Assembly (NCBI GenBank): GCA_902796435.1
Contig: CADBPG010000163.1
Coordinates: forward strand, 1 to 44,366
Direction: 5' to 3'
Length of the DNA: 44,366 bases
DNA from: an uncultured Eubacteriales bacterium
GTDB taxonomy: Bacteria > Bacillota > Clostridia > Lachnospirales > Bianqueaceae
In this document: one piece after another, positions 1 to 44,366 of the stretch
How positions within the stretch are numbered: position 1 is the stretch's first letter
Layout of the letters: each line of letters opens with the position of its first letter
Made by a program: the position numbers and the translations under genes
Notes under the pieces: generated by a model
Databases searched by the model: none
The model's input: the letters and a program-made list of their open reading frames with translations, nothing else
Told to the model about the DNA's origin: nothing

Positions 1-78
1 GAGACACAGCCTCCCTTGTAAAGTAATTGGGATGGTCGTGCGCTGTGTCTCTCGGATACCGCATCTCTTGTAAAGTAA
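1..78. repeat. inverted repeat and repeated 12-mer at window start
   Basis: GAGACACAGC at 1-10 is perfectly complementary to 42-51, giving a 10-bp stem with a 31-nt loop. Inside the loop TCCC/GGGA can add a short second stem. The 12-mer CTTGTAAAGTAA occurs at 15-26 and again at 67-78, just before the yceD promoter. There is no T-tract after the stem, so it is not an obvious terminator. The window starts here, so the element may be cut. Confidence 0.5.
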
Positions 79-85
79 AAAATAG

Positions 86-114
86 TTGACAAACCGCTTT
101 GCGGTGGGTATAAT
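86..114 (+). promoter_or_regulatory. sigma-A promoter of yceD-rpmF
   Basis: TTGACA (86-91) and TATAAT (109-114) are separated by 17 bp, a perfect match to the housekeeping promoter consensus. It lies 31 bp upstream of the yceD start codon. Confidence 0.85.
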
Positions 115-145
115 ATCAAAGCATGTCTTATGTAAGGAGAATTGT

Positions 146-655
146 ATGCTGACGTACCAGGTCAAAAGTCTGATCAAGGACCCGGGGCTGTCGCTGCCGG
201 TGCACGAAGTGCTCGAGCAGGAAGAGCTCATCCTGGGCGGAGAGCGCGTCCGCTTTCTCACGCCGGTCACGATCGATGGTGCACTCAGGCACATCGGTGG
301 CTGGATCATCGAATTCAAGGGAACGCTGGAAGGCGCAGTGCAGATGGCCTGCAGCCGCTGCACAAAGGCAACCTATGTCCCCTTGCATAGCGACATCACA
401 CAGCGATACATTGCAGACAGGCAGGAAAACGAATCCGGTGATAATGATGTCGAGGTCTATCAGGACGAAGTCATCGATCTGACGGATCTGATCAACAGCG
501 AGATCTGCATGGCCATTCCCATGAAGGTACTGTGCCGTGCGGATTGCAAGGGATTATGCCCCGTCTGTGGCAAGGATCTGAACGAGGGTCCTTGCGATTG
601 TTCGCAGGACGAGACGGATCCCCGCTGGGATGCATTGAAAAGTCTGCTACAATAG
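146..655 (+). CDS. yceD: YceD family protein (DUF177), rpmF-linked
   Basis: A 169-residue member of the YceD/DUF177 family. Its gene nearly always precedes rpmF, and the family has been linked to 23S rRNA or large-subunit accumulation. The start chosen is ATG 146, six bases after AAGGAGA; an in-frame TTG at 86 lies in the promoter -35 box and is rejected. Visible features are the mid-protein pair CSRC and a C-terminal cysteine-rich segment with CRADCKGLCPVCG followed by CDC, probably a metal-binding knuckle. The protein is acidic between these segments. It is co-transcribed with rpmF 31 bp downstream from the promoter at 86-114. The biochemical role in Gram-positives is not settled. Confidence 0.88.
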   Translation: MLTYQVKSLIKDPGLSLPVHEVLEQEELILGGERVRFLTPVTIDGALRHIGGWIIEFKGTLEGAVQMACSRCTKATYVPLHSDITQRYIADRQENESGDNDVEVYQDEVIDLTDLINSEICMAIPMKVLCRADCKGLCPVCGKDLNEGPCDCSQDETDPRWDALKSLLQ

Positions 656-686
656 TCATTATTCTGGGAGTAGGAGGTGTTTACGA

Positions 687-872
687 ATGGGAGCTATCGG
701 ACCGAAAAACAGAACTTCTCGCGCAAGAAGAAATAAGAGACAGGCGAACTACAAGCTCACTGCGCCGAACCTGGCAAAGTGCAGCAAGTGTGGTGCTCTG
801 ATCCTGCCGCATCATGTATGCCCGAAGTGCGGAACATACAACAAGAGACAGGTCGTCGAAGTAGAAGAGTGA
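687..872 (+). CDS. rpmF: 50S ribosomal protein L32
   Basis: A 61-residue ribosomal protein L32 (bL32) of the large subunit. The N-terminal basic stretch PKNRTSRARRNKRQA matches the family's PK-x-RTSKARR-x-KRRA signature. The C-terminal half carries a zinc-ribbon CSKC...CPKC, so this is the zinc-binding (C+) form. The ATG follows AGGAGG with normal spacing. The N-terminus reads MGAIGPKNR rather than the usual MAVPKR, so it has two or three extra residues. It is the second gene of the yceD operon and is closed by the terminator at 880-907. Confidence 0.95.
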   Translation: MGAIGPKNRTSRARRNKRQANYKLTAPNLAKCSKCGALILPHHVCPKCGTYNKRQVVEVEE

Positions 873-879
873 TCCCAAG

Positions 880-907
880 ACCCGGTGCAATCAGCACCGG
901 GTTTTTT
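880..907 (+). terminator. intrinsic terminator of yceD-rpmF
   Basis: ACCCGGTGC (880-888) and GCACCGGGT (894-902) form a perfect 9-bp stem with a 5-nt loop, followed by six T. Confidence 0.92.
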
Positions 908-939
908 CGTGCCAAAAAATCGGAAAGGAGGCCACATTT

Positions 940-1698
940 TTGCAGAAGGAAGCCATGGAGGCGCGGGCCGCAGAACTCGGACGGTTGATCGCGGAAGCAG
1001 AGCAGGAGGTAGAAGTCGCGCCAGAAGGGGAGATCGTGTGCTGGAGAGAACATGGAGTGGACAAGTGGTATCATGTCAAGAATGGCAAGAGGGTCTACAT
1101 TCGAAAGAGTGACCGTTCTTTGGCAGAAGCGTTGGCCTATAAAAAGTATAAAGGGTTTCAGATTGCTGCATGGAACCATGAACTTGCTGTGCTGCGCATG
1201 GAAACAAAACATGCACCAAAAAAACCACTCAGCAAACTTCTGAAAAACGCTGCCATGGCAGATCTGTTACAAGAGCATCTGAATGACGGATGGAAATGGG
1301 CACTCGAGGATTATGAGACCAATCCATTGTATCCAGAAGAGAAAAAGTATAGATCCGCAGGAGGAACTCTGGTCAGGTCAAAATCGGAACTGATCATTTG
1401 CGGCCTTTATGAAAAGTATATGGTTCCTTATCGATATGAATGCAAGATACAGATCGGCGGACACACTTTTTATCCGGATTTTACTCTATGCCATCCACAA
1501 ACGGGAGCCATTTATCTGCATGAGCACTTTGGAATGCTCGGCAACAGTCAGTATTCAGAAGAGGTATTTAAAAAGCTGCGATTGTACAATCAAAATGGAT
1601 GGATCATGATGCAAAACCTTCTGATTTCAGGAGAATCCGCGGAGAGTCCCCTGGAAGTGCAGGGGGTTGAGAATATGATCAGAGGAACCTTTTGCTGA
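940..1698 (+). CDS. hypothetical protein with PD-(D/E)XK-like nuclease motif
   Basis: A 252-residue protein of unknown function. The start chosen is TTG 940, because AAAGGAGG sits 8 bp before it; ATG 955 has only a weak site. An N-terminal coiled-coil-like helix (about 1-25) leads to a middle region rich in Lys and Tyr. The C-terminal half (about 145-235) contains VRSKSE, then YPDFT, then YLHEHFG. The spaced E...D...E-x-H resembles the PD-(D/E)XK endonuclease-like fold, with a Glu upstream, Asp in PDFT and Glu in HEHFG. Uncharacterised Firmicutes proteins with the same three motifs are familiar from memory, usually annotated only as hypothetical. Codon use is more AT-rich than yceD or rbr, which suggests acquisition. 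No partner gene is fused or overlapping. The duplicated GGAGA/TCTCC block begins 7 bp after the stop. Confidence 0.7.
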   Translation: MQKEAMEARAAELGRLIAEAEQEVEVAPEGEIVCWREHGVDKWYHVKNGKRVYIRKSDRSLAEALAYKKYKGFQIAAWNHELAVLRMETKHAPKKPLSKLLKNAAMADLLQEHLNDGWKWALEDYETNPLYPEEKKYRSAGGTLVRSKSELIICGLYEKYMVPYRYECKIQIGGHTFYPDFTLCHPQTGAIYLHEHFGMLGNSQYSEEVFKKLRLYNQNGWIMMQNLLISGESAESPLEVQGVENMIRGTFC

Positions 1699-1704
1699 TT
1701 CGTT

Positions 1705-1968
1705 CTACACCAAAACAAGCGTTTGAAAGCTTTTTGGGAGAGAATTCAGAAAAACAGTAAATCGTCTCCAGGAGAGAAAATCAAAATATGACGATTCCTC
1801 TCCAAAAATATGGAGACGATTTCAAAAAAGCTTGTTTTATCTCCAATGAATTTCTCGAGTTAGAGTTGCCAAATTGGAGAGAAAAGGCCAGAATCAGGAG
1901 ACCTCTCTATTCCAAATTGGAGACACTTTTATCTTTCTACGATTTGTCCCCACTTGGATGAGAATATG
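1705..1968. repeat. GGAGA/TCTCC-rich duplicated block, copy 1
   Basis: A 264-bp block starting CTACACCAAAACAAGCGTTTG aligns almost without gaps to 2011-2274 at an offset of 306-307 bp. It holds eight GGAGA/TCTCC pentamers (1737, 1765, 1771, 1799, 1812, 1840, 1876, 1897) plus a ninth at 1919. An 11-bp perfect inverted repeat pairs AAATCGTCTCC (1759-1769) with GGAGACGATTT (1812-1822). No convincing reading frame is present. With copy 2 it fills the 613-bp gap between the nuclease-like gene and the rbr promoter. Confidence 0.85.
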
Positions 1969-2010
1969 ATTGTCTGAATGATTGTGCTTAAACCAGTTTG
2001 GGTGCCGAGG

Positions 2011-2274
2011 CTACACCAAAATAAGCATTTGAAATACTTTTTGGAGAGAATATAGCAAAACAGTAAATCGTCTCCAGGAGAGGATACCAAAATACGAGGA
2101 TTCATCTCCAAAAACCTGGAGATGAAAACAGAGAATAGTGTTTTATCTCCAATGAATTTCTCAAGCTAGGCGCGCCAAAATGGAGAAAAAAGGCGAAAAT
2201 CCAAGATATCTCTCTATTCCATAATGGAGACGCTTTATTAATTCTGCGATTGCTCTCCATTTTGCTGAGTATGC
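2011..2274. repeat. GGAGA/TCTCC-rich duplicated block, copy 2
   Basis: The second copy of the block at 1705-1968, clearly diverged but nearly colinear. Pentamers lie at 2043, 2071, 2077, 2105, 2118, 2146, 2182, 2226 and 2254. The long stem of copy 1 is partly kept: TCGTCTCC pairs with GGAGATGA through one G-T wobble. A local 7-bp stem, ATCTCCA (2104-2110) with TGGAGAT (2117-2123), is perfect. The region is non-coding as far as can be seen. Confidence 0.85.
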
Positions 2275-2311
2275 AAAACATTCGCAAACAGGAATGCGAG
2301 CTTTGTTATTA

Positions 2312-2341
2312 TTGACAAACACCCCTGCAACACTATATAAT
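2312..2341 (+). promoter_or_regulatory. sigma-A promoter of rubrerythrin
   Basis: TTGACA (2312-2317) and TATAAT (2336-2341) with an 18-bp spacer, 54 bp upstream of the rbr start. Confidence 0.85.
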
Positions 2342-2349
2342 GAGGTAAA

Positions 2350-2367
2350 TTGATAATCACTTATCAA
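2350..2367. promoter_or_regulatory. PerR/Fur-like operator
   Basis: TTGATAA (2350-2356) and TTATCAA (2361-2367) form a perfect 7-bp inverted repeat with a 4-bp gap, lying at the expected transcription start. It resembles Fur-family boxes (TGATAAT-N-ATTATCA), but the centre is 3 bp longer than the classical 7-1-7 arrangement. PerR control of reverse rubrerythrins is known in Clostridium acetobutylicum. Assignment to PerR here is inference. Confidence 0.55.
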
Positions 2368-2394
2368 AATGTGCCTATAGAAAGGATTTTTATC

Positions 2395-2937
2395 ATGAAG
2401 AAATTCGTTTGCAGTGTTTGCGGTTACGTGTATGAAGGCGAAGCAGCTCCGGAGAAATGTCCGGTATGTAAGGCTCCGGCTGAGAAGTTTATCGAGCAGT
2501 CCGAGGAAATGACCTGGGCAGCTGAGCATGTTGTTGGTGTAGCACAGGGTGCTCCGGAAGACATCATCGAAGATCTGCGCTCCAACTTCACGGGCGAGTG
2601 CTCTGAAGTCGGTATGTATCTGGCAATGAGCCGTGTGGCTTATCGTGAAGGTTATCCTGAGATCGGCGAGTACTGGAAGACCGCTGCTTTCGAGGAAGCA
2701 GAGCATGCTGCTAAGTTTGCTGAACTTCTGGGCGAAGTCCTGACCGACTCCACCAAGAAGAACCTTGAGATGCGTGTTGAGGCCGAGAATGGCGCGACCG
2801 CCGGCAAGACCGACCTGGCAAAACGTGCCAAGGCTCTGAACCTGGATGCGATCCATGACACCGTCCATGAGATGGCTCGCGACGAAGCCCGCCACGGCAA
2901 GGCATTCGCAGGCCTCCTGAAGAGATACTTTGGCTAA
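2395..2937 (+). CDS. rbr: reverse rubrerythrin (NADH peroxidase component)
   Basis: A 180-residue non-haem iron protein that reduces hydrogen peroxide (and can take part in oxygen reduction) in the cytoplasm, with electrons from NADH through rubredoxin-type partners. The domain order is reversed relative to classical rubrerythrin. A rubredoxin-like Fe(SCys)4 knuckle comes first (Cys6, Cys9, Cys22, Cys25 in CSVC...CPVC), then a ferritin-like four-helix bundle with EEAEH and DEARH di-iron ligand motifs. Length matches the C. acetobutylicum reverse rubrerythrins. ATG 2395 follows AAAGGA; the in-frame upstream ATT/ATA codons are not starts. It is a single-gene transcript with its own promoter, a Fur/PerR-like palindrome and a strong terminator. 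Its presence implies an anaerobe defending against oxygen. Confidence 0.93.
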
Positions 2938-2963
2938 GCTACAAGCCATGCAAGACTAAAAAC

Positions 2964-3007
2964 AAAAGCCACCCTTCGGAATGCTCGCATTCCAGAGGGT
3001 GGCTTTT
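2964..3007 (+). terminator. terminator of rbr
   Basis: AAAAGCCACCCT at 2964 pairs with AGGGTGGCTTTT ending at 3007, and an inner GGAATGC/GCATTCC stem extends it. The A-tract and T-tract make it potentially bidirectional. Confidence 0.88.
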
Positions 3008-3022
3008 AGTTTTAGGCTTATA

Positions 3023-3201
3023 CGGCGCCAGCCGACCATGAGGACACGAAGTGTCCGAATGGCATGGCGTAGAAAAATGTGTAAAACGGCGCCAGCCGAC
3101 CATGAGGACACGAAGCGTCCGAATGGCATGGCGTAGAGAAATAAAAGAAATGACTGGCGCCAGCCGACCATGAGGACACGAAGTGTCCGAATGGAGCATG
3201 G
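3023..3201. repeat. triple REP-like palindromic repeat array
   Basis: Three copies of an about 50-bp palindromic unit start at 3024, 3088 and 3156 (period 64 and 68 bp). Each begins GGCGCCAGCCGACCAT, contains GAGGACACGAAG(T/C)GTCCGAATGG and, in the first two, ends CATGGCGTAGA. The unit folds as CGCCA/TGGCG, then CCAT/ATGG, then a GGACAC-GAA-GTGTCC hairpin. Copy 2 has one mismatch in the inner stem (GCGTCC). Copy 3 has an altered right end (ATGGAGCATGG). With the rbr terminator, the array accounts for most of the 300-bp gap 2938-3238. I see no gene in it. Confidence 0.85.
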
Positions 3202-3238
3202 CTTTTATGATGTAGAGATCCAATTCACCCTGGTCTAC

Positions 3239-3267
3239 TTGCATTTGCCAACCTTTTGGTTTATACT
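3239..3267 (+). promoter_or_regulatory. promoter of the alpha-CTD-like gene
   Basis: TTGCAT (3239-3244) and TATACT (3262-3267) with a 17-bp spacer, 34 bp before ATG 3302. Confidence 0.65.
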
Positions 3268-3301
3268 TTTTGCAATGATCATTTGTAAGGAAGGTACCCG
3301 T

Positions 3302-3532
3302 ATGAAAAAGAGTAATTGCAAAGAGCTTCCTCCCTCTGAATTAGACCTGGTCCTGACCTGTGCACATACCAAACGTTGTCTGCTGAAATCGGGCATCTCC
3401 ACATTGGATCAACTGATGGCTTTATCTGAAGATGATCTACTGCAGATCAGAGGCATCGGACAGGTGATTACAAAAGATGTGTTGCGGGAAAGAGAGGAGT
3501 ATCAGAGAAAGTGGCCGGATTTCCGGAGATAA
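3302..3532 (+). CDS. small RpoA C-terminal-domain-like protein
   Basis: A 76-residue protein with ATG 3302 placed after AAGGAAGG. Residues about 13-70 read like the RNA polymerase alpha-subunit C-terminal domain, a helix-hairpin-helix fold. The pattern is CLLKSGISTLDQLMALSEDDL followed by LLQIRGIGQVITKDV, compared with the RpoA pattern LKRAGI-x-T-x-x-EL-x-x-x-SE-x-DL-x-x-(I/V)RNLG. No RpoA N-terminal domain is present, so this is not a full alpha subunit. Free-standing alpha-CTD-like proteins could bind DNA or contact transcription factors, but no function is established here. It is followed 21 bp later by a DUF3592 gene with no terminator between, so the two probably share a transcript. An upstream in-frame extension to 3170 runs through the REP array and is rejected. 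Confidence 0.75.
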   Translation: MKKSNCKELPPSELDLVLTCAHTKRCLLKSGISTLDQLMALSEDDLLQIRGIGQVITKDVLREREEYQRKWPDFRR

Positions 3533-3553
3533 AACTAAAGAGAGGAACACACA

Positions 3554-3997
3554 ATGGATCAGAAACAAGATTACTTGAGGATCTTAAAAATCATATCCAT
3601 CGTTTTCTGTCTGGTCGGCATCGTTTTTACTGCCATCGGTGGGCTGACGTATAAAGATATGCGCGAGCGTATGGAGACCTACATTCCTGTAACGGCGGAG
3701 ATCACGGATTTTGACCGGGATGATTATCCATACATTTCCTATACGGTGGATGGTAAGACCTATGAGACGCGATTGAGCTATTCCAGTACTACCATGCGGC
3801 TAGGCCAGAAGATCGAGATCGCCTATGATCCGGAGAATCCATATGAAGTGATCAAGACCGGGGCTGGCGGATATCTGCTGCCCATCATTTTCGGCGGTAT
3901 GAGCATCCTTTTTGTTGTCATCGGGATCCTGGTCGCTTTGGCGAGACGTCGTGCAAAAGAGAAGGAAGAGCAGGACAACGGCTTTATCGTTTACTGA
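3554..3997 (+). CDS. DUF3592 domain membrane protein
   Basis: A 147-residue membrane protein. Transmembrane helices lie at about 11-33 and 104-128. Between them is a soluble, probably extracellular, beta-rich domain with VTAEITDFDRDDYPYISYTVDGKTYETR followed in order by GQKIEIAYDPENPYEV, the pattern of DUF3592 proteins. The C-terminus is a short, charged cytoplasmic tail. The ATG follows GAGAGGAAC. It is the second gene after the alpha-CTD-like protein and ends at the terminator 4010-4033. Function is unknown. Confidence 0.8.
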   Translation: MDQKQDYLRILKIISIVFCLVGIVFTAIGGLTYKDMRERMETYIPVTAEITDFDRDDYPYISYTVDGKTYETRLSYSSTTMRLGQKIEIAYDPENPYEVIKTGAGGYLLPIIFGGMSILFVVIGILVALARRRAKEKEEQDNGFIVY

Positions 3998-4009
3998 AAT
4001 CATCAGTAC

Positions 4010-4033
4010 AGCAGGGGCAACCCTGCTTTTTTT
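4010..4033 (+). terminator. terminator after DUF3592 gene
   Basis: AGCAGGG (4010-4016) pairs with CCCTGCT (4021-4027) across a GCAA loop, with a following T-tract. Confidence 0.9.
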
Positions 4034-4112
4034 GTCCATTTTTCGCGATTATGTGGTATCATTGATATCAGAAAAAACTTTTCAGGAATAAATCCTGCAG
4101 ACCGGTTTCTGC

Positions 4113-4535
4113 ATGACCAGCGGCAGAACGCCGATCGATTATACCATCGAACTGACCAAGAACCTTTGTCCGCGGGATCTGACCCATGAGCAGGTCGAGT
4201 TTATCTGCAGCATCCTGGATCCTTTGGCGGCGATGGATCCGCAGCAGCATGCGGCCATGGTGGCGGAGAAGGTATACCGGGAGCATATGATGGAAGATGA
4301 CCCGCGGTTCCACGCCCGGTACCAGGTCATGGTCGGCCAGATCCATGAGGAGGGGCCCTTCGTGCAGATTGCAAGGACTGTTGGACAGTATACCTGGTAT
4401 GATATCGAAGGCAATCATTTCTTCTGGGCAGAACCGGAGTTCCGGATGACGGAAAGCTCGCAGCCGGGCTTAGGGAAAGCTGGATACCAGAGATCCGTGG
4501 ATCTTGCACGGCAGATGACAGGCCAGGCCGCCTGA
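4113..4535 (+). CDS. hypothetical protein, orphan
   Basis: A 140-residue soluble acidic protein that I do not recognise. It has no signal peptide and no membrane segment. It contains a predicted helical N-terminal half (LTHEQVEFICSILDPLAAMD) and a Trp/Tyr-rich centre (QYTWYDIEGNHFFWAEPEF). ATG 4113 lacks a clear ribosome binding site. The frame stays open back to a stop at 4089, and a CTG at 4095 lies seven bases after AGGA (4084-4087), so the true start may be non-canonical. GC-rich codon use agrees with a real gene. A weak promoter candidate, TTGTCC (4032) with TATCAT (4057), lies upstream. Confidence 0.6.
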   Translation: MTSGRTPIDYTIELTKNLCPRDLTHEQVEFICSILDPLAAMDPQQHAAMVAEKVYREHMMEDDPRFHARYQVMVGQIHEEGPFVQIARTVGQYTWYDIEGNHFFWAEPEFRMTESSQPGLGKAGYQRSVDLARQMTGQAA

Positions 4536-4553
4536 TCTTAAGAAGACAGGCAC

Positions 4554-4582
4554 TTGCACTTTTCCTGCATTTTGGCTATAAT
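4554..4582 (+). promoter_or_regulatory. promoter of the sortase gene
   Basis: TTGCAC (4554-4559) and TATAAT (4577-4582) with a 17-bp spacer, 40 bp before ATG 4622. Confidence 0.7.
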
Positions 4583-4621
4583 ATAAAGGCTTTTAAATAA
4601 CAGTCAGGAAAAAGAAATAAA

Positions 4622-5497
4622 ATGGCAAAGAAAAAGCAAGGCAAGGGAAAAGGTCATCTTCTGACGGTGCTCATGGTGCTGATCCTTCTGGCAGGCATCG
4701 GTCTCATCGCGTATCCGAGCTTCAGTGACTGGTGGAATTCCATGCACCAGTCCCAGGCTATCGCCAGCTACGTGGACGAGGTCAGCCGTCAGGACGCGGA
4801 GCGGATCGAACAGATGTGGGAAGAAGCCAGAGCCTATAATCAGGATCTGGCCGATGTGGGCAACCATTTCAAAGTCACGGACGAGGAGATGGAGCGCTAC
4901 AACCAGGTCCTGGACATCACCGGTACCGGGATCATGGGCTACATCGACATCCCCAAGATCGACGTGTCCCTGCCCATTTACCACAGTACCAACGAAGAGG
5001 TCCTGCAGATCGCCATCGGACATCTGGAGGGCAGCTCCCTGCCCATCGGCGGACCGGACACCCATGCGCTTTTATCCGGCCATACGGGCCTTCCCTCGGC
5101 CAAGCTGTTCACCAACATCGACAGGCTGGTGGAGGGGGACCGGTTCATGATCAACGTCCTAGGGCAGATGCTGACCTACGAGGTGGATCAGATCGATGTC
5201 GTTCTGCCCACGGGTGTGGACGAACTGGACATCGTGCCGGGCGAGGATCTGGTCACGCTGATCACCTGCACGCCTTATGCCGTCAATACCCACCGACTGC
5301 TGGTGCGGGGCCATCGGGTCGAAAACGAGAAGGCGCAGGTCACAGTGCCGCAGGATGCGGTGATTCTGGACAAGATCGTGGTCGGCGTCCTGGTCGGAGT
5401 TCCGATCCTGCTGTTTATTCTGGTCATTACCTTGATTTTTACGCGGAAAAAGAAAAAGCCTTTACGAAAAGGCTTGACAGCGGAAGACGAGGTGTGA
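4622..5497 (+). CDS. class C sortase (pilus-type transpeptidase)
   Basis: A 291-residue membrane-bound cysteine transpeptidase that cleaves LPXTG-like sorting signals and joins pilin subunits. It has an N-terminal transmembrane helix (about 13-31), a sortase beta-barrel (about 95-235) and a second C-terminal transmembrane helix (about 249-273) followed by a Lys-rich tail. The two-helix topology and the segment ITGTGIMGYIDIPKIDVSLP are typical of class C. The catalytic triad is visible as His154 (LLSGHTGL), Cys216 (TLITCTPY) and Arg229 (HRLLVRG). No pilin, LPXTG protein or second sortase lies nearby, so its substrate must be elsewhere. It is expressed from its own promoter; the tRNA promoter starts inside its 3-prime end. 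Confidence 0.9.
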   Translation: MAKKKQGKGKGHLLTVLMVLILLAGIGLIAYPSFSDWWNSMHQSQAIASYVDEVSRQDAERIEQMWEEARAYNQDLADVGNHFKVTDEEMERYNQVLDITGTGIMGYIDIPKIDVSLPIYHSTNEEVLQIAIGHLEGSSLPIGGPDTHALLSGHTGLPSAKLFTNIDRLVEGDRFMINVLGQMLTYEVDQIDVVLPTGVDELDIVPGEDLVTLITCTPYAVNTHRLLVRGHRVENEKAQVTVPQDAVILDKIVVGVLVGVPILLFILVITLIFTRKKKKPLRKGLTAEDEV

Positions 5498-5503
5498 TAT
5501 ACT
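5474..5503 (+). promoter_or_regulatory. tRNA-Pro promoter inside the sortase 3-prime end
   Basis: TTGACA (5474-5479) and TATACT (5498-5503) with an 18-bp spacer. The -35 box is within the last sortase codons and the -10 box overlaps the stop region. The tRNA begins 29 bp downstream. Confidence 0.78.
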
Positions 5504-5531
5504 TTATAAGCTTCTGTCAAGGACAGAACGT

Positions 5532-5605
5532 CTGGGTGTAGCTCAGTTTGGTAGAGCGCTAGAATGGGGTTCTAGAGGCCGCAGGTTCGACTCCTGTCAC
5601 CCAGA
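5532..5605 (+). tRNA. tRNA-Pro (anticodon GGG)
   Basis: The acceptor stem CTGGGTG (5532-5538) pairs with CACCCAG (5598-5604), and the discriminator base is A. The D arm is GCTC...GAGC, the T arm is GCAGG-TTCGACT-CCTGT, and the anticodon stem is CTAGA/TCTAG. The 7-nt loop ATGGGGT gives anticodon GGG with T33 and G37, reading CCC/CCU proline codons. CCA is not encoded (TTGG follows). It lies between the sortase gene and rpsO. Confidence 0.93.
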
Positions 5606-5685
5606 TTGGAACCCATGCTCAGAGTACGGAGTCTCCGACCGGCTCTTAGCAGCGGGGGATCATTTTTTTTAGGAGGAATGTTACA

Positions 5686-5949
5686 ATGACAAAAGAAAGA
5701 AAGCTTGAAATTATCAAGGAATTCGGCCGTTCCGAAGGTGACACCGGTTCTCCGGAAGTCCAGATCGCGCTTCTTACCGAGCGTATCAATCACCTCACCG
5801 AGCATCTGAAGAACCACAAGAAGGATCATCATTCCCGTCGTGGTATGCTGATGCTGGTCGGACAGCGCCGCGGTATGCTGAACTATCTGCGCAGCAAGGA
5901 TATCGAAGCCTATCGTGCTCTGATCGCCAAACTGGGTATCAGAAGATAA
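5686..5949 (+). CDS. rpsO: 30S ribosomal protein S15
   Basis: An 87-residue ribosomal protein uS15, which binds the central domain of 16S rRNA. The full-length family pattern is visible: [38 protein letters not shown], and [12 protein letters not shown]. The ATG follows TAGGAGGAATG. Its usual neighbour pnp follows 213 bp later, after a terminator and a structured leader. It sits downstream of tRNA-Pro with no terminator between them that I can see, so the tRNA promoter may also drive it. Confidence 0.97.
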
Positions 5950-5961
5950 TTTTCGGGTAGT

Positions 5962-6006
5962 AAGAGCGGACAATACAATGTTCGCTCTTCTTTTGGTTTT
6001 TTGGTT
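5962..6006 (+). terminator. terminator of rpsO
   Basis: AAGAGCGGACA (5962-5972) pairs with TGTTCGCTCTT (5979-5989) with one G-T wobble, followed by a T-rich tail. Confidence 0.85.
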
Positions 6007-6007
6007 A

Positions 6008-6141
6008 CTGTTCAGTGCAGTGGGCTTCCGCATACTTTGTATGCGGGGCGGGTCCTGAACAGCAACAAAACGCGCTTCATCAAGCGCAACAACAGCCGCG
6101 AGGGATGGCCGTCGCGTGCTTATAGCTGGTAGTTTGTTGTT
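6008..6141 (+). promoter_or_regulatory. structured 5-prime leader of pnp
   Basis: Consecutive inverted repeats fill the 150 bp before pnp. CTGTTCAG (6008-6015) pairs with CTGAACAG (6055-6062), enclosing CCGCATAC (6028-6035) with GTATGCGG (6039-6046). Next are GCGCTT (6072-6077) with AAGCGC (6082-6087), then CGCGA (6097-6101) with TCGCG (6112-6116). AACAACA near 6088 is complementary to TGTTGTT just before the ribosome binding site. In enterobacteria PNPase represses its own mRNA through a leader hairpin. Whether this leader does the same is inference. Confidence 0.55.
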
Positions 6142-6162
6142 AAGGAGAAAAGGAAAGAAAAA

Positions 6163-8442
6163 ATGACAAAAGTATTTGAAATGGAGGTCGCTGGCCGCAC
6201 ACTCCGTGCCGAGATCGGCAAAGTAGCAGAGCAGGCCAACGGCGCTGCATGGATGTCCTATGGAGATACGGTCGTCCTGTCCACCGCCACCGCGTCCGAA
6301 AAGCCCAGAGATGGAATCGATTTCTTCCCTCTGGCAGTTGATTATGAAGAGAGACTGTACTCTGTCGGCAAGATCCCGGGCAGCTTCATCAAGCGTGAAG
6401 GCCGTCCTACGGAAAACGCCATCCTGACAGCCCGCTGCATCGATCGTCCGATGCGTCCGCTGTTCCCGAAGGATTATCGCAATGACGTTGCTCTGGTCAA
6501 CACCGTTCTGTGTGTCGATCAGGATTGCTCTCCGGAGATCCTGGCCATGGTCGGATCTTCTGTGGCTGTTTCCATCTCTGACATCCCCTTCGACGGTCCT
6601 ATTGCTGCGGTTTCCGTCGGTCTGGTCGATGGCGAGCTGGTCATCAACCCCACCTCCGCACAGCGTGAAGTCAGCGATCTGAACCTGACCGTTGCTTCCA
6701 CCGCGGAAAAGGTCGTCATGATCGAAGCCGGTGCCAACGAGGTTCCGGAGGATAAAATGATCGAGGCTATCTTCCTGGCTCATGAGCAGAACCAGAAGAT
6801 CGTCGAGTGGATCAAGGGCATCGTGGCCGAAGTTGGCCGCCCGAAGCATGCATATGAAGAACATGTCGTTCCGGAATATGTATTCGACAAGTTAAAGGAA
6901 ATCATCCCGCCGGCACGTATGGAAGAGGCTGTTTTCGCTGATGAAAAGCAGGTCCGTGACCAGAACATCGCGAAGGTGACCGAGGACTTCCGTGCCGCCA
7001 TCGCCGAGATGCCGGAAGAAGAGCAGGAGCAGTATCTGCCTTTCGTCGACGAGGCGATCTACCAGTACCAGAAGAAGACGGTCCGCAAGATGATCAAAGA
7101 AGACGGAAAGCGTCCTGACGGTCGTTCCTTCACGGAGATCCGTCCGCTGTCCGCCGAGATCGATCTGCTGCCGCGTACCCATGGTTCCGGTATGTTCAAG
7201 CGTGGTCAGACCCAGGTTCTGACTGTTGCTACTCTGGGTGCTCTGTCCGACCAGCAGCGTCTGGACGGTCTGGATGACCTGGAAGTTTCCAAGCGTTATA
7301 TCCATCATTACAATATGCCGAGCTTCTCCGTCGGTGAGACCCGCAGCTCCCGTGGCCCGGGCCGCCGTGAGATCGGTCATGGTGCTCTGGCAGAGCGTGC
7401 CCTTGTGCCGGTCCTGCCCAGCGAGGAAGAGTTCCCGTACGCAATGCGTCTGGTCTCTGAAGTCCTGAGCTCCAACGGTTCCACCTCTCAGGGTTCCATC
7501 TGCGCCAGCACCCTGGCTCTGATGGCCGCCGGTGTTCCGATCAAAGCTCCTGTCGCAGGTATCTCCTGCGGTCTGGTCACTGGTGAGACCGATGATGATT
7601 TCATCCTGCTGACCGATATCCAGGGTCTTGAGGACTTCTTCGGCGATATGGACTTCAAGGTCGCCGGTACCAAGAAGGGTATCACCGCGATCCAGATGGA
7701 TATCAAGGTACATGGCCTGACCCGTGCCATCATCGAAGGCGCGATCGCTCGTACTCGTGAAGCACGTGAGTACATCCTGGACGAAGTCATGCTGCCTTGC
7801 ATTTCCGAGCCGCGTAAGTCCGTCTCCAAGTATGCGCCAAACATCTATCAGACCAAGATCCCGGTGGACAAGATCGGTGAAGTCGTTGGCCCGAAAGGTA
7901 AGATGATCAACAAGATCATCGACGAGACCGGTGTCAAGATCGATATCGAGGACGATGGTTCCGTTTATGTTCTGGGCAACGACGAGGCGATGGCCCTCAA
8001 GGCGATCTCCATCATCGAGAACATTGCCAAAGAGATCCAGATGGACGAGATCTACAACGCCAAGGTCGTGCGTCTGGCCGACTTCGGTGCTTTCGTAGAA
8101 CTGTGCCCGGGCAAGGATGCGCTGCTGCACAATTCTCAGATCAGCAACGAATACGTCGAAAAGGCGGAAGACGTGCTGAAGATCGACGACGAGATCATGG
8201 TCAAGGTCATCGGTATCGAAGTCGACAAGCAGAGCGGCAAGTCCAAGGTCAAGGTATCTCATAAGGTACTTCTGCCTCCTAAGGAAGGTGCGGAAGAGGG
8301 CGAAGGCGAGCGCAAGGAACGGAACTATGACCGTCCGCGCCGCGAGCGCAACAACAACTATCGCAATGACCGCCGGCATGAGGACCGCAAGGAGAATTCC
8401 GACAAGCCGCGCCGCCGTTTCGATAAGAACGACCGCGCATGA
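6163..8442 (+). CDS. pnp: polyribonucleotide nucleotidyltransferase (PNPase)
   Basis: A 759-residue 3-prime to 5-prime phosphorolytic exoribonuclease that releases nucleoside diphosphates during mRNA decay in the cytoplasm. The order is RNase PH domain 1, alpha-helical domain, RNase PH domain 2 (about 310-540), KH domain ([20 protein letters not shown], about 568-590) and S1 domain (from about 630, [17 protein letters not shown]). A basic Arg/Asn/Asp-rich tail follows the S1 domain (about 710-759) and is probably disordered and RNA-binding. The ATG follows AAGGAGAAAAGGAAAG. The stop overlaps the dut start in ATGA, so the two are translationally coupled. Length is at the long end for Firmicutes because of the tail. 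Confidence 0.97.
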
Positions 8443-8945
8443 TCCGATTTGAAAAGATCACTGCAGAGCAGTATATAGAGGACCGTCAGAAGCGCAGTTC
8501 ATCTGCGCTGGACGGTCCCTCTCTATTACAGGAATATGATGCCATCCAGCTTCCGCAGCGGGGCACGCTTGATTCGGCCGGATATGACATCCGTACGCCC
8601 TTTGGCTTTGCCTTATGGCCGGGACAGTCTTTGGTCGTGCCGACGGGTCTCAGAGCGCTGATGGAACCGGATATGTGGCTGGGCCTTTATATCCGCTCCA
8701 GCCTTGGGTTCAAGTATGGGATCCGCCTGGTCAACTCTACGGCCGTGATCGATGCCGACTACGCAGGTGCTGCCAATCAAGGGCATCTGATGGTCGGGAT
8801 CTACAACGGGGGTTCTAAGGTGGTACGCCTGGAGGCGGGCGATGCCTTCGCCCAGGGTATCTTCCAGAAGTACTATATTACGGAGGATGACAGCCCGAAA
8901 AACCAGGTGCGGGTAGGCGGTTTCGGCTCCACCAATATGCAATAA
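8439..8945 (+). CDS. dut: dUTP diphosphatase (dUTPase family)
   Basis: A 168-residue trimeric-type dUTPase, which hydrolyses dUTP to dUMP and pyrophosphate and so keeps uracil out of DNA. The five family motifs are recognisable: 1 GTLDSAGYDI, 2 IRSSLG, 3 VNSTAVIDADYAG, 4 GDAFAQGIF and 5 VRVGGFGSTN. Motif 3 is slightly unusual, with ADYAG instead of DYRG. An N-terminal extension of about 40 residues precedes motif 1. A dCTP deaminase-like activity cannot be excluded because the fold is shared. It overlaps pnp by 4 nt and is followed directly by a terminator. Confidence 0.87.
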   Translation: MIRFEKITAEQYIEDRQKRSSSALDGPSLLQEYDAIQLPQRGTLDSAGYDIRTPFGFALWPGQSLVVPTGLRALMEPDMWLGLYIRSSLGFKYGIRLVNSTAVIDADYAGAANQGHLMVGIYNGGSKVVRLEAGDAFAQGIFQKYYITEDDSPKNQVRVGGFGSTNMQ

Positions 8946-8952
8946 AAAAAGG

Positions 8953-8974
8953 ACCAGCTACGGCTGGTTTTTTT
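8953..8974 (+). terminator. terminator of pnp-dut
   Basis: ACCAGC-TACG-GCTGGT is followed by a T-tract and preceded by an A-tract. Confidence 0.88.
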
Positions 8975-9019
8975 ACACCCAGGCAGGCGAATATACGTTC
9001 TCATTTTTCATCTTTCTTG

Positions 9020-9048
9020 TTTACAACAGGCGCAATTCGTGGTATAAT
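9020..9048 (+). promoter_or_regulatory. promoter of the uppP-ftsK operon
   Basis: TTTACA (9020-9025) and TATAAT (9043-9048) with a 17-bp spacer, 39 bp before the uppP start. It is the only clear promoter I see before recA and may drive the whole co-directional run. Confidence 0.75.
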
Positions 9049-9086
9049 AATAAAAAATATTGGCTTTAACAAGGGGAGCGCGTTAC

Positions 9087-9938
9087 ATGGAAAAAATATC
9101 CATTCTTCATGCCATAATCATGGGCATTGTTCAGGGGTTGACAGAGTTTCTGCCTATCTCCAGTTCCGGCCATCTGGTTCTGGCCAAATTCCTGCTGCAT
9201 GCGGATCTTGGCGCGAATTCAGCCTTTTTCGAGATCCTGCTGCATCTGGGCACCTTCATCGCGGTCTGTTGTGTCTATGCCAAAGATGTATGGAGCCTGA
9301 TCCGGGAGTTCTTCATCCTCATTGGGGATCTGTACCATCATTTTAAGGACAAGAAGAGCATCGAAATATATCCGGAACGCAAAATGCTTTTGCTCGTGCT
9401 CGTGGCCTCGGTGCCCACGGCCATCCTGGGTCTGATCATCGAAAAAACGCTGGCTGATGTTTTCATGGGATCGGTGTTGGCGGTAGGTCTAGCACTGCTC
9501 ATCACGGCAGCCATCCTTCTTCTGTCTGCCCGAATTCCGCTGGGCCGTAAAAAGCTCAAATCCATCAAGTATTCTGATGCACTGTTCATTGGTTTCGTGC
9601 AGGGAATTGCCGTAACGCCGGGCATCTCCCGCTCCGGTTCCACCATCGTGGCCGGACAGTGCGCAGGTCTGGACAGGGAGTTCGCGATCCGCTTTTCCTT
9701 CCTCATTTCTCTGCCTGCCATCGGTGGTGCGGCACTGCTTTCGTTGAAGGATCTTTCCGGTCAGGATATCGCGGCCAACGGTCTTGCGTATTTTGTCGCG
9801 CTCATCGTGTCCGCGGTGGTAGGGTACATCTGCATCCGCTGGATGCTGTCGCTCTTGAAAAGAAATAAGCTGTATTATTTCGGTTATTACTGTGCCGTCA
9901 TCGGCGCGGTCGCGGTGATCACCGGTCTGTTCATGTAA
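9087..9938 (+). CDS. uppP: undecaprenyl-diphosphate phosphatase
   Basis: A 283-residue polytopic membrane enzyme that dephosphorylates undecaprenyl diphosphate, recycling the lipid carrier of cell-wall synthesis. It also confers bacitracin tolerance. The two catalytic signatures are present: QGLTEFLPISSSGH near the N-terminus and VTPGISRSGST in the middle. About seven or eight hydrophobic helices are visible. The start is ATG 9087 after AGGGGAG; the in-frame ATT/TTG codons from 9060 are rejected. It lies 13 bp upstream of ftsK and is probably co-transcribed with it. Confidence 0.95.
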   Translation: MEKISILHAIIMGIVQGLTEFLPISSSGHLVLAKFLLHADLGANSAFFEILLHLGTFIAVCCVYAKDVWSLIREFFILIGDLYHHFKDKKSIEIYPERKMLLLVLVASVPTAILGLIIEKTLADVFMGSVLAVGLALLITAAILLLSARIPLGRKKLKSIKYSDALFIGFVQGIAVTPGISRSGSTIVAGQCAGLDREFAIRFSFLISLPAIGGAALLSLKDLSGQDIAANGLAYFVALIVSAVVGYICIRWMLSLLKRNKLYYFGYYCAVIGAVAVITGLFM

Positions 9939-9951
9939 ATAGGAGGAAAGA

Positions 9952-12711
9952 ATGGCTGCAAAAAAGACGGCTAATAAAAAGAAAACAACGGGGAATACAA
10001 GAACGTCGAAAGCACCTCAGCCAAAGAAAAGCTCTTTGTCGGATCCGGTCGTATCCGAGATCCGCAGCATCAGTATCCTGATCCTGCTGCTCATTTTGAA
10101 CCTTTGCATGATCCTGCACAACCGCATGGGCATCATCGGACGCACCATCTACAAGGCCGGCATCGGCATGTTCGGCTTTTCCGCGTTCCTACTGTGTCTG
10201 TTCGCCCTGGTCGTGGTCATCCTGCACATGGCGCGCAAGCTGGAAGGGCATGCAGCAAAGGCCTGGGCGGTCCTGGGGGTCATCCTGGGCTTAAGCGTCC
10301 TGCTGTACCTTATCAATGGGGATCTGTCCGTCAAGGAACTGAAAGCGTATTACGAGAACGCAACGGCGGCCAACGGCGGCCTTCTGGGCGGTCTTGTGGC
10401 GGTATTCCTGGTGCGTCTGATCGGTCGAATCGGCGCCATGGTCGTTGTATTACTCATTTTGCTCATCACTGTTGTCATCGTAACCGAGCGTTCCATCACA
10501 AGGGATCTGGGCCATGTGGCACAGGCTTCCGCGCAGGAAGTGCGTACCCGGCATGAAGCCCACGTCCGTACCCGGGAAGAGCGCAGGGCAGCGCTGGAAG
10601 AAAAGCGCCGCGAGGAAGAGATCGCAAAAGCACGGGTCTCCCGGGAGATCCGGGACATGGATCCTGCGGAGCAGAGCCAGCCGGCGCCGGCCGCGGTTTC
10701 TGAACCGGTCGTGCGCGGTGCGCGTCCCTCTGCGGAGCGTACCCCGGCGGTGGATCCGGTACGCAGTGGCGGCCTTGATTTCGCCCTGTTCAACGATGAT
10801 GATGATTATTATCTCAATAAAAAGCGCCGCTACCGCATGGAAAACGGTATAGCGGATGAGGAAGAGCCGGAAGAAAAGAAGCCGCGCCGCCGCAGGACCC
10901 ATGTGGAAAAAGAAACTGTGGCCAAGGCCGATCCGGTCCCGACGCAGAAATACCCGGTAGAAGAGCCGGCATACAGCGCAGAACCGGAGGAAGACGAGAT
11001 CCGCATCAATATCCCGCAGCCGCAGGAGCATAAGATGGACGTTTATCTTCCAGACGTGGAGTTCGATGATCCGTTCGAGGCGGCAGATCCGGCTGCACCG
11101 GCCCCCGGTAAGACAAGTGGTTCCGGTAAAAGCCGCACTTCCAGCAGCAAGGTCGATTATGGCGTGCAGCAGACGCTGGATGGTGACGAGGAGGAAGAAG
11201 AAGGTTCTGATGAGCCTCTGGAACTGGATGGCGATGCGGACCTTAATCCGCAGGCAGTCGTCCACGAATATGTCTTCCCGTCCATCGAGCTGTTGACGCC
11301 GCCGGGCGACGAAGAGGGTGGCGAATCTCGCGAGGATCTGCTGCGTAACGCGCGTACGCTGGAACAGTCACTGGCCAGCTTCGGTGTGGAAGCTAAGGTC
11401 CTGCAGGTCAATAAGGGACCGGCCGTCACACGGTATGAACTGCAGCCCAGTGAAGGCGTCCGGGTCAGCCGGATCATGAACCTGGCAGATGATATCGCGC
11501 TGAACCTGGCAACCTCGGGCATCCGCATCGAGGGTCCGATCCCGGGCAAGAAAGCCCTGGGCATCGAGGTGCCGAACCGGGAAACCACCTCCGTCTATCT
11601 GCGTGAGGTCATCGATTCCGACAAGTTCCGCAATCTGTCCTCTCCATTGGCCTTTGCGCTGGGTAAGGACATCGATGGCAACGTGCAGGTCACAGACATC
11701 GCCCGTATGCCGCATCTGCTCATCGCCGGTGCCACCGGTTCCGGTAAATCTGTCTGTATCAACTGCCTGCTGATGAGTATCATCTACAAGGCCAAGCCGG
11801 AGGACGTGGGTCTCATCCTGATCGATCCGAAGGTAGTTGAGCTTTCTGTTTATAACGGCGTCCCGCATCTTTTGTCTCCGGTCGTCACCGATCCTAAGAA
11901 GGCCGCGCTGTCCCTGAACTGGGCGGTGCAGGAAATGACGAAACGCTATAAGCGCTTCTCTGACGCTCAGGTCCGTGACATCAAGGGCTTCAACGAATGG
12001 GTCGAGGCCAATCCGGATTGCGGACAGCCCCGCATGAAGCGGATCATCATCGTGGTCGATGAGTTGGCCGATTTGATGATGGTCGCCTCCAAAGAAGTTG
12101 AGGATTATATCTGCCGTCTGGCGCAGATGGCGCGTGCCGCTGGCATCCATCTGGTCATCGCCACACAGCGTCCGTCGGTCGATGTTATCACAGGCCTGAT
12201 CAAGGCCAATATTCCTTCCCGTCTGGCATTTGCCGTTTCTTCTGGTATCGACTCCCGTACCATTCTGGATATGGTCGGTGCAGAAAAACTGCTGGGACGG
12301 GGCGATATGCTCTTCGCGCCGATCGGCGCTTCCAAACCTTTGCGCATCCAGGGTGCTTTCGTTTCGGATCATGAGGTCGAAAATGTGGTCGCCGCAGTCA
12401 AACAGGCGTCGGTCCTCACAGATCCGGATCTGGAGGATGCCATGCGCGGCGGCGGTTCATCCAGTTCTTCCGGCGGTGCCGAGGATGATGATCTGGATGA
12501 GTTCCTGGAGCAGGCGATCCAGTATGTGGTGGACAAGCAGAAGGCTTCCATCAGTATGCTGCAGCGTGTCTTCCGGATCGGTTTCAACCGTGCGGCCCGT
12601 CTCATGGACGCACTGGAGGAGCGGGGGATCGTAGGTCCCGACGAGGGGAGCAAACCCAGAAAAGTGTTGCTGACATCCGACCAGCTGAACGCGGCGGATG
12701 AAGAGGATTAA
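9952..12711 (+). CDS. ftsK: FtsK/SpoIIIE-type DNA translocase
   Basis: A 919-residue septal DNA pump that clears chromosomal DNA through the closing septum. The N-terminus is Lys-rich and followed by about four transmembrane helices (about 40-60, 68-93, 103-122, 143-178). A long disordered, highly charged linker (about 185-430) leads to the ATPase motor, with Walker [10 protein letters not shown] at about residue 592 and Walker B-like [13 protein letters not shown]. The C-terminal winged-helix gamma domain (about 855-915: [22 protein letters not shown]) would read KOPS/SRS-like polarity sequences. The ATG follows AGGAGGAAAG. Whether it serves vegetative division or sporulation cannot be told from the sequence. 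It sits between uppP and fhs. Confidence 0.95.
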
Positions 12712-12733
12712 TCATTTAGGAGGATCCCATACC

Positions 12734-14410
12734 ATGAGTTACAAAAGTGATATCGAGATCGCAAGAGAAGCGAAGGTTCTGCCGATCACACAGGTAGCAG
12801 AGAAACTGGGCATCGAGGCAGACGACCTGGAAGCCTATGGAAAGTACAAAGCCAAGATCGCCCCATCTTATTGGGAGAAGATCAAGGACAACCCCGACGG
12901 CAAGCTGGTATTGGTCACCGCGATCAACCCGACACCTGCCGGCGAAGGCAAGACGACGATCACGGTCGGTTTAGGGCAGGCCTTGGGCCGCCTGGGCATC
13001 AAATCAGTGATCGCGCTGCGTGAACCTTCCCTGGGCCCATGTATGGGAGTCAAAGGCGGAGCGGCCGGCGGTGGTTACAGCCAGGTCGTCCCCATGGAAG
13101 ACATCAACCTGCATTTTACTGGCGATATCCACGCCATCAGCACAGCACACAACCTGCTGTCCGCCATGATCGACAACCATCTGCAGCAGGGCAATGCCCT
13201 GGGCATCGATCCGCGCCAGATCACCTGGAAGCGTGTCGTCGACCTGAATGACCGTGCTCTGCGGCACATCGTCGTGGGTCTGGGCGGCAAGCTGCAGGGT
13301 GTCCCGCGTGAAGACGGGTACATGATCACCGTTGCTTCCGAGATCATGGCCATCCTGTGCCTGTCCAAGGACCTGAAGGACCTGAAAGAGCGCATCGGCC
13401 GCATCATCATCGGTTATAACTACGCAGGTCAGCCTGTGACCGCGGCAGATCTGAAGGCGCAGGGCGCGATGGCCACCCTTCTGAAGGATGCCATCCATCC
13501 GAACCTGGTTCAGACGCTGGAGAACACGCCTGCCATCATCCATGGCGGCCCCTTCGCCAACATCGCCCATGGCTGCAACAGCCTGCGTGCCACCCGTTAT
13601 GCTCTGAAAACGGCGGATGTCGTTGTGACAGAGGCCGGCTTCGGTGCAGACCTGGGTGCTGAAAAGTTCCTGGATATCAAGTGCCGCATCGGCGGTCTGA
13701 AGCCTTCTGCCATCGTCCTGGTGGCGACGGTCCGCGCGCTGAAGTACAACGGTGGTGTGAAGCGTGATCAGCTGGGCACCGAGAATCTGGAAGCCCTGGC
13801 TGCCGGTTTCGTCAACCTGCAGAAGCATATCGAAAACCTGCAGCAGTATGATGTTCCGGTCGTGGTCACCCTGAATGCTTTCGTGACCGATACCGAAGCG
13901 GAAACCCAATACATCGAGACACAAGTCCGTGCCATGGGCTGCGAGTTTGCCCTGGCCCGTGTCTGGGAAAAAGGCGGCGAAGGCGGTGAGGACCTGGCGA
14001 AAGCGGTCCTGAAGACCCTGGAAGAGAAGGAGTCTCATTATCATCCGCTGTATCCTGATGACATGCCTCTCGACAAGAAGATCGAGACCATCGCCACGAA
14101 GATCTATGGCGCGGATGGCGTGATCTACGGTGCCGGTGTCAAGACCAAGCTTAAAAAATTCGCGGAGATGGGATTTGGCAACTGCCCGGTCTGCATCGCG
14201 AAAACACAATACTCTCTGTCGGACAACCAGAAGAAGCTGGGCCGTCCGACCGGTTTCAAGATTACGATCCGCGAGGTCAATATCTCTGCCGGTGCCGGAT
14301 TCGTCGTCGCCATCGCTGGTGATATCATGACGATGCCGGGTCTGCCGCCCGTACCGGCCGCAGAGAACATCGATATCGATGAGAACGGCGTGATCACCGG
14401 ACTTTTCTAA
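12734..14410 (+). CDS. fhs: formate--tetrahydrofolate ligase
   Basis: A 558-residue cytoplasmic enzyme, of the normal family length, that makes 10-formyl-THF from formate, THF and ATP. It is the entry of formate into one-carbon metabolism and the methyl branch of the Wood-Ljungdahl route. The P-loop [18 protein letters not shown] is clear, as are the family segments [19 protein letters not shown] and [14 protein letters not shown]. The start chosen is ATG 12734 after TAGGAGG; an in-frame ATG at 12698 lies inside ftsK. folD follows after 13 bp and performs the next steps. The pair is placed inside a DNA translocase/recombination operon, which is an uncommon setting. Confidence 0.97.
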
Positions 14411-14423
14411 ACAGGAGTGTTCC

Positions 14424-15278
14424 ATGGAAACCAAGATCATTGATGGAAAACAGATCGCGCGTGAGATCCGGGCCGAATTAAAGGAACGGATCGCCGCGCA
14501 TGTCGCAAATGGCCGTCCGGTACCGAAAATGACGGTCATCCTGGTGGGAGAGGACCCGGCCTCCCAGGTGTATGTCGCCAATAAAGAGAAGGCCTGCGGC
14601 TGGATCAAAATGGCATCAGAAACCCTGCGCATGCCGGCTTCCACAACGACGGAAGAAGTCATCAGTGCTATCGAAAAGCTGAACCAGGACCCCGGGATCC
14701 ATGGGATCCTGGTCCAGTTGCCCTTACCGGACCATATCAATAAAGAGGCGGTCCTGAAGACCATCGATCCGAAAAAGGATGTGGACGGGTTCCATGTCGT
14801 CAATGCCGGCCAGCTGTTTACCGGCACGGGCGATCCTTTAGTGGCCTGCACACCCTCCGGCGTCATCCAGATGCTGAAGCGTTCCGGCATCGAGATCACG
14901 GGCAAGCACTGTGTGATCGCCGGCCGCAGCAATATCGTTGGCAAGCCCATGGCCATGCTGATGATGAATGAAAACGCCACAGTCACTGTCATCCATACCC
15001 GGACCCAGAACGAAAGAGCCTTCATTCAGGACGCGGACATCTTCATCGCGGCGGTCGGACGCCCGAACCGGTTCAGTGGTGATGATATCAAAGAAGGCGC
15101 CGTCGTGATCGATGTGGGGATCCACCGTACCGAAAATGGTCTTTGCGGCGACTGTGATTATGCGTCCATGCTGGGCAAGGCATCCTATATCACACCGGTA
15201 CCCGGCGGCGTAGGTCCCATGACCATTGCCATGCTGCTCAGCAACTGCCTGAAGGCCTACGAGCAGCAGATTCTGTAA
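14424..15278 (+). CDS. folD: methylene-THF dehydrogenase / methenyl-THF cyclohydrolase
   Basis: A 284-residue bifunctional enzyme converting 10-formyl-THF to 5,10-methenyl- and then 5,10-methylene-THF, with NAD(P). The substrate-binding motif with the catalytic Tyr/Lys is VGEDPASQVYVANKEKAC. The family's DVDGFH and the dinucleotide-binding region CVIAGRSNIVGKPMAMLM are present, as is the C-terminal TPVPGGVGPMTIAML signature. The ATG follows ACAGGAGTG. It acts directly after fhs and is probably translated from the same mRNA. Confidence 0.97.
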   Translation: METKIIDGKQIAREIRAELKERIAAHVANGRPVPKMTVILVGEDPASQVYVANKEKACGWIKMASETLRMPASTTTEEVISAIEKLNQDPGIHGILVQLPLPDHINKEAVLKTIDPKKDVDGFHVVNAGQLFTGTGDPLVACTPSGVIQMLKRSGIEITGKHCVIAGRSNIVGKPMAMLMMNENATVTVIHTRTQNERAFIQDADIFIAAVGRPNRFSGDDIKEGAVVIDVGIHRTENGLCGDCDYASMLGKASYITPVPGGVGPMTIAMLLSNCLKAYEQQIL

Positions 15279-15297
15279 CCTAACGATAGGAGAAATC

Positions 15298-16641
15298 ATG
15301 CCTGTAACTGTATCGTTTGTATCCCTGGGCTGTGATAAAAACACCGTCGACAGCGAGATCATGCTGGAGCGGTTGTTGGAGCATGGATATGAACTTGTCA
15401 AGGACGATGCCCTGGCCGAGGTGATCATCGTCAATACCTGCGGATTCATCCAGTCCGCCCAGGAGGAGTCCATCGAGACCATCCTGGAAATGGCCGGCTA
15501 TAAAGAGAGTGGATGCTGTAAGAAGCTGGTCGTGACCGGCTGCCTGGCCCAGCGCTTCGCGAAGGAGATCGGTGAGGATCTGCCGGAGGTCGATGCTGTG
15601 GTCGGGACCGGCAGTTATGAGCAGATCGTCGATGTGCTGGATGAACTGCTTAAGTCTGATCAGAAGGTCGTCCGGCTTGGCGCATTGCCGGAGCGTGATC
15701 TGGGGTACCAGAAGCGCCTGATCTCTACGACAGGATATTACGAGTACATCAAGATCGCGGAGGGCTGCGATAATTTCTGCACCTACTGCACCATTCCTTC
15801 CATTCGTGGACGGTACCGTTCCCGCAAGGCAGCGGACATCATCCAGGAGGTCAAGGACCTGGCGGACCAGGGCGTGACCGAGCTCATGGTGGTGGCGCAG
15901 GATATCACGAAGTATGGCCGGGATCTGGAAGAGGATATCGATCTTTCCGATCTGCTCTATATGATGTGCCGGGTCGAGGGCATCAAGTGGATCCGCCTGC
16001 TGTACTGCTATCCGGAGGATATCACCGAGAAGCTGATCCAGACCATCGCCTCTGAGAAAAAGATCCTGCCCTACATCGACATGCCGATCCAGCATTGTTC
16101 CGACAGCGTCCTGAAGCGCATGAACCGCAAGCACACGAAGGACATGCTGGTGCAGGTCATTGACCGGCTGCGTACAGTCCTGCCGGAGGTATGTATCCGC
16201 ACTACGCTGATCACGGGCTTCCCCGGTGAAACGGAAGAAGAATTCCAGGAAATGTGTGATTTCGTCACCGAGACCGGTTTCGACCGGCTGGGCGTCTTCA
16301 CCTATTCGCAGGAAGAGGGTACGCCCGCCGCGCGCATGAAGGATCAGGTGCCGGAGGAAGAAAAAGAGCGCCGCAAGGACATCCTGATGCAGATCCAGCA
16401 GCAGGTCAGCCGGGAGATCTCGGAATCCTTGATCGGAATGGAAATGGAAGTCATCGTTGAGGGAGAGATCCCGGATGCGGTGGAAGAAGGTCACGTATAC
16501 AGTACACGTTCCTACCGGGACGCTCCGGATATCGACGGGTTCGTGTTTGTATCCACGGATGAGGCGCATCAGTCAGGCGACTACATCCGTTGCCGCATCA
16601 GCGGTGCCTATGAGTATGACTTGATCGGAGAAGAAATCTGA
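15298..16641 (+). CDS. rimO: ribosomal protein S12 methylthiotransferase
   Basis: A 447-residue radical-SAM enzyme that adds a methylthio group to a conserved Asp of ribosomal protein S12. The N-terminal UPF0004 domain has conserved Cys residues in SLGCDKN, NTCGFI and TGCLAQR, which bind a second 4Fe-4S cluster. The radical-SAM CxxxCxxC is in EGCDNFCTYCTIP, and the C-terminal region is TRAM-like. SLGCDKNTVDSE and DMPIQHCSD separate RimO from MiaB. The ATG follows AGGAGAAATC. The stop TGA overlaps the pgsA ATG by one base. Confidence 0.95.
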   Translation: MPVTVSFVSLGCDKNTVDSEIMLERLLEHGYELVKDDALAEVIIVNTCGFIQSAQEESIETILEMAGYKESGCCKKLVVTGCLAQRFAKEIGEDLPEVDAVVGTGSYEQIVDVLDELLKSDQKVVRLGALPERDLGYQKRLISTTGYYEYIKIAEGCDNFCTYCTIPSIRGRYRSRKAADIIQEVKDLADQGVTELMVVAQDITKYGRDLEEDIDLSDLLYMMCRVEGIKWIRLLYCYPEDITEKLIQTIASEKKILPYIDMPIQHCSDSVLKRMNRKHTKDMLVQVIDRLRTVLPEVCIRTTLITGFPGETEEEFQEMCDFVTETGFDRLGVFTYSQEEGTPAARMKDQVPEEEKERRKDILMQIQQQVSREISESLIGMEMEVIVEGEIPDAVEEGHVYSTRSYRDAPDIDGFVFVSTDEAHQSGDYIRCRISGAYEYDLIGEEI

Positions 16642-17207
16642 TGGGAACTAAAAAGAAGATCGATATGAATATCGCCAATCGATTGACGATCCTCAGAGTT
16701 CTGTTGATCCCTGTATTCATCGTTTTTTATATGACAGGGCTACTGCCGCATCCCTGGAACCGGATCTGTGCATTGGCTGTGTTTGCGCTGGCCTCTTATA
16801 CCGACCATCTGGACGGGCATCTGGCTCGCACCCGCGGTCTGGTCACGGATTTTGGCAAGTTCATGGATCCGCTGGCGGACAAGCTGCTAGTCATTTCGGC
16901 CTTGATCTGCTTTGTGGAGCGGGGTGAACTGGCCGGATGGATCGTGATCATCATCGTTGCGCGGGAATTCATCATCAGCGGTTTCCGTCTGGTCGCAGCT
17001 TCCAAGGGCGTGGTGATCGCCGCGGCCATGCTGGGCAAGATCAAGACCGTTGTACAGATGATCATGGCCATGCTGATCATTCTGGGCCTGGACTATTCCT
17101 GGTACCAGATCCTGATCACCATCAGCGCCTATCTGTCCATGATCCTGTCGATCGCTTCTGTTATCGAGTATATTTATAAGAACAGGGAAGTTCTCTATGA
17201 AGAATAA
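16641..17207 (+). CDS. pgsA: CDP-diacylglycerol--glycerol-3-phosphate 3-phosphatidyltransferase
   Basis: A 188-residue membrane enzyme that makes phosphatidylglycerophosphate, the committed step to phosphatidylglycerol and cardiolipin. The CDP-alcohol phosphatidyltransferase motif DG-x2-AR-x8-G-x3-D-x3-D is visible in HLDGHLARTRG...FGKFMDPLADK. Several hydrophobic helices are present. Two starts are possible: ATG 16641, overlapping the rimO stop, and ATG 16665, which gives the more typical MNIANRLTILR N-terminus. Overlap with rimO favours coupling. The 3-prime end overlaps cinA by 11 nt. Confidence 0.95.
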   Translation: MGTKKKIDMNIANRLTILRVLLIPVFIVFYMTGLLPHPWNRICALAVFALASYTDHLDGHLARTRGLVTDFGKFMDPLADKLLVISALICFVERGELAGWIVIIIVAREFIISGFRLVAASKGVVIAAAMLGKIKTVVQMIMAMLIILGLDYSWYQILITISAYLSMILSIASVIEYIYKNREVLYEE

Positions 17208-18456
17208 ATACTGGTCTGCAGAGATCATCGCCATCGGGACCGAGATCCTGTTGGGTGATATCGTAAACACCAACGCCTCCCATATTGCCCGGGGCCTTGC
17301 GGCCTTGGGCATCGACATGTTCCACCAGCAGGTGGTGGGGGACAATCCCGCGCGGGTGCTGGATGCCTTTGAACTGGCCTTCAGCCGCGCGGACATCGTG
17401 ATCACCACCGGAGGCCTTGGGCCTACGGGAGACGATCTTTCCAAAGAGATGGGTGCTCAGTATTTCGGGCTGCCCATGGAGGAGAACCAGGAGGCGCGCC
17501 GCAATATCGAGGACCGCTTAACGAAAATGGGCCGGCAGATCACGCCGAACAACTGGAAGCAGGCAATGCTGCCCCAGGGGGCTATTCCTTTGCAGAACGC
17601 CCATGGGACAGCGCCCGGCTTTATTCTGCGTAAGGAAGATCAGATCCTGATCATGTTGCCTGGCCCGCCATCCGAGATGCGGCCCATGTTCGATGATCAG
17701 GTCTGCCCGTATCTTCGGACCCTGTCCCCGGAGGTCATGATCTCCCGGACCCTGCATCTGTGCGGGATCGGGGAATCTGCCCTGGAGCACAGGCTGCACG
17801 AGCGGATGGAGCGTATGACCAATCCGACTTTGGCGCCCTATGCCAAGACCGGTATGGTGGATCTGCGGATCACTGCAAAAGCCGCGTCTGAGGAAGAAGC
17901 TCTGGAGATGATCCGGCCCGAGGAGGAAGCGCTCAGAAAAGAGCTGGGCACATTGATCTATGGCGCGGATGAGGATACGTTGGAGAGCGTTGTGGGTGCG
18001 CTGCTGATCCATAAAAAAATATCGATCAGTGCCGCGGAATCCTGCACAGGAGGCCTTTTTTCCGGACAGCTGATCAACTATAATGGGATTTCGGAAGTGT
18101 ACAAGGCCGGCTTCATTACATATTCCAATGAAGCGAAGGAGCAGTTCCTGGGTGTGCCCCACGAAACCCTTGTGCAGTATGGAGCGGTCAGCCAGCAGAC
18201 GGCGAAGGCCATGGCAGAGGGTGCCGCAAAGGCAGCCGGGACTGATGCTTCCGTTGCCATCACGGGCATTGCCGGTCCGGGCGGCGGTACGCCGGAAAAG
18301 CCGGTCGGCCTCATCTACGTAGGAGTCCATGTCCGCGGCAGGACAGAAGTTCTCGAGCTACATCTTTCGGGTGACAGGCAGGAAAACCGCAGACGCACGG
18401 TGATCCAGGCGCTCAACAAGCTGCGCCTCATGCTCCTCGAGGAACCGGAAGTATAA
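17197..18456 (+). CDS. cinA: CinA family protein (competence/damage-inducible; NMN amidohydrolase domain)
   Basis: A 419-residue cytoplasmic protein with two domains. The N-terminal molybdopterin-binding-like (COG1058) domain, about 1-170, has [16 protein letters not shown] and [13 protein letters not shown]. The C-terminal PncC-type nicotinamide-nucleotide amidohydrolase domain, about 255-415, has [15 protein letters not shown] and [17 protein letters not shown]. It is known for NAD recycling and often precedes recA in Firmicutes. It overlaps pgsA by 11 nt. recA follows 79 bp later. Confidence 0.95.
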
Positions 18457-18535
18457 AAATCCCGCATGTACTGCACACAAAAGAAAAAACAGCCTAATAT
18501 ACACTATAGAGATTATTTCAGGAGGATACTTAATC

Positions 18536-19564
18536 ATGGCAGGTAACGAAAGACAGAAAGCGTTGGAAGCAGCCATTTCACAGATCCAGAAAAGCTACGG
18601 CCAAGGCGCGATCATGAAACTGGGCGAGTCCGTCAACATGAATGTCGAAACCATTCCCACTGGCTCCTTAAGCCTGGATGCGGCGCTGGGCGTCGGCGGT
18701 ATTCCGCGCGGCCGTATCGTCGAGATCTACGGACCGGAATCTAGTGGTAAAACCACGGTCGCACTGCATATGGTGGCCGAGGCACAAAAGCGCGGCGGCA
18801 TCGCCGGCTATATCGATGCGGAACACGCGATGGACCCGGCCTATGCGCGCAATCTGGGCGTGGATATCGAAAACCTTTACATTTCCCAGCCGGACAATGG
18901 TGAACAAGCACTGGAAATCACCGAGACTATGGTTCGTTCCGGTGCTATGGACATCGTTGTCGTGGACTCTGTCGCGGCGCTGGTGCCCAAGGCCGAGATC
19001 GATGGCGAAATGGGTGATTCTCACGTGGGTCTGCAGGCGCGCCTTATGTCGCAGGCACTGCGCAAACTGACGGGTGCTATCAATAAGTCCAACTGCATCG
19101 TCGTCTTTATCAACCAGCTGCGTGAAAAGGTCGGTGTCATGTTCGGTAATCCGGAAACCACCACCGGCGGTCGTGCGCTGAAATTCTATGCTTCCGTACG
19201 TCTGGATGTCCGCCGTACCGAAACCCTGAAGGCCAATGGCGAATTTATTGGTAACCATGTGCGTGTCAAGGTCGTCAAGAACAAGGTGGCCCCTCCCTTC
19301 AAAGAAGCAGAGTTCGACATCATGTACGGGCAGGGCATCTCCCGTGAGGGTGATATCCTGGATCTTGCCGCAAACGAGGGCATCGTGATCAAGAGCGGCG
19401 CCTGGTACAATTATAATGACGAGCGTCTGGGGCAGGGCCGTGAAAACGTGAAAAAGCTCCTCCACGACAATCCGGAGCTCATGGCCGAGATCGAGCATAA
19501 GGTCCGTGTCAAACTGGGCTTCGATGCTGCCCCGGAAGAGGCCGAGGCAGAAACTGAAGAATAA
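18536..19564 (+). CDS. recA: recombinase RecA
   Basis: A 342-residue ATP-dependent strand-exchange protein for homologous recombination and LexA/SOS activation. Walker [10 protein letters not shown] is at about 66-74, and the Walker B region [14 protein letters not shown] and the DNA-binding loop region [14 protein letters not shown] are clear. It has a short acidic C-terminus (EEAEAETEE). The ATG follows CAGGAGGATAC. The 79-bp upstream gap has only a weak promoter candidate (TGCACA 18472, TAATAT 18495) and no visible Gram-positive LexA box, so expression may come largely by read-through from cinA. Confidence 0.98.
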
Positions 19565-19578
19565 GCTCGATCATTTTT

Positions 19579-20109
19579 ATGAGAACTGCAGGTAAAAACA
19601 AGCGCCGGATCCCGGAGTTTACTTCGGAATCCGAGCGCAGTTCTTTTTACAGGAATGAAGCGCTGCATTTTCTGGATTTCAAAATGCGGACGGAGGCCGA
19701 GATCCGCACCCATCTCAAGGAAAAGCAGTGTCCTTCAGAGGTCTCCGATGAGGTGTTGGACTTTCTGAAGGAATATCATTATGTGGACGATGCGCGGTAT
19801 GCGCTGTTGTACATTCGCCAGGAGCAGGAACTGCACCATCGCTCACGGAAGGACATCACCACCCGGCTGCTCAGTAAGGGCATCGATGGTGGCCTGATCT
19901 CCGAAGCTTTCGATGAAAATGGGTCAGATGAGGAAACCGAGTTGGAAATGGCCCGCTGGCATTTGCAGAAGAAAACCAGGTCTGAAGCAGTCCAGCCGGA
20001 CAAGCTCATGGCATTCTTGGAAAGAAAGGGCTTTTCATATCGGACCATCAAAGCAGCACTGCAAGAGTTTGCTGATTCTGAAAGTGCGTGGCTTGACGAT
20101 AGTATTTGA
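19579..20109 (+). CDS. recX: regulatory protein RecX
   Basis: A 176-residue modulator that binds RecA filaments and limits or tunes their activity. Three-helix repeats of the family are visible, for example ALHFLDFKMRTEAEIRTHL, VLDFLKEYHYVDDARYA and ITTRLLSKGIDGGLI. The N-terminus (MRTAGKNKRRIPEFTS) is basic. There is no strong ribosome binding site before ATG 19579 (GATCATTTTT); the 14-bp gap after recA suggests coupling or low expression. It ends at the terminator 20114-20139. Confidence 0.9.
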   Translation: MRTAGKNKRRIPEFTSESERSSFYRNEALHFLDFKMRTEAEIRTHLKEKQCPSEVSDEVLDFLKEYHYVDDARYALLYIRQEQELHHRSRKDITTRLLSKGIDGGLISEAFDENGSDEETELEMARWHLQKKTRSEAVQPDKLMAFLERKGFSYRTIKAALQEFADSESAWLDDSI

Positions 20110-20113
20110 CCAC

Positions 20114-20139
20114 GAGACGGAATCTTTCCGTCTCTTTTT
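20114..20139 (+). terminator. terminator of recA-recX
   Basis: GAGACGGA (20114-20121) pairs with TCCGTCTC (20127-20134), followed by T5. It separates the housekeeping operon from the serpin gene. Confidence 0.88.
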
Positions 20140-20150
20140 CTTAAAACTCA

Positions 20151-20176
20151 TGAAACATTTCGTACCATTTGTCGTC
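20151..20176 (+). promoter_or_regulatory. ECF-sigma-type promoter of the serpin gene
   Basis: TGAAAC (20151-20156), a 16-bp spacer and CGTC (20173-20176) match the -35/-10 pattern recognised by extracytoplasmic-function sigma factors in Firmicutes (for example the SigW/SigV/SigX group). No sigma-A boxes are evident in the 133-bp gap. A 7-bp inverted repeat, GTCTTTA/TAAAGAC (20174-20193), overlaps the expected start of transcription. Confidence 0.65.
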
Positions 20177-20242
20177 TTTATGGGTATAAAGACAGTGGGC
20201 GGCGGTAAGCTGCGCACATCCGACAGAAAGAGGGTATGAACT

Positions 20243-21688
20243 ATGAAGAATAAAGACCAGTTCGATGCATTAGAAGTGGTCCATGAGGAACTCGATCAGA
20301 ATGGGCGGAAAGAACGGGCGCCCAGAAGGGTCCTGTGGATGCGCTGTGCAGCGGCCGCGGCCTGTGCTTTGGCTCTGCTCGTAGCATTTCTTAAGTCGCC
20401 GTTTTTCAAGAGTAAGTTCGGCAAGGAGGAGGCGTCTGGACAGGCAGGGGAAAGCTTCGCGGTCCAGGCTGAATATCCGGAACCCGTAGCTGAGCAGATG
20501 AGTGTCAACGAGTTCTATGAAAACGATGCCCATTGGGACTGGTGGGAATCCTACCGGAAGCTTACGGACAGGTCTTCCAAGCTGCAGCCGGGGCTCCAGG
20601 GGTTCTATACATCCATGATGGGGCAGATCCTGGGCAGTGGGGATGACAACATCGTATGTTCTCCGATCAACCTTTACATCGCCTTTGCGATGCTGGCAGA
20701 AGTTTCGGATGGAGAGACGAGGCAGCAGGTTCTGGATATGCTGGGCAGTACTGACATCGAAACAGTACGAGCTCAGGTCGATGCGTTGTGGCAGAGCAAC
20801 TATGTCGACACACCGGTGCTGAAAAGTCTGCTGGCCAATTCGATCTGGCTGGACCAGTCGGTGGGCTACAATAGTGAAACGCTCCAGCGCCTGGCCGATC
20901 AGTACCATGCCTCTTCCTTCAGCGGTACTCCTGGTTCGGCGGAAATGGATGAGGCCTTGCGCCACTGGACCGATGAAAACACCGGAAATCTGCTGACTGA
21001 GTATACGAAGGATATGAAGATCGCTCCGGACACGGTTCTGGAAATCCTTTCGACGATCTATTACAAGGCTACCTGGCAGGATGTGTTCCTTGCCCAGAAT
21101 ACGACACAGGAAGTTTTTCACGGGACCCAGGGCGACTCGACCGTGGACATGATGCATCGTTCAGATATGATGGGCGTTTACAGGACCGACAAGTTCAGCG
21201 CGATCAGCCTGAACCTGATGGACAGCGGCAGTATGGTCTTCTATCTGCCAAATGAAGGTATAGATGTGCGGGCGCTGGCTGCTGATCCGGAAGTGTTCGA
21301 AGCCACGAAGCCTATAGAGAATGAGGCTTGGTCTTACCCCATGGTCCATCTGTCCTTGCCGAAATTCAAAGTGACGGCAAAGACAGATCTGATCGAGACG
21401 ATCCGGGCATTGGGTGTGACAGATGCTTTGGATCACACAGTTTCTGATTTCACTCCGCTGACTACGGAGAAAGATCAGTTATATGTCAGCAAGGCGGAGC
21501 ATGCCGCCATGATCGAGATCGATGAGGAAGGTGTTACCGGAGCCGCCTATACACAATTGGAACTGGCGGAAGGGGCAGCGGAGCCAAATGAGGAGATCGA
21601 TTTCGTGGTCGATCGGCCATTTATGTTTGTTGTGACCAGTAGAGACGGGTCCATTCTGTTTTCCGGAATCGTTCAGAATATTCAATGA
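20243..21688 (+). CDS. membrane-anchored serpin (serine protease inhibitor)
   Basis: A 481-residue serpin-fold protein, which would trap serine (or cysteine) proteases as a covalent suicide complex outside the cell. A short cytoplasmic N-terminus (1-29) is followed by one transmembrane helix (about 30-50, Ala/Leu-rich) and no cleavable lipobox, so the serpin domain (about 110-480) is tethered to the outer face. Visible family marks are NIVCSPINLYIAFAMLAEVS, the hinge EEGVTGAAYT (from residue 428) and the C-terminal DRPFMFVVTSRDGSILFSGI. By alignment with antithrombin-like loops the scissile bond falls near AEGAAEP, giving a small or acidic P1. The ATG follows AAAGAGGGT. It is transcribed alone from an ECF-type promoter. 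No ECF sigma gene is in the window. Confidence 0.9.
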   Translation: MKNKDQFDALEVVHEELDQNGRKERAPRRVLWMRCAAAAACALALLVAFLKSPFFKSKFGKEEASGQAGESFAVQAEYPEPVAEQMSVNEFYENDAHWDWWESYRKLTDRSSKLQPGLQGFYTSMMGQILGSGDDNIVCSPINLYIAFAMLAEVSDGETRQQVLDMLGSTDIETVRAQVDALWQSNYVDTPVLKSLLANSIWLDQSVGYNSETLQRLADQYHASSFSGTPGSAEMDEALRHWTDENTGNLLTEYTKDMKIAPDTVLEILSTIYYKATWQDVFLAQNTTQEVFHGTQGDSTVDMMHRSDMMGVYRTDKFSAISLNLMDSGSMVFYLPNEGIDVRALAADPEVFEATKPIENEAWSYPMVHLSLPKFKVTAKTDLIETIRALGVTDALDHTVSDFTPLTTEKDQLYVSKAEHAAMIEIDEEGVTGAAYTQLELAEGAAEPNEEIDFVVDRPFMFVVTSRDGSILFSGIVQNIQ

Positions 21689-21713
21689 AATACAAGAGGT
21701 TTCAAAATATTGG

Positions 21714-21744
21714 AAAAGGACGTGTGTGAGTACACGTCCTTTTT
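21714..21744 (+). terminator. terminator of the serpin gene
   Basis: AAAAGGACGTGT (21714-21725) pairs with ACACGTCCTTTT (21732-21743), with a T-tract. Confidence 0.88.
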
Positions 21745-21769
21745 GGTAGAGAAAAACTTCGCCTCGAAA

Positions 21770-21879
21770 CACATGTTTTTAATATTTTATATTTGTTTTC
21801 GCATGTGAAATTTAAAACGCCACATGTCTTATTAATGAGTGTGTTAGATTTACATGTGATTTTGGAACAGGCCACATGT
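21770..21879. repeat. regular CACATGT / ACATGTG array
   Basis: CACATGT occurs at 21770, 21821 and 21873. Its reverse complement pattern lies at 21801 (GCATGTG) and 21852 (ACATGTG). This makes two tandem units of 51 and 52 bp, each an inverted pair with arms exactly 24 bp apart, plus a final half-site. The sequence between the sites is AT-rich and not conserved. No gene is visible. Confidence 0.75.
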
Positions 21880-21888
21880 TAAGCAGAG

Positions 21889-21979
21889 GTCCTCGTGCCT
21901 TTTGTCGCCCCAAATGTAATAGAAAGCCCTCCTGCAAGCAGTGGGCTTTCTATTCCGCTTGGTGCGGGACTTATTTGGT
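21889..21979. repeat. partial palindromic element, related to the right half of 22156-22327
   Basis: Begins GTCCTCGTGCCTTTTGTCGC (21889-21908) and ends GGACTTATTTGGT (21967-21979), both shared exactly with 22234-22253 and 22317-22329. Between them is a perfect 12-bp stem, AATAGAAAGCCC (21918-21929) with GGGCTTTCTATT (21943-21954), around the loop core CTGCAAGCAG (21932-21941). The left terminal repeat is missing, so it looks truncated. Confidence 0.8.
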
Positions 21980-21990
21980 GCAATAAAAAC

Positions 21991-22075
21991 GGAGGCCTGC
22001 GCGCTGGCGCGCATTCGGCCTCCTAAAAGCACTCGGACTCCCGTGCTGCGCACTTCATCCTCGTGCTTTTTGCGT
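21991..22075. repeat. partial palindromic element, related to the left half of 22156-22327
   Basis: The hairpin GGAGGCC...GGCCTCC (21991-21997, 22017-22023) contains an inner TGCGCGC/GCGCGCA stem. It is followed by AAAAGCAC (22025-22032) pairing with GTGCTTTT (22063-22070). The second part shares the core ACTCGGACT...CGTGC...TCCTCGTGC with 22202-22244. Confidence 0.72.
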
Positions 22076-22142
22076 TCTTAAGGTCGTATAAAAGCGCGAG
22101 TATACAAGTACACTCGCGCTTCTTTATACGACTTTAGAACGC
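22072..22142. repeat. 71-bp long nested hairpin
   Basis: Three nested perfect stems: GCGTTCT (22072-22078) with AGAACGC (22136-22142), GTCGTATAAA (22083-22092) with TTTATACGAC (22123-22132), and AGCGCGAGT (22093-22101) with ACTCGCGCT (22112-22120). In total 26 base pairs close a loop of about 10 nt. No T-tract follows, so it is not a normal terminator. Confidence 0.82.
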
Positions 22143-22155
22143 TTTTAGAAGTGTT

Positions 22156-22327
22156 CAAATAAGTCCCCGCGCGGCTGCACTGCGTTCCCGCCGCGCTAAA
22201 AGGCACTCGGACTTTCGTGCGCATACGCACTACGTCCTCGTGCCTTTTGTCGCGCCTTATGCAAAAAAGAATGCCATTCTGCAAGCAGATGGCATTCCAT
22301 TTTTGCGCAATGCGCTGGACTTATTTG
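22156..22327. repeat. 172-bp MITE-like element with 11-bp terminal inverted repeats
   Basis: CAAATAAGTCC (22156-22166) is the exact reverse complement of GGACTTATTTG (22317-22327). Inside are three hairpins in a row: GCGCGGC/GCCGCGC (22169-22175, 22190-22196), AAAAGGCAC/GTGCCTTTT (22198-22206, 22240-22248) and GAATGCCAT/ATGGCATTC (22269-22277, 22289-22297). There is no coding capacity. The right terminal repeat contains the TAA stop and last codon of pruA. A target-site duplication is not evident. Confidence 0.65.
22263..22297 (-). terminator. terminator of pruA
   Basis: Read on the minus strand, GAATGCCAT and ATGGCATTC form a 9-bp stem followed by six T (22268 down to 22263). It lies 24 bp after the pruA stop and is part of the palindromic element. 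Confidence 0.8.
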
Positions 22328-23946
22328 GTCATGTATGGATACGTGATCGCAGTAGTCGGGACCAGGGTTTCTTTGATGTTGCGGGTGCTGGTCCAGCGGT
22401 AGAGGTTCAGCATGGAGCCGGCTTTGTCGTTGGTGCCGGAGGCGCGGCCGCCGCCGAAGGGCTGCTGTCCTACGACTGCGCCGGTGGGCTTGTCGTTGAT
22501 GTAGAAGTTGCCGGCTGCGGAGGAGAGCTTCTGTTCCATGTAGATGATGGCGTTGCGGTCGTTTGCGAAGATCGCACCGGTCAGAGCGTACGGAGAAGCG
22601 GTGTTGCAGGCCTCCAGAGCCTCATCCAGCTGATCATCCGGGTATACATAGACGCTCAGGACCGGTCCGAAGATCTCTTCGACCATGGTCTTCTCATAAG
22701 GAGTCTTGCACTCGATGACGGTCGGATATACGAAGTAACCCTTGGAATCATCCAGAGAACCGCAGAGGATCTCGCTGTTCTCGGAAGCGGCTGCGTAGTC
22801 AACGTAGGATTTGATGTTATCGAAGGAAGCCTTGTCGATGACGGCGCCCAGCATCGTGGTGTAGTCGGTCACGTCGCCGACCTTGAGGGCGGTGGCTTCT
22901 TCGATCAGGCGCGGCTTGACCTGGCCCCACAGGCTTGCGGGAATGAAGGCGCGGGAAGCGGCGGAGCACTTCTGACCCTGATACTCGAAGGCGCCGCGGA
23001 CCAGTGCTGCGACCAGAGGCTCGACAGCGGCTGTGGGATGTGCGAAGACGAAGTCCTTACCGCCGGTCTCGCCGACCAGACGCGGATAGGATTCATAATC
23101 GAAGATGGTCTCACCGACCTGTTTCCAGATGGTCTTGAAGACCTGGGTGGAACCGGTGAAATGGACGCCGGCCAGCATCTTGTCGGACAGGACGTACTTG
23201 CTGACATCGGAGCCGCGGCTGGGCACGAAGTTGATGACTCCGGCGGGCAGTCCGGCTTCCATCATGATCTGCAGGAAGTAGTAGTTAGAAAGAACAGCGG
23301 TGGAAGAGGGCTTCCACAGAGCAACGTTGCCCATGATCGCTGGAGCGGTCGGCAGGTTGCCGCCGATGGAGGTGAAGTTGAACGGGGTGATGGCCATGAT
23401 GAAACCATCCAGCGGACGGTACTCGAGACGGTCCCAGATACCCTTGGAGCTGTTCGGCTGCTGCGCGAAGATCTCCTGAGCGAAATAGGTGTTGAAACGA
23501 AGGAAGTCGGCCAGCTCGCAGGCGGAGTCGATCTCGGCCTGGAAAGCGGTCTTGCTCTGGCCCAGCATGGTGGCCGCGTTGATCTTGGCGCGGTAGGGGC
23601 CTGTCAGAAGTTCAGCAGCCTTGATGAAGATGCTGGCGCGGTGCTCCCAGGGCATGAACTCCCAGGCTTTCTTGGCTTCCAGCGCAGCTGCGATGGCGTC
23701 TTTCAATTCTTTCTCGCCGGCCATATGATAGCGGGCGATGACGTGCTGATGGTCATGGGGCATGACGATGTCTTTCGTGATGCCGGTGCGGACTTCTTTG
23801 CCGCCGATGATCAGCGGGATCTCGACGATCTGGGCAGATTGTTTTTCCAGTTCTGCAGTCAGAGCCAGGCGCTCGGGAGATCCGGGCATATATCCAAGGA
23901 CCGGCTCGTTGGCCGGCATGGCAAGCTTGTAGGTACCGTTGTTCAT
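22321..23946 (-). CDS. pruA: L-glutamate gamma-semialdehyde (P5C) dehydrogenase
   Basis: A 541-residue aldehyde dehydrogenase that oxidises glutamate-gamma-semialdehyde (the open form of 1-pyrroline-5-carboxylate) to glutamate with NAD. It is free-standing, not fused to proline dehydrogenase, and has the length of the ALDH4A1-type family. ALDH marks include AITPFNFTSIGG, FTGSTQVFK, the catalytic Glu in LVGETGGKD, the catalytic Cys in EYQGQKCSAASRAF and EEIFGPVLSVYVY. The ATG follows TAGGAGCG. It is divergent from the wall protein-hypD transcript and ends within a palindromic element whose hairpin is its terminator. With HypD making P5C, it probably routes hydroxyproline to glutamate. A long open frame on the opposite strand is a shadow. 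Confidence 0.94.
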   Translation of the reverse strand: MNNGTYKLAMPANEPVLGYMPGSPERLALTAELEKQSAQIVEIPLIIGGKEVRTGITKDIVMPHDHQHVIARYHMAGEKELKDAIAAALEAKKAWEFMPWEHRASIFIKAAELLTGPYRAKINAATMLGQSKTAFQAEIDSACELADFLRFNTYFAQEIFAQQPNSSKGIWDRLEYRPLDGFIMAITPFNFTSIGGNLPTAPAIMGNVALWKPSSTAVLSNYYFLQIMMEAGLPAGVINFVPSRGSDVSKYVLSDKMLAGVHFTGSTQVFKTIWKQVGETIFDYESYPRLVGETGGKDFVFAHPTAAVEPLVAALVRGAFEYQGQKCSAASRAFIPASLWGQVKPRLIEEATALKVGDVTDYTTMLGAVIDKASFDNIKSYVDYAAASENSEILCGSLDDSKGYFVYPTVIECKTPYEKTMVEEIFGPVLSVYVYPDDQLDEALEACNTASPYALTGAIFANDRNAIIYMEQKLSSAAGNFYINDKPTGAVVGQQPFGGGRASGTNDKAGSMLNLYRWTSTRNIKETLVPTTAITYPYMTK

Positions 23947-23987
23947 AATCTTACGCTCCTAACTATGATAAATGTTATGATATTATG

Positions 23988-24016
23988 ATTATACATTTCC
24001 ACAGTATAAAAATCAA
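23988..24016 (-). promoter_or_regulatory. promoter of pruA
   Basis: On the minus strand, TTGATT (24016-24011) and TATAAT (23993-23988) are separated by 17 bp, 42 bp before the ATG. It is back-to-back with the promoter at 24046-24075. Confidence 0.7.
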
Positions 24017-24045
24017 CCTGTAAATCAATTGTAATGGTGTTTTAC

Positions 24046-24075
24046 TTGACAGCTTTTGGGAAAAGTGGGTATAAT
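24046..24075 (+). promoter_or_regulatory. promoter of wall protein-hypD
   Basis: TTGACA (24046-24051) and TATAAT (24070-24075) with an 18-bp spacer. A second TATAAT lies at 24080. The 110-nt leader contains two CTATAG palindromes (24088, 24099) and a GC-rich GGGGGCGGCAGCCG segment, but no riboswitch class I recognise. Confidence 0.75.
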
Positions 24076-24188
24076 CATGTATAATAGCTATAGAATGCGC
24101 TATAGAGAAAAAAGCACAGCTGCGTATCGCCCGGATATAAAGAAAAGTTTTTGGGGGCGGCAGCCGAGGAAAAACAGGGGGCATTATG

Positions 24189-27017
24189 ATGAAGAAATCA
24201 GTAACCAGGATCATCAGTCTGCTGCTCGCAGTCCTGATCACGATCCCTACATCTTTGCCGGTATTTGCTGAAGAAACAGAACAAGAACAACCGCAAATAC
24301 AGGCGGAAGAAATTGCAGATACAGAAACAGACCAAACAGAAGGAGAGGAGGCTGCACCTGCAGCTGAGGAGGAAACCTCCGTTCCTGCAGAGGAGGAAGA
24401 GCCGTCCGAGATCACTCCGGAGGAGCCGGTCGAGGAACCTGTAGAAGAAACTGCTGAAGAGTCTGCAGAGTCCGATCCGGTCGTAGAAGAGACCGAGACC
24501 GAAGTCCCGGAAGAGGCCGCAGAGGAAACTACCGAAGACATCAGCCTGGCAGCATCCACCTTGCCGGATGAGGTCATGGATCTTACCAAGGCGAAGGTCG
24601 AACTGGTGGATACTGCGCCCATCGTTTACGATGGCAAGGCGAAAGAGCCGGATTTCATCCTGGTCTATCAGAAAGATGAAGCATCTCCGGAATACCGTGT
24701 CATCCTTAAGGATCTGAAGACAGTATGCAACGTTGCATATACAAACAATATCAACGCCGGCACTGGTAACATTACGATCATCTATAAAGAGGATGAGGGC
24801 AAGGAAAAGATCACCAATAAACTCGTAGCAGAGTTTACGATCGAAAAGGCAGGACAGTCGCTGAAGGCCACGGTACCCGCTGCGGAAATGTATGTGTACG
24901 ATACGCAGCAGATCACTGTGACCGGTGCTGTCGGGACCCTTTCCTATGCATCTTCCAACAAGAACGTCCTGACGGTCACCAAAAAGGGTGTCATCACGGC
25001 CGTGGGCAGTGGCACAGCCACCATCACCGTCACTGCGGCGGGGGATGCCAACCACAACGCCGGAAAGGCAACAGTCACCGTCAAGGCTGTTTATGAAAAC
25101 ATCAACATCGCCAATACCACCATCACACTGGAAGACACCGAGTTCCCGTACACGGCAAAAGCGATCGAGCCGGCCGTTACGGTAGAGTACAAGAACCGTG
25201 CTCTGGTGGAGGGTGTGGATTATAAGCTTACCTATTCCAGCAATACCAAAGTAGGTACGGCTAAGGTCGTCATCGAAGGTATTGGATACAACAGTGGCAA
25301 GGTCACGAAGAAGTTCGAGATCGTCAAGGCCAAGAACCCGATCACCGCATCCAGCGTCAGCAAGCTGTTCTCTCTGGAGGCTCAGTCCTTCACCTTGAAC
25401 GCTTCCGCTAAGGAAGGCGCGACCCTTACCTTCAAGTCGTCCAATAAGGACGCCATCAAGGTCGATGCGAATACCGGTAAGGTCACTATCAAGGCAGGTT
25501 ATTTGGGATCCGCCAAGATCACCATCACGGCGGCGGAAACAGAAAACTATCTTGAGACAACGAAGACCGTCACAGTCTATGCCCGCTACATGACCAAGAC
25601 CCGTATCCTGGAGTATATCAAGGGCATCATGGCTTCCTGGGACGGCGCAGGACATGGCAGTGCCAGGTACCAGCAGATCATCAATACCTATAACGCATAT
25701 GCGGATCAGATCGGCGCCGGCAAGATGCAGACAAACTATGCCTGGTGTGCCGCCACGGTTTCGGCCGCGTGGATCACGGCGGGTATCGCGAAGTATACGG
25801 GTATCGAGATGTCCTGCGGACGTTTCATCAACATCGCGAAATCCAACGATGCATGGAACAGCGACTGGAAGAGCGTGCCCAAGGTGGGCGATGCCATCAT
25901 CTATTCCTGGGATGGTTCCCATTCCAGCCATGATCATGTCGGTATGGTCATCGCGGTCTCCAAGGATAAGAAGACCTTTACCACTATCGAAGGCAACACC
26001 AACGGAAGCGGCATGTACAATGGTGAGGTCGGCTGCTTCACTCGTTCCGTCAGTTATAAGTATATCCAGGGCTTCATCTCTTACGATTATTCCGATATCG
26101 CCAATAAGATGAAGTATATCAAGAAGATCGATGATGATGACATCATCAGTGTATCTTCGATCTCTGCGAAGAACTATACCGGATCGGCCATCAAGCCGGC
26201 GGTCACCATCAAGGACACGCATCTGGATAAGACCCTTGTGGCAGGTACCGATTATACCCTGTATTATACCAATAATACGGCTCCGGGTACGGCTACGGTC
26301 ACCATCGTCGGCAAGGGCAATTATACCGGCGTTCGCAGCCTGAGTTTCAAGATCACGGCGAAGTATGCATGGTACCACGTGATCGAGACCAGCGTGCGCT
26401 ATCGTACAGGCCCGGGCACCGGTTATTCGGTGGCAGGTACCTTCAAGAAGAACCAGAACGTCAAGGTCGTCAAGGGAACTTCGACCAAGGCTAACGGTTA
26501 CACCTGGTATGCGGTGCAGATCGGTTCCAAAACGTATTACGCCGCGTCCATGTACCTGAAGAAGGGCAAGTACACGTCCTCCACGATCAGTATCACGGAT
26601 GATTCCATCACGGTGGCCAAGATCTCCAACAAGTCCTATGCAAACAAGGCGCTGAAGCCTTCTGTGACCATCAAGCACAACGGCACGAAGCTTGTCAATG
26701 GTACGGATTATACGCTGTCTTACAAGAACAACAAGCTGCCGGGCACAGCCACGGTCACCATCACCGGCATCGGTAAGTATACGGGTACCCGTAAGGTCAC
26801 CTTCAAGATCGTCGGCAAGTATACCACCTATACGACCAAGTATGCTTTGAATTACCGCAGCAAACCTTCGACCTCTGGCACTATCAAGGGTACCTTCGCG
26901 CAGGGCGCCAAGGTCTCCGTGCTGAACGGCTACTCCAAATCGGCCAACGGCTATACTTGGGTCATCGTCAAGGTCGGCACCAAATTCTACTATACAGCAA
27001 AGCAGTATTTAAAATAA
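24189..27017 (+). CDS. secreted CHAP-domain cell-wall hydrolase with Ig-like and SH3 repeats
   Basis: A secreted protein of 942 residues (943 from ATG 24186; ATG 24189 has better spacing to AGGGGG). A signal peptide (about 1-28, ending VFA) is followed by a very acidic Glu/Pro/Ala linker (about 29-125). Then come an Ig-like/BIG2 region (SYASSNKNVLTVTKKGVITAV), a repeated module YTAKAIEPAVTV...GVDYKLTYSSNTKVGTAKV, and a second BIG2-like unit. The CHAP/NlpC-like domain (about 475-630) has Cys521 in NYAWCAA and His584 in SHDHVGM, with Glu602/Asn604 as third-residue candidates. Two copies of module plus bacterial SH3 domain (RYRTGPGTGYS, NYRSKPSTSG) finish the protein. It should cut peptidoglycan peptides at the wall. 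No LPXTG is present. hypD follows after 16 bp. Confidence 0.85.
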   Translation: MKKSVTRIISLLLAVLITIPTSLPVFAEETEQEQPQIQAEEIADTETDQTEGEEAAPAAEEETSVPAEEEEPSEITPEEPVEEPVEETAEESAESDPVVEETETEVPEEAAEETTEDISLAASTLPDEVMDLTKAKVELVDTAPIVYDGKAKEPDFILVYQKDEASPEYRVILKDLKTVCNVAYTNNINAGTGNITIIYKEDEGKEKITNKLVAEFTIEKAGQSLKATVPAAEMYVYDTQQITVTGAVGTLSYASSNKNVLTVTKKGVITAVGSGTATITVTAAGDANHNAGKATVTVKAVYENINIANTTITLEDTEFPYTAKAIEPAVTVEYKNRALVEGVDYKLTYSSNTKVGTAKVVIEGIGYNSGKVTKKFEIVKAKNPITASSVSKLFSLEAQSFTLNASAKEGATLTFKSSNKDAIKVDANTGKVTIKAGYLGSAKITITAAETENYLETTKTVTVYARYMTKTRILEYIKGIMASWDGAGHGSARYQQIINTYNAYADQIGAGKMQTNYAWCAATVSAAWITAGIAKYTGIEMSCGRFINIAKSNDAWNSDWKSVPKVGDAIIYSWDGSHSSHDHVGMVIAVSKDKKTFTTIEGNTNGSGMYNGEVGCFTRSVSYKYIQGFISYDYSDIANKMKYIKKIDDDDIISVSSISAKNYTGSAIKPAVTIKDTHLDKTLVAGTDYTLYYTNNTAPGTATVTIVGKGNYTGVRSLSFKITAKYAWYHVIETSVRYRTGPGTGYSVAGTFKKNQNVKVVKGTSTKANGYTWYAVQIGSKTYYAASMYLKKGKYTSSTISITDDSITVAKISNKSYANKALKPSVTIKHNGTKLVNGTDYTLSYKNNKLPGTATVTITGIGKYTGTRKVTFKIVGKYTTYTTKYALNYRSKPSTSGTIKGTFAQGAKVSVLNGYSKSANGYTWVIVKVGTKFYYTAKQYLK

Positions 27018-27033
27018 CAAAGGATCGTCAAAA

Positions 27034-29394
27034 ATGAACGAACGAATCAAAGCATTACGTGAAACCAGTCTGAACACTCAGGCCCGCCTCTACATGGAGC
27101 GGGCCGATATCATGACGGATGCCTACAAGACCTACGAGGGCACCGTCTCGATCCCGGAAATGCGGGCGATCGCCTTCCGTGAATTCATGTCCAAAAAGAC
27201 GCTGTACATCGGCGATGGCGAGCTCATCGTGGGTGAGAAGGGTGACGGCCCCCAGGCTGCGCCGACCTTCCCGGAGCTGTGCTGCCACACGCTGGAGGAC
27301 ATGCACGTCATGAACGACCGCGAGCTGATCAACTTCAAGGTCTCCGAAGCGGACCTGAAGCTGCAGGAGGAGAAGATCATCCCCTACTGGAAGGAGCGCA
27401 GCATCCGCGCGAAGATCCTGGAAGCCATGACGCCGGAATGGAAGGACTGCTATGAAAGCGGTATCTTCACCGAGTTCATGGAGCAGCGTGGCCCGGGCCA
27501 TACTGTTGGATCGGAAAAGATCTACTTAAAAGGTTTCATGGATTACCAGAAGGACATCCAGGATGCTTTGGACAATCTGGATTTCCTCAATGATTTCGAG
27601 GCTTCCGCCAAGCGGGATCAGCTGAAGGCCATGTCCATCGCCTGCGATGCGATCATGATCCTTGGCCGCCGCTATGCTGCCTATGCCAGAGAACTGGCAG
27701 AGCAGGAAGCGGATCCGGTCCGCAGGGAAGAACTGCTGCAGATCGCGGCCAACTGTGACGTGGTCCCGGCCCATGCCCCGGAAACCTTCTGGCAGGCGAT
27801 CCAGATGTACTGGTTCGTGCATCTGGGTGTCACCACCGAACTGAATCCCTGGGACGCTTACAGTCCGGGACGGTTCGACCAGCACCTGATTCGTTTTTAC
27901 CGTAAAGATACAAAAGAAGGCATTCTGAATGACGACAAGGCGTTGGAGCTTCTGGAGTGCCTGTGGGTCAAGTTCAACAACCAGCCGGCACCGCCGAAGG
28001 TCGGCATCACCTTGAAAGAATCCGGCACCTATACGGATTTCGCCAACATCAACACGGGTGGCATCACGCCGGACGGCAAAGACGGTGTCAATGACGTATC
28101 CTATCTGATTCTGGACTGCATGGACGAGATGAAGCTTCTGCAGCCGTCCTCCAACGTGCAGATCAGCCGTAAGACTCCGCGCGCCTTCCTGCTGCGTGCC
28201 TGTGAGATCAGCCGTAAGGGTTGGGGCCAGCCCGCCTTCTATAACACAGAAGCGATCGTGCAGGAGCTGCTCAATGCCGGCAAGTCCATCGAGGACGCCC
28301 GCCGCGGCGGCACCTCCGGCTGTGTCGAGACCGGTGCCTTCGGCAATGAAGCCTACATCCTGACCGGATACTTCAACCTGCCGAAGATCCTGGAGATCAC
28401 CCTGAACGATGGTTTCGACAAGGTCTCCGGCAAGCAGCTGGGCTTACATACCGGAAAAGCGGAAGATTACGCCTCCTATGAAGAACTGTGGGATGCCTAC
28501 TGCCGCCAGGTGCGCCACTTCGTCGACATCAAGGTCGCGGGCTCCAACCGGATCGAGAGCATCTACGCGAAGTACATGCCCGCTCCGTTCCTGTCTATCA
28601 TCACCAATGACTGCATCGCCAAGGGCAAGGACTACAATGCCGGCGGCGCACGCTACAACACCAAATACATCCAGGGTGTCGGTATCGGTACGATCACGGA
28701 TTCCCTGGCAGCCATCAAATACAATGTCTTCGACCATCAGCTCTTCACCATGCATGAACTGATGCAGGCTCTGGACGATAACTTCGAAGGCCATGACCGG
28801 ATCAAGTTCCTGGTCAGCAACAAGACTCCGAAGTATGGCAACGATGATGACTATGCGGATGACATCATGGTCGATGTCTTTACCATGTATCGTGACACCG
28901 TGACCGGCCGCCACACGCCCATTGGCGCGACCTATCGGGTCGATATGCTGCCCACCACCTGCCATGTATACTTCGGTGAAGTAATGATGGCAAGTCCTAA
29001 CGGCCGTCTGGCCCATGTACCGGTCTCCGAGGGTATCTCTCCGGAGAAGGGTGCCGATACCCATGGCCCGACCGCGGTCATCAAGTCCTGCTCCAAGATG
29101 GACCACCTGAGCACAGGCGGTACGCTGCTGAACCAGAAGTTCACGCCGGCCGTCGTCGCGGGCAAGGAAGGTCTGGACCACATGGCGGACCTGATCCTGG
29201 CGTACTTCAACATGGATGGGCACCACATCCAGTTCAATGTCATCGACAGGGAGACCTTGATCAAGGCGCAGCAGCATCCGGATGAATACCGTGATCTGAT
29301 CGTGCGAGTTGCCGGATACAGTGATCACTTCCGCAACCTGAGCAAGGCCCTGCAGGATGAGATCATCAACCGGACAGAGCAGAGTTTCGCTTAA
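27034..29394 (+). CDS. hypD: trans-4-hydroxy-L-proline dehydratase (glycyl radical enzyme)
   Basis: A 786-residue cytoplasmic, oxygen-sensitive glycyl-radical enzyme that removes water from trans-4-hydroxy-L-proline to give (S)-1-pyrroline-5-carboxylate. The active-site loop GGTSGCVETG supplies thiyl Cys430 and Glu432. The radical Gly761 lies in RVAGYSDHF. From memory, the sequence follows Clostridioides difficile HypD closely from ERAD-MT-AYK-YEG to the C-terminal LQDEIINRTEQSF, and GCVETG differs from pyruvate formate-lyase and choline lyase. The ATG follows AAAGGA, 16 bp after the wall-protein stop, so the two are probably co-transcribed. The activating radical-SAM enzyme HypE, usually adjacent, is not in this window. 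It is closed by the terminator 29405-29436. Confidence 0.92.
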   Translation: MNERIKALRETSLNTQARLYMERADIMTDAYKTYEGTVSIPEMRAIAFREFMSKKTLYIGDGELIVGEKGDGPQAAPTFPELCCHTLEDMHVMNDRELINFKVSEADLKLQEEKIIPYWKERSIRAKILEAMTPEWKDCYESGIFTEFMEQRGPGHTVGSEKIYLKGFMDYQKDIQDALDNLDFLNDFEASAKRDQLKAMSIACDAIMILGRRYAAYARELAEQEADPVRREELLQIAANCDVVPAHAPETFWQAIQMYWFVHLGVTTELNPWDAYSPGRFDQHLIRFYRKDTKEGILNDDKALELLECLWVKFNNQPAPPKVGITLKESGTYTDFANINTGGITPDGKDGVNDVSYLILDCMDEMKLLQPSSNVQISRKTPRAFLLRACEISRKGWGQPAFYNTEAIVQELLNAGKSIEDARRGGTSGCVETGAFGNEAYILTGYFNLPKILEITLNDGFDKVSGKQLGLHTGKAEDYASYEELWDAYCRQVRHFVDIKVAGSNRIESIYAKYMPAPFLSIITNDCIAKGKDYNAGGARYNTKYIQGVGIGTITDSLAAIKYNVFDHQLFTMHELMQALDDNFEGHDRIKFLVSNKTPKYGNDDDYADDIMVDVFTMYRDTVTGRHTPIGATYRVDMLPTTCHVYFGEVMMASPNGRLAHVPVSEGISPEKGADTHGPTAVIKSCSKMDHLSTGGTLLNQKFTPAVVAGKEGLDHMADLILAYFNMDGHHIQFNVIDRETLIKAQQHPDEYRDLIVRVAGYSDHFRNLSKALQDEIINRTEQSFA

Positions 29395-29404
29395 AAACCA
29401 GAAT

Positions 29405-29436
29405 CCCGGATCTATCGCAGATCCGGGGCTTTTTTT
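29405..29436 (+). terminator. terminator of hypD
   Basis: CCCGGATCT (29405-29413) pairs with AGATCCGGG (29419-29427), followed by a T-tract. Confidence 0.93.
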
Positions 29437-29460
29437 GTTTGTCCGCCGTACATGGGCATA

Positions 29461-29491
29461 TTGACCTATAAAAGTAAGAAAATCGTAAAAT
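29461..29491 (+). promoter_or_regulatory. possible promoter of xpt
   Basis: TTGACC (29461-29466) and TAAAAT (29486-29491) have a long 19-bp spacer. The 115-bp leader to the xpt ATG shows no purine-riboswitch core that I can recognise. Confidence 0.35.
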
Positions 29492-29605
29492 ACTTGTATA
29501 ACACTTGCATTGAAATTAACAGGTAAATCATTTATTATTGTACCATCAGTCAAAGTGTCAGAATTCATCATCACCAAGCACGAAAATGAGAGCGAGGAAA
29601 CACAC

Positions 29606-30178
29606 ATGAAACTGTTGGAAGAGCGGATTCGCAAGGATGGAATCGTTCGTGAAGGCAATATTCTGAAAGTGGATAGTTTTCTGAATCATCAGATGGATAT
29701 CGCGCTGTTCTCTGAAATGGGCAAGGAGTTTGCCCGTCTTTTTGCTGGTTGTAATGTTAATAAGATCCTTACCATAGAGGCATCCGGAATCGGTATTGCG
29801 GCGATCGCTGCACAAGAGTTCGGGTGCCCTGTTGTTTTTGCGAAAAAGAACAAGACCAAGAACATCGCGGGCGATGTCTGGACCTCCAAGGTCGAGTCCT
29901 TCACCCACGGCCGTGTCTATGACATCATCGTGTCCAAGGACTTTCTGACGCCGGAGGACCGGGTCCTCATCATCGATGATTTCCTGGCCATGGGTTCCGC
30001 ACTGCACGGCCTGATCCAGCTGGTCCATGATTCCGGCGCAACGCTGGTCGGCGCGGGCATCGCGGTGGAAAAGGCATTCCAGCCCGGCGGTGACCTGATC
30101 CGGTCCCAGGGTGTGCGCGTAGAATCTCTTGCGCGGATCAAGTCCATGGATCCCCAAACGGGCATCGAGTTCTGCTGA
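29606..30178 (+). CDS. xpt: xanthine phosphoribosyltransferase
   Basis: A 190-residue type I phosphoribosyltransferase converting xanthine and PRPP to XMP for purine salvage. ATG 29606 (MKLLEERIRKDG) is preferred over the in-frame codon at 29510, because Xpt proteins begin there and GCGAGGAAA precedes it. The PRPP-binding loop VLIIDDFLAMGSA is clear, as is the family segment ILTIEASGIGIAAI. It lies 57 bp upstream of the BMP transporter gene with no terminator visible between, so it probably forms one purine-salvage unit with the importer. Confidence 0.95.
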   Translation: MKLLEERIRKDGIVREGNILKVDSFLNHQMDIALFSEMGKEFARLFAGCNVNKILTIEASGIGIAAIAAQEFGCPVVFAKKNKTKNIAGDVWTSKVESFTHGRVYDIIVSKDFLTPEDRVLIIDDFLAMGSALHGLIQLVHDSGATLVGAGIAVEKAFQPGGDLIRSQGVRVESLARIKSMDPQTGIEFC

Positions 30179-30235
30179 TCTTACGGTTTTAGGCCTTCAT
30201 ATGGCTTGAAATAAATATTTTTTCGGAGGAAAAAA

Positions 30236-31498
30236 ATGAAGAAATTACTTGCTGTTCTGCTGGTTCTGGCTATGGCTCTGGGCCTGTGCGCTTGTTCTGC
30301 CAAGCCCCAGAATACCCAGACTACAGAGATTCAGACGGAAACTGCTGAAGAAGCTCCTGCTGAAGAAGCTGCGGAAGAAGCACCTGCCGGCAACACTGTC
30401 AAGGCCGGTTTCATCTTCCTGCATGATGAAAATTCCACCTATGACCTGAACTTCCTGAACGCTGCGAAGGAAGCCTGCGAAGCGATGGGTGTTGAGTACA
30501 TCATCAAGACCAACATTCCGGAAGGTCAGGAGTGCTATGATGCCGCTATGGAACTGATCGATGAAGGCTGCAACTTCATCTTTGCGGATTCCTTTGGCCA
30601 CGAGGATTTCATGATCCAGGCCGCGAAGGAGAATCCGAACGTACAGTTCGCACATGCGACCGGTACCAAGGCTCATACCGAAGGCCTGTCCAACTATCAC
30701 AATGCGTTCGCTGAGATCTTTGAAGGCCGTTTCCTGGCTGGTGTCGCGGCTGGCATGAAGCTCAATGAAATGATCGAGAACGGCACCATCACCGCTGATC
30801 AGGCGAAGATGGGTTATGTCGGTGCTTACACCTACGCCGAAGTTATCTCCGGTTACAGCTCCTTCTTCCTGGGCGCTCGTTATGTCTGCCCGTCCGTGAC
30901 CATGGAAGTTACCTTCACTGGTTCCTGGTACGATGAGACCGCCGAGAAGGAAGGCGCCAACAAGCTGATCCAGAACGGCTGCGTCCTGATCAGCCAGCAC
31001 GCGGACTCCATGGGTGCTCCGACTGCCTGTGAGACCGCTGGTGTCCCGAACGTTTCCTACAATGGTTCCACCGAGAGTGTTGCTCCGAACACCTTCATCG
31101 TTTCTTCCCGCATCGACTGGGCTCCGTACATGACCTACTGCATGGAGTGCATCCGTGACGGCAAGGAGATCGAAACTGACTGGACCGGCACTCTGGCTAC
31201 CGGTTCTGTCAAGCTGACTGACGTCAACACAAAGGTTGCCGCAGAAGGCACTGTAGAAAAGATGGAAGAAGTCAAGGCTATGCTGGAGAACGATTCTCTG
31301 GAAGTCTTTGATGTCACCACCTTTACCGTCGACGGCAAGGGCGTGGATTCCTACATGGCCGACGTTGACACTGATCCGGAATACACCCCGGATACCGAAG
31401 CGGTCGTAGATGGCGCGTTCCGTGAATCCAAGTTCCGTTCCGCTCCGTATTTCGATCTGCAGATCGATGGCATCACTCTGCTGGATACCGCGTTCTAA
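30236..31498 (+). CDS. BMP family ABC transporter substrate-binding lipoprotein
   Basis: A 420-residue periplasmic-binding-type lipoprotein anchored outside the membrane. It has a lipoprotein signal peptide with lipobox ending at Cys20 (GLCACS), then an acidic Glu/Ala linker (about 30-52) and a type I solute-binding domain. KAGFIFLHDENSTYDLNFLNAA opens the BMP/PnrA-like domain, with GYVGAYTYAEVISGY in the middle. Family members bind purine nucleosides or related ligands. The ATG follows CGGAGGAAAA. A hairpin at 31527-31570 separates it from the ATPase gene and could lower downstream expression relative to this abundant component. Confidence 0.92.
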   Translation: MKKLLAVLLVLAMALGLCACSAKPQNTQTTEIQTETAEEAPAEEAAEEAPAGNTVKAGFIFLHDENSTYDLNFLNAAKEACEAMGVEYIIKTNIPEGQECYDAAMELIDEGCNFIFADSFGHEDFMIQAAKENPNVQFAHATGTKAHTEGLSNYHNAFAEIFEGRFLAGVAAGMKLNEMIENGTITADQAKMGYVGAYTYAEVISGYSSFFLGARYVCPSVTMEVTFTGSWYDETAEKEGANKLIQNGCVLISQHADSMGAPTACETAGVPNVSYNGSTESVAPNTFIVSSRIDWAPYMTYCMECIRDGKEIETDWTGTLATGSVKLTDVNTKVAAEGTVEKMEEVKAMLENDSLEVFDVTTFTVDGKGVDSYMADVDTDPEYTPDTEAVVDGAFRESKFRSAPYFDLQIDGITLLDTAF

Positions 31499-31526
31499 GA
31501 TCACGAAATCAATTCTATGAATCATC

Positions 31527-31570
31527 AAAAGGTCACAGCATCCCCTTGCAGGCGCTACTGTGACCTTTTA
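31527..31570 (+). terminator. attenuator-like hairpin between binding protein and ATPase genes
   Basis: AAAAGGTCACAG (31527-31538) pairs with CTGTGACCTTTT (31558-31569), a 12-bp stem with a 19-nt loop. Only four T follow before A, so termination is probably partial. Confidence 0.6.
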
Positions 31571-31655
31571 TCCCTTATATAGGGTCCGGCTTACGATAAT
31601 GCCGTACGGGTACGGCCTTGCCGCAAACCGGATCTGAAAAACAAGGAGGTACACA

Positions 31656-33194
31656 TTGAGCACCAAAGAACCGATCATTAAAATGAGAGGCATTACCAAA
31701 ACCTTTGGGACCGTGGTCGCGAATGAGAATGCCCAGCTGGACATCTACAGTGGCGAGATCCTGGCGATCCTGGGCGAGAATGGCAGCGGTAAGACGACGC
31801 TGATGAATATGCTGGCCGGCATTTATTTTCCGGATGAAGGCCAGATCTTCATCAATGGAGAAGAAGTCGTCATCGCATCTCCGAAGGATGCCTTCCAGTA
31901 CGGCATCGGCATGATCCACCAGCACTTCAAGCTGGTCAATGTCCTGTCGGCGGCGGAAAACGTGGCTCTGGGCCTGAAGGAAAAGGGCCGCTACAATATC
32001 CGTAAGGTGGCAGAACGCATCCAGAAGCTTTGTGATCAGTACGGGTTCGACATCGATCCCAACGAGAAGATCTACAATATGAGCGTTTCCCAGAAGCAGA
32101 CCGTCGAGATCATGAAGGTCCTGTACCGGGGTGCCGATGTGCTGATCCTGGACGAGCCCACGGCGGTGCTGACGCCCCAGGAGACTGAGAAACTGTTCAA
32201 GGTCCTGCGCAACATGCGCGATGATGGAAAAGCAGTCGTCATCATCACCCATAAGATGAACGAAGTAGAGGAGCTTTCCGACCGTGTGGCGGTCCTGCGC
32301 AAGGGCACCTACGTTGGGGATATGCTCACGAAGGATACAAACGCGGAAGAGATGACCAACATGCTGGTGGGCCATCCTGTCAAGCTGGAGATCGATCGGC
32401 CAGACCCGGTGGACCCGAAACCGAGAATCAAGGTCGAGCATCTGACGGTCCGCAATGAAGAAGGTCTGCTGAAGCTGGACGATGTTTCCTTCACAGCCAA
32501 TTCAGGAGAGATCCTGGGCATCGCCGGTGTTTCCGGCAACGGACAGAAGGAGCTTCTGGAAGCCATTGCAGGTCTGCAGCCCACCGAGCGTGGATCGATC
32601 CATTATATCGAGGATGACGGGACTGAAAAGGAACTGATCGGTATGGATCCGCTGCTGATCCAGCGCATGGGCGTTTCCCTTTCCTTCGTACCTGAGGATC
32701 GACTGGGCATGGGTCTGGTCGGCAGCATGGACATCACTGAGAATATGATGCTGCGCTCCTATCGGCGCGGGCATTCGGTCTTCCTGGACCAGAAGAGACC
32801 CCATGATCTGGCGGAGCACGTGGTCGAGGATCTGTCGGTCAATACACCGAACCTGGAGACACCGGTCCGTCGGCTGTCCGGCGGTAATGTCCAGAAGGTC
32901 CTGGTAGGCCGTGAGATCGCTTCGGCGCCAACGGTGCTTTTGACGGCTTACGCGGTGCGCGGACTGGATATCAATTCCTCGTATACGATCTATGATCTGA
33001 TCAACAAGCAGAAGCAGGACGGCGTAGCCGTGGTCTATGTGGGTGAGGATCTGGACGTGCTGGTAGAACTGGCAGACAAGATCCTGGTCCTGTGCGGCGG
33101 CCGCGTCAGCGGCATCGTAGATGGCCGCACGGCGGACAAACGGCAGATCGGACTGATGATGACACGAGTGGAGGCACAGAAAAAAGATGACTAA
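31656..33194 (+). CDS. nucleoside-type ABC transporter ATP-binding protein (two NBDs)
   Basis: A 512-residue protein with two fused nucleotide-binding domains, energising the BMP importer on the cytoplasmic side. The start is TTG 31656, six bases after AAGGAGGT. NBD1 (about 7-240) has Walker A GENGSGKTT, a divergent signature NMSVSQKQT and Walker B VLILDEPTAVL. NBD2 (about 255-505) has a degenerate Walker A GVSGNGQKE, signature LSGGNVQK and an altered Walker B, VLLTAYAVRGLD. NBD2 probably hydrolyses ATP poorly, as is usual in this family, but its Walker B departs further from the common QPTRGLD. It overlaps the first permease gene by 8 nt. Confidence 0.93.
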   Translation: MSTKEPIIKMRGITKTFGTVVANENAQLDIYSGEILAILGENGSGKTTLMNMLAGIYFPDEGQIFINGEEVVIASPKDAFQYGIGMIHQHFKLVNVLSAAENVALGLKEKGRYNIRKVAERIQKLCDQYGFDIDPNEKIYNMSVSQKQTVEIMKVLYRGADVLILDEPTAVLTPQETEKLFKVLRNMRDDGKAVVIITHKMNEVEELSDRVAVLRKGTYVGDMLTKDTNAEEMTNMLVGHPVKLEIDRPDPVDPKPRIKVEHLTVRNEEGLLKLDDVSFTANSGEILGIAGVSGNGQKELLEAIAGLQPTERGSIHYIEDDGTEKELIGMDPLLIQRMGVSLSFVPEDRLGMGLVGSMDITENMMLRSYRRGHSVFLDQKRPHDLAEHVVEDLSVNTPNLETPVRRLSGGNVQKVLVGREIASAPTVLLTAYAVRGLDINSSYTIYDLINKQKQDGVAVVYVGEDLDVLVELADKILVLCGGRVSGIVDGRTADKRQIGLMMTRVEAQKKDD

Positions 33195-34284
33195 AGCACA
33201 TGCGCCTTTATTACATATCGCGAAACGGCGCTCGATGAAATGGTACCACGCATGGGGGATCCGCATTGGTGCGATCCTTCTGGCGCTGATCCTGGACGCG
33301 GTGATCACCACACTGGTCACGGGTCTGAATCCGCTGGAAGTCTATGTGACCATTTTCAAGGGCTCCTTCGGTACCATGCGTAAATTCTGGGTCCTGCTGC
33401 AGAATATTGCGATCCTGCTGTGTGTCTCCATCGCGGTGACACCGGCCTTCAAGATGCGCTTCTGGAACGTTGGCGGAGAAGGGCAGATCTTGGCAGGCGC
33501 CCTGGCGACTGCCGCCTGCATGATCCTTCTGGGCGACAAGGTCCCGAATGGTCTTCTGATCCCCATCATGACCATCGCAAGCCTCCTTGCTGGTGCACTC
33601 TGGGGCTTCATTCCCGCCTTCTTCAAGGCCAAGTGGAATACTAACGAAACGCTTTTCACCTTGATGATGAACTACGTCGCCACACAGTTGGTCGCCTTCT
33701 TCGTGATCGTCTGGGAGGTGCCGAAGGGCGCCGGCCAGATCGGTATCATCAATCAGTCTACACAGAGCGGCTGGTTCCCCTATCTGGCCGGCAATGCATA
33801 CCTGCTGAACGTGCTCATCGTCAGCGCGCTGACGATCTTCATCTTCGCCTATCTGCGTTACAGCAAGCATGGTTATGAGATCTCAGTCGTAGGTGAGTCC
33901 GAGCGGACGGCCCGCTATGTGGGTATCAAGGTGGAGAAGGTCATCATGCGTACCATGTTGCTCTCCGGTGCGATCTGCGGTATCGCAGGCCTGCTGCTGG
34001 TGGCGGGTACAAACCATACGGTCACCACGTCCATCTCCGGCGGCCGCGGCTTTACGGCGGTCATGGTGTCCTGGCTTGCGAAGTTCAATCCCTTCGTCAT
34101 GATCCTGACCAGCTTCCTGATCGTGTTCCTGGAGCGCGGCGCCAGCGCCATTTCCTCCAACTACGGTCTGAATGCTTCATTTGCAGATATCATCACGGGT
34201 ATCATTCTGTTCTTCATCATTGCCAGCGAGTTCTTCGTCAATTATCGTCTGGTATGGCGTAAAAAAGAAGGAAGGGAGGCGTAA
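33187..34284 (+). CDS. ABC transporter permease, BMP/nucleoside type, subunit 1
   Basis: A 365-residue integral membrane protein of the BPD_transp_2 family with about nine or ten hydrophobic helices. Marks are FWNVGGEGQILAGALA near the N-terminal third and VVGESERTARYVGI before the last helices. It pairs with the 339-residue permease encoded 3 bp downstream to form the translocation channel. It overlaps the ATPase gene by 8 nt, indicating coupled translation. Confidence 0.93.
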   Translation: MTKAHAPLLHIAKRRSMKWYHAWGIRIGAILLALILDAVITTLVTGLNPLEVYVTIFKGSFGTMRKFWVLLQNIAILLCVSIAVTPAFKMRFWNVGGEGQILAGALATAACMILLGDKVPNGLLIPIMTIASLLAGALWGFIPAFFKAKWNTNETLFTLMMNYVATQLVAFFVIVWEVPKGAGQIGIINQSTQSGWFPYLAGNAYLLNVLIVSALTIFIFAYLRYSKHGYEISVVGESERTARYVGIKVEKVIMRTMLLSGAICGIAGLLLVAGTNHTVTTSISGGRGFTAVMVSWLAKFNPFVMILTSFLIVFLERGASAISSNYGLNASFADIITGIILFFIIASEFFVNYRLVWRKKEGREA

Positions 34285-34287
34285 ATC

Positions 34288-35307
34288 ATGGCATTCTTAT
34301 CCTCGATCGGCGCGTTCCTGGTCACCTTCATTCCCCGCGCGGTGGCGCAGGGCATCCCGCTGCTGTTCGGTTCCACCGGTGAAACGATCACAGAAAAGGC
34401 CGGCCATCTGAACCTGGGTATTCCCGGTATCATGTATGTCGGCGCGATCAGCGGTGTCATCGGCGCCTTCTTCTATGAACAGTATCTGCGCCTGAGCGGT
34501 GCTCCGACCAATGCCTTCCTGGTGATCTTCATCCCGCTGACGGCATGCCTCGTGGGTTCCCTGCTGATGGGCCTGATCTACAGTGTCCTGACCATCACCT
34601 TCCGGGCGAACCAGAACGTGGCAGGTCTGGCTCTGACTACCTTTGGTATCGGCTTCGGCAACTTCTTCGGCGGTTCTTTGATCAAGCTGACCGGCAGCGA
34701 AGTGCCGAACATCACCCTGTCCGTGACCAGCGCCTATTTCAGCAAGAAACTGCCCTTTGCTGCAAAAGCCGGCTGGTTCGGCCAGATCTTCTTGTCCTAT
34801 AGTTTCCTGGCCTATGCGGCGATCATCATCGCCTTTGTTGCGGCCTTTGTCCTGAGAAGGACCCGCACAGGTCTGAACCTGCGCGCTGTCGGTGAGAACC
34901 CGGCAACCGCAGACGCGGCCGGTATCAACGTCAACCGTTACAAGTATACGGCGACCTGCCTTGGCGCCATGATCGCGGGTCTGGGCGGCCTGTATTACGT
35001 CATGGATTATGCCTGCGGTGTCTGGTCTAATGATGCCTTCGGCGACCGTGGCTGGCTTGCCATCGCCCTGGTCATCTTCACCGTATGGCGGCCCAACATC
35101 AGTGTCTTCGCCTCGATCCTGTTCGGCGGTCTCTACATCCTGTACCTGTATATCCCTGCGGGCATGAACCTGTCCCTGAAGGAGCTCTACAAGATGCTGC
35201 CCTATATCGTCACGCTGGTGGTCCTGATCATCTCCAGCATGAAGAAAAAACGAGAGAATCAGCCTCCGGAGGGCCTGGGCATTCCATATTTCCGAGAAGA
35301 TCGATAG
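34288..35307 (+). CDS. ABC transporter permease, BMP/nucleoside type, subunit 2
   Basis: A 339-residue polytopic membrane protein, also of the BPD_transp_2 family. The motifs LLFGSTGETITEKAGHLNLG and AVGENPATADAAGINV are those of the second permease of nucleoside importers. The C-terminus is cytoplasmic and charged (KKKRENQPPEGLGIPYFREDR in two parts). The ATG follows GGAGGCGTAAATC. It is the last gene of the importer operon and ends at the terminator 35317-35352. Confidence 0.93.
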   Translation: MAFLSSIGAFLVTFIPRAVAQGIPLLFGSTGETITEKAGHLNLGIPGIMYVGAISGVIGAFFYEQYLRLSGAPTNAFLVIFIPLTACLVGSLLMGLIYSVLTITFRANQNVAGLALTTFGIGFGNFFGGSLIKLTGSEVPNITLSVTSAYFSKKLPFAAKAGWFGQIFLSYSFLAYAAIIIAFVAAFVLRRTRTGLNLRAVGENPATADAAGINVNRYKYTATCLGAMIAGLGGLYYVMDYACGVWSNDAFGDRGWLAIALVIFTVWRPNISVFASILFGGLYILYLYIPAGMNLSLKELYKMLPYIVTLVVLIISSMKKKRENQPPEGLGIPYFREDR

Positions 35308-35316
35308 AGAAAAAAG

Positions 35317-35352
35317 AAACGCACCTTTGCTGTAGGGAAAGGTGCGTTTTTT
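35317..35352 (+). terminator. terminator of the importer operon
   Basis: AAACGCACCTTT pairs with AAAGGTGCGTTT, with a T-tract of six. Confidence 0.92.
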
Positions 35353-35376
35353 CATGTGGGAACTCTTGGCTTTCCC

Positions 35377-35405
35377 TTGACAATCCACGCGATTCGTTGT
35401 AAAAT
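35377..35405 (+). promoter_or_regulatory. promoter of rny
   Basis: TTGACA (35377-35382) and TAAAAT (35400-35405) with a 17-bp spacer. The leader to the start codon is about 115 nt. Confidence 0.75.
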
Positions 35406-35527
35406 TTTATGAGTTGCCGTATGGATTTTACTATACCAACGAAAATCATTACCGGACCTGCCGCAAGGCAGCCGTCCGTTCTTTTGAATTGTGATCTATG
35501 AAAACTAAAGAAGGAGGTGTAATTATC

Positions 35528-37069
35528 TTGTGGTATGCTATAGAAGCTGTACTTGCCATCTTACTGATCGCGGTCGCGTTCTACTTCGGTATCCAGTATC
35601 GTAAAAAGGTTGCTGAAGCGCAGATCGGCCAGGCCGAGACCAAAGCCCGCGAAATCGTAGATGACGCTTTAAAAACGGCCGATGCCAAGAAGAGGGAGGC
35701 ATTGATTGAAGCTAAAGAAGAATCCATGAAACTGCGCAATGACGTAGACAAGGAAATCAAAGAGCGGCGCAGCGAAGTACAGAAACAGGAAAAGCGACTG
35801 GTCCAGAAGGAAGAAGCGCTCGATCGCAAAAACGAGCAGCTGGAACGTAAAGACAACCAGATGAACCGGAAGCTGGAAGAAATAGAACGCAAGAATCAAG
35901 AAATTTCACAGATTCATGAGAAGAAGATCATCGAGTTGGAAAAGATCTCCGGCCTGACGACCGAGCAGGCAAAAGAGGTCCTGATCCGTTCTATCGAGGA
36001 CGATGTCAAGCATGACGTCGCGGTCATGATCAAGGAAAACGAAGCACGTGCCAAAGAGGAATCCGCCAAGAAGGCCAGGGAGATCCTGACCGGTGCGATC
36101 CAGCGCTGTGCCGCCGATCATGTGGCTGAGACCACGGTCTCCGTCGTACCGCTGCCCAACGATGAAATGAAGGGCCGCATCATTGGTCGTGAAGGACGCA
36201 ACATCCGCGCTCTTGAGACCATGACTGGTATCGATCTGATCATCGATGATACTCCGGAAGCCGTCATCCTTTCCGGATTCGACGGTGTCCGCCGTGAGAT
36301 CGCCCGCATCGCGCTCGAAAAGCTCATCGTCGATGGTCGCATCCATCCTGCCCGGATCGAGGAAATGGTCGGTAAAGCCACCAAAGAGGTGGAGACCAAG
36401 ATCCGCGAGGAAGGCGAGGCAGCGACCTTCGATACCAACGTACATGGTCTGCATCCGGAACTGGTCCGCCTGCTGGGTAAGCTGCGGTATCGCACCAGCT
36501 ATGGCCAGAACGTGCTGAAGCATTCCATCGAAGTCTCTCATCTGGCAGGCCTGATGGCAGCAGAACTGGGACTGGATGTGCGTATGGCCAAGCGTGCCGG
36601 ACTCCTGCATGATATCGGTAAGGCAGTCGACCACGAAATGGAAGGCTCCCATGTCATGCTGGGTGCACAGCTTTTGAAAAAATATCATGAATCCCGTGTG
36701 GTGATCAATGCCGTAGAAGCACACCATGGCGATGTAGAACCGGAAAGCGAGATCGCGGTCCTGGTACAGGCAGCGGATTCCGTATCTGCCGCACGTCCAG
36801 GCGCCCGCAGAGAAACGCTGGAGAACTACATCACCCGTATGGAGAAGCTGGAATCGATCGCCAATGATTTCAAAGGTGTTGAGAAAACCTTCGCGATCCA
36901 GGCTGGCCGTGAGCTGCGCCTGATCGTTACGCCGGAACAGGTCAACGATGACGAAATGGTCATCCTGGCCCGCGACGTTGCCAAGCGGATCGAGAATGAG
37001 CTCGAGTATCCGGGGCAGATCAAGGTCAACATCATTCGGGAAACCCGTGCTGTCGAGTACGCGAAGTAA
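35528..37069 (+). CDS. rny: ribonuclease Y
   Basis: A 513-residue membrane-tethered endoribonuclease that starts bulk mRNA turnover in Firmicutes. The start chosen is TTG 35528, because AAGGAGGT lies 9 bp before it; ATG 35498 has no ribosome binding site. One N-terminal transmembrane helix (about 3-20) is followed by a long Lys/Glu coiled coil (about 25-185). A KH domain ([15 protein letters not shown]) and the HD domain with [10 protein letters not shown] and later [10 protein letters not shown] carry the metal ligands. In many Firmicutes rny directly follows recA/recX; here about 15 kb lies between them. Confidence 0.95.
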
Positions 37070-37098
37070 ATTCGGAGCATCGTTCCCTAACCGGACCC

Positions 37099-37138
37099 TA
37101 CAGGAGTTTCCTTTTGTTACAGGAAACTCCTGTATTTG
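37099..37138 (+). terminator. terminator of rny
   Basis: TACAGGAGTTTCC (37099-37111) pairs with GGAAACTCCTGTA (37122-37134) across a 10-nt loop, followed by TTTGTTT. Confidence 0.85.
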
Positions 37139-37165
37139 TTTAACCCCCTGAAGGAGGCTGTTATC

Positions 37166-38596
37166 ATGCGAGACACTTACGAGACACCCTTTAATTCCCG
37201 CTATGCCAGTAAAGAGATGCAGTATCTCTTTTCCCCTGATAAAAAATTCAGAACATGGCGTAAGCTCTGGATCGCTCTGGCGGAAGCGGAGCAGGAGCTG
37301 GGCCTGGATATCACCGACGAGCAGATCGAGGATCTGAAACGCTACGCGGACGATATCAACTATGACGTCGCCGCGGCGCGTGAAAAAGAAGTCCGCCATG
37401 ACGTGATGAGCCACGTCTATGCCTATGGCCAGCAGGCGCAGAAGGCCAAGCCCATTATCCATCTGGGCGCCACCAGCTGCTACGTTGGCGACAATACCGA
37501 CCTGATCATCATGTACGAGGCCCTGGAGCTGATCCGTACCAAGCTGGTCGCTGTCATTGGCAAGCTGGCGGCCTTTGCCGAACAATATAAAGATATGCCC
37601 ACCCTGGGCTTTACCCACTATCAGCCGGCGCAGCTGACCACCGTCGGCAAGCGTGCCTGCCTGTGGCTGGAAGAACTGTGGATGGACTATGGTGAACTGA
37701 CCCACATCCTGGAGACCCGGCGTCTGCGCGGCGCGAAGGGCACCACCGGAACCCAGGCCAGCTTCATGGAACTGTTCGATCAGGACAGCCAGAAGGTCAA
37801 GGAACTGGATCAGTTGGTAGCGCGGAAGATGGGCTACAAGGATACCTACCCGGTCACGGGCCAGACCTATCCCCGTAAATTCGATACCATGTGCCTGAAC
37901 GTGCTCAGCCTCATCGCCCAGTCCTGCTACAAATTCGCGAACGACCTGCGTCTTTTGCAGAACCTGAAGGAGATGGAGGAGCCCTTCGAGAAGAGCCAGA
38001 TCGGTTCTTCCGCCATGGCCTACAAGCGCAACCCCATGCGTTCCGAGCGTATCTGCTCCCTGGCGCGCCTGGTGCTGGCCAACGTCATGAATCCGGCCAT
38101 CACCGCGTCCACCCAGTGGTTCGAGCGCACGTTGGACGATTCTGCCAACAAGCGCGTCTCTGTCAGTGAAAGCTTTCTGGCAGTCGACGGCATCTTGATG
38201 ATCATGATGAACGTGACCGAAGGCATGGTCGTCTATCCGAAGGTCATCCGCGCCCATGTGATGAGCGAGCTGCCCTTCATGGCAACCGAAATGATCATCA
38301 TGGAAGAGGTCAAACGAGGCGGCGATCGGCAGGAGCTGCACGAGCGCATCCGTGTCCATTCCATGGAAGCGGCCCGGATGGTCAAGCAGGAGGGCAAGCC
38401 CAACGACTTGATCGAGCGGGTCGAGAACGATCCCTTCTTCAAGATGGACCGGGAGGAGCTGGAACAGGCCCTGGAGCCCGAGCATTTCATCGGACGGGCA
38501 CCGGAGCAGGTCACGGATTTCCTTGCGGAGTGTATCAAACCGATCCTGAACGCGAACCAGGAACTGCTGGATCAGCATGCCAGCCTTTCTGTATAA
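37166..38596 (+). CDS. purB: adenylosuccinate lyase
   Basis: A 476-residue fumarase/aspartase-superfamily enzyme acting twice in purine synthesis: SAICAR to AICAR, and adenylosuccinate to AMP, each releasing fumarate. ATG 37166 follows AAGGAGG; the upstream in-frame ATG 37136 lies in the terminator loop. The catalytic signature loop is GSSAMAYKRNPMRSE (Ala replaces the common Pro), and HLGATSCYVGDN and TLGFTHYQPAQ are also typical. It lies between rny and proC. Confidence 0.96.
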   Translation: MRDTYETPFNSRYASKEMQYLFSPDKKFRTWRKLWIALAEAEQELGLDITDEQIEDLKRYADDINYDVAAAREKEVRHDVMSHVYAYGQQAQKAKPIIHLGATSCYVGDNTDLIIMYEALELIRTKLVAVIGKLAAFAEQYKDMPTLGFTHYQPAQLTTVGKRACLWLEELWMDYGELTHILETRRLRGAKGTTGTQASFMELFDQDSQKVKELDQLVARKMGYKDTYPVTGQTYPRKFDTMCLNVLSLIAQSCYKFANDLRLLQNLKEMEEPFEKSQIGSSAMAYKRNPMRSERICSLARLVLANVMNPAITASTQWFERTLDDSANKRVSVSESFLAVDGILMIMMNVTEGMVVYPKVIRAHVMSELPFMATEMIIMEEVKRGGDRQELHERIRVHSMEAARMVKQEGKPNDLIERVENDPFFKMDREELEQALEPEHFIGRAPEQVTDFLAECIKPILNANQELLDQHASLSV

Positions 38597-38618
38597 AAAA
38601 AGCAAAGAGGTGTAATTC

Positions 38619-39416
38619 ATGAACCAGATCACCATCAGCTTCATCGGCGCCGGTAATATCGGCGGCGCTTTGATCCAGGCGATCAGCGGCCTGAACAAGG
38701 GCTATCTGATCAAGGTATATGATGTTTCCGAAAAGGCCATGCGGCGGGCAGAATCCATGTTCGCCATCGGCTGCGGATCCATCCGTGAGGTCGTGAACCA
38801 TACCGACATCGTGATCATGGCGGTCAAACCGCAGTATTATAACGAAGTGATCGCGGAACTCCAGAATTGTCTGGCGCCGGAGACGATCGTCATCAGTCTG
38901 GCACCCGGCTGGGGTATCGATCTGCTCAAGGAAAAGCTGGGGGCGGAGCAGCGCATCGTCCGTGCCATGCCAAACACGCCCGCACAGGTGGGCGAGGGCA
39001 TGTCCGCTGTTGCCTTCTCTCATGATACCTATTCTGCCGACGAGAAGGATGCGGTCCTGGATATCTTCCGCGGTGCCGGTCATGTCATCGAAGTACGCGA
39101 GGAAATGATGGACTCCGTCATGGCCCTGTCCGGCTGCGCACCGGCCTACGGCTACATCTTCATCGAGGCCCTGGGCGACATCGGTACGGCGCTGGGCCTG
39201 CCGCGCGCCATGTCCTACGAACTGGCGGCGCAGACACTTCTGGGCGCGTCCAAGATGGTCCTGGAAAGCGGAAAGCATCCGGGCGAGCTCAAAGACATGG
39301 TCTGCACACCCGGCGGCACCACCATCCAGGGTGTCATGGCACTGGAAGAGAGTGGTTTCCGTAATGCCATCATCCAGGCAGTCGCGGCCACCTATCGTAA
39401 AGCAAAGGAATTGTGA
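38619..39416 (+). CDS. proC: pyrroline-5-carboxylate reductase
   Basis: A 265-residue enzyme that reduces 1-pyrroline-5-carboxylate to L-proline with NAD(P)H. The N-terminal Rossmann motif FIGAGNIGGALI is clear, followed by AVKPQYY and RAMPNTPAQVGEG. The C-terminal dimerisation signature is DMVCTPGGTTIQGV. The ATG follows AAAGAGGTG. It is the second P5C-consuming enzyme in the window and, as in C. difficile hydroxyproline metabolism, could take P5C from HypD. The NUDIX gene starts at its 3-prime end. Confidence 0.95.
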   Translation: MNQITISFIGAGNIGGALIQAISGLNKGYLIKVYDVSEKAMRRAESMFAIGCGSIREVVNHTDIVIMAVKPQYYNEVIAELQNCLAPETIVISLAPGWGIDLLKEKLGAEQRIVRAMPNTPAQVGEGMSAVAFSHDTYSADEKDAVLDIFRGAGHVIEVREEMMDSVMALSGCAPAYGYIFIEALGDIGTALGLPRAMSYELAAQTLLGASKMVLESGKHPGELKDMVCTPGGTTIQGVMALEESGFRNAIIQAVAATYRKAKEL

Positions 39417-39418
39417 TC

Positions 39419-39952
39419 ATGGATTTTAAAAAGATCGACAGCCAGGTCATTTTTCAGGGACACATCATGGATGTGGTCGTGGATCAGATCCGTTTTGAAA
39501 ATGGAGTCGAGGCGCAGCGGGAAGTCGCTGTGCATGCCAGTGCGGCCGCCGTCGTACCGGTGACTGCGGAAGGCAAGATCATCATGGTACGGCAGTACCG
39601 CTATGCAGTAGAGGAGGATACGCTGGAGATCCCGGCGGGCCTTCTGGAACCGGGCGAGGACCCCTTGGAGGGTGCCAAGCGCGAGCTGGAGGAGGAGATC
39701 GGGCAGAAGCCTCTGCATATGGAGCACCTGTTCCGCTTCTATTCTTCGCCGGGATTCACTACGGAGGCGCTGGATGTGTACCTGTGTGATTCCATGAGCC
39801 CATCCCATCAGCATCTGGACGTGGATGAGTTCATCGAGATCCAGGAGGTCACGCCGGCGGAGGCCATGCACATGATCGCTGATGGCCGGATCGTCGATGG
39901 CAAGACCGTTGCCGCGATCTCTTATTATGTCGCTCGGACAAAGGAGGTTTAA
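39419..39952 (+). CDS. NUDIX hydrolase, ADP-ribose pyrophosphatase type
   Basis: A 177-residue NUDIX hydrolase likely to cleave ADP-ribose to AMP and ribose-5-phosphate. The NUDIX box reads G-x5-E-x7-REL-x-EE-x-G in GLLEPGEDPLEGAKRELEEE. IMVRQYRYAVEEDTLEIPAG and FYSSPGFTTEAL are typical of the ADP-ribose subgroup. ATG 39419 is chosen (7 bp after AAAGGAA) over GTG 39413, which overlaps the proC stop. It is followed 3 bp later by the phoH-like gene. Confidence 0.9.
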   Translation: MDFKKIDSQVIFQGHIMDVVVDQIRFENGVEAQREVAVHASAAAVVPVTAEGKIIMVRQYRYAVEEDTLEIPAGLLEPGEDPLEGAKRELEEEIGQKPLHMEHLFRFYSSPGFTTEALDVYLCDSMSPSHQHLDVDEFIEIQEVTPAEAMHMIADGRIVDGKTVAAISYYVARTKEV

Positions 39953-39955
39953 AGT

Positions 39956-40957
39956 TTGAGTGAATTGCAGATCCAGCTGCCGGCTGAGCATATCAGTAAT
40001 ATTTTCGGCAGTTTCGATGAGAATATGAAAGCCCTGGAAAAGCAGCTGAATGTCACGGTCATCAACCGGGAGGACAAGCTGACCATCTCTGGCGAGCCGA
40101 ACGCGATCGAGGAAGCAGCAGCGGTCCTGAAGAACCTTTCTCAGATCGCGGCCCGAGGCGAGGACGTTTCCCTGCAGCATGTCAATTATCTGATGTCGCT
40201 GTCCCAGGAGGAACTCTCCAGCGATAACAGCGAATGGATGTCTGACATCGTGACTTTCACCCGACAGGGCAAGCCTGTGCGCCCCAAGACCATCGGTCAG
40301 AAGAAATATGTGGACCTGATCCGCAAAAACATGCTGACCTTCGGCATCGGTCCTGCGGGTACTGGTAAGACCTATCTGGCCATGGCCATGGCGATCCAGG
40401 CGTTCAAGTCCGGCGAAGTCAGCCGGATCATCCTGACGCGGCCCGCCATCGAAGCGGGTGAGCGGCTGGGCTTCCTTCCGGGCGATCTGCAGAGCAAGAT
40501 CGACCCCTATCTGCGTCCCCTGTACGACGCTTTGTATGATATCATGGGCGCGGAAAGCTTCCAGAAGCATCTGGAACGAGGCGCCATCGAGGTGGCACCG
40601 CTGGCCTATATGCGCGGCCGTACCCTGGACAACTCCTTCATCGTCCTGGACGAGGCCCAGAATACGACCCAGGCGCAGATGAAAATGTTCCTGACCCGTA
40701 TCGGTTTCCAGTCCAAGGTGGTCATCACCGGTGACTTAACGCAGATCGATCTGCCGGGCGATCAGAAATCCGGCCTCAGGCAGGCGGCGATGATCCTGCG
40801 CGGTATCGAAGGAATCGGTATGGTCACGCTGCGCAATCAGGACGTGGTGCGGCATCCGCTGGTCCAGAAGATCGTGGAAGCCTATGAAAAGCACGATAAG
40901 CAGCAGGATGCGGAGAAGGACCGCCGCAATTTCCAAACGGAGAAGATGAAACGATGA
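39956..40957 (+). CDS. phoH: PhoH-like ATPase
   Basis: A 333-residue PhoH-family P-loop ATPase, possibly an RNA helicase partner of YbeY in ribosome quality control. The start is TTG 39956, 7 bp after AAAGGAGGT. A small KH-like N-terminal domain (about 1-65) precedes the ATPase with Walker A GPAGTGKTYLAM and Walker B FIVLDEAQNTT. RPAIEAGERLGFLPGDLQ and TGDLTQIDLP are typical. It overlaps ybeY by 4 nt (ATGA), the usual order in Firmicutes. Confidence 0.94.
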   Translation: MSELQIQLPAEHISNIFGSFDENMKALEKQLNVTVINREDKLTISGEPNAIEEAAAVLKNLSQIAARGEDVSLQHVNYLMSLSQEELSSDNSEWMSDIVTFTRQGKPVRPKTIGQKKYVDLIRKNMLTFGIGPAGTGKTYLAMAMAIQAFKSGEVSRIILTRPAIEAGERLGFLPGDLQSKIDPYLRPLYDALYDIMGAESFQKHLERGAIEVAPLAYMRGRTLDNSFIVLDEAQNTTQAQMKMFLTRIGFQSKVVITGDLTQIDLPGDQKSGLRQAAMILRGIEGIGMVTLRNQDVVRHPLVQKIVEAYEKHDKQQDAEKDRRNFQTEKMKR

Positions 40958-41442
40958 AATGCTGGTTTAACTGGGAAGTCGAACCGGAGGGGCAGGCCGA
41001 GATCGAGGCCCTGCTGGAAAAGGTACTTGCCAAAGGCCTGGAAATGGAAGAGATCACGGTCCCGGTGGAGATCAGTGTAACGATCACCACACCGGAAGAG
41101 GTGCACCGCCTCAATCGGGAGTTCCGGGATATCGACCGGACGACGGATGTGTTGTCTTTCCCCTTGGTGGAGTTCGATTCCGATGATTTAAATGCCTGCA
41201 TCGAGCAGGCGGAGTGGGATCCGGATGAGGACTGCGTCGTTCTGGGAGACATCATCCTGAACTACAACCAGGCCCTGGTCCAGGCAGAAGAATATGGACA
41301 CAGTGCAGAACGTGAACTCGCCTTTTTAACGATTCACAGCCTGCTGCACCTCCTGGGGTACGACCACATGGAGGAAGAAGAGGAAAAAATCATGCGCGCG
41401 CATCAGGAACGGGTATTGGCCGCGCTCTCAATCACTAGATAA
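40954..41442 (+). CDS. ybeY: rRNA maturation endoribonuclease YbeY
   Basis: A 162-residue zinc-dependent endoribonuclease for 16S rRNA 3-prime end maturation and 70S quality control. The three-His zinc motif H-x3-H-x5-H is visible in IHSLLHLLGYDHME. The family's DIDRTTDVLSFPL and LGDIILNY are also present. Its ATG overlaps the phoH stop. It is followed 15 bp later by the DUF3048 gene. Confidence 0.95.
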   Translation: MKCWFNWEVEPEGQAEIEALLEKVLAKGLEMEEITVPVEISVTITTPEEVHRLNREFRDIDRTTDVLSFPLVEFDSDDLNACIEQAEWDPDEDCVVLGDIILNYNQALVQAEEYGHSAERELAFLTIHSLLHLLGYDHMEEEEEKIMRAHQERVLAALSITR

Positions 41443-41457
41443 AGAAGGTCATGTTTC

Positions 41458-42669
41458 ATGAAAAACAAAGCTATCAGTGTTATACTGATCGTAGTGTTCC
41501 TGCTGGCTGCCGGCGGCGTAGGAGCTTATGTGTTACTGCCGGACAAGGAAACACCGGTGGCCGAGGAGCCGGAATCCAGTAGTTCCTCGATCGAAGAATC
41601 CAGCTCGGAAGAGAGCAGTTCAGAAGAGAGCAGTTCGGAAGAGAGCAGTTCGGAGTCCAGCGAGGAAAGTTCCTCGGAAAGCTCCAAAGAAGAATCTTCC
41701 AAGGAAGAGAAAAAAGAACTGAAAAAGAACCAGACCTACAGCCAGCTGACAGGCCTGGTCATCAAGAAAAAGGTAGCGAAACAGCGTCCTGTGGCGGTTT
41801 CGATCAATAACCATCAGGATGCGTGCCCCCAGAGTGGCTTAAACGGCGCGGATATCGTGTACGAGGTCATGGTGGAAGGTTCCATCACCCGGTATCTGGC
41901 GGTCTTCCAGGACTACACAAAACTGGAGAAGATCGGTTCGATCCGCAGCGCCCGCAGGTATTTCCTGGATTTCGCCATGGACCAGAATGCGGTCCTGGCA
42001 CATTTCGGCCAGGATCCCGCCATCGTCGACACCTTCGGCACCATCGGATGCCAGCATCTGAATGGTCTGGAGGATGCCTATGATTACTGGCGCAGTTCCG
42101 ACCGGGTCGCACCCCACAATGTCTACACCACAGGACAGGCACTGGCAGACGCCATGGATGCCTTCGGCTATGGTTCCATCATGGAAGAGCCGATCGAGGA
42201 CCCCATGTTCAAGTTCTACCGTGTCTATGAAGACGAAGCCAAAATGAAGAAGGACCGGAAGAAACTGAAGAAGGCAGACGAGACCTACGCCTGCAAATAT
42301 CTTTCCATCCCGGGGTTCAATTCTTCGTTTACATACAATAAAGAAACCAAAATGTACGAGCGTACTGTCTACGGTATGAAGCAGGTGGATGCGGAGACCG
42401 GAGAGCGGACGGTCTGCAAGAACATCATCGTACAATTCGCCAATGTCTATGCGCGAGGGGATGATAAGGGCCATCTCGATATCGACACAGTCGGAGAGGG
42501 CGATGGCATCTATATCTGTGAGAATCTGGCCGTTCCTGTGCATTGGGTCAAGGAAGGACAGTATGACACAACGCATTTCTATCTGACGAATGGAGATCAG
42601 CTGACGATGGTCCCGGGTAAGACCTGGATCTGCGTGCTTTCTCCGGATCAGGTGTATGGCATCGAATAA
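41458..42669 (+). CDS. DUF3048 domain (YerB-like) membrane-anchored protein
   Basis: A 403-residue extracytoplasmic protein. One N-terminal hydrophobic segment (about 5-27, no lipobox Cys) anchors or exports it. A low-complexity Ser/Glu linker (about 38-85, SSSEE repeats) leads to the DUF3048 region from about 95: RPVAVSINNHQDACPQSGLNGADIVYEVMVEG in one run, then SIRSARRYFLDFA and APHNVYTT. The C-terminal half ends in YLTNGDQLTMVPGKTWICVL. The family includes Bacillus YerB; its function is unknown. The spacing suggests co-transcription with phoH-ybeY. Confidence 0.87.
   Translation: MKNKAISVILIVVFLLAAGGVGAYVLLPDKETPVAEEPESSSSSIEESSSEESSSEESSSEESSSESSEESSSESSKEESSKEEKKELKKNQTYSQLTGLVIKKKVAKQRPVAVSINNHQDACPQSGLNGADIVYEVMVEGSITRYLAVFQDYTKLEKIGSIRSARRYFLDFAMDQNAVLAHFGQDPAIVDTFGTIGCQHLNGLEDAYDYWRSSDRVAPHNVYTTGQALADAMDAFGYGSIMEEPIEDPMFKFYRVYEDEAKMKKDRKKLKKADETYACKYLSIPGFNSSFTYNKETKMYERTVYGMKQVDAETGERTVCKNIIVQFANVYARGDDKGHLDIDTVGEGDGIYICENLAVPVHWVKEGQYDTTHFYLTNGDQLTMVPGKTWICVLSPDQVYGIE
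41605..41649 (+). repeat. three 15-bp tandem repeats in the Ser/Glu linker
   Basis: Units of TC(G/A)GAAGAGAGCAGT repeat at 41605, 41620 and 41635, encoding SSEES-type pentapeptides. Units of 15 bp keep the frame if copy number changes. Confidence 0.8.
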
Positions 42670-42691
42670 TCTTTGAAAGGAAGAGCGCGCT

Positions 42692-44366
42692 ATGGCAAAC
42701 GAAAGGCCATCGGAGACCAAACAGCTGGCGACTCAGGGTATCATCCTGGTCGCGGCCTCCTTTGTGGTGCGTTTCATCGGGTTTTTATACCGGATCCCGC
42801 TGACCAACCTGTGGGGCGATGCAGGTAATGACGCCTATTCTATGGCGTATCAGATCTACAACCTGTTCATCATCATTTCCTCCTTCGGTGTACCGGCCGC
42901 CTTGTCCCGTATGGTAGGCAAGAGGCTGGCGCTGAAGCAGTACGCAAATGCCCGGCAGGTCTTTGTCGTGGCTCTGGTCCTGATCGGATCCATCACCCTG
43001 GTGTGCTCCTTGTTTATGTGGTTCGGCGCCGGGTTCATCGCGAACCAGGTCTTCGGTGTCGCGGATTCCATGATCTCGATCCGGGTCCTGGCGGTCACAC
43101 TTCTGGTGGTGGCCGGCATCGCGGTGCTGCGCGGTCTGTTCCAGGGTATGAACAACATGAAGCCGACGGCGATCTCCCAGATCCTGGAGCAGTTCGTCAA
43201 CGCGGCGGCCAGCCTGATCTTCGCCTTTGCCTTATTCGGCAAGGGTCTGGCCTGGGGTGTTGCCGGCGGTATCAGCGGCGCGGGCTTCGGCGGCCTGGCG
43301 GCCCTGGTCCTGTTGCTGTTCATCTACTATCTGTACCGTGGACGGTCCTGGATCGGTTCCAAGAAAGCGAGCAGCCGCTATGTGACCGAATCCAACCAGC
43401 AGATCGCAAAAGAAATGATGCTTCTGGTCATTCCCATCGTCCTCGCATCCGCGGTCCTGAATATCAAGAATATCGTGGATTCCAGCCTGTTCCTGCGGCT
43501 GATGCGCCTCAAGGGTTATGAGAATGAGGAGATCTCTCTGATGCGTGGTATGTATCAGGGCAAGTTCATCCTGCTGACCACGCTGCCCATCGCGGTGGGC
43601 AACGCTTTAGGCACAGCGGCCGTGCCCAGCATCACCCGGTCCATCACGCTGAATGACCGGGAGGAGATCCGCTCCAAGGTCATGATGCAGTACCGGATGA
43701 TCGTGTTGATCACGCTGCCGGCGGCCATTGGTATGGCCATAGTGGCGTCGCCCATGCTGCACGTCCTGTTCCCGGCGGCTCCGGACGGCGCGAGTCTGTT
43801 CTATGTCGGCTCGATCCAGGTCGTGTTCTACAGCATCGTCCATGTATCCACCGGCATCCTGCAGGGTCTGAATCGTGTGAAGATCCCCATCGTGAACGCG
43901 ATCATCGCCGCTCTGGTGGCACTGGTGGTCTGCATCTTCTGCATCCTGCTGTTCAACCTGAACATCTATTCTCTGGTCATCAGTGATATCGTCTTCACCT
44001 TCGTTCTGGCCTATCTGGACACCGACTCCGTCCGCAGGTTCACAAGGTTCTCCGTGAACTGGATCGAGATCTTCAAGAAGCCTTTGATCGCCACCGGAGC
44101 CATGGGCATCTGCTGCCTGCTGGTCTATCTGCTGGTGCACAGGGTAGAGGGCTCCAATATCATTGCCCTGTTCCTGTCCATCATCGTGGCCGTCGCGGTG
44201 TACTTCGTGGTACTCGTCAATATCGGCGGTGTTTCTGAGGAAGACATGGACAACCTGCCCATGGGTCATAAGCTGGAATTGCTGAAGATCCCGGGCCTGC
44301 CATCCTTCGACAAAAAGAAAAAAAGAAGACCGGTGCCGCGGCACGTAAGCCGCCGGCCGGTCCATA
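42692..44366 (+). CDS. polysaccharide/lipid II flippase-like protein (SpoVB/MurJ group), cut by window end
   Basis: The open frame runs from ATG 42692 (after GAAAGGAAGAG) to the window end, so at least 558 residues are seen without a stop. About 12-14 hydrophobic helices are visible. The N-terminus ATQGIILVAASFVVRFIGFL, then YRIPLTNLWGDAGNDAYSM and YNLFIIISSFGVPAALSRMV, match SpoVB/YtgP-type MOP-superfamily exporters, which flip lipid-linked cell-wall precursors. The visible C-terminus is very basic (DKKKKRRPVPRHVSRRPVH) and probably close to the end. MurJ-type lipid II flippase, SpoVB and teichoic or exopolysaccharide flippase are all possible roles. Confidence 0.9.
   Translation, partial: MANERPSETKQLATQGIILVAASFVVRFIGFLYRIPLTNLWGDAGNDAYSMAYQIYNLFIIISSFGVPAALSRMVGKRLALKQYANARQVFVVALVLIGSITLVCSLFMWFGAGFIANQVFGVADSMISIRVLAVTLLVVAGIAVLRGLFQGMNNMKPTAISQILEQFVNAAASLIFAFALFGKGLAWGVAGGISGAGFGGLAALVLLLFIYYLYRGRSWIGSKKASSRYVTESNQQIAKEMMLLVIPIVLASAVLNIKNIVDSSLFLRLMRLKGYENEEISLMRGMYQGKFILLTTLPIAVGNALGTAAVPSITRSITLNDREEIRSKVMMQYRMIVLITLPAAIGMAIVASPMLHVLFPAAPDGASLFYVGSIQVVFYSIVHVSTGILQGLNRVKIPIVNAIIAALVALVVCIFCILLFNLNIYSLVISDIVFTFVLAYLDTDSVRRFTRFSVNWIEIFKKPLIATGAMGICCLLVYLLVHRVEGSNIIALFLSIIVAVAVYFVVLVNIGGVSEEDMDNLPMGHKLELLKIPGLPSFDKKKKRRPVPRHVSRRPVH

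What the first reader, a model, noticed from the sequence alone, without database searches (positions are those of the whole stretch)
1705..2274. Duplicated 264-bp block packed with GGAGA/TCTCC pentamers, with no gene
Two copies of a block align nearly without gaps at an offset of 306-307 bp. By hand count about 18 GGAGA or TCTCC pentamers lie in roughly 530 bp, where about one would be expected by chance. They occur in both orientations and can pair with each other, locally (7 bp) or over 11 bp (1759-1769 with 1812-1822). This could be a structured regulatory RNA, a GGA-rich decoy for an RNA-binding protein such as CsrA, or a clustered DNA-binding site. The flanking gene encodes a nuclease-like protein of unknown function.
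Basis: seen in the sequence. Interest (0 to 1): 0.7.

Follow-up and report, generated by a model that had tools for sequence, protein, structure and literature searches.

The report
Nuclease gene with matching DNA-repeat arrays
The odd repeat block is one of a large family of DNA arrays built from short mirror-image sites, each kind lying next to its own variant of an uncharacterised nuclease-like gene in gut bacteria, and some kinds are scattered round the genome, so this looks like an undescribed nuclease-and-repeat system.

Summary
The block is real and far beyond chance: 18 GGAGA/TCTCC in 570 bp against 1.9±1.3 in shuffles. It resolves into ten modules TGGAGA-N23-TCTCCA (29-30 bp between half-sites), two tandem copies of a five-module element. 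Elements with the same motif and near-identical geometry lie at two other loci of this genome with no nuclease gene nearby. The adjacent gene (940-1698) belongs to a multi-copy Lachnospiraceae/Clostridiales family absent from Pfam and NCBIfam; AlphaFold gives an N-terminal helix/three-strand/helix part plus a PD-(D/E)XK nuclease domain. Of 94 distinct homologues, 54 have an array of >=5 copies of a 7-mer on both strands in a 600-nt flank; distant control windows gave 0 of 93. The motif differs between paralogues, even within one genome, and is shared by close relatives (Mantel p=0.001). Array periods are phased to the DNA helix and covariation is absent, so this is a double-stranded protein-binding array, not an RNA. 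For one motif (AACCGTA), genomes with the cognate gene hold up to 114 scattered inverted pairs; 24 genomes with other family members hold 0-1. Best reading: a nuclease-like protein that binds, and probably spreads, its own repeats, resembling RAYT/REP but sharing no part with it. Binding and cleavage are untested.

The parts
940..1698 (+). Nuclease-like gene, 252 aa, TTG start behind AAAGGAGG. N-terminal helix / three strands / long helix; C-terminal PD-(D/E)XK domain from about residue 145 (VRSKSE)
1736..1952 (.). Array element copy 1: five modules TGGAGA-N23-TCTCCA, module starts 1736, 1770, 1811, 1875, 1918 (intervals 34, 41, 64, 43)
2042..2259 (.). Array element copy 2: five modules, starts 2042, 2076, 2117, 2181, 2225 (intervals 34, 41, 64, 44)
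1705..2272 (+). Tandem duplication of the whole element, offset 306-307 bp
2281..2300 (+). Terminator-like stem-loop behind the array (consensus match only)
2312..2341 (+). Promoter-like TTGACA-18-TATAAT of the next gene (rubrerythrin, ATG at 2395); the array lies upstream of it

Best explanation
The block is a DNA array of paired inverted half-sites belonging to a nuclease-and-repeat system. SHOWN by sequence: the neighbouring protein is one of a multi-copy family in which most members sit beside an array with a private motif; close relatives share motifs; half-site spacing is constant and array periods are phased to the helix; arrays of two motif classes also occur away from the gene, and for one class in dozens of intergenic copies limited to genomes with the cognate gene. 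INFERRED: the N-terminal helix/sheet/helix part reads the half-site; two protomers sit on the inverted half-sites about three helical turns apart and place the PD-(D/E)XK domains on the intervening DNA; occasional nicking or cleavage followed by host recombination amplifies, homogenises and disperses the arrays, so that protein and repeat co-evolve. It thus works like a RAYT/REP (REPtron) system built from unrelated parts, and the gene is now a stable chromosomal resident rather than a jumping element.
For: Family is multi-copy: 1-17 homologues in every genome of the GTDB family sampled; 526+ relatives in genome contigs, the best 80 kept being Lachnospiraceae/Clostridiales. Arrays beside 54 of 94 distinct homologues (>=5 copies of a 7-mer, both strands) vs 0 of 93 with control windows 1.3-1.9 kb away. 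Seven Butyrivibrio proteoclasticus paralogues: five have strong arrays, each with its own motif (CTGCCTA, GGACGTA, ACGGATA, ATCCTAC, GGGTGCA). Motif similarity follows protein identity: Mantel rho 0.30, p=0.001; 54% of pairs above 60% identity have similar motifs vs 1-2% of pairs below 40%. Natural chimera L111/L115: C-part 96%, N-part 51% identical, unrelated motifs. At the window's own locus the G001/G002 orthologues (52% identical protein) keep roughly 30-bp spacing but use TGGATC/TGGACA. Phasing: periods cluster at 53, 62-65, 74-75 and 83-85; nR2=25 at 10.5 bp over 37 arrays, p about 5e-6 even without the 53-bp class. Dispersal: TACGGTT-N16..32-AACCGTA pairs 114, 52, 20, 11 and 2 in the five genomes whose gene-side array is AACCGTA, 0-1 in 24 genomes with other members. 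In G059 a core of about 310 bp recurs at ten or so sites, half-site columns 97.5% vs spacers 84.5% identical; G058 has a dozen copies. Window motif: intervals 34-41-64-43 recur exactly at C169 and 34-41-54-43 at C211, no nuclease homologue nearby. AF2 pLDDT 89/93; Foldseek places the C-part with Bax1, R2 endonuclease and DrdV.
Against: No binding, cleavage or mobility was measured. No target-site duplication or empty site was demonstrated. 40 of 94 homologues lack an array by the strict test. The partial Mantel test does not single out the N-terminus (0.16 vs 0.13). The gene is syntenic in its genus and nearly absent from plasmids and phages, so it is not itself visibly mobile. Dispersal was tested for two motif classes only. 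Foldseek E-values to PDB are only about 0.01 with low TM-scores. Most genomes are MAGs.
Confidence: 0.6

Rival explanations
1. Nucleoprotein regulator: the protein is a DNA-binding (auto)regulator or nucleoid/looping factor whose nuclease domain is inactive or rarely used. Arrays beside the gene are operators; dispersed arrays are a regulon or architectural sites.
For: Many arrays lie directly upstream of the gene (46 upstream vs 10 downstream); helical phasing suits a regular nucleoprotein filament; the gene is syntenic and chromosomal.
Against: In the window and nine others the array is downstream; flanking ORFs of dispersed arrays run in convergent, divergent and tandem arrangements; putative acidic catalytic residues (E150, D180, E195 in window numbering) are invariant in 54 members, which argues for catalysis; whole elements have been copied to new sites.
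Confidence: 0.22
2. RNA-based system like type III toxin-antitoxin (ToxIN): the array is transcribed into a repeat RNA that neutralises the adjacent nuclease toxin.
For: Array-then-nuclease order in many members; private repeat per paralogue; block folds better than shuffles as RNA (z about -3.2 to -3.7).
Against: Fold z-scores are expected for any inverted-site array; helical phasing; no covariation; arrays also downstream or dispersed without the gene; Foldseek hits are REase-like, with no ToxN-type match listed.
Confidence: 0.07
3. Defence system: a restriction-like nuclease whose cognate array serves as a store, sink or self-marker.
For: The nuclease domain matches the C-terminus of PADLOC candidates PDC-S68 (5e-24) and others.
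Against: Only the nuclease domain is shared, with large otherwise different proteins; the window gene sits between rpmF and rubrerythrin, conserved housekeeping neighbours; almost absent from plasmids and phages.
Confidence: 0.08

Closest known systems
RAYT/TnpAREP with REP/BIME repeats (REPtrons), PMC2817692 and PMC8266576
   Same: Chromosomal, domesticated-looking enzyme beside cognate repeats in alternating orientation; repeat and protein co-evolve; cognate repeats dispersed in intergenic DNA where the gene is present
   Different: Enzyme is PD-(D/E)XK-like, not an HUH tyrosine transposase; repeat is a plain 6-8 bp half-site paired over about 30 bp and phased to the helix, not a GTAG-tagged hairpin; array usually on one side of the gene
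PADLOC candidates PDC-S68/S69 and RecD/AAA-helicase-linked PD-(D/E)XK domains
   Same: Homologous C-terminal nuclease domain
   Different: Those are large multidomain proteins without the N-terminal part of this family; no arrays were looked for there
BOX/RUP interspersed repeats of pneumococcus (PMC3049150)
   Same: Modular intergenic repeats of a Gram-positive bacterium
   Different: From general knowledge: no dedicated nuclease gene with matching half-sites; unrelated sequence
Type III toxin-antitoxin (ToxIN)
   Same: Repeat array next to a nuclease gene
   Different: Here inverted, helix-phased double-stranded sites, dispersed without the gene; different nuclease fold

Membership tests
RAYT/REP (REPtron) | HUH/Y1 tyrosine transposase encoded beside the repeats | tested here: not met
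   No Pfam/NCBIfam family hit in 54 members; AF2 and Foldseek give a restriction-endonuclease fold
RAYT/REP (REPtron) | 20-50-nt hairpin repeat preceded by GTAG (or CGTC) | tested here: not met
   Conserved unit is a non-palindromic 6-8 bp half-site; no common tetranucleotide across motifs
RAYT/REP (REPtron) | Repeats in alternating orientation with regular spacing (BIME-like) | tested here: met
RAYT/REP (REPtron) | Co-evolution of enzyme and flanking repeat; abundance linked to presence of the gene | tested here: met
   Mantel p=0.001; 2-114 pairs in five genomes vs 0-1 in 24 controls
RAYT/REP (REPtron) | Gene flanked on both sides by inverted repeats | tested here: not met
   46 arrays upstream, 10 downstream, at most two homologues with both
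PD-(D/E)XK nuclease superfamily | Restriction-endonuclease-like core with conserved acidic residues | tested here: met
   AF2 model; Foldseek Bax1/DrdV/R2 prob up to 0.99 but E about 0.01; invariant E150, D180, E195
PD-(D/E)XK nuclease superfamily | Metal-dependent nuclease activity | not testable with these tools
   needs biochemistry
Type III toxin-antitoxin | Directly repeated structured RNA antitoxin | tested here: not met
   Alternating inverted sites, no covariation
Type III toxin-antitoxin | ToxN/CptN/TenpN fold of the toxin | tested here: not met
   Foldseek hits are REase-like
CsrA/RsmA decoy RNA | GGA in hairpin loops throughout the family | tested here: not met
   Most homologous arrays have no GGA motif
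Rfam RNA families | Covariance-model match | tested here: not met

The most novel reading that the evidence does not exclude
An undescribed class of repeat-propagating system: a diversified family of dimeric PD-(D/E)XK nucleases, each with an exchangeable N-terminal recognition part for a private 6-8 bp half-site, which cuts or nicks inverted site pairs and so amplifies and disperses its own phased arrays through Lachnospiraceae genomes. It would be a natural set of orthogonal two-half-site nucleases, somewhat like zinc-finger or TALE nucleases.
Probability: 0.4. Interest if true: 0.93.

Novelty: categorically new. Interest (0 to 1): 0.85.

Why it matters
If right, bacteria evolved a second, unrelated solution to the REP/RAYT theme: a resident nuclease-like protein living with its own dispersed repeats. 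It would explain a class of intergenic repeats in major gut and rumen bacteria, and would give dozens of paralogous proteins whose DNA targets can be read from the neighbouring array, so that the protein-DNA recognition code becomes directly testable. It may also offer orthogonal DNA-binding or cleaving modules for organisms that are hard to engineer.

Tried and rejected
RNA families: only Clostridiales-1 and a tRNA elsewhere in the window; a relaxed search of the block gave only a sub-threshold rli48 match. RNA folding of the block gave z-scores of about -3.2 to -3.7, rejected as RNA evidence because inverted sites force pairing and covariation is absent. CsrA decoy rejected because the motif changes between homologues. 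Type III TA rejected on phasing, orientation, fold and dispersal. CRISPR rejected: within an array spacers are near-copies, not diverse. Viral origin: none in viral contigs at that sensitivity. Single-protein and full-alignment scans of genome contigs failed before the sub-alignment worked. Empty-site searches were not informative: in G003 the C211 flanking genes lie on different contigs, and G058 matched essentially only the element, not the flanks. PDB sequence search of the whole protein and of the N-terminal profile gave nothing convincing. Literature searches found only the RAYT/REP analogy and BOX/RUP; subscription papers and preprints are not covered.

Full report
OBSERVATION. The block at 1705-2274 is real: two copies at offset 306-307 bp, 18 pentamers against 1.9±1.3 in dinucleotide shuffles. 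Read with one mismatch allowed it is ten modules TGGAGA-N23-TCTCCA whose half-site starts are 29 bp apart (30 in one case), arranged as two copies of a five-module element with intervals 34-41-64-43 and 34-41-64-44. Half-sites differ at 1 of 36 columns between the copies, all other columns at 35 of 155 (p=0.004).

SAME ELEMENT ELSEWHERE IN THE GENOME. The window's assembly holds two more such elements, on C211 and C169. C169, read in reverse, has intervals 34-41-64-43; C211 has 34-41-54-43, i.e. one interval shorter by about one helical turn. A genus relative (G002, C363) has 35-43-53-54. All lie between genes, and none has a homologue of the nuclease gene in the stretch examined (tblastn E>0.02).

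THE NEIGHBOURING GENE. The 252-aa protein at 940-1698 has no Pfam or NCBIfam family, alone or in 54 relatives. Its C-terminal half matches the nuclease end of PADLOC PDC-S68 (5e-24) and domains in RecD/AAA-type proteins. AlphaFold (mean pLDDT 89 for the window protein, 93 for L165) gives helix, three strands and a long helix, followed by a restriction-endonuclease-like domain; Foldseek's best relatives are Bax1, DrdV and R2 endonuclease, with modest scores (E about 0.01). R146, S147, K148, E150, D180, E195, H196 and G198 are invariant in 54 members. The gene is present in all four species of the genus at the same rpmF locus; G001 and G002 show the same rubrerythrin neighbour as the window, and in G003 the contig ends inside the gene.

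FAMILY AND ARRAYS. Every genome sampled in the GTDB family has 1-17 homologues. The genome-contig scan gave over 526 relatives; the 80 kept are Lachnospiraceae/Clostridiales. In a 398-genome sample of the phylum, full-length members occur only in the window's family and one other family of its order; other hits cover the nuclease domain only. Flanks of 600 nt were tested for over-represented 7-mers on both strands. Of 94 distinct homologues, 54 have >=5 copies on both strands; windows 1.3-1.9 kb away gave none in 93, and the gene interior none. 46 arrays are upstream, several ending only 30-70 nt before the ATG, and 10 downstream, as in the window.

ANATOMY OF THE ARRAYS. Half-sites are 6-8 bp, often ending in (G/C)TA, and usually strictly alternate in orientation. 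The main direct-repeat periods are 53, 62-65, 74-75 and 83-85 bp; the Rayleigh statistic at 10.5 bp is nR2=25 for 37 motif-and-period-distinct arrays, and 12 (p about 5e-6) without the 51-54 class. Some arrays are related, so the p-values are optimistic. In twenty dispersed-array regions of the AACCGTA class, 90 of 93 core-to-core spacings within a module are 32 or 33 and inter-module gaps cluster at 20-21 and 30-31 (R=0.90). This is what proteins bound on one face of the double helix would need; pairing in RNA would not.

CO-VARIATION OF PROTEIN AND MOTIF. Motif similarity tracks protein identity (Mantel rho 0.30, p=0.001). Paralogues in one genome have different motifs (Butyrivibrio proteoclasticus). 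L111 and L115 have 96% identical nuclease halves, 51% identical N-terminal halves and unrelated motifs, which points to the N-terminus, although partial Mantel tests (0.16 for N, 0.13 for C) do not separate the halves. At the window locus the orthologues in G001/G002 keep about 30-bp spacing but read TGGATC/TGGACA instead of TGGAGA.

DISPERSAL. The pair TACGGTT-N16..32-AACCGTA occurs 114, 52, 20, 11 and 2 times in the five genomes whose gene-side array is AACCGTA, and 0-1 times in 24 genomes that carry other members of the family. In G059 the copies are mostly intergenic. About ten share a core of some 310 bp (homology up to about 520 bp) in both orientations at roughly 74-85% identity; half-site columns are 97.5% and spacer columns 84.5% identical. 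G058 has about a dozen copies of the same element. Alifold on ten copies finds essentially no covariation.

MECHANISM. Shown: association, private motif, fixed geometry, phasing, dispersal tied to the cognate gene. Inferred: binding of the half-sites by the N-terminal part, dimer formation across a module, nicking or cleavage, and spread through repair or recombination. The regulator/architectural rival remains open because no activity was measured.

COMPARISON. The pattern parallels RAYT/REP almost point by point as described in PMC2817692 (association, co-evolution, abundance tied to the gene, alternating orientation) and PMC8266576 (domesticated, chromosomal). But the enzyme fold, the repeat structure and the gene-repeat layout all fail the membership test. 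It works like a REPtron; it is not one. No paper describing this system was found, in a library limited to open-access articles, so novelty is stated with that reservation.

CAVEATS. Most genomes are MAGs, although cultured isolates (Butyrivibrio) show the same. 40 of 94 homologues lack an array by the strict test, and some carry same-orientation arrays instead. Dispersal was tested for two motif classes. No empty site or target duplication was seen.

Noticed in passing
window 3020-3200: Three near-identical copies of a roughly 50-bp unit (GGCGCCAGCCGACCATGAGGACACGAAGYGTCCGAATGG...) behind the rubrerythrin gene: a different kind of repeat, seen by eye.
   Followed up: no
window 21984-22147 (-): Rfam match Clostridiales-1 RNA (E 5e-18).
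   Followed up: no
L008 3230-3560 (own genome C169): A CRISPR-like array (GTTTGAGAGTAGTGTAATTTCGTAGGGGTCTCAAAC) starts a few hundred bases from the orphan GGAGA element.
   Followed up: no
L140, L132, L158, L163, L170, L195, L217, L219 upstream flanks: Some homologues have arrays with all or nearly all sites in one orientation (e.g. AAAAGCA x14, AATAAGC x12), perhaps a variant architecture.
   Followed up: no
L087, L090, L093 upstream flanks: Syntenic orthologues in three species: L087 and L090 have related motifs (CACTTGC vs CACATGC) changed at one base throughout the array, which suggests concerted evolution.
   Followed up: partly
L280, L283, L284 (large ORFs of 1200-1270 aa): The same nuclease domain lies in very large proteins in other families of the phylum; whether they too have cognate arrays was not tested.
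   Followed up: no
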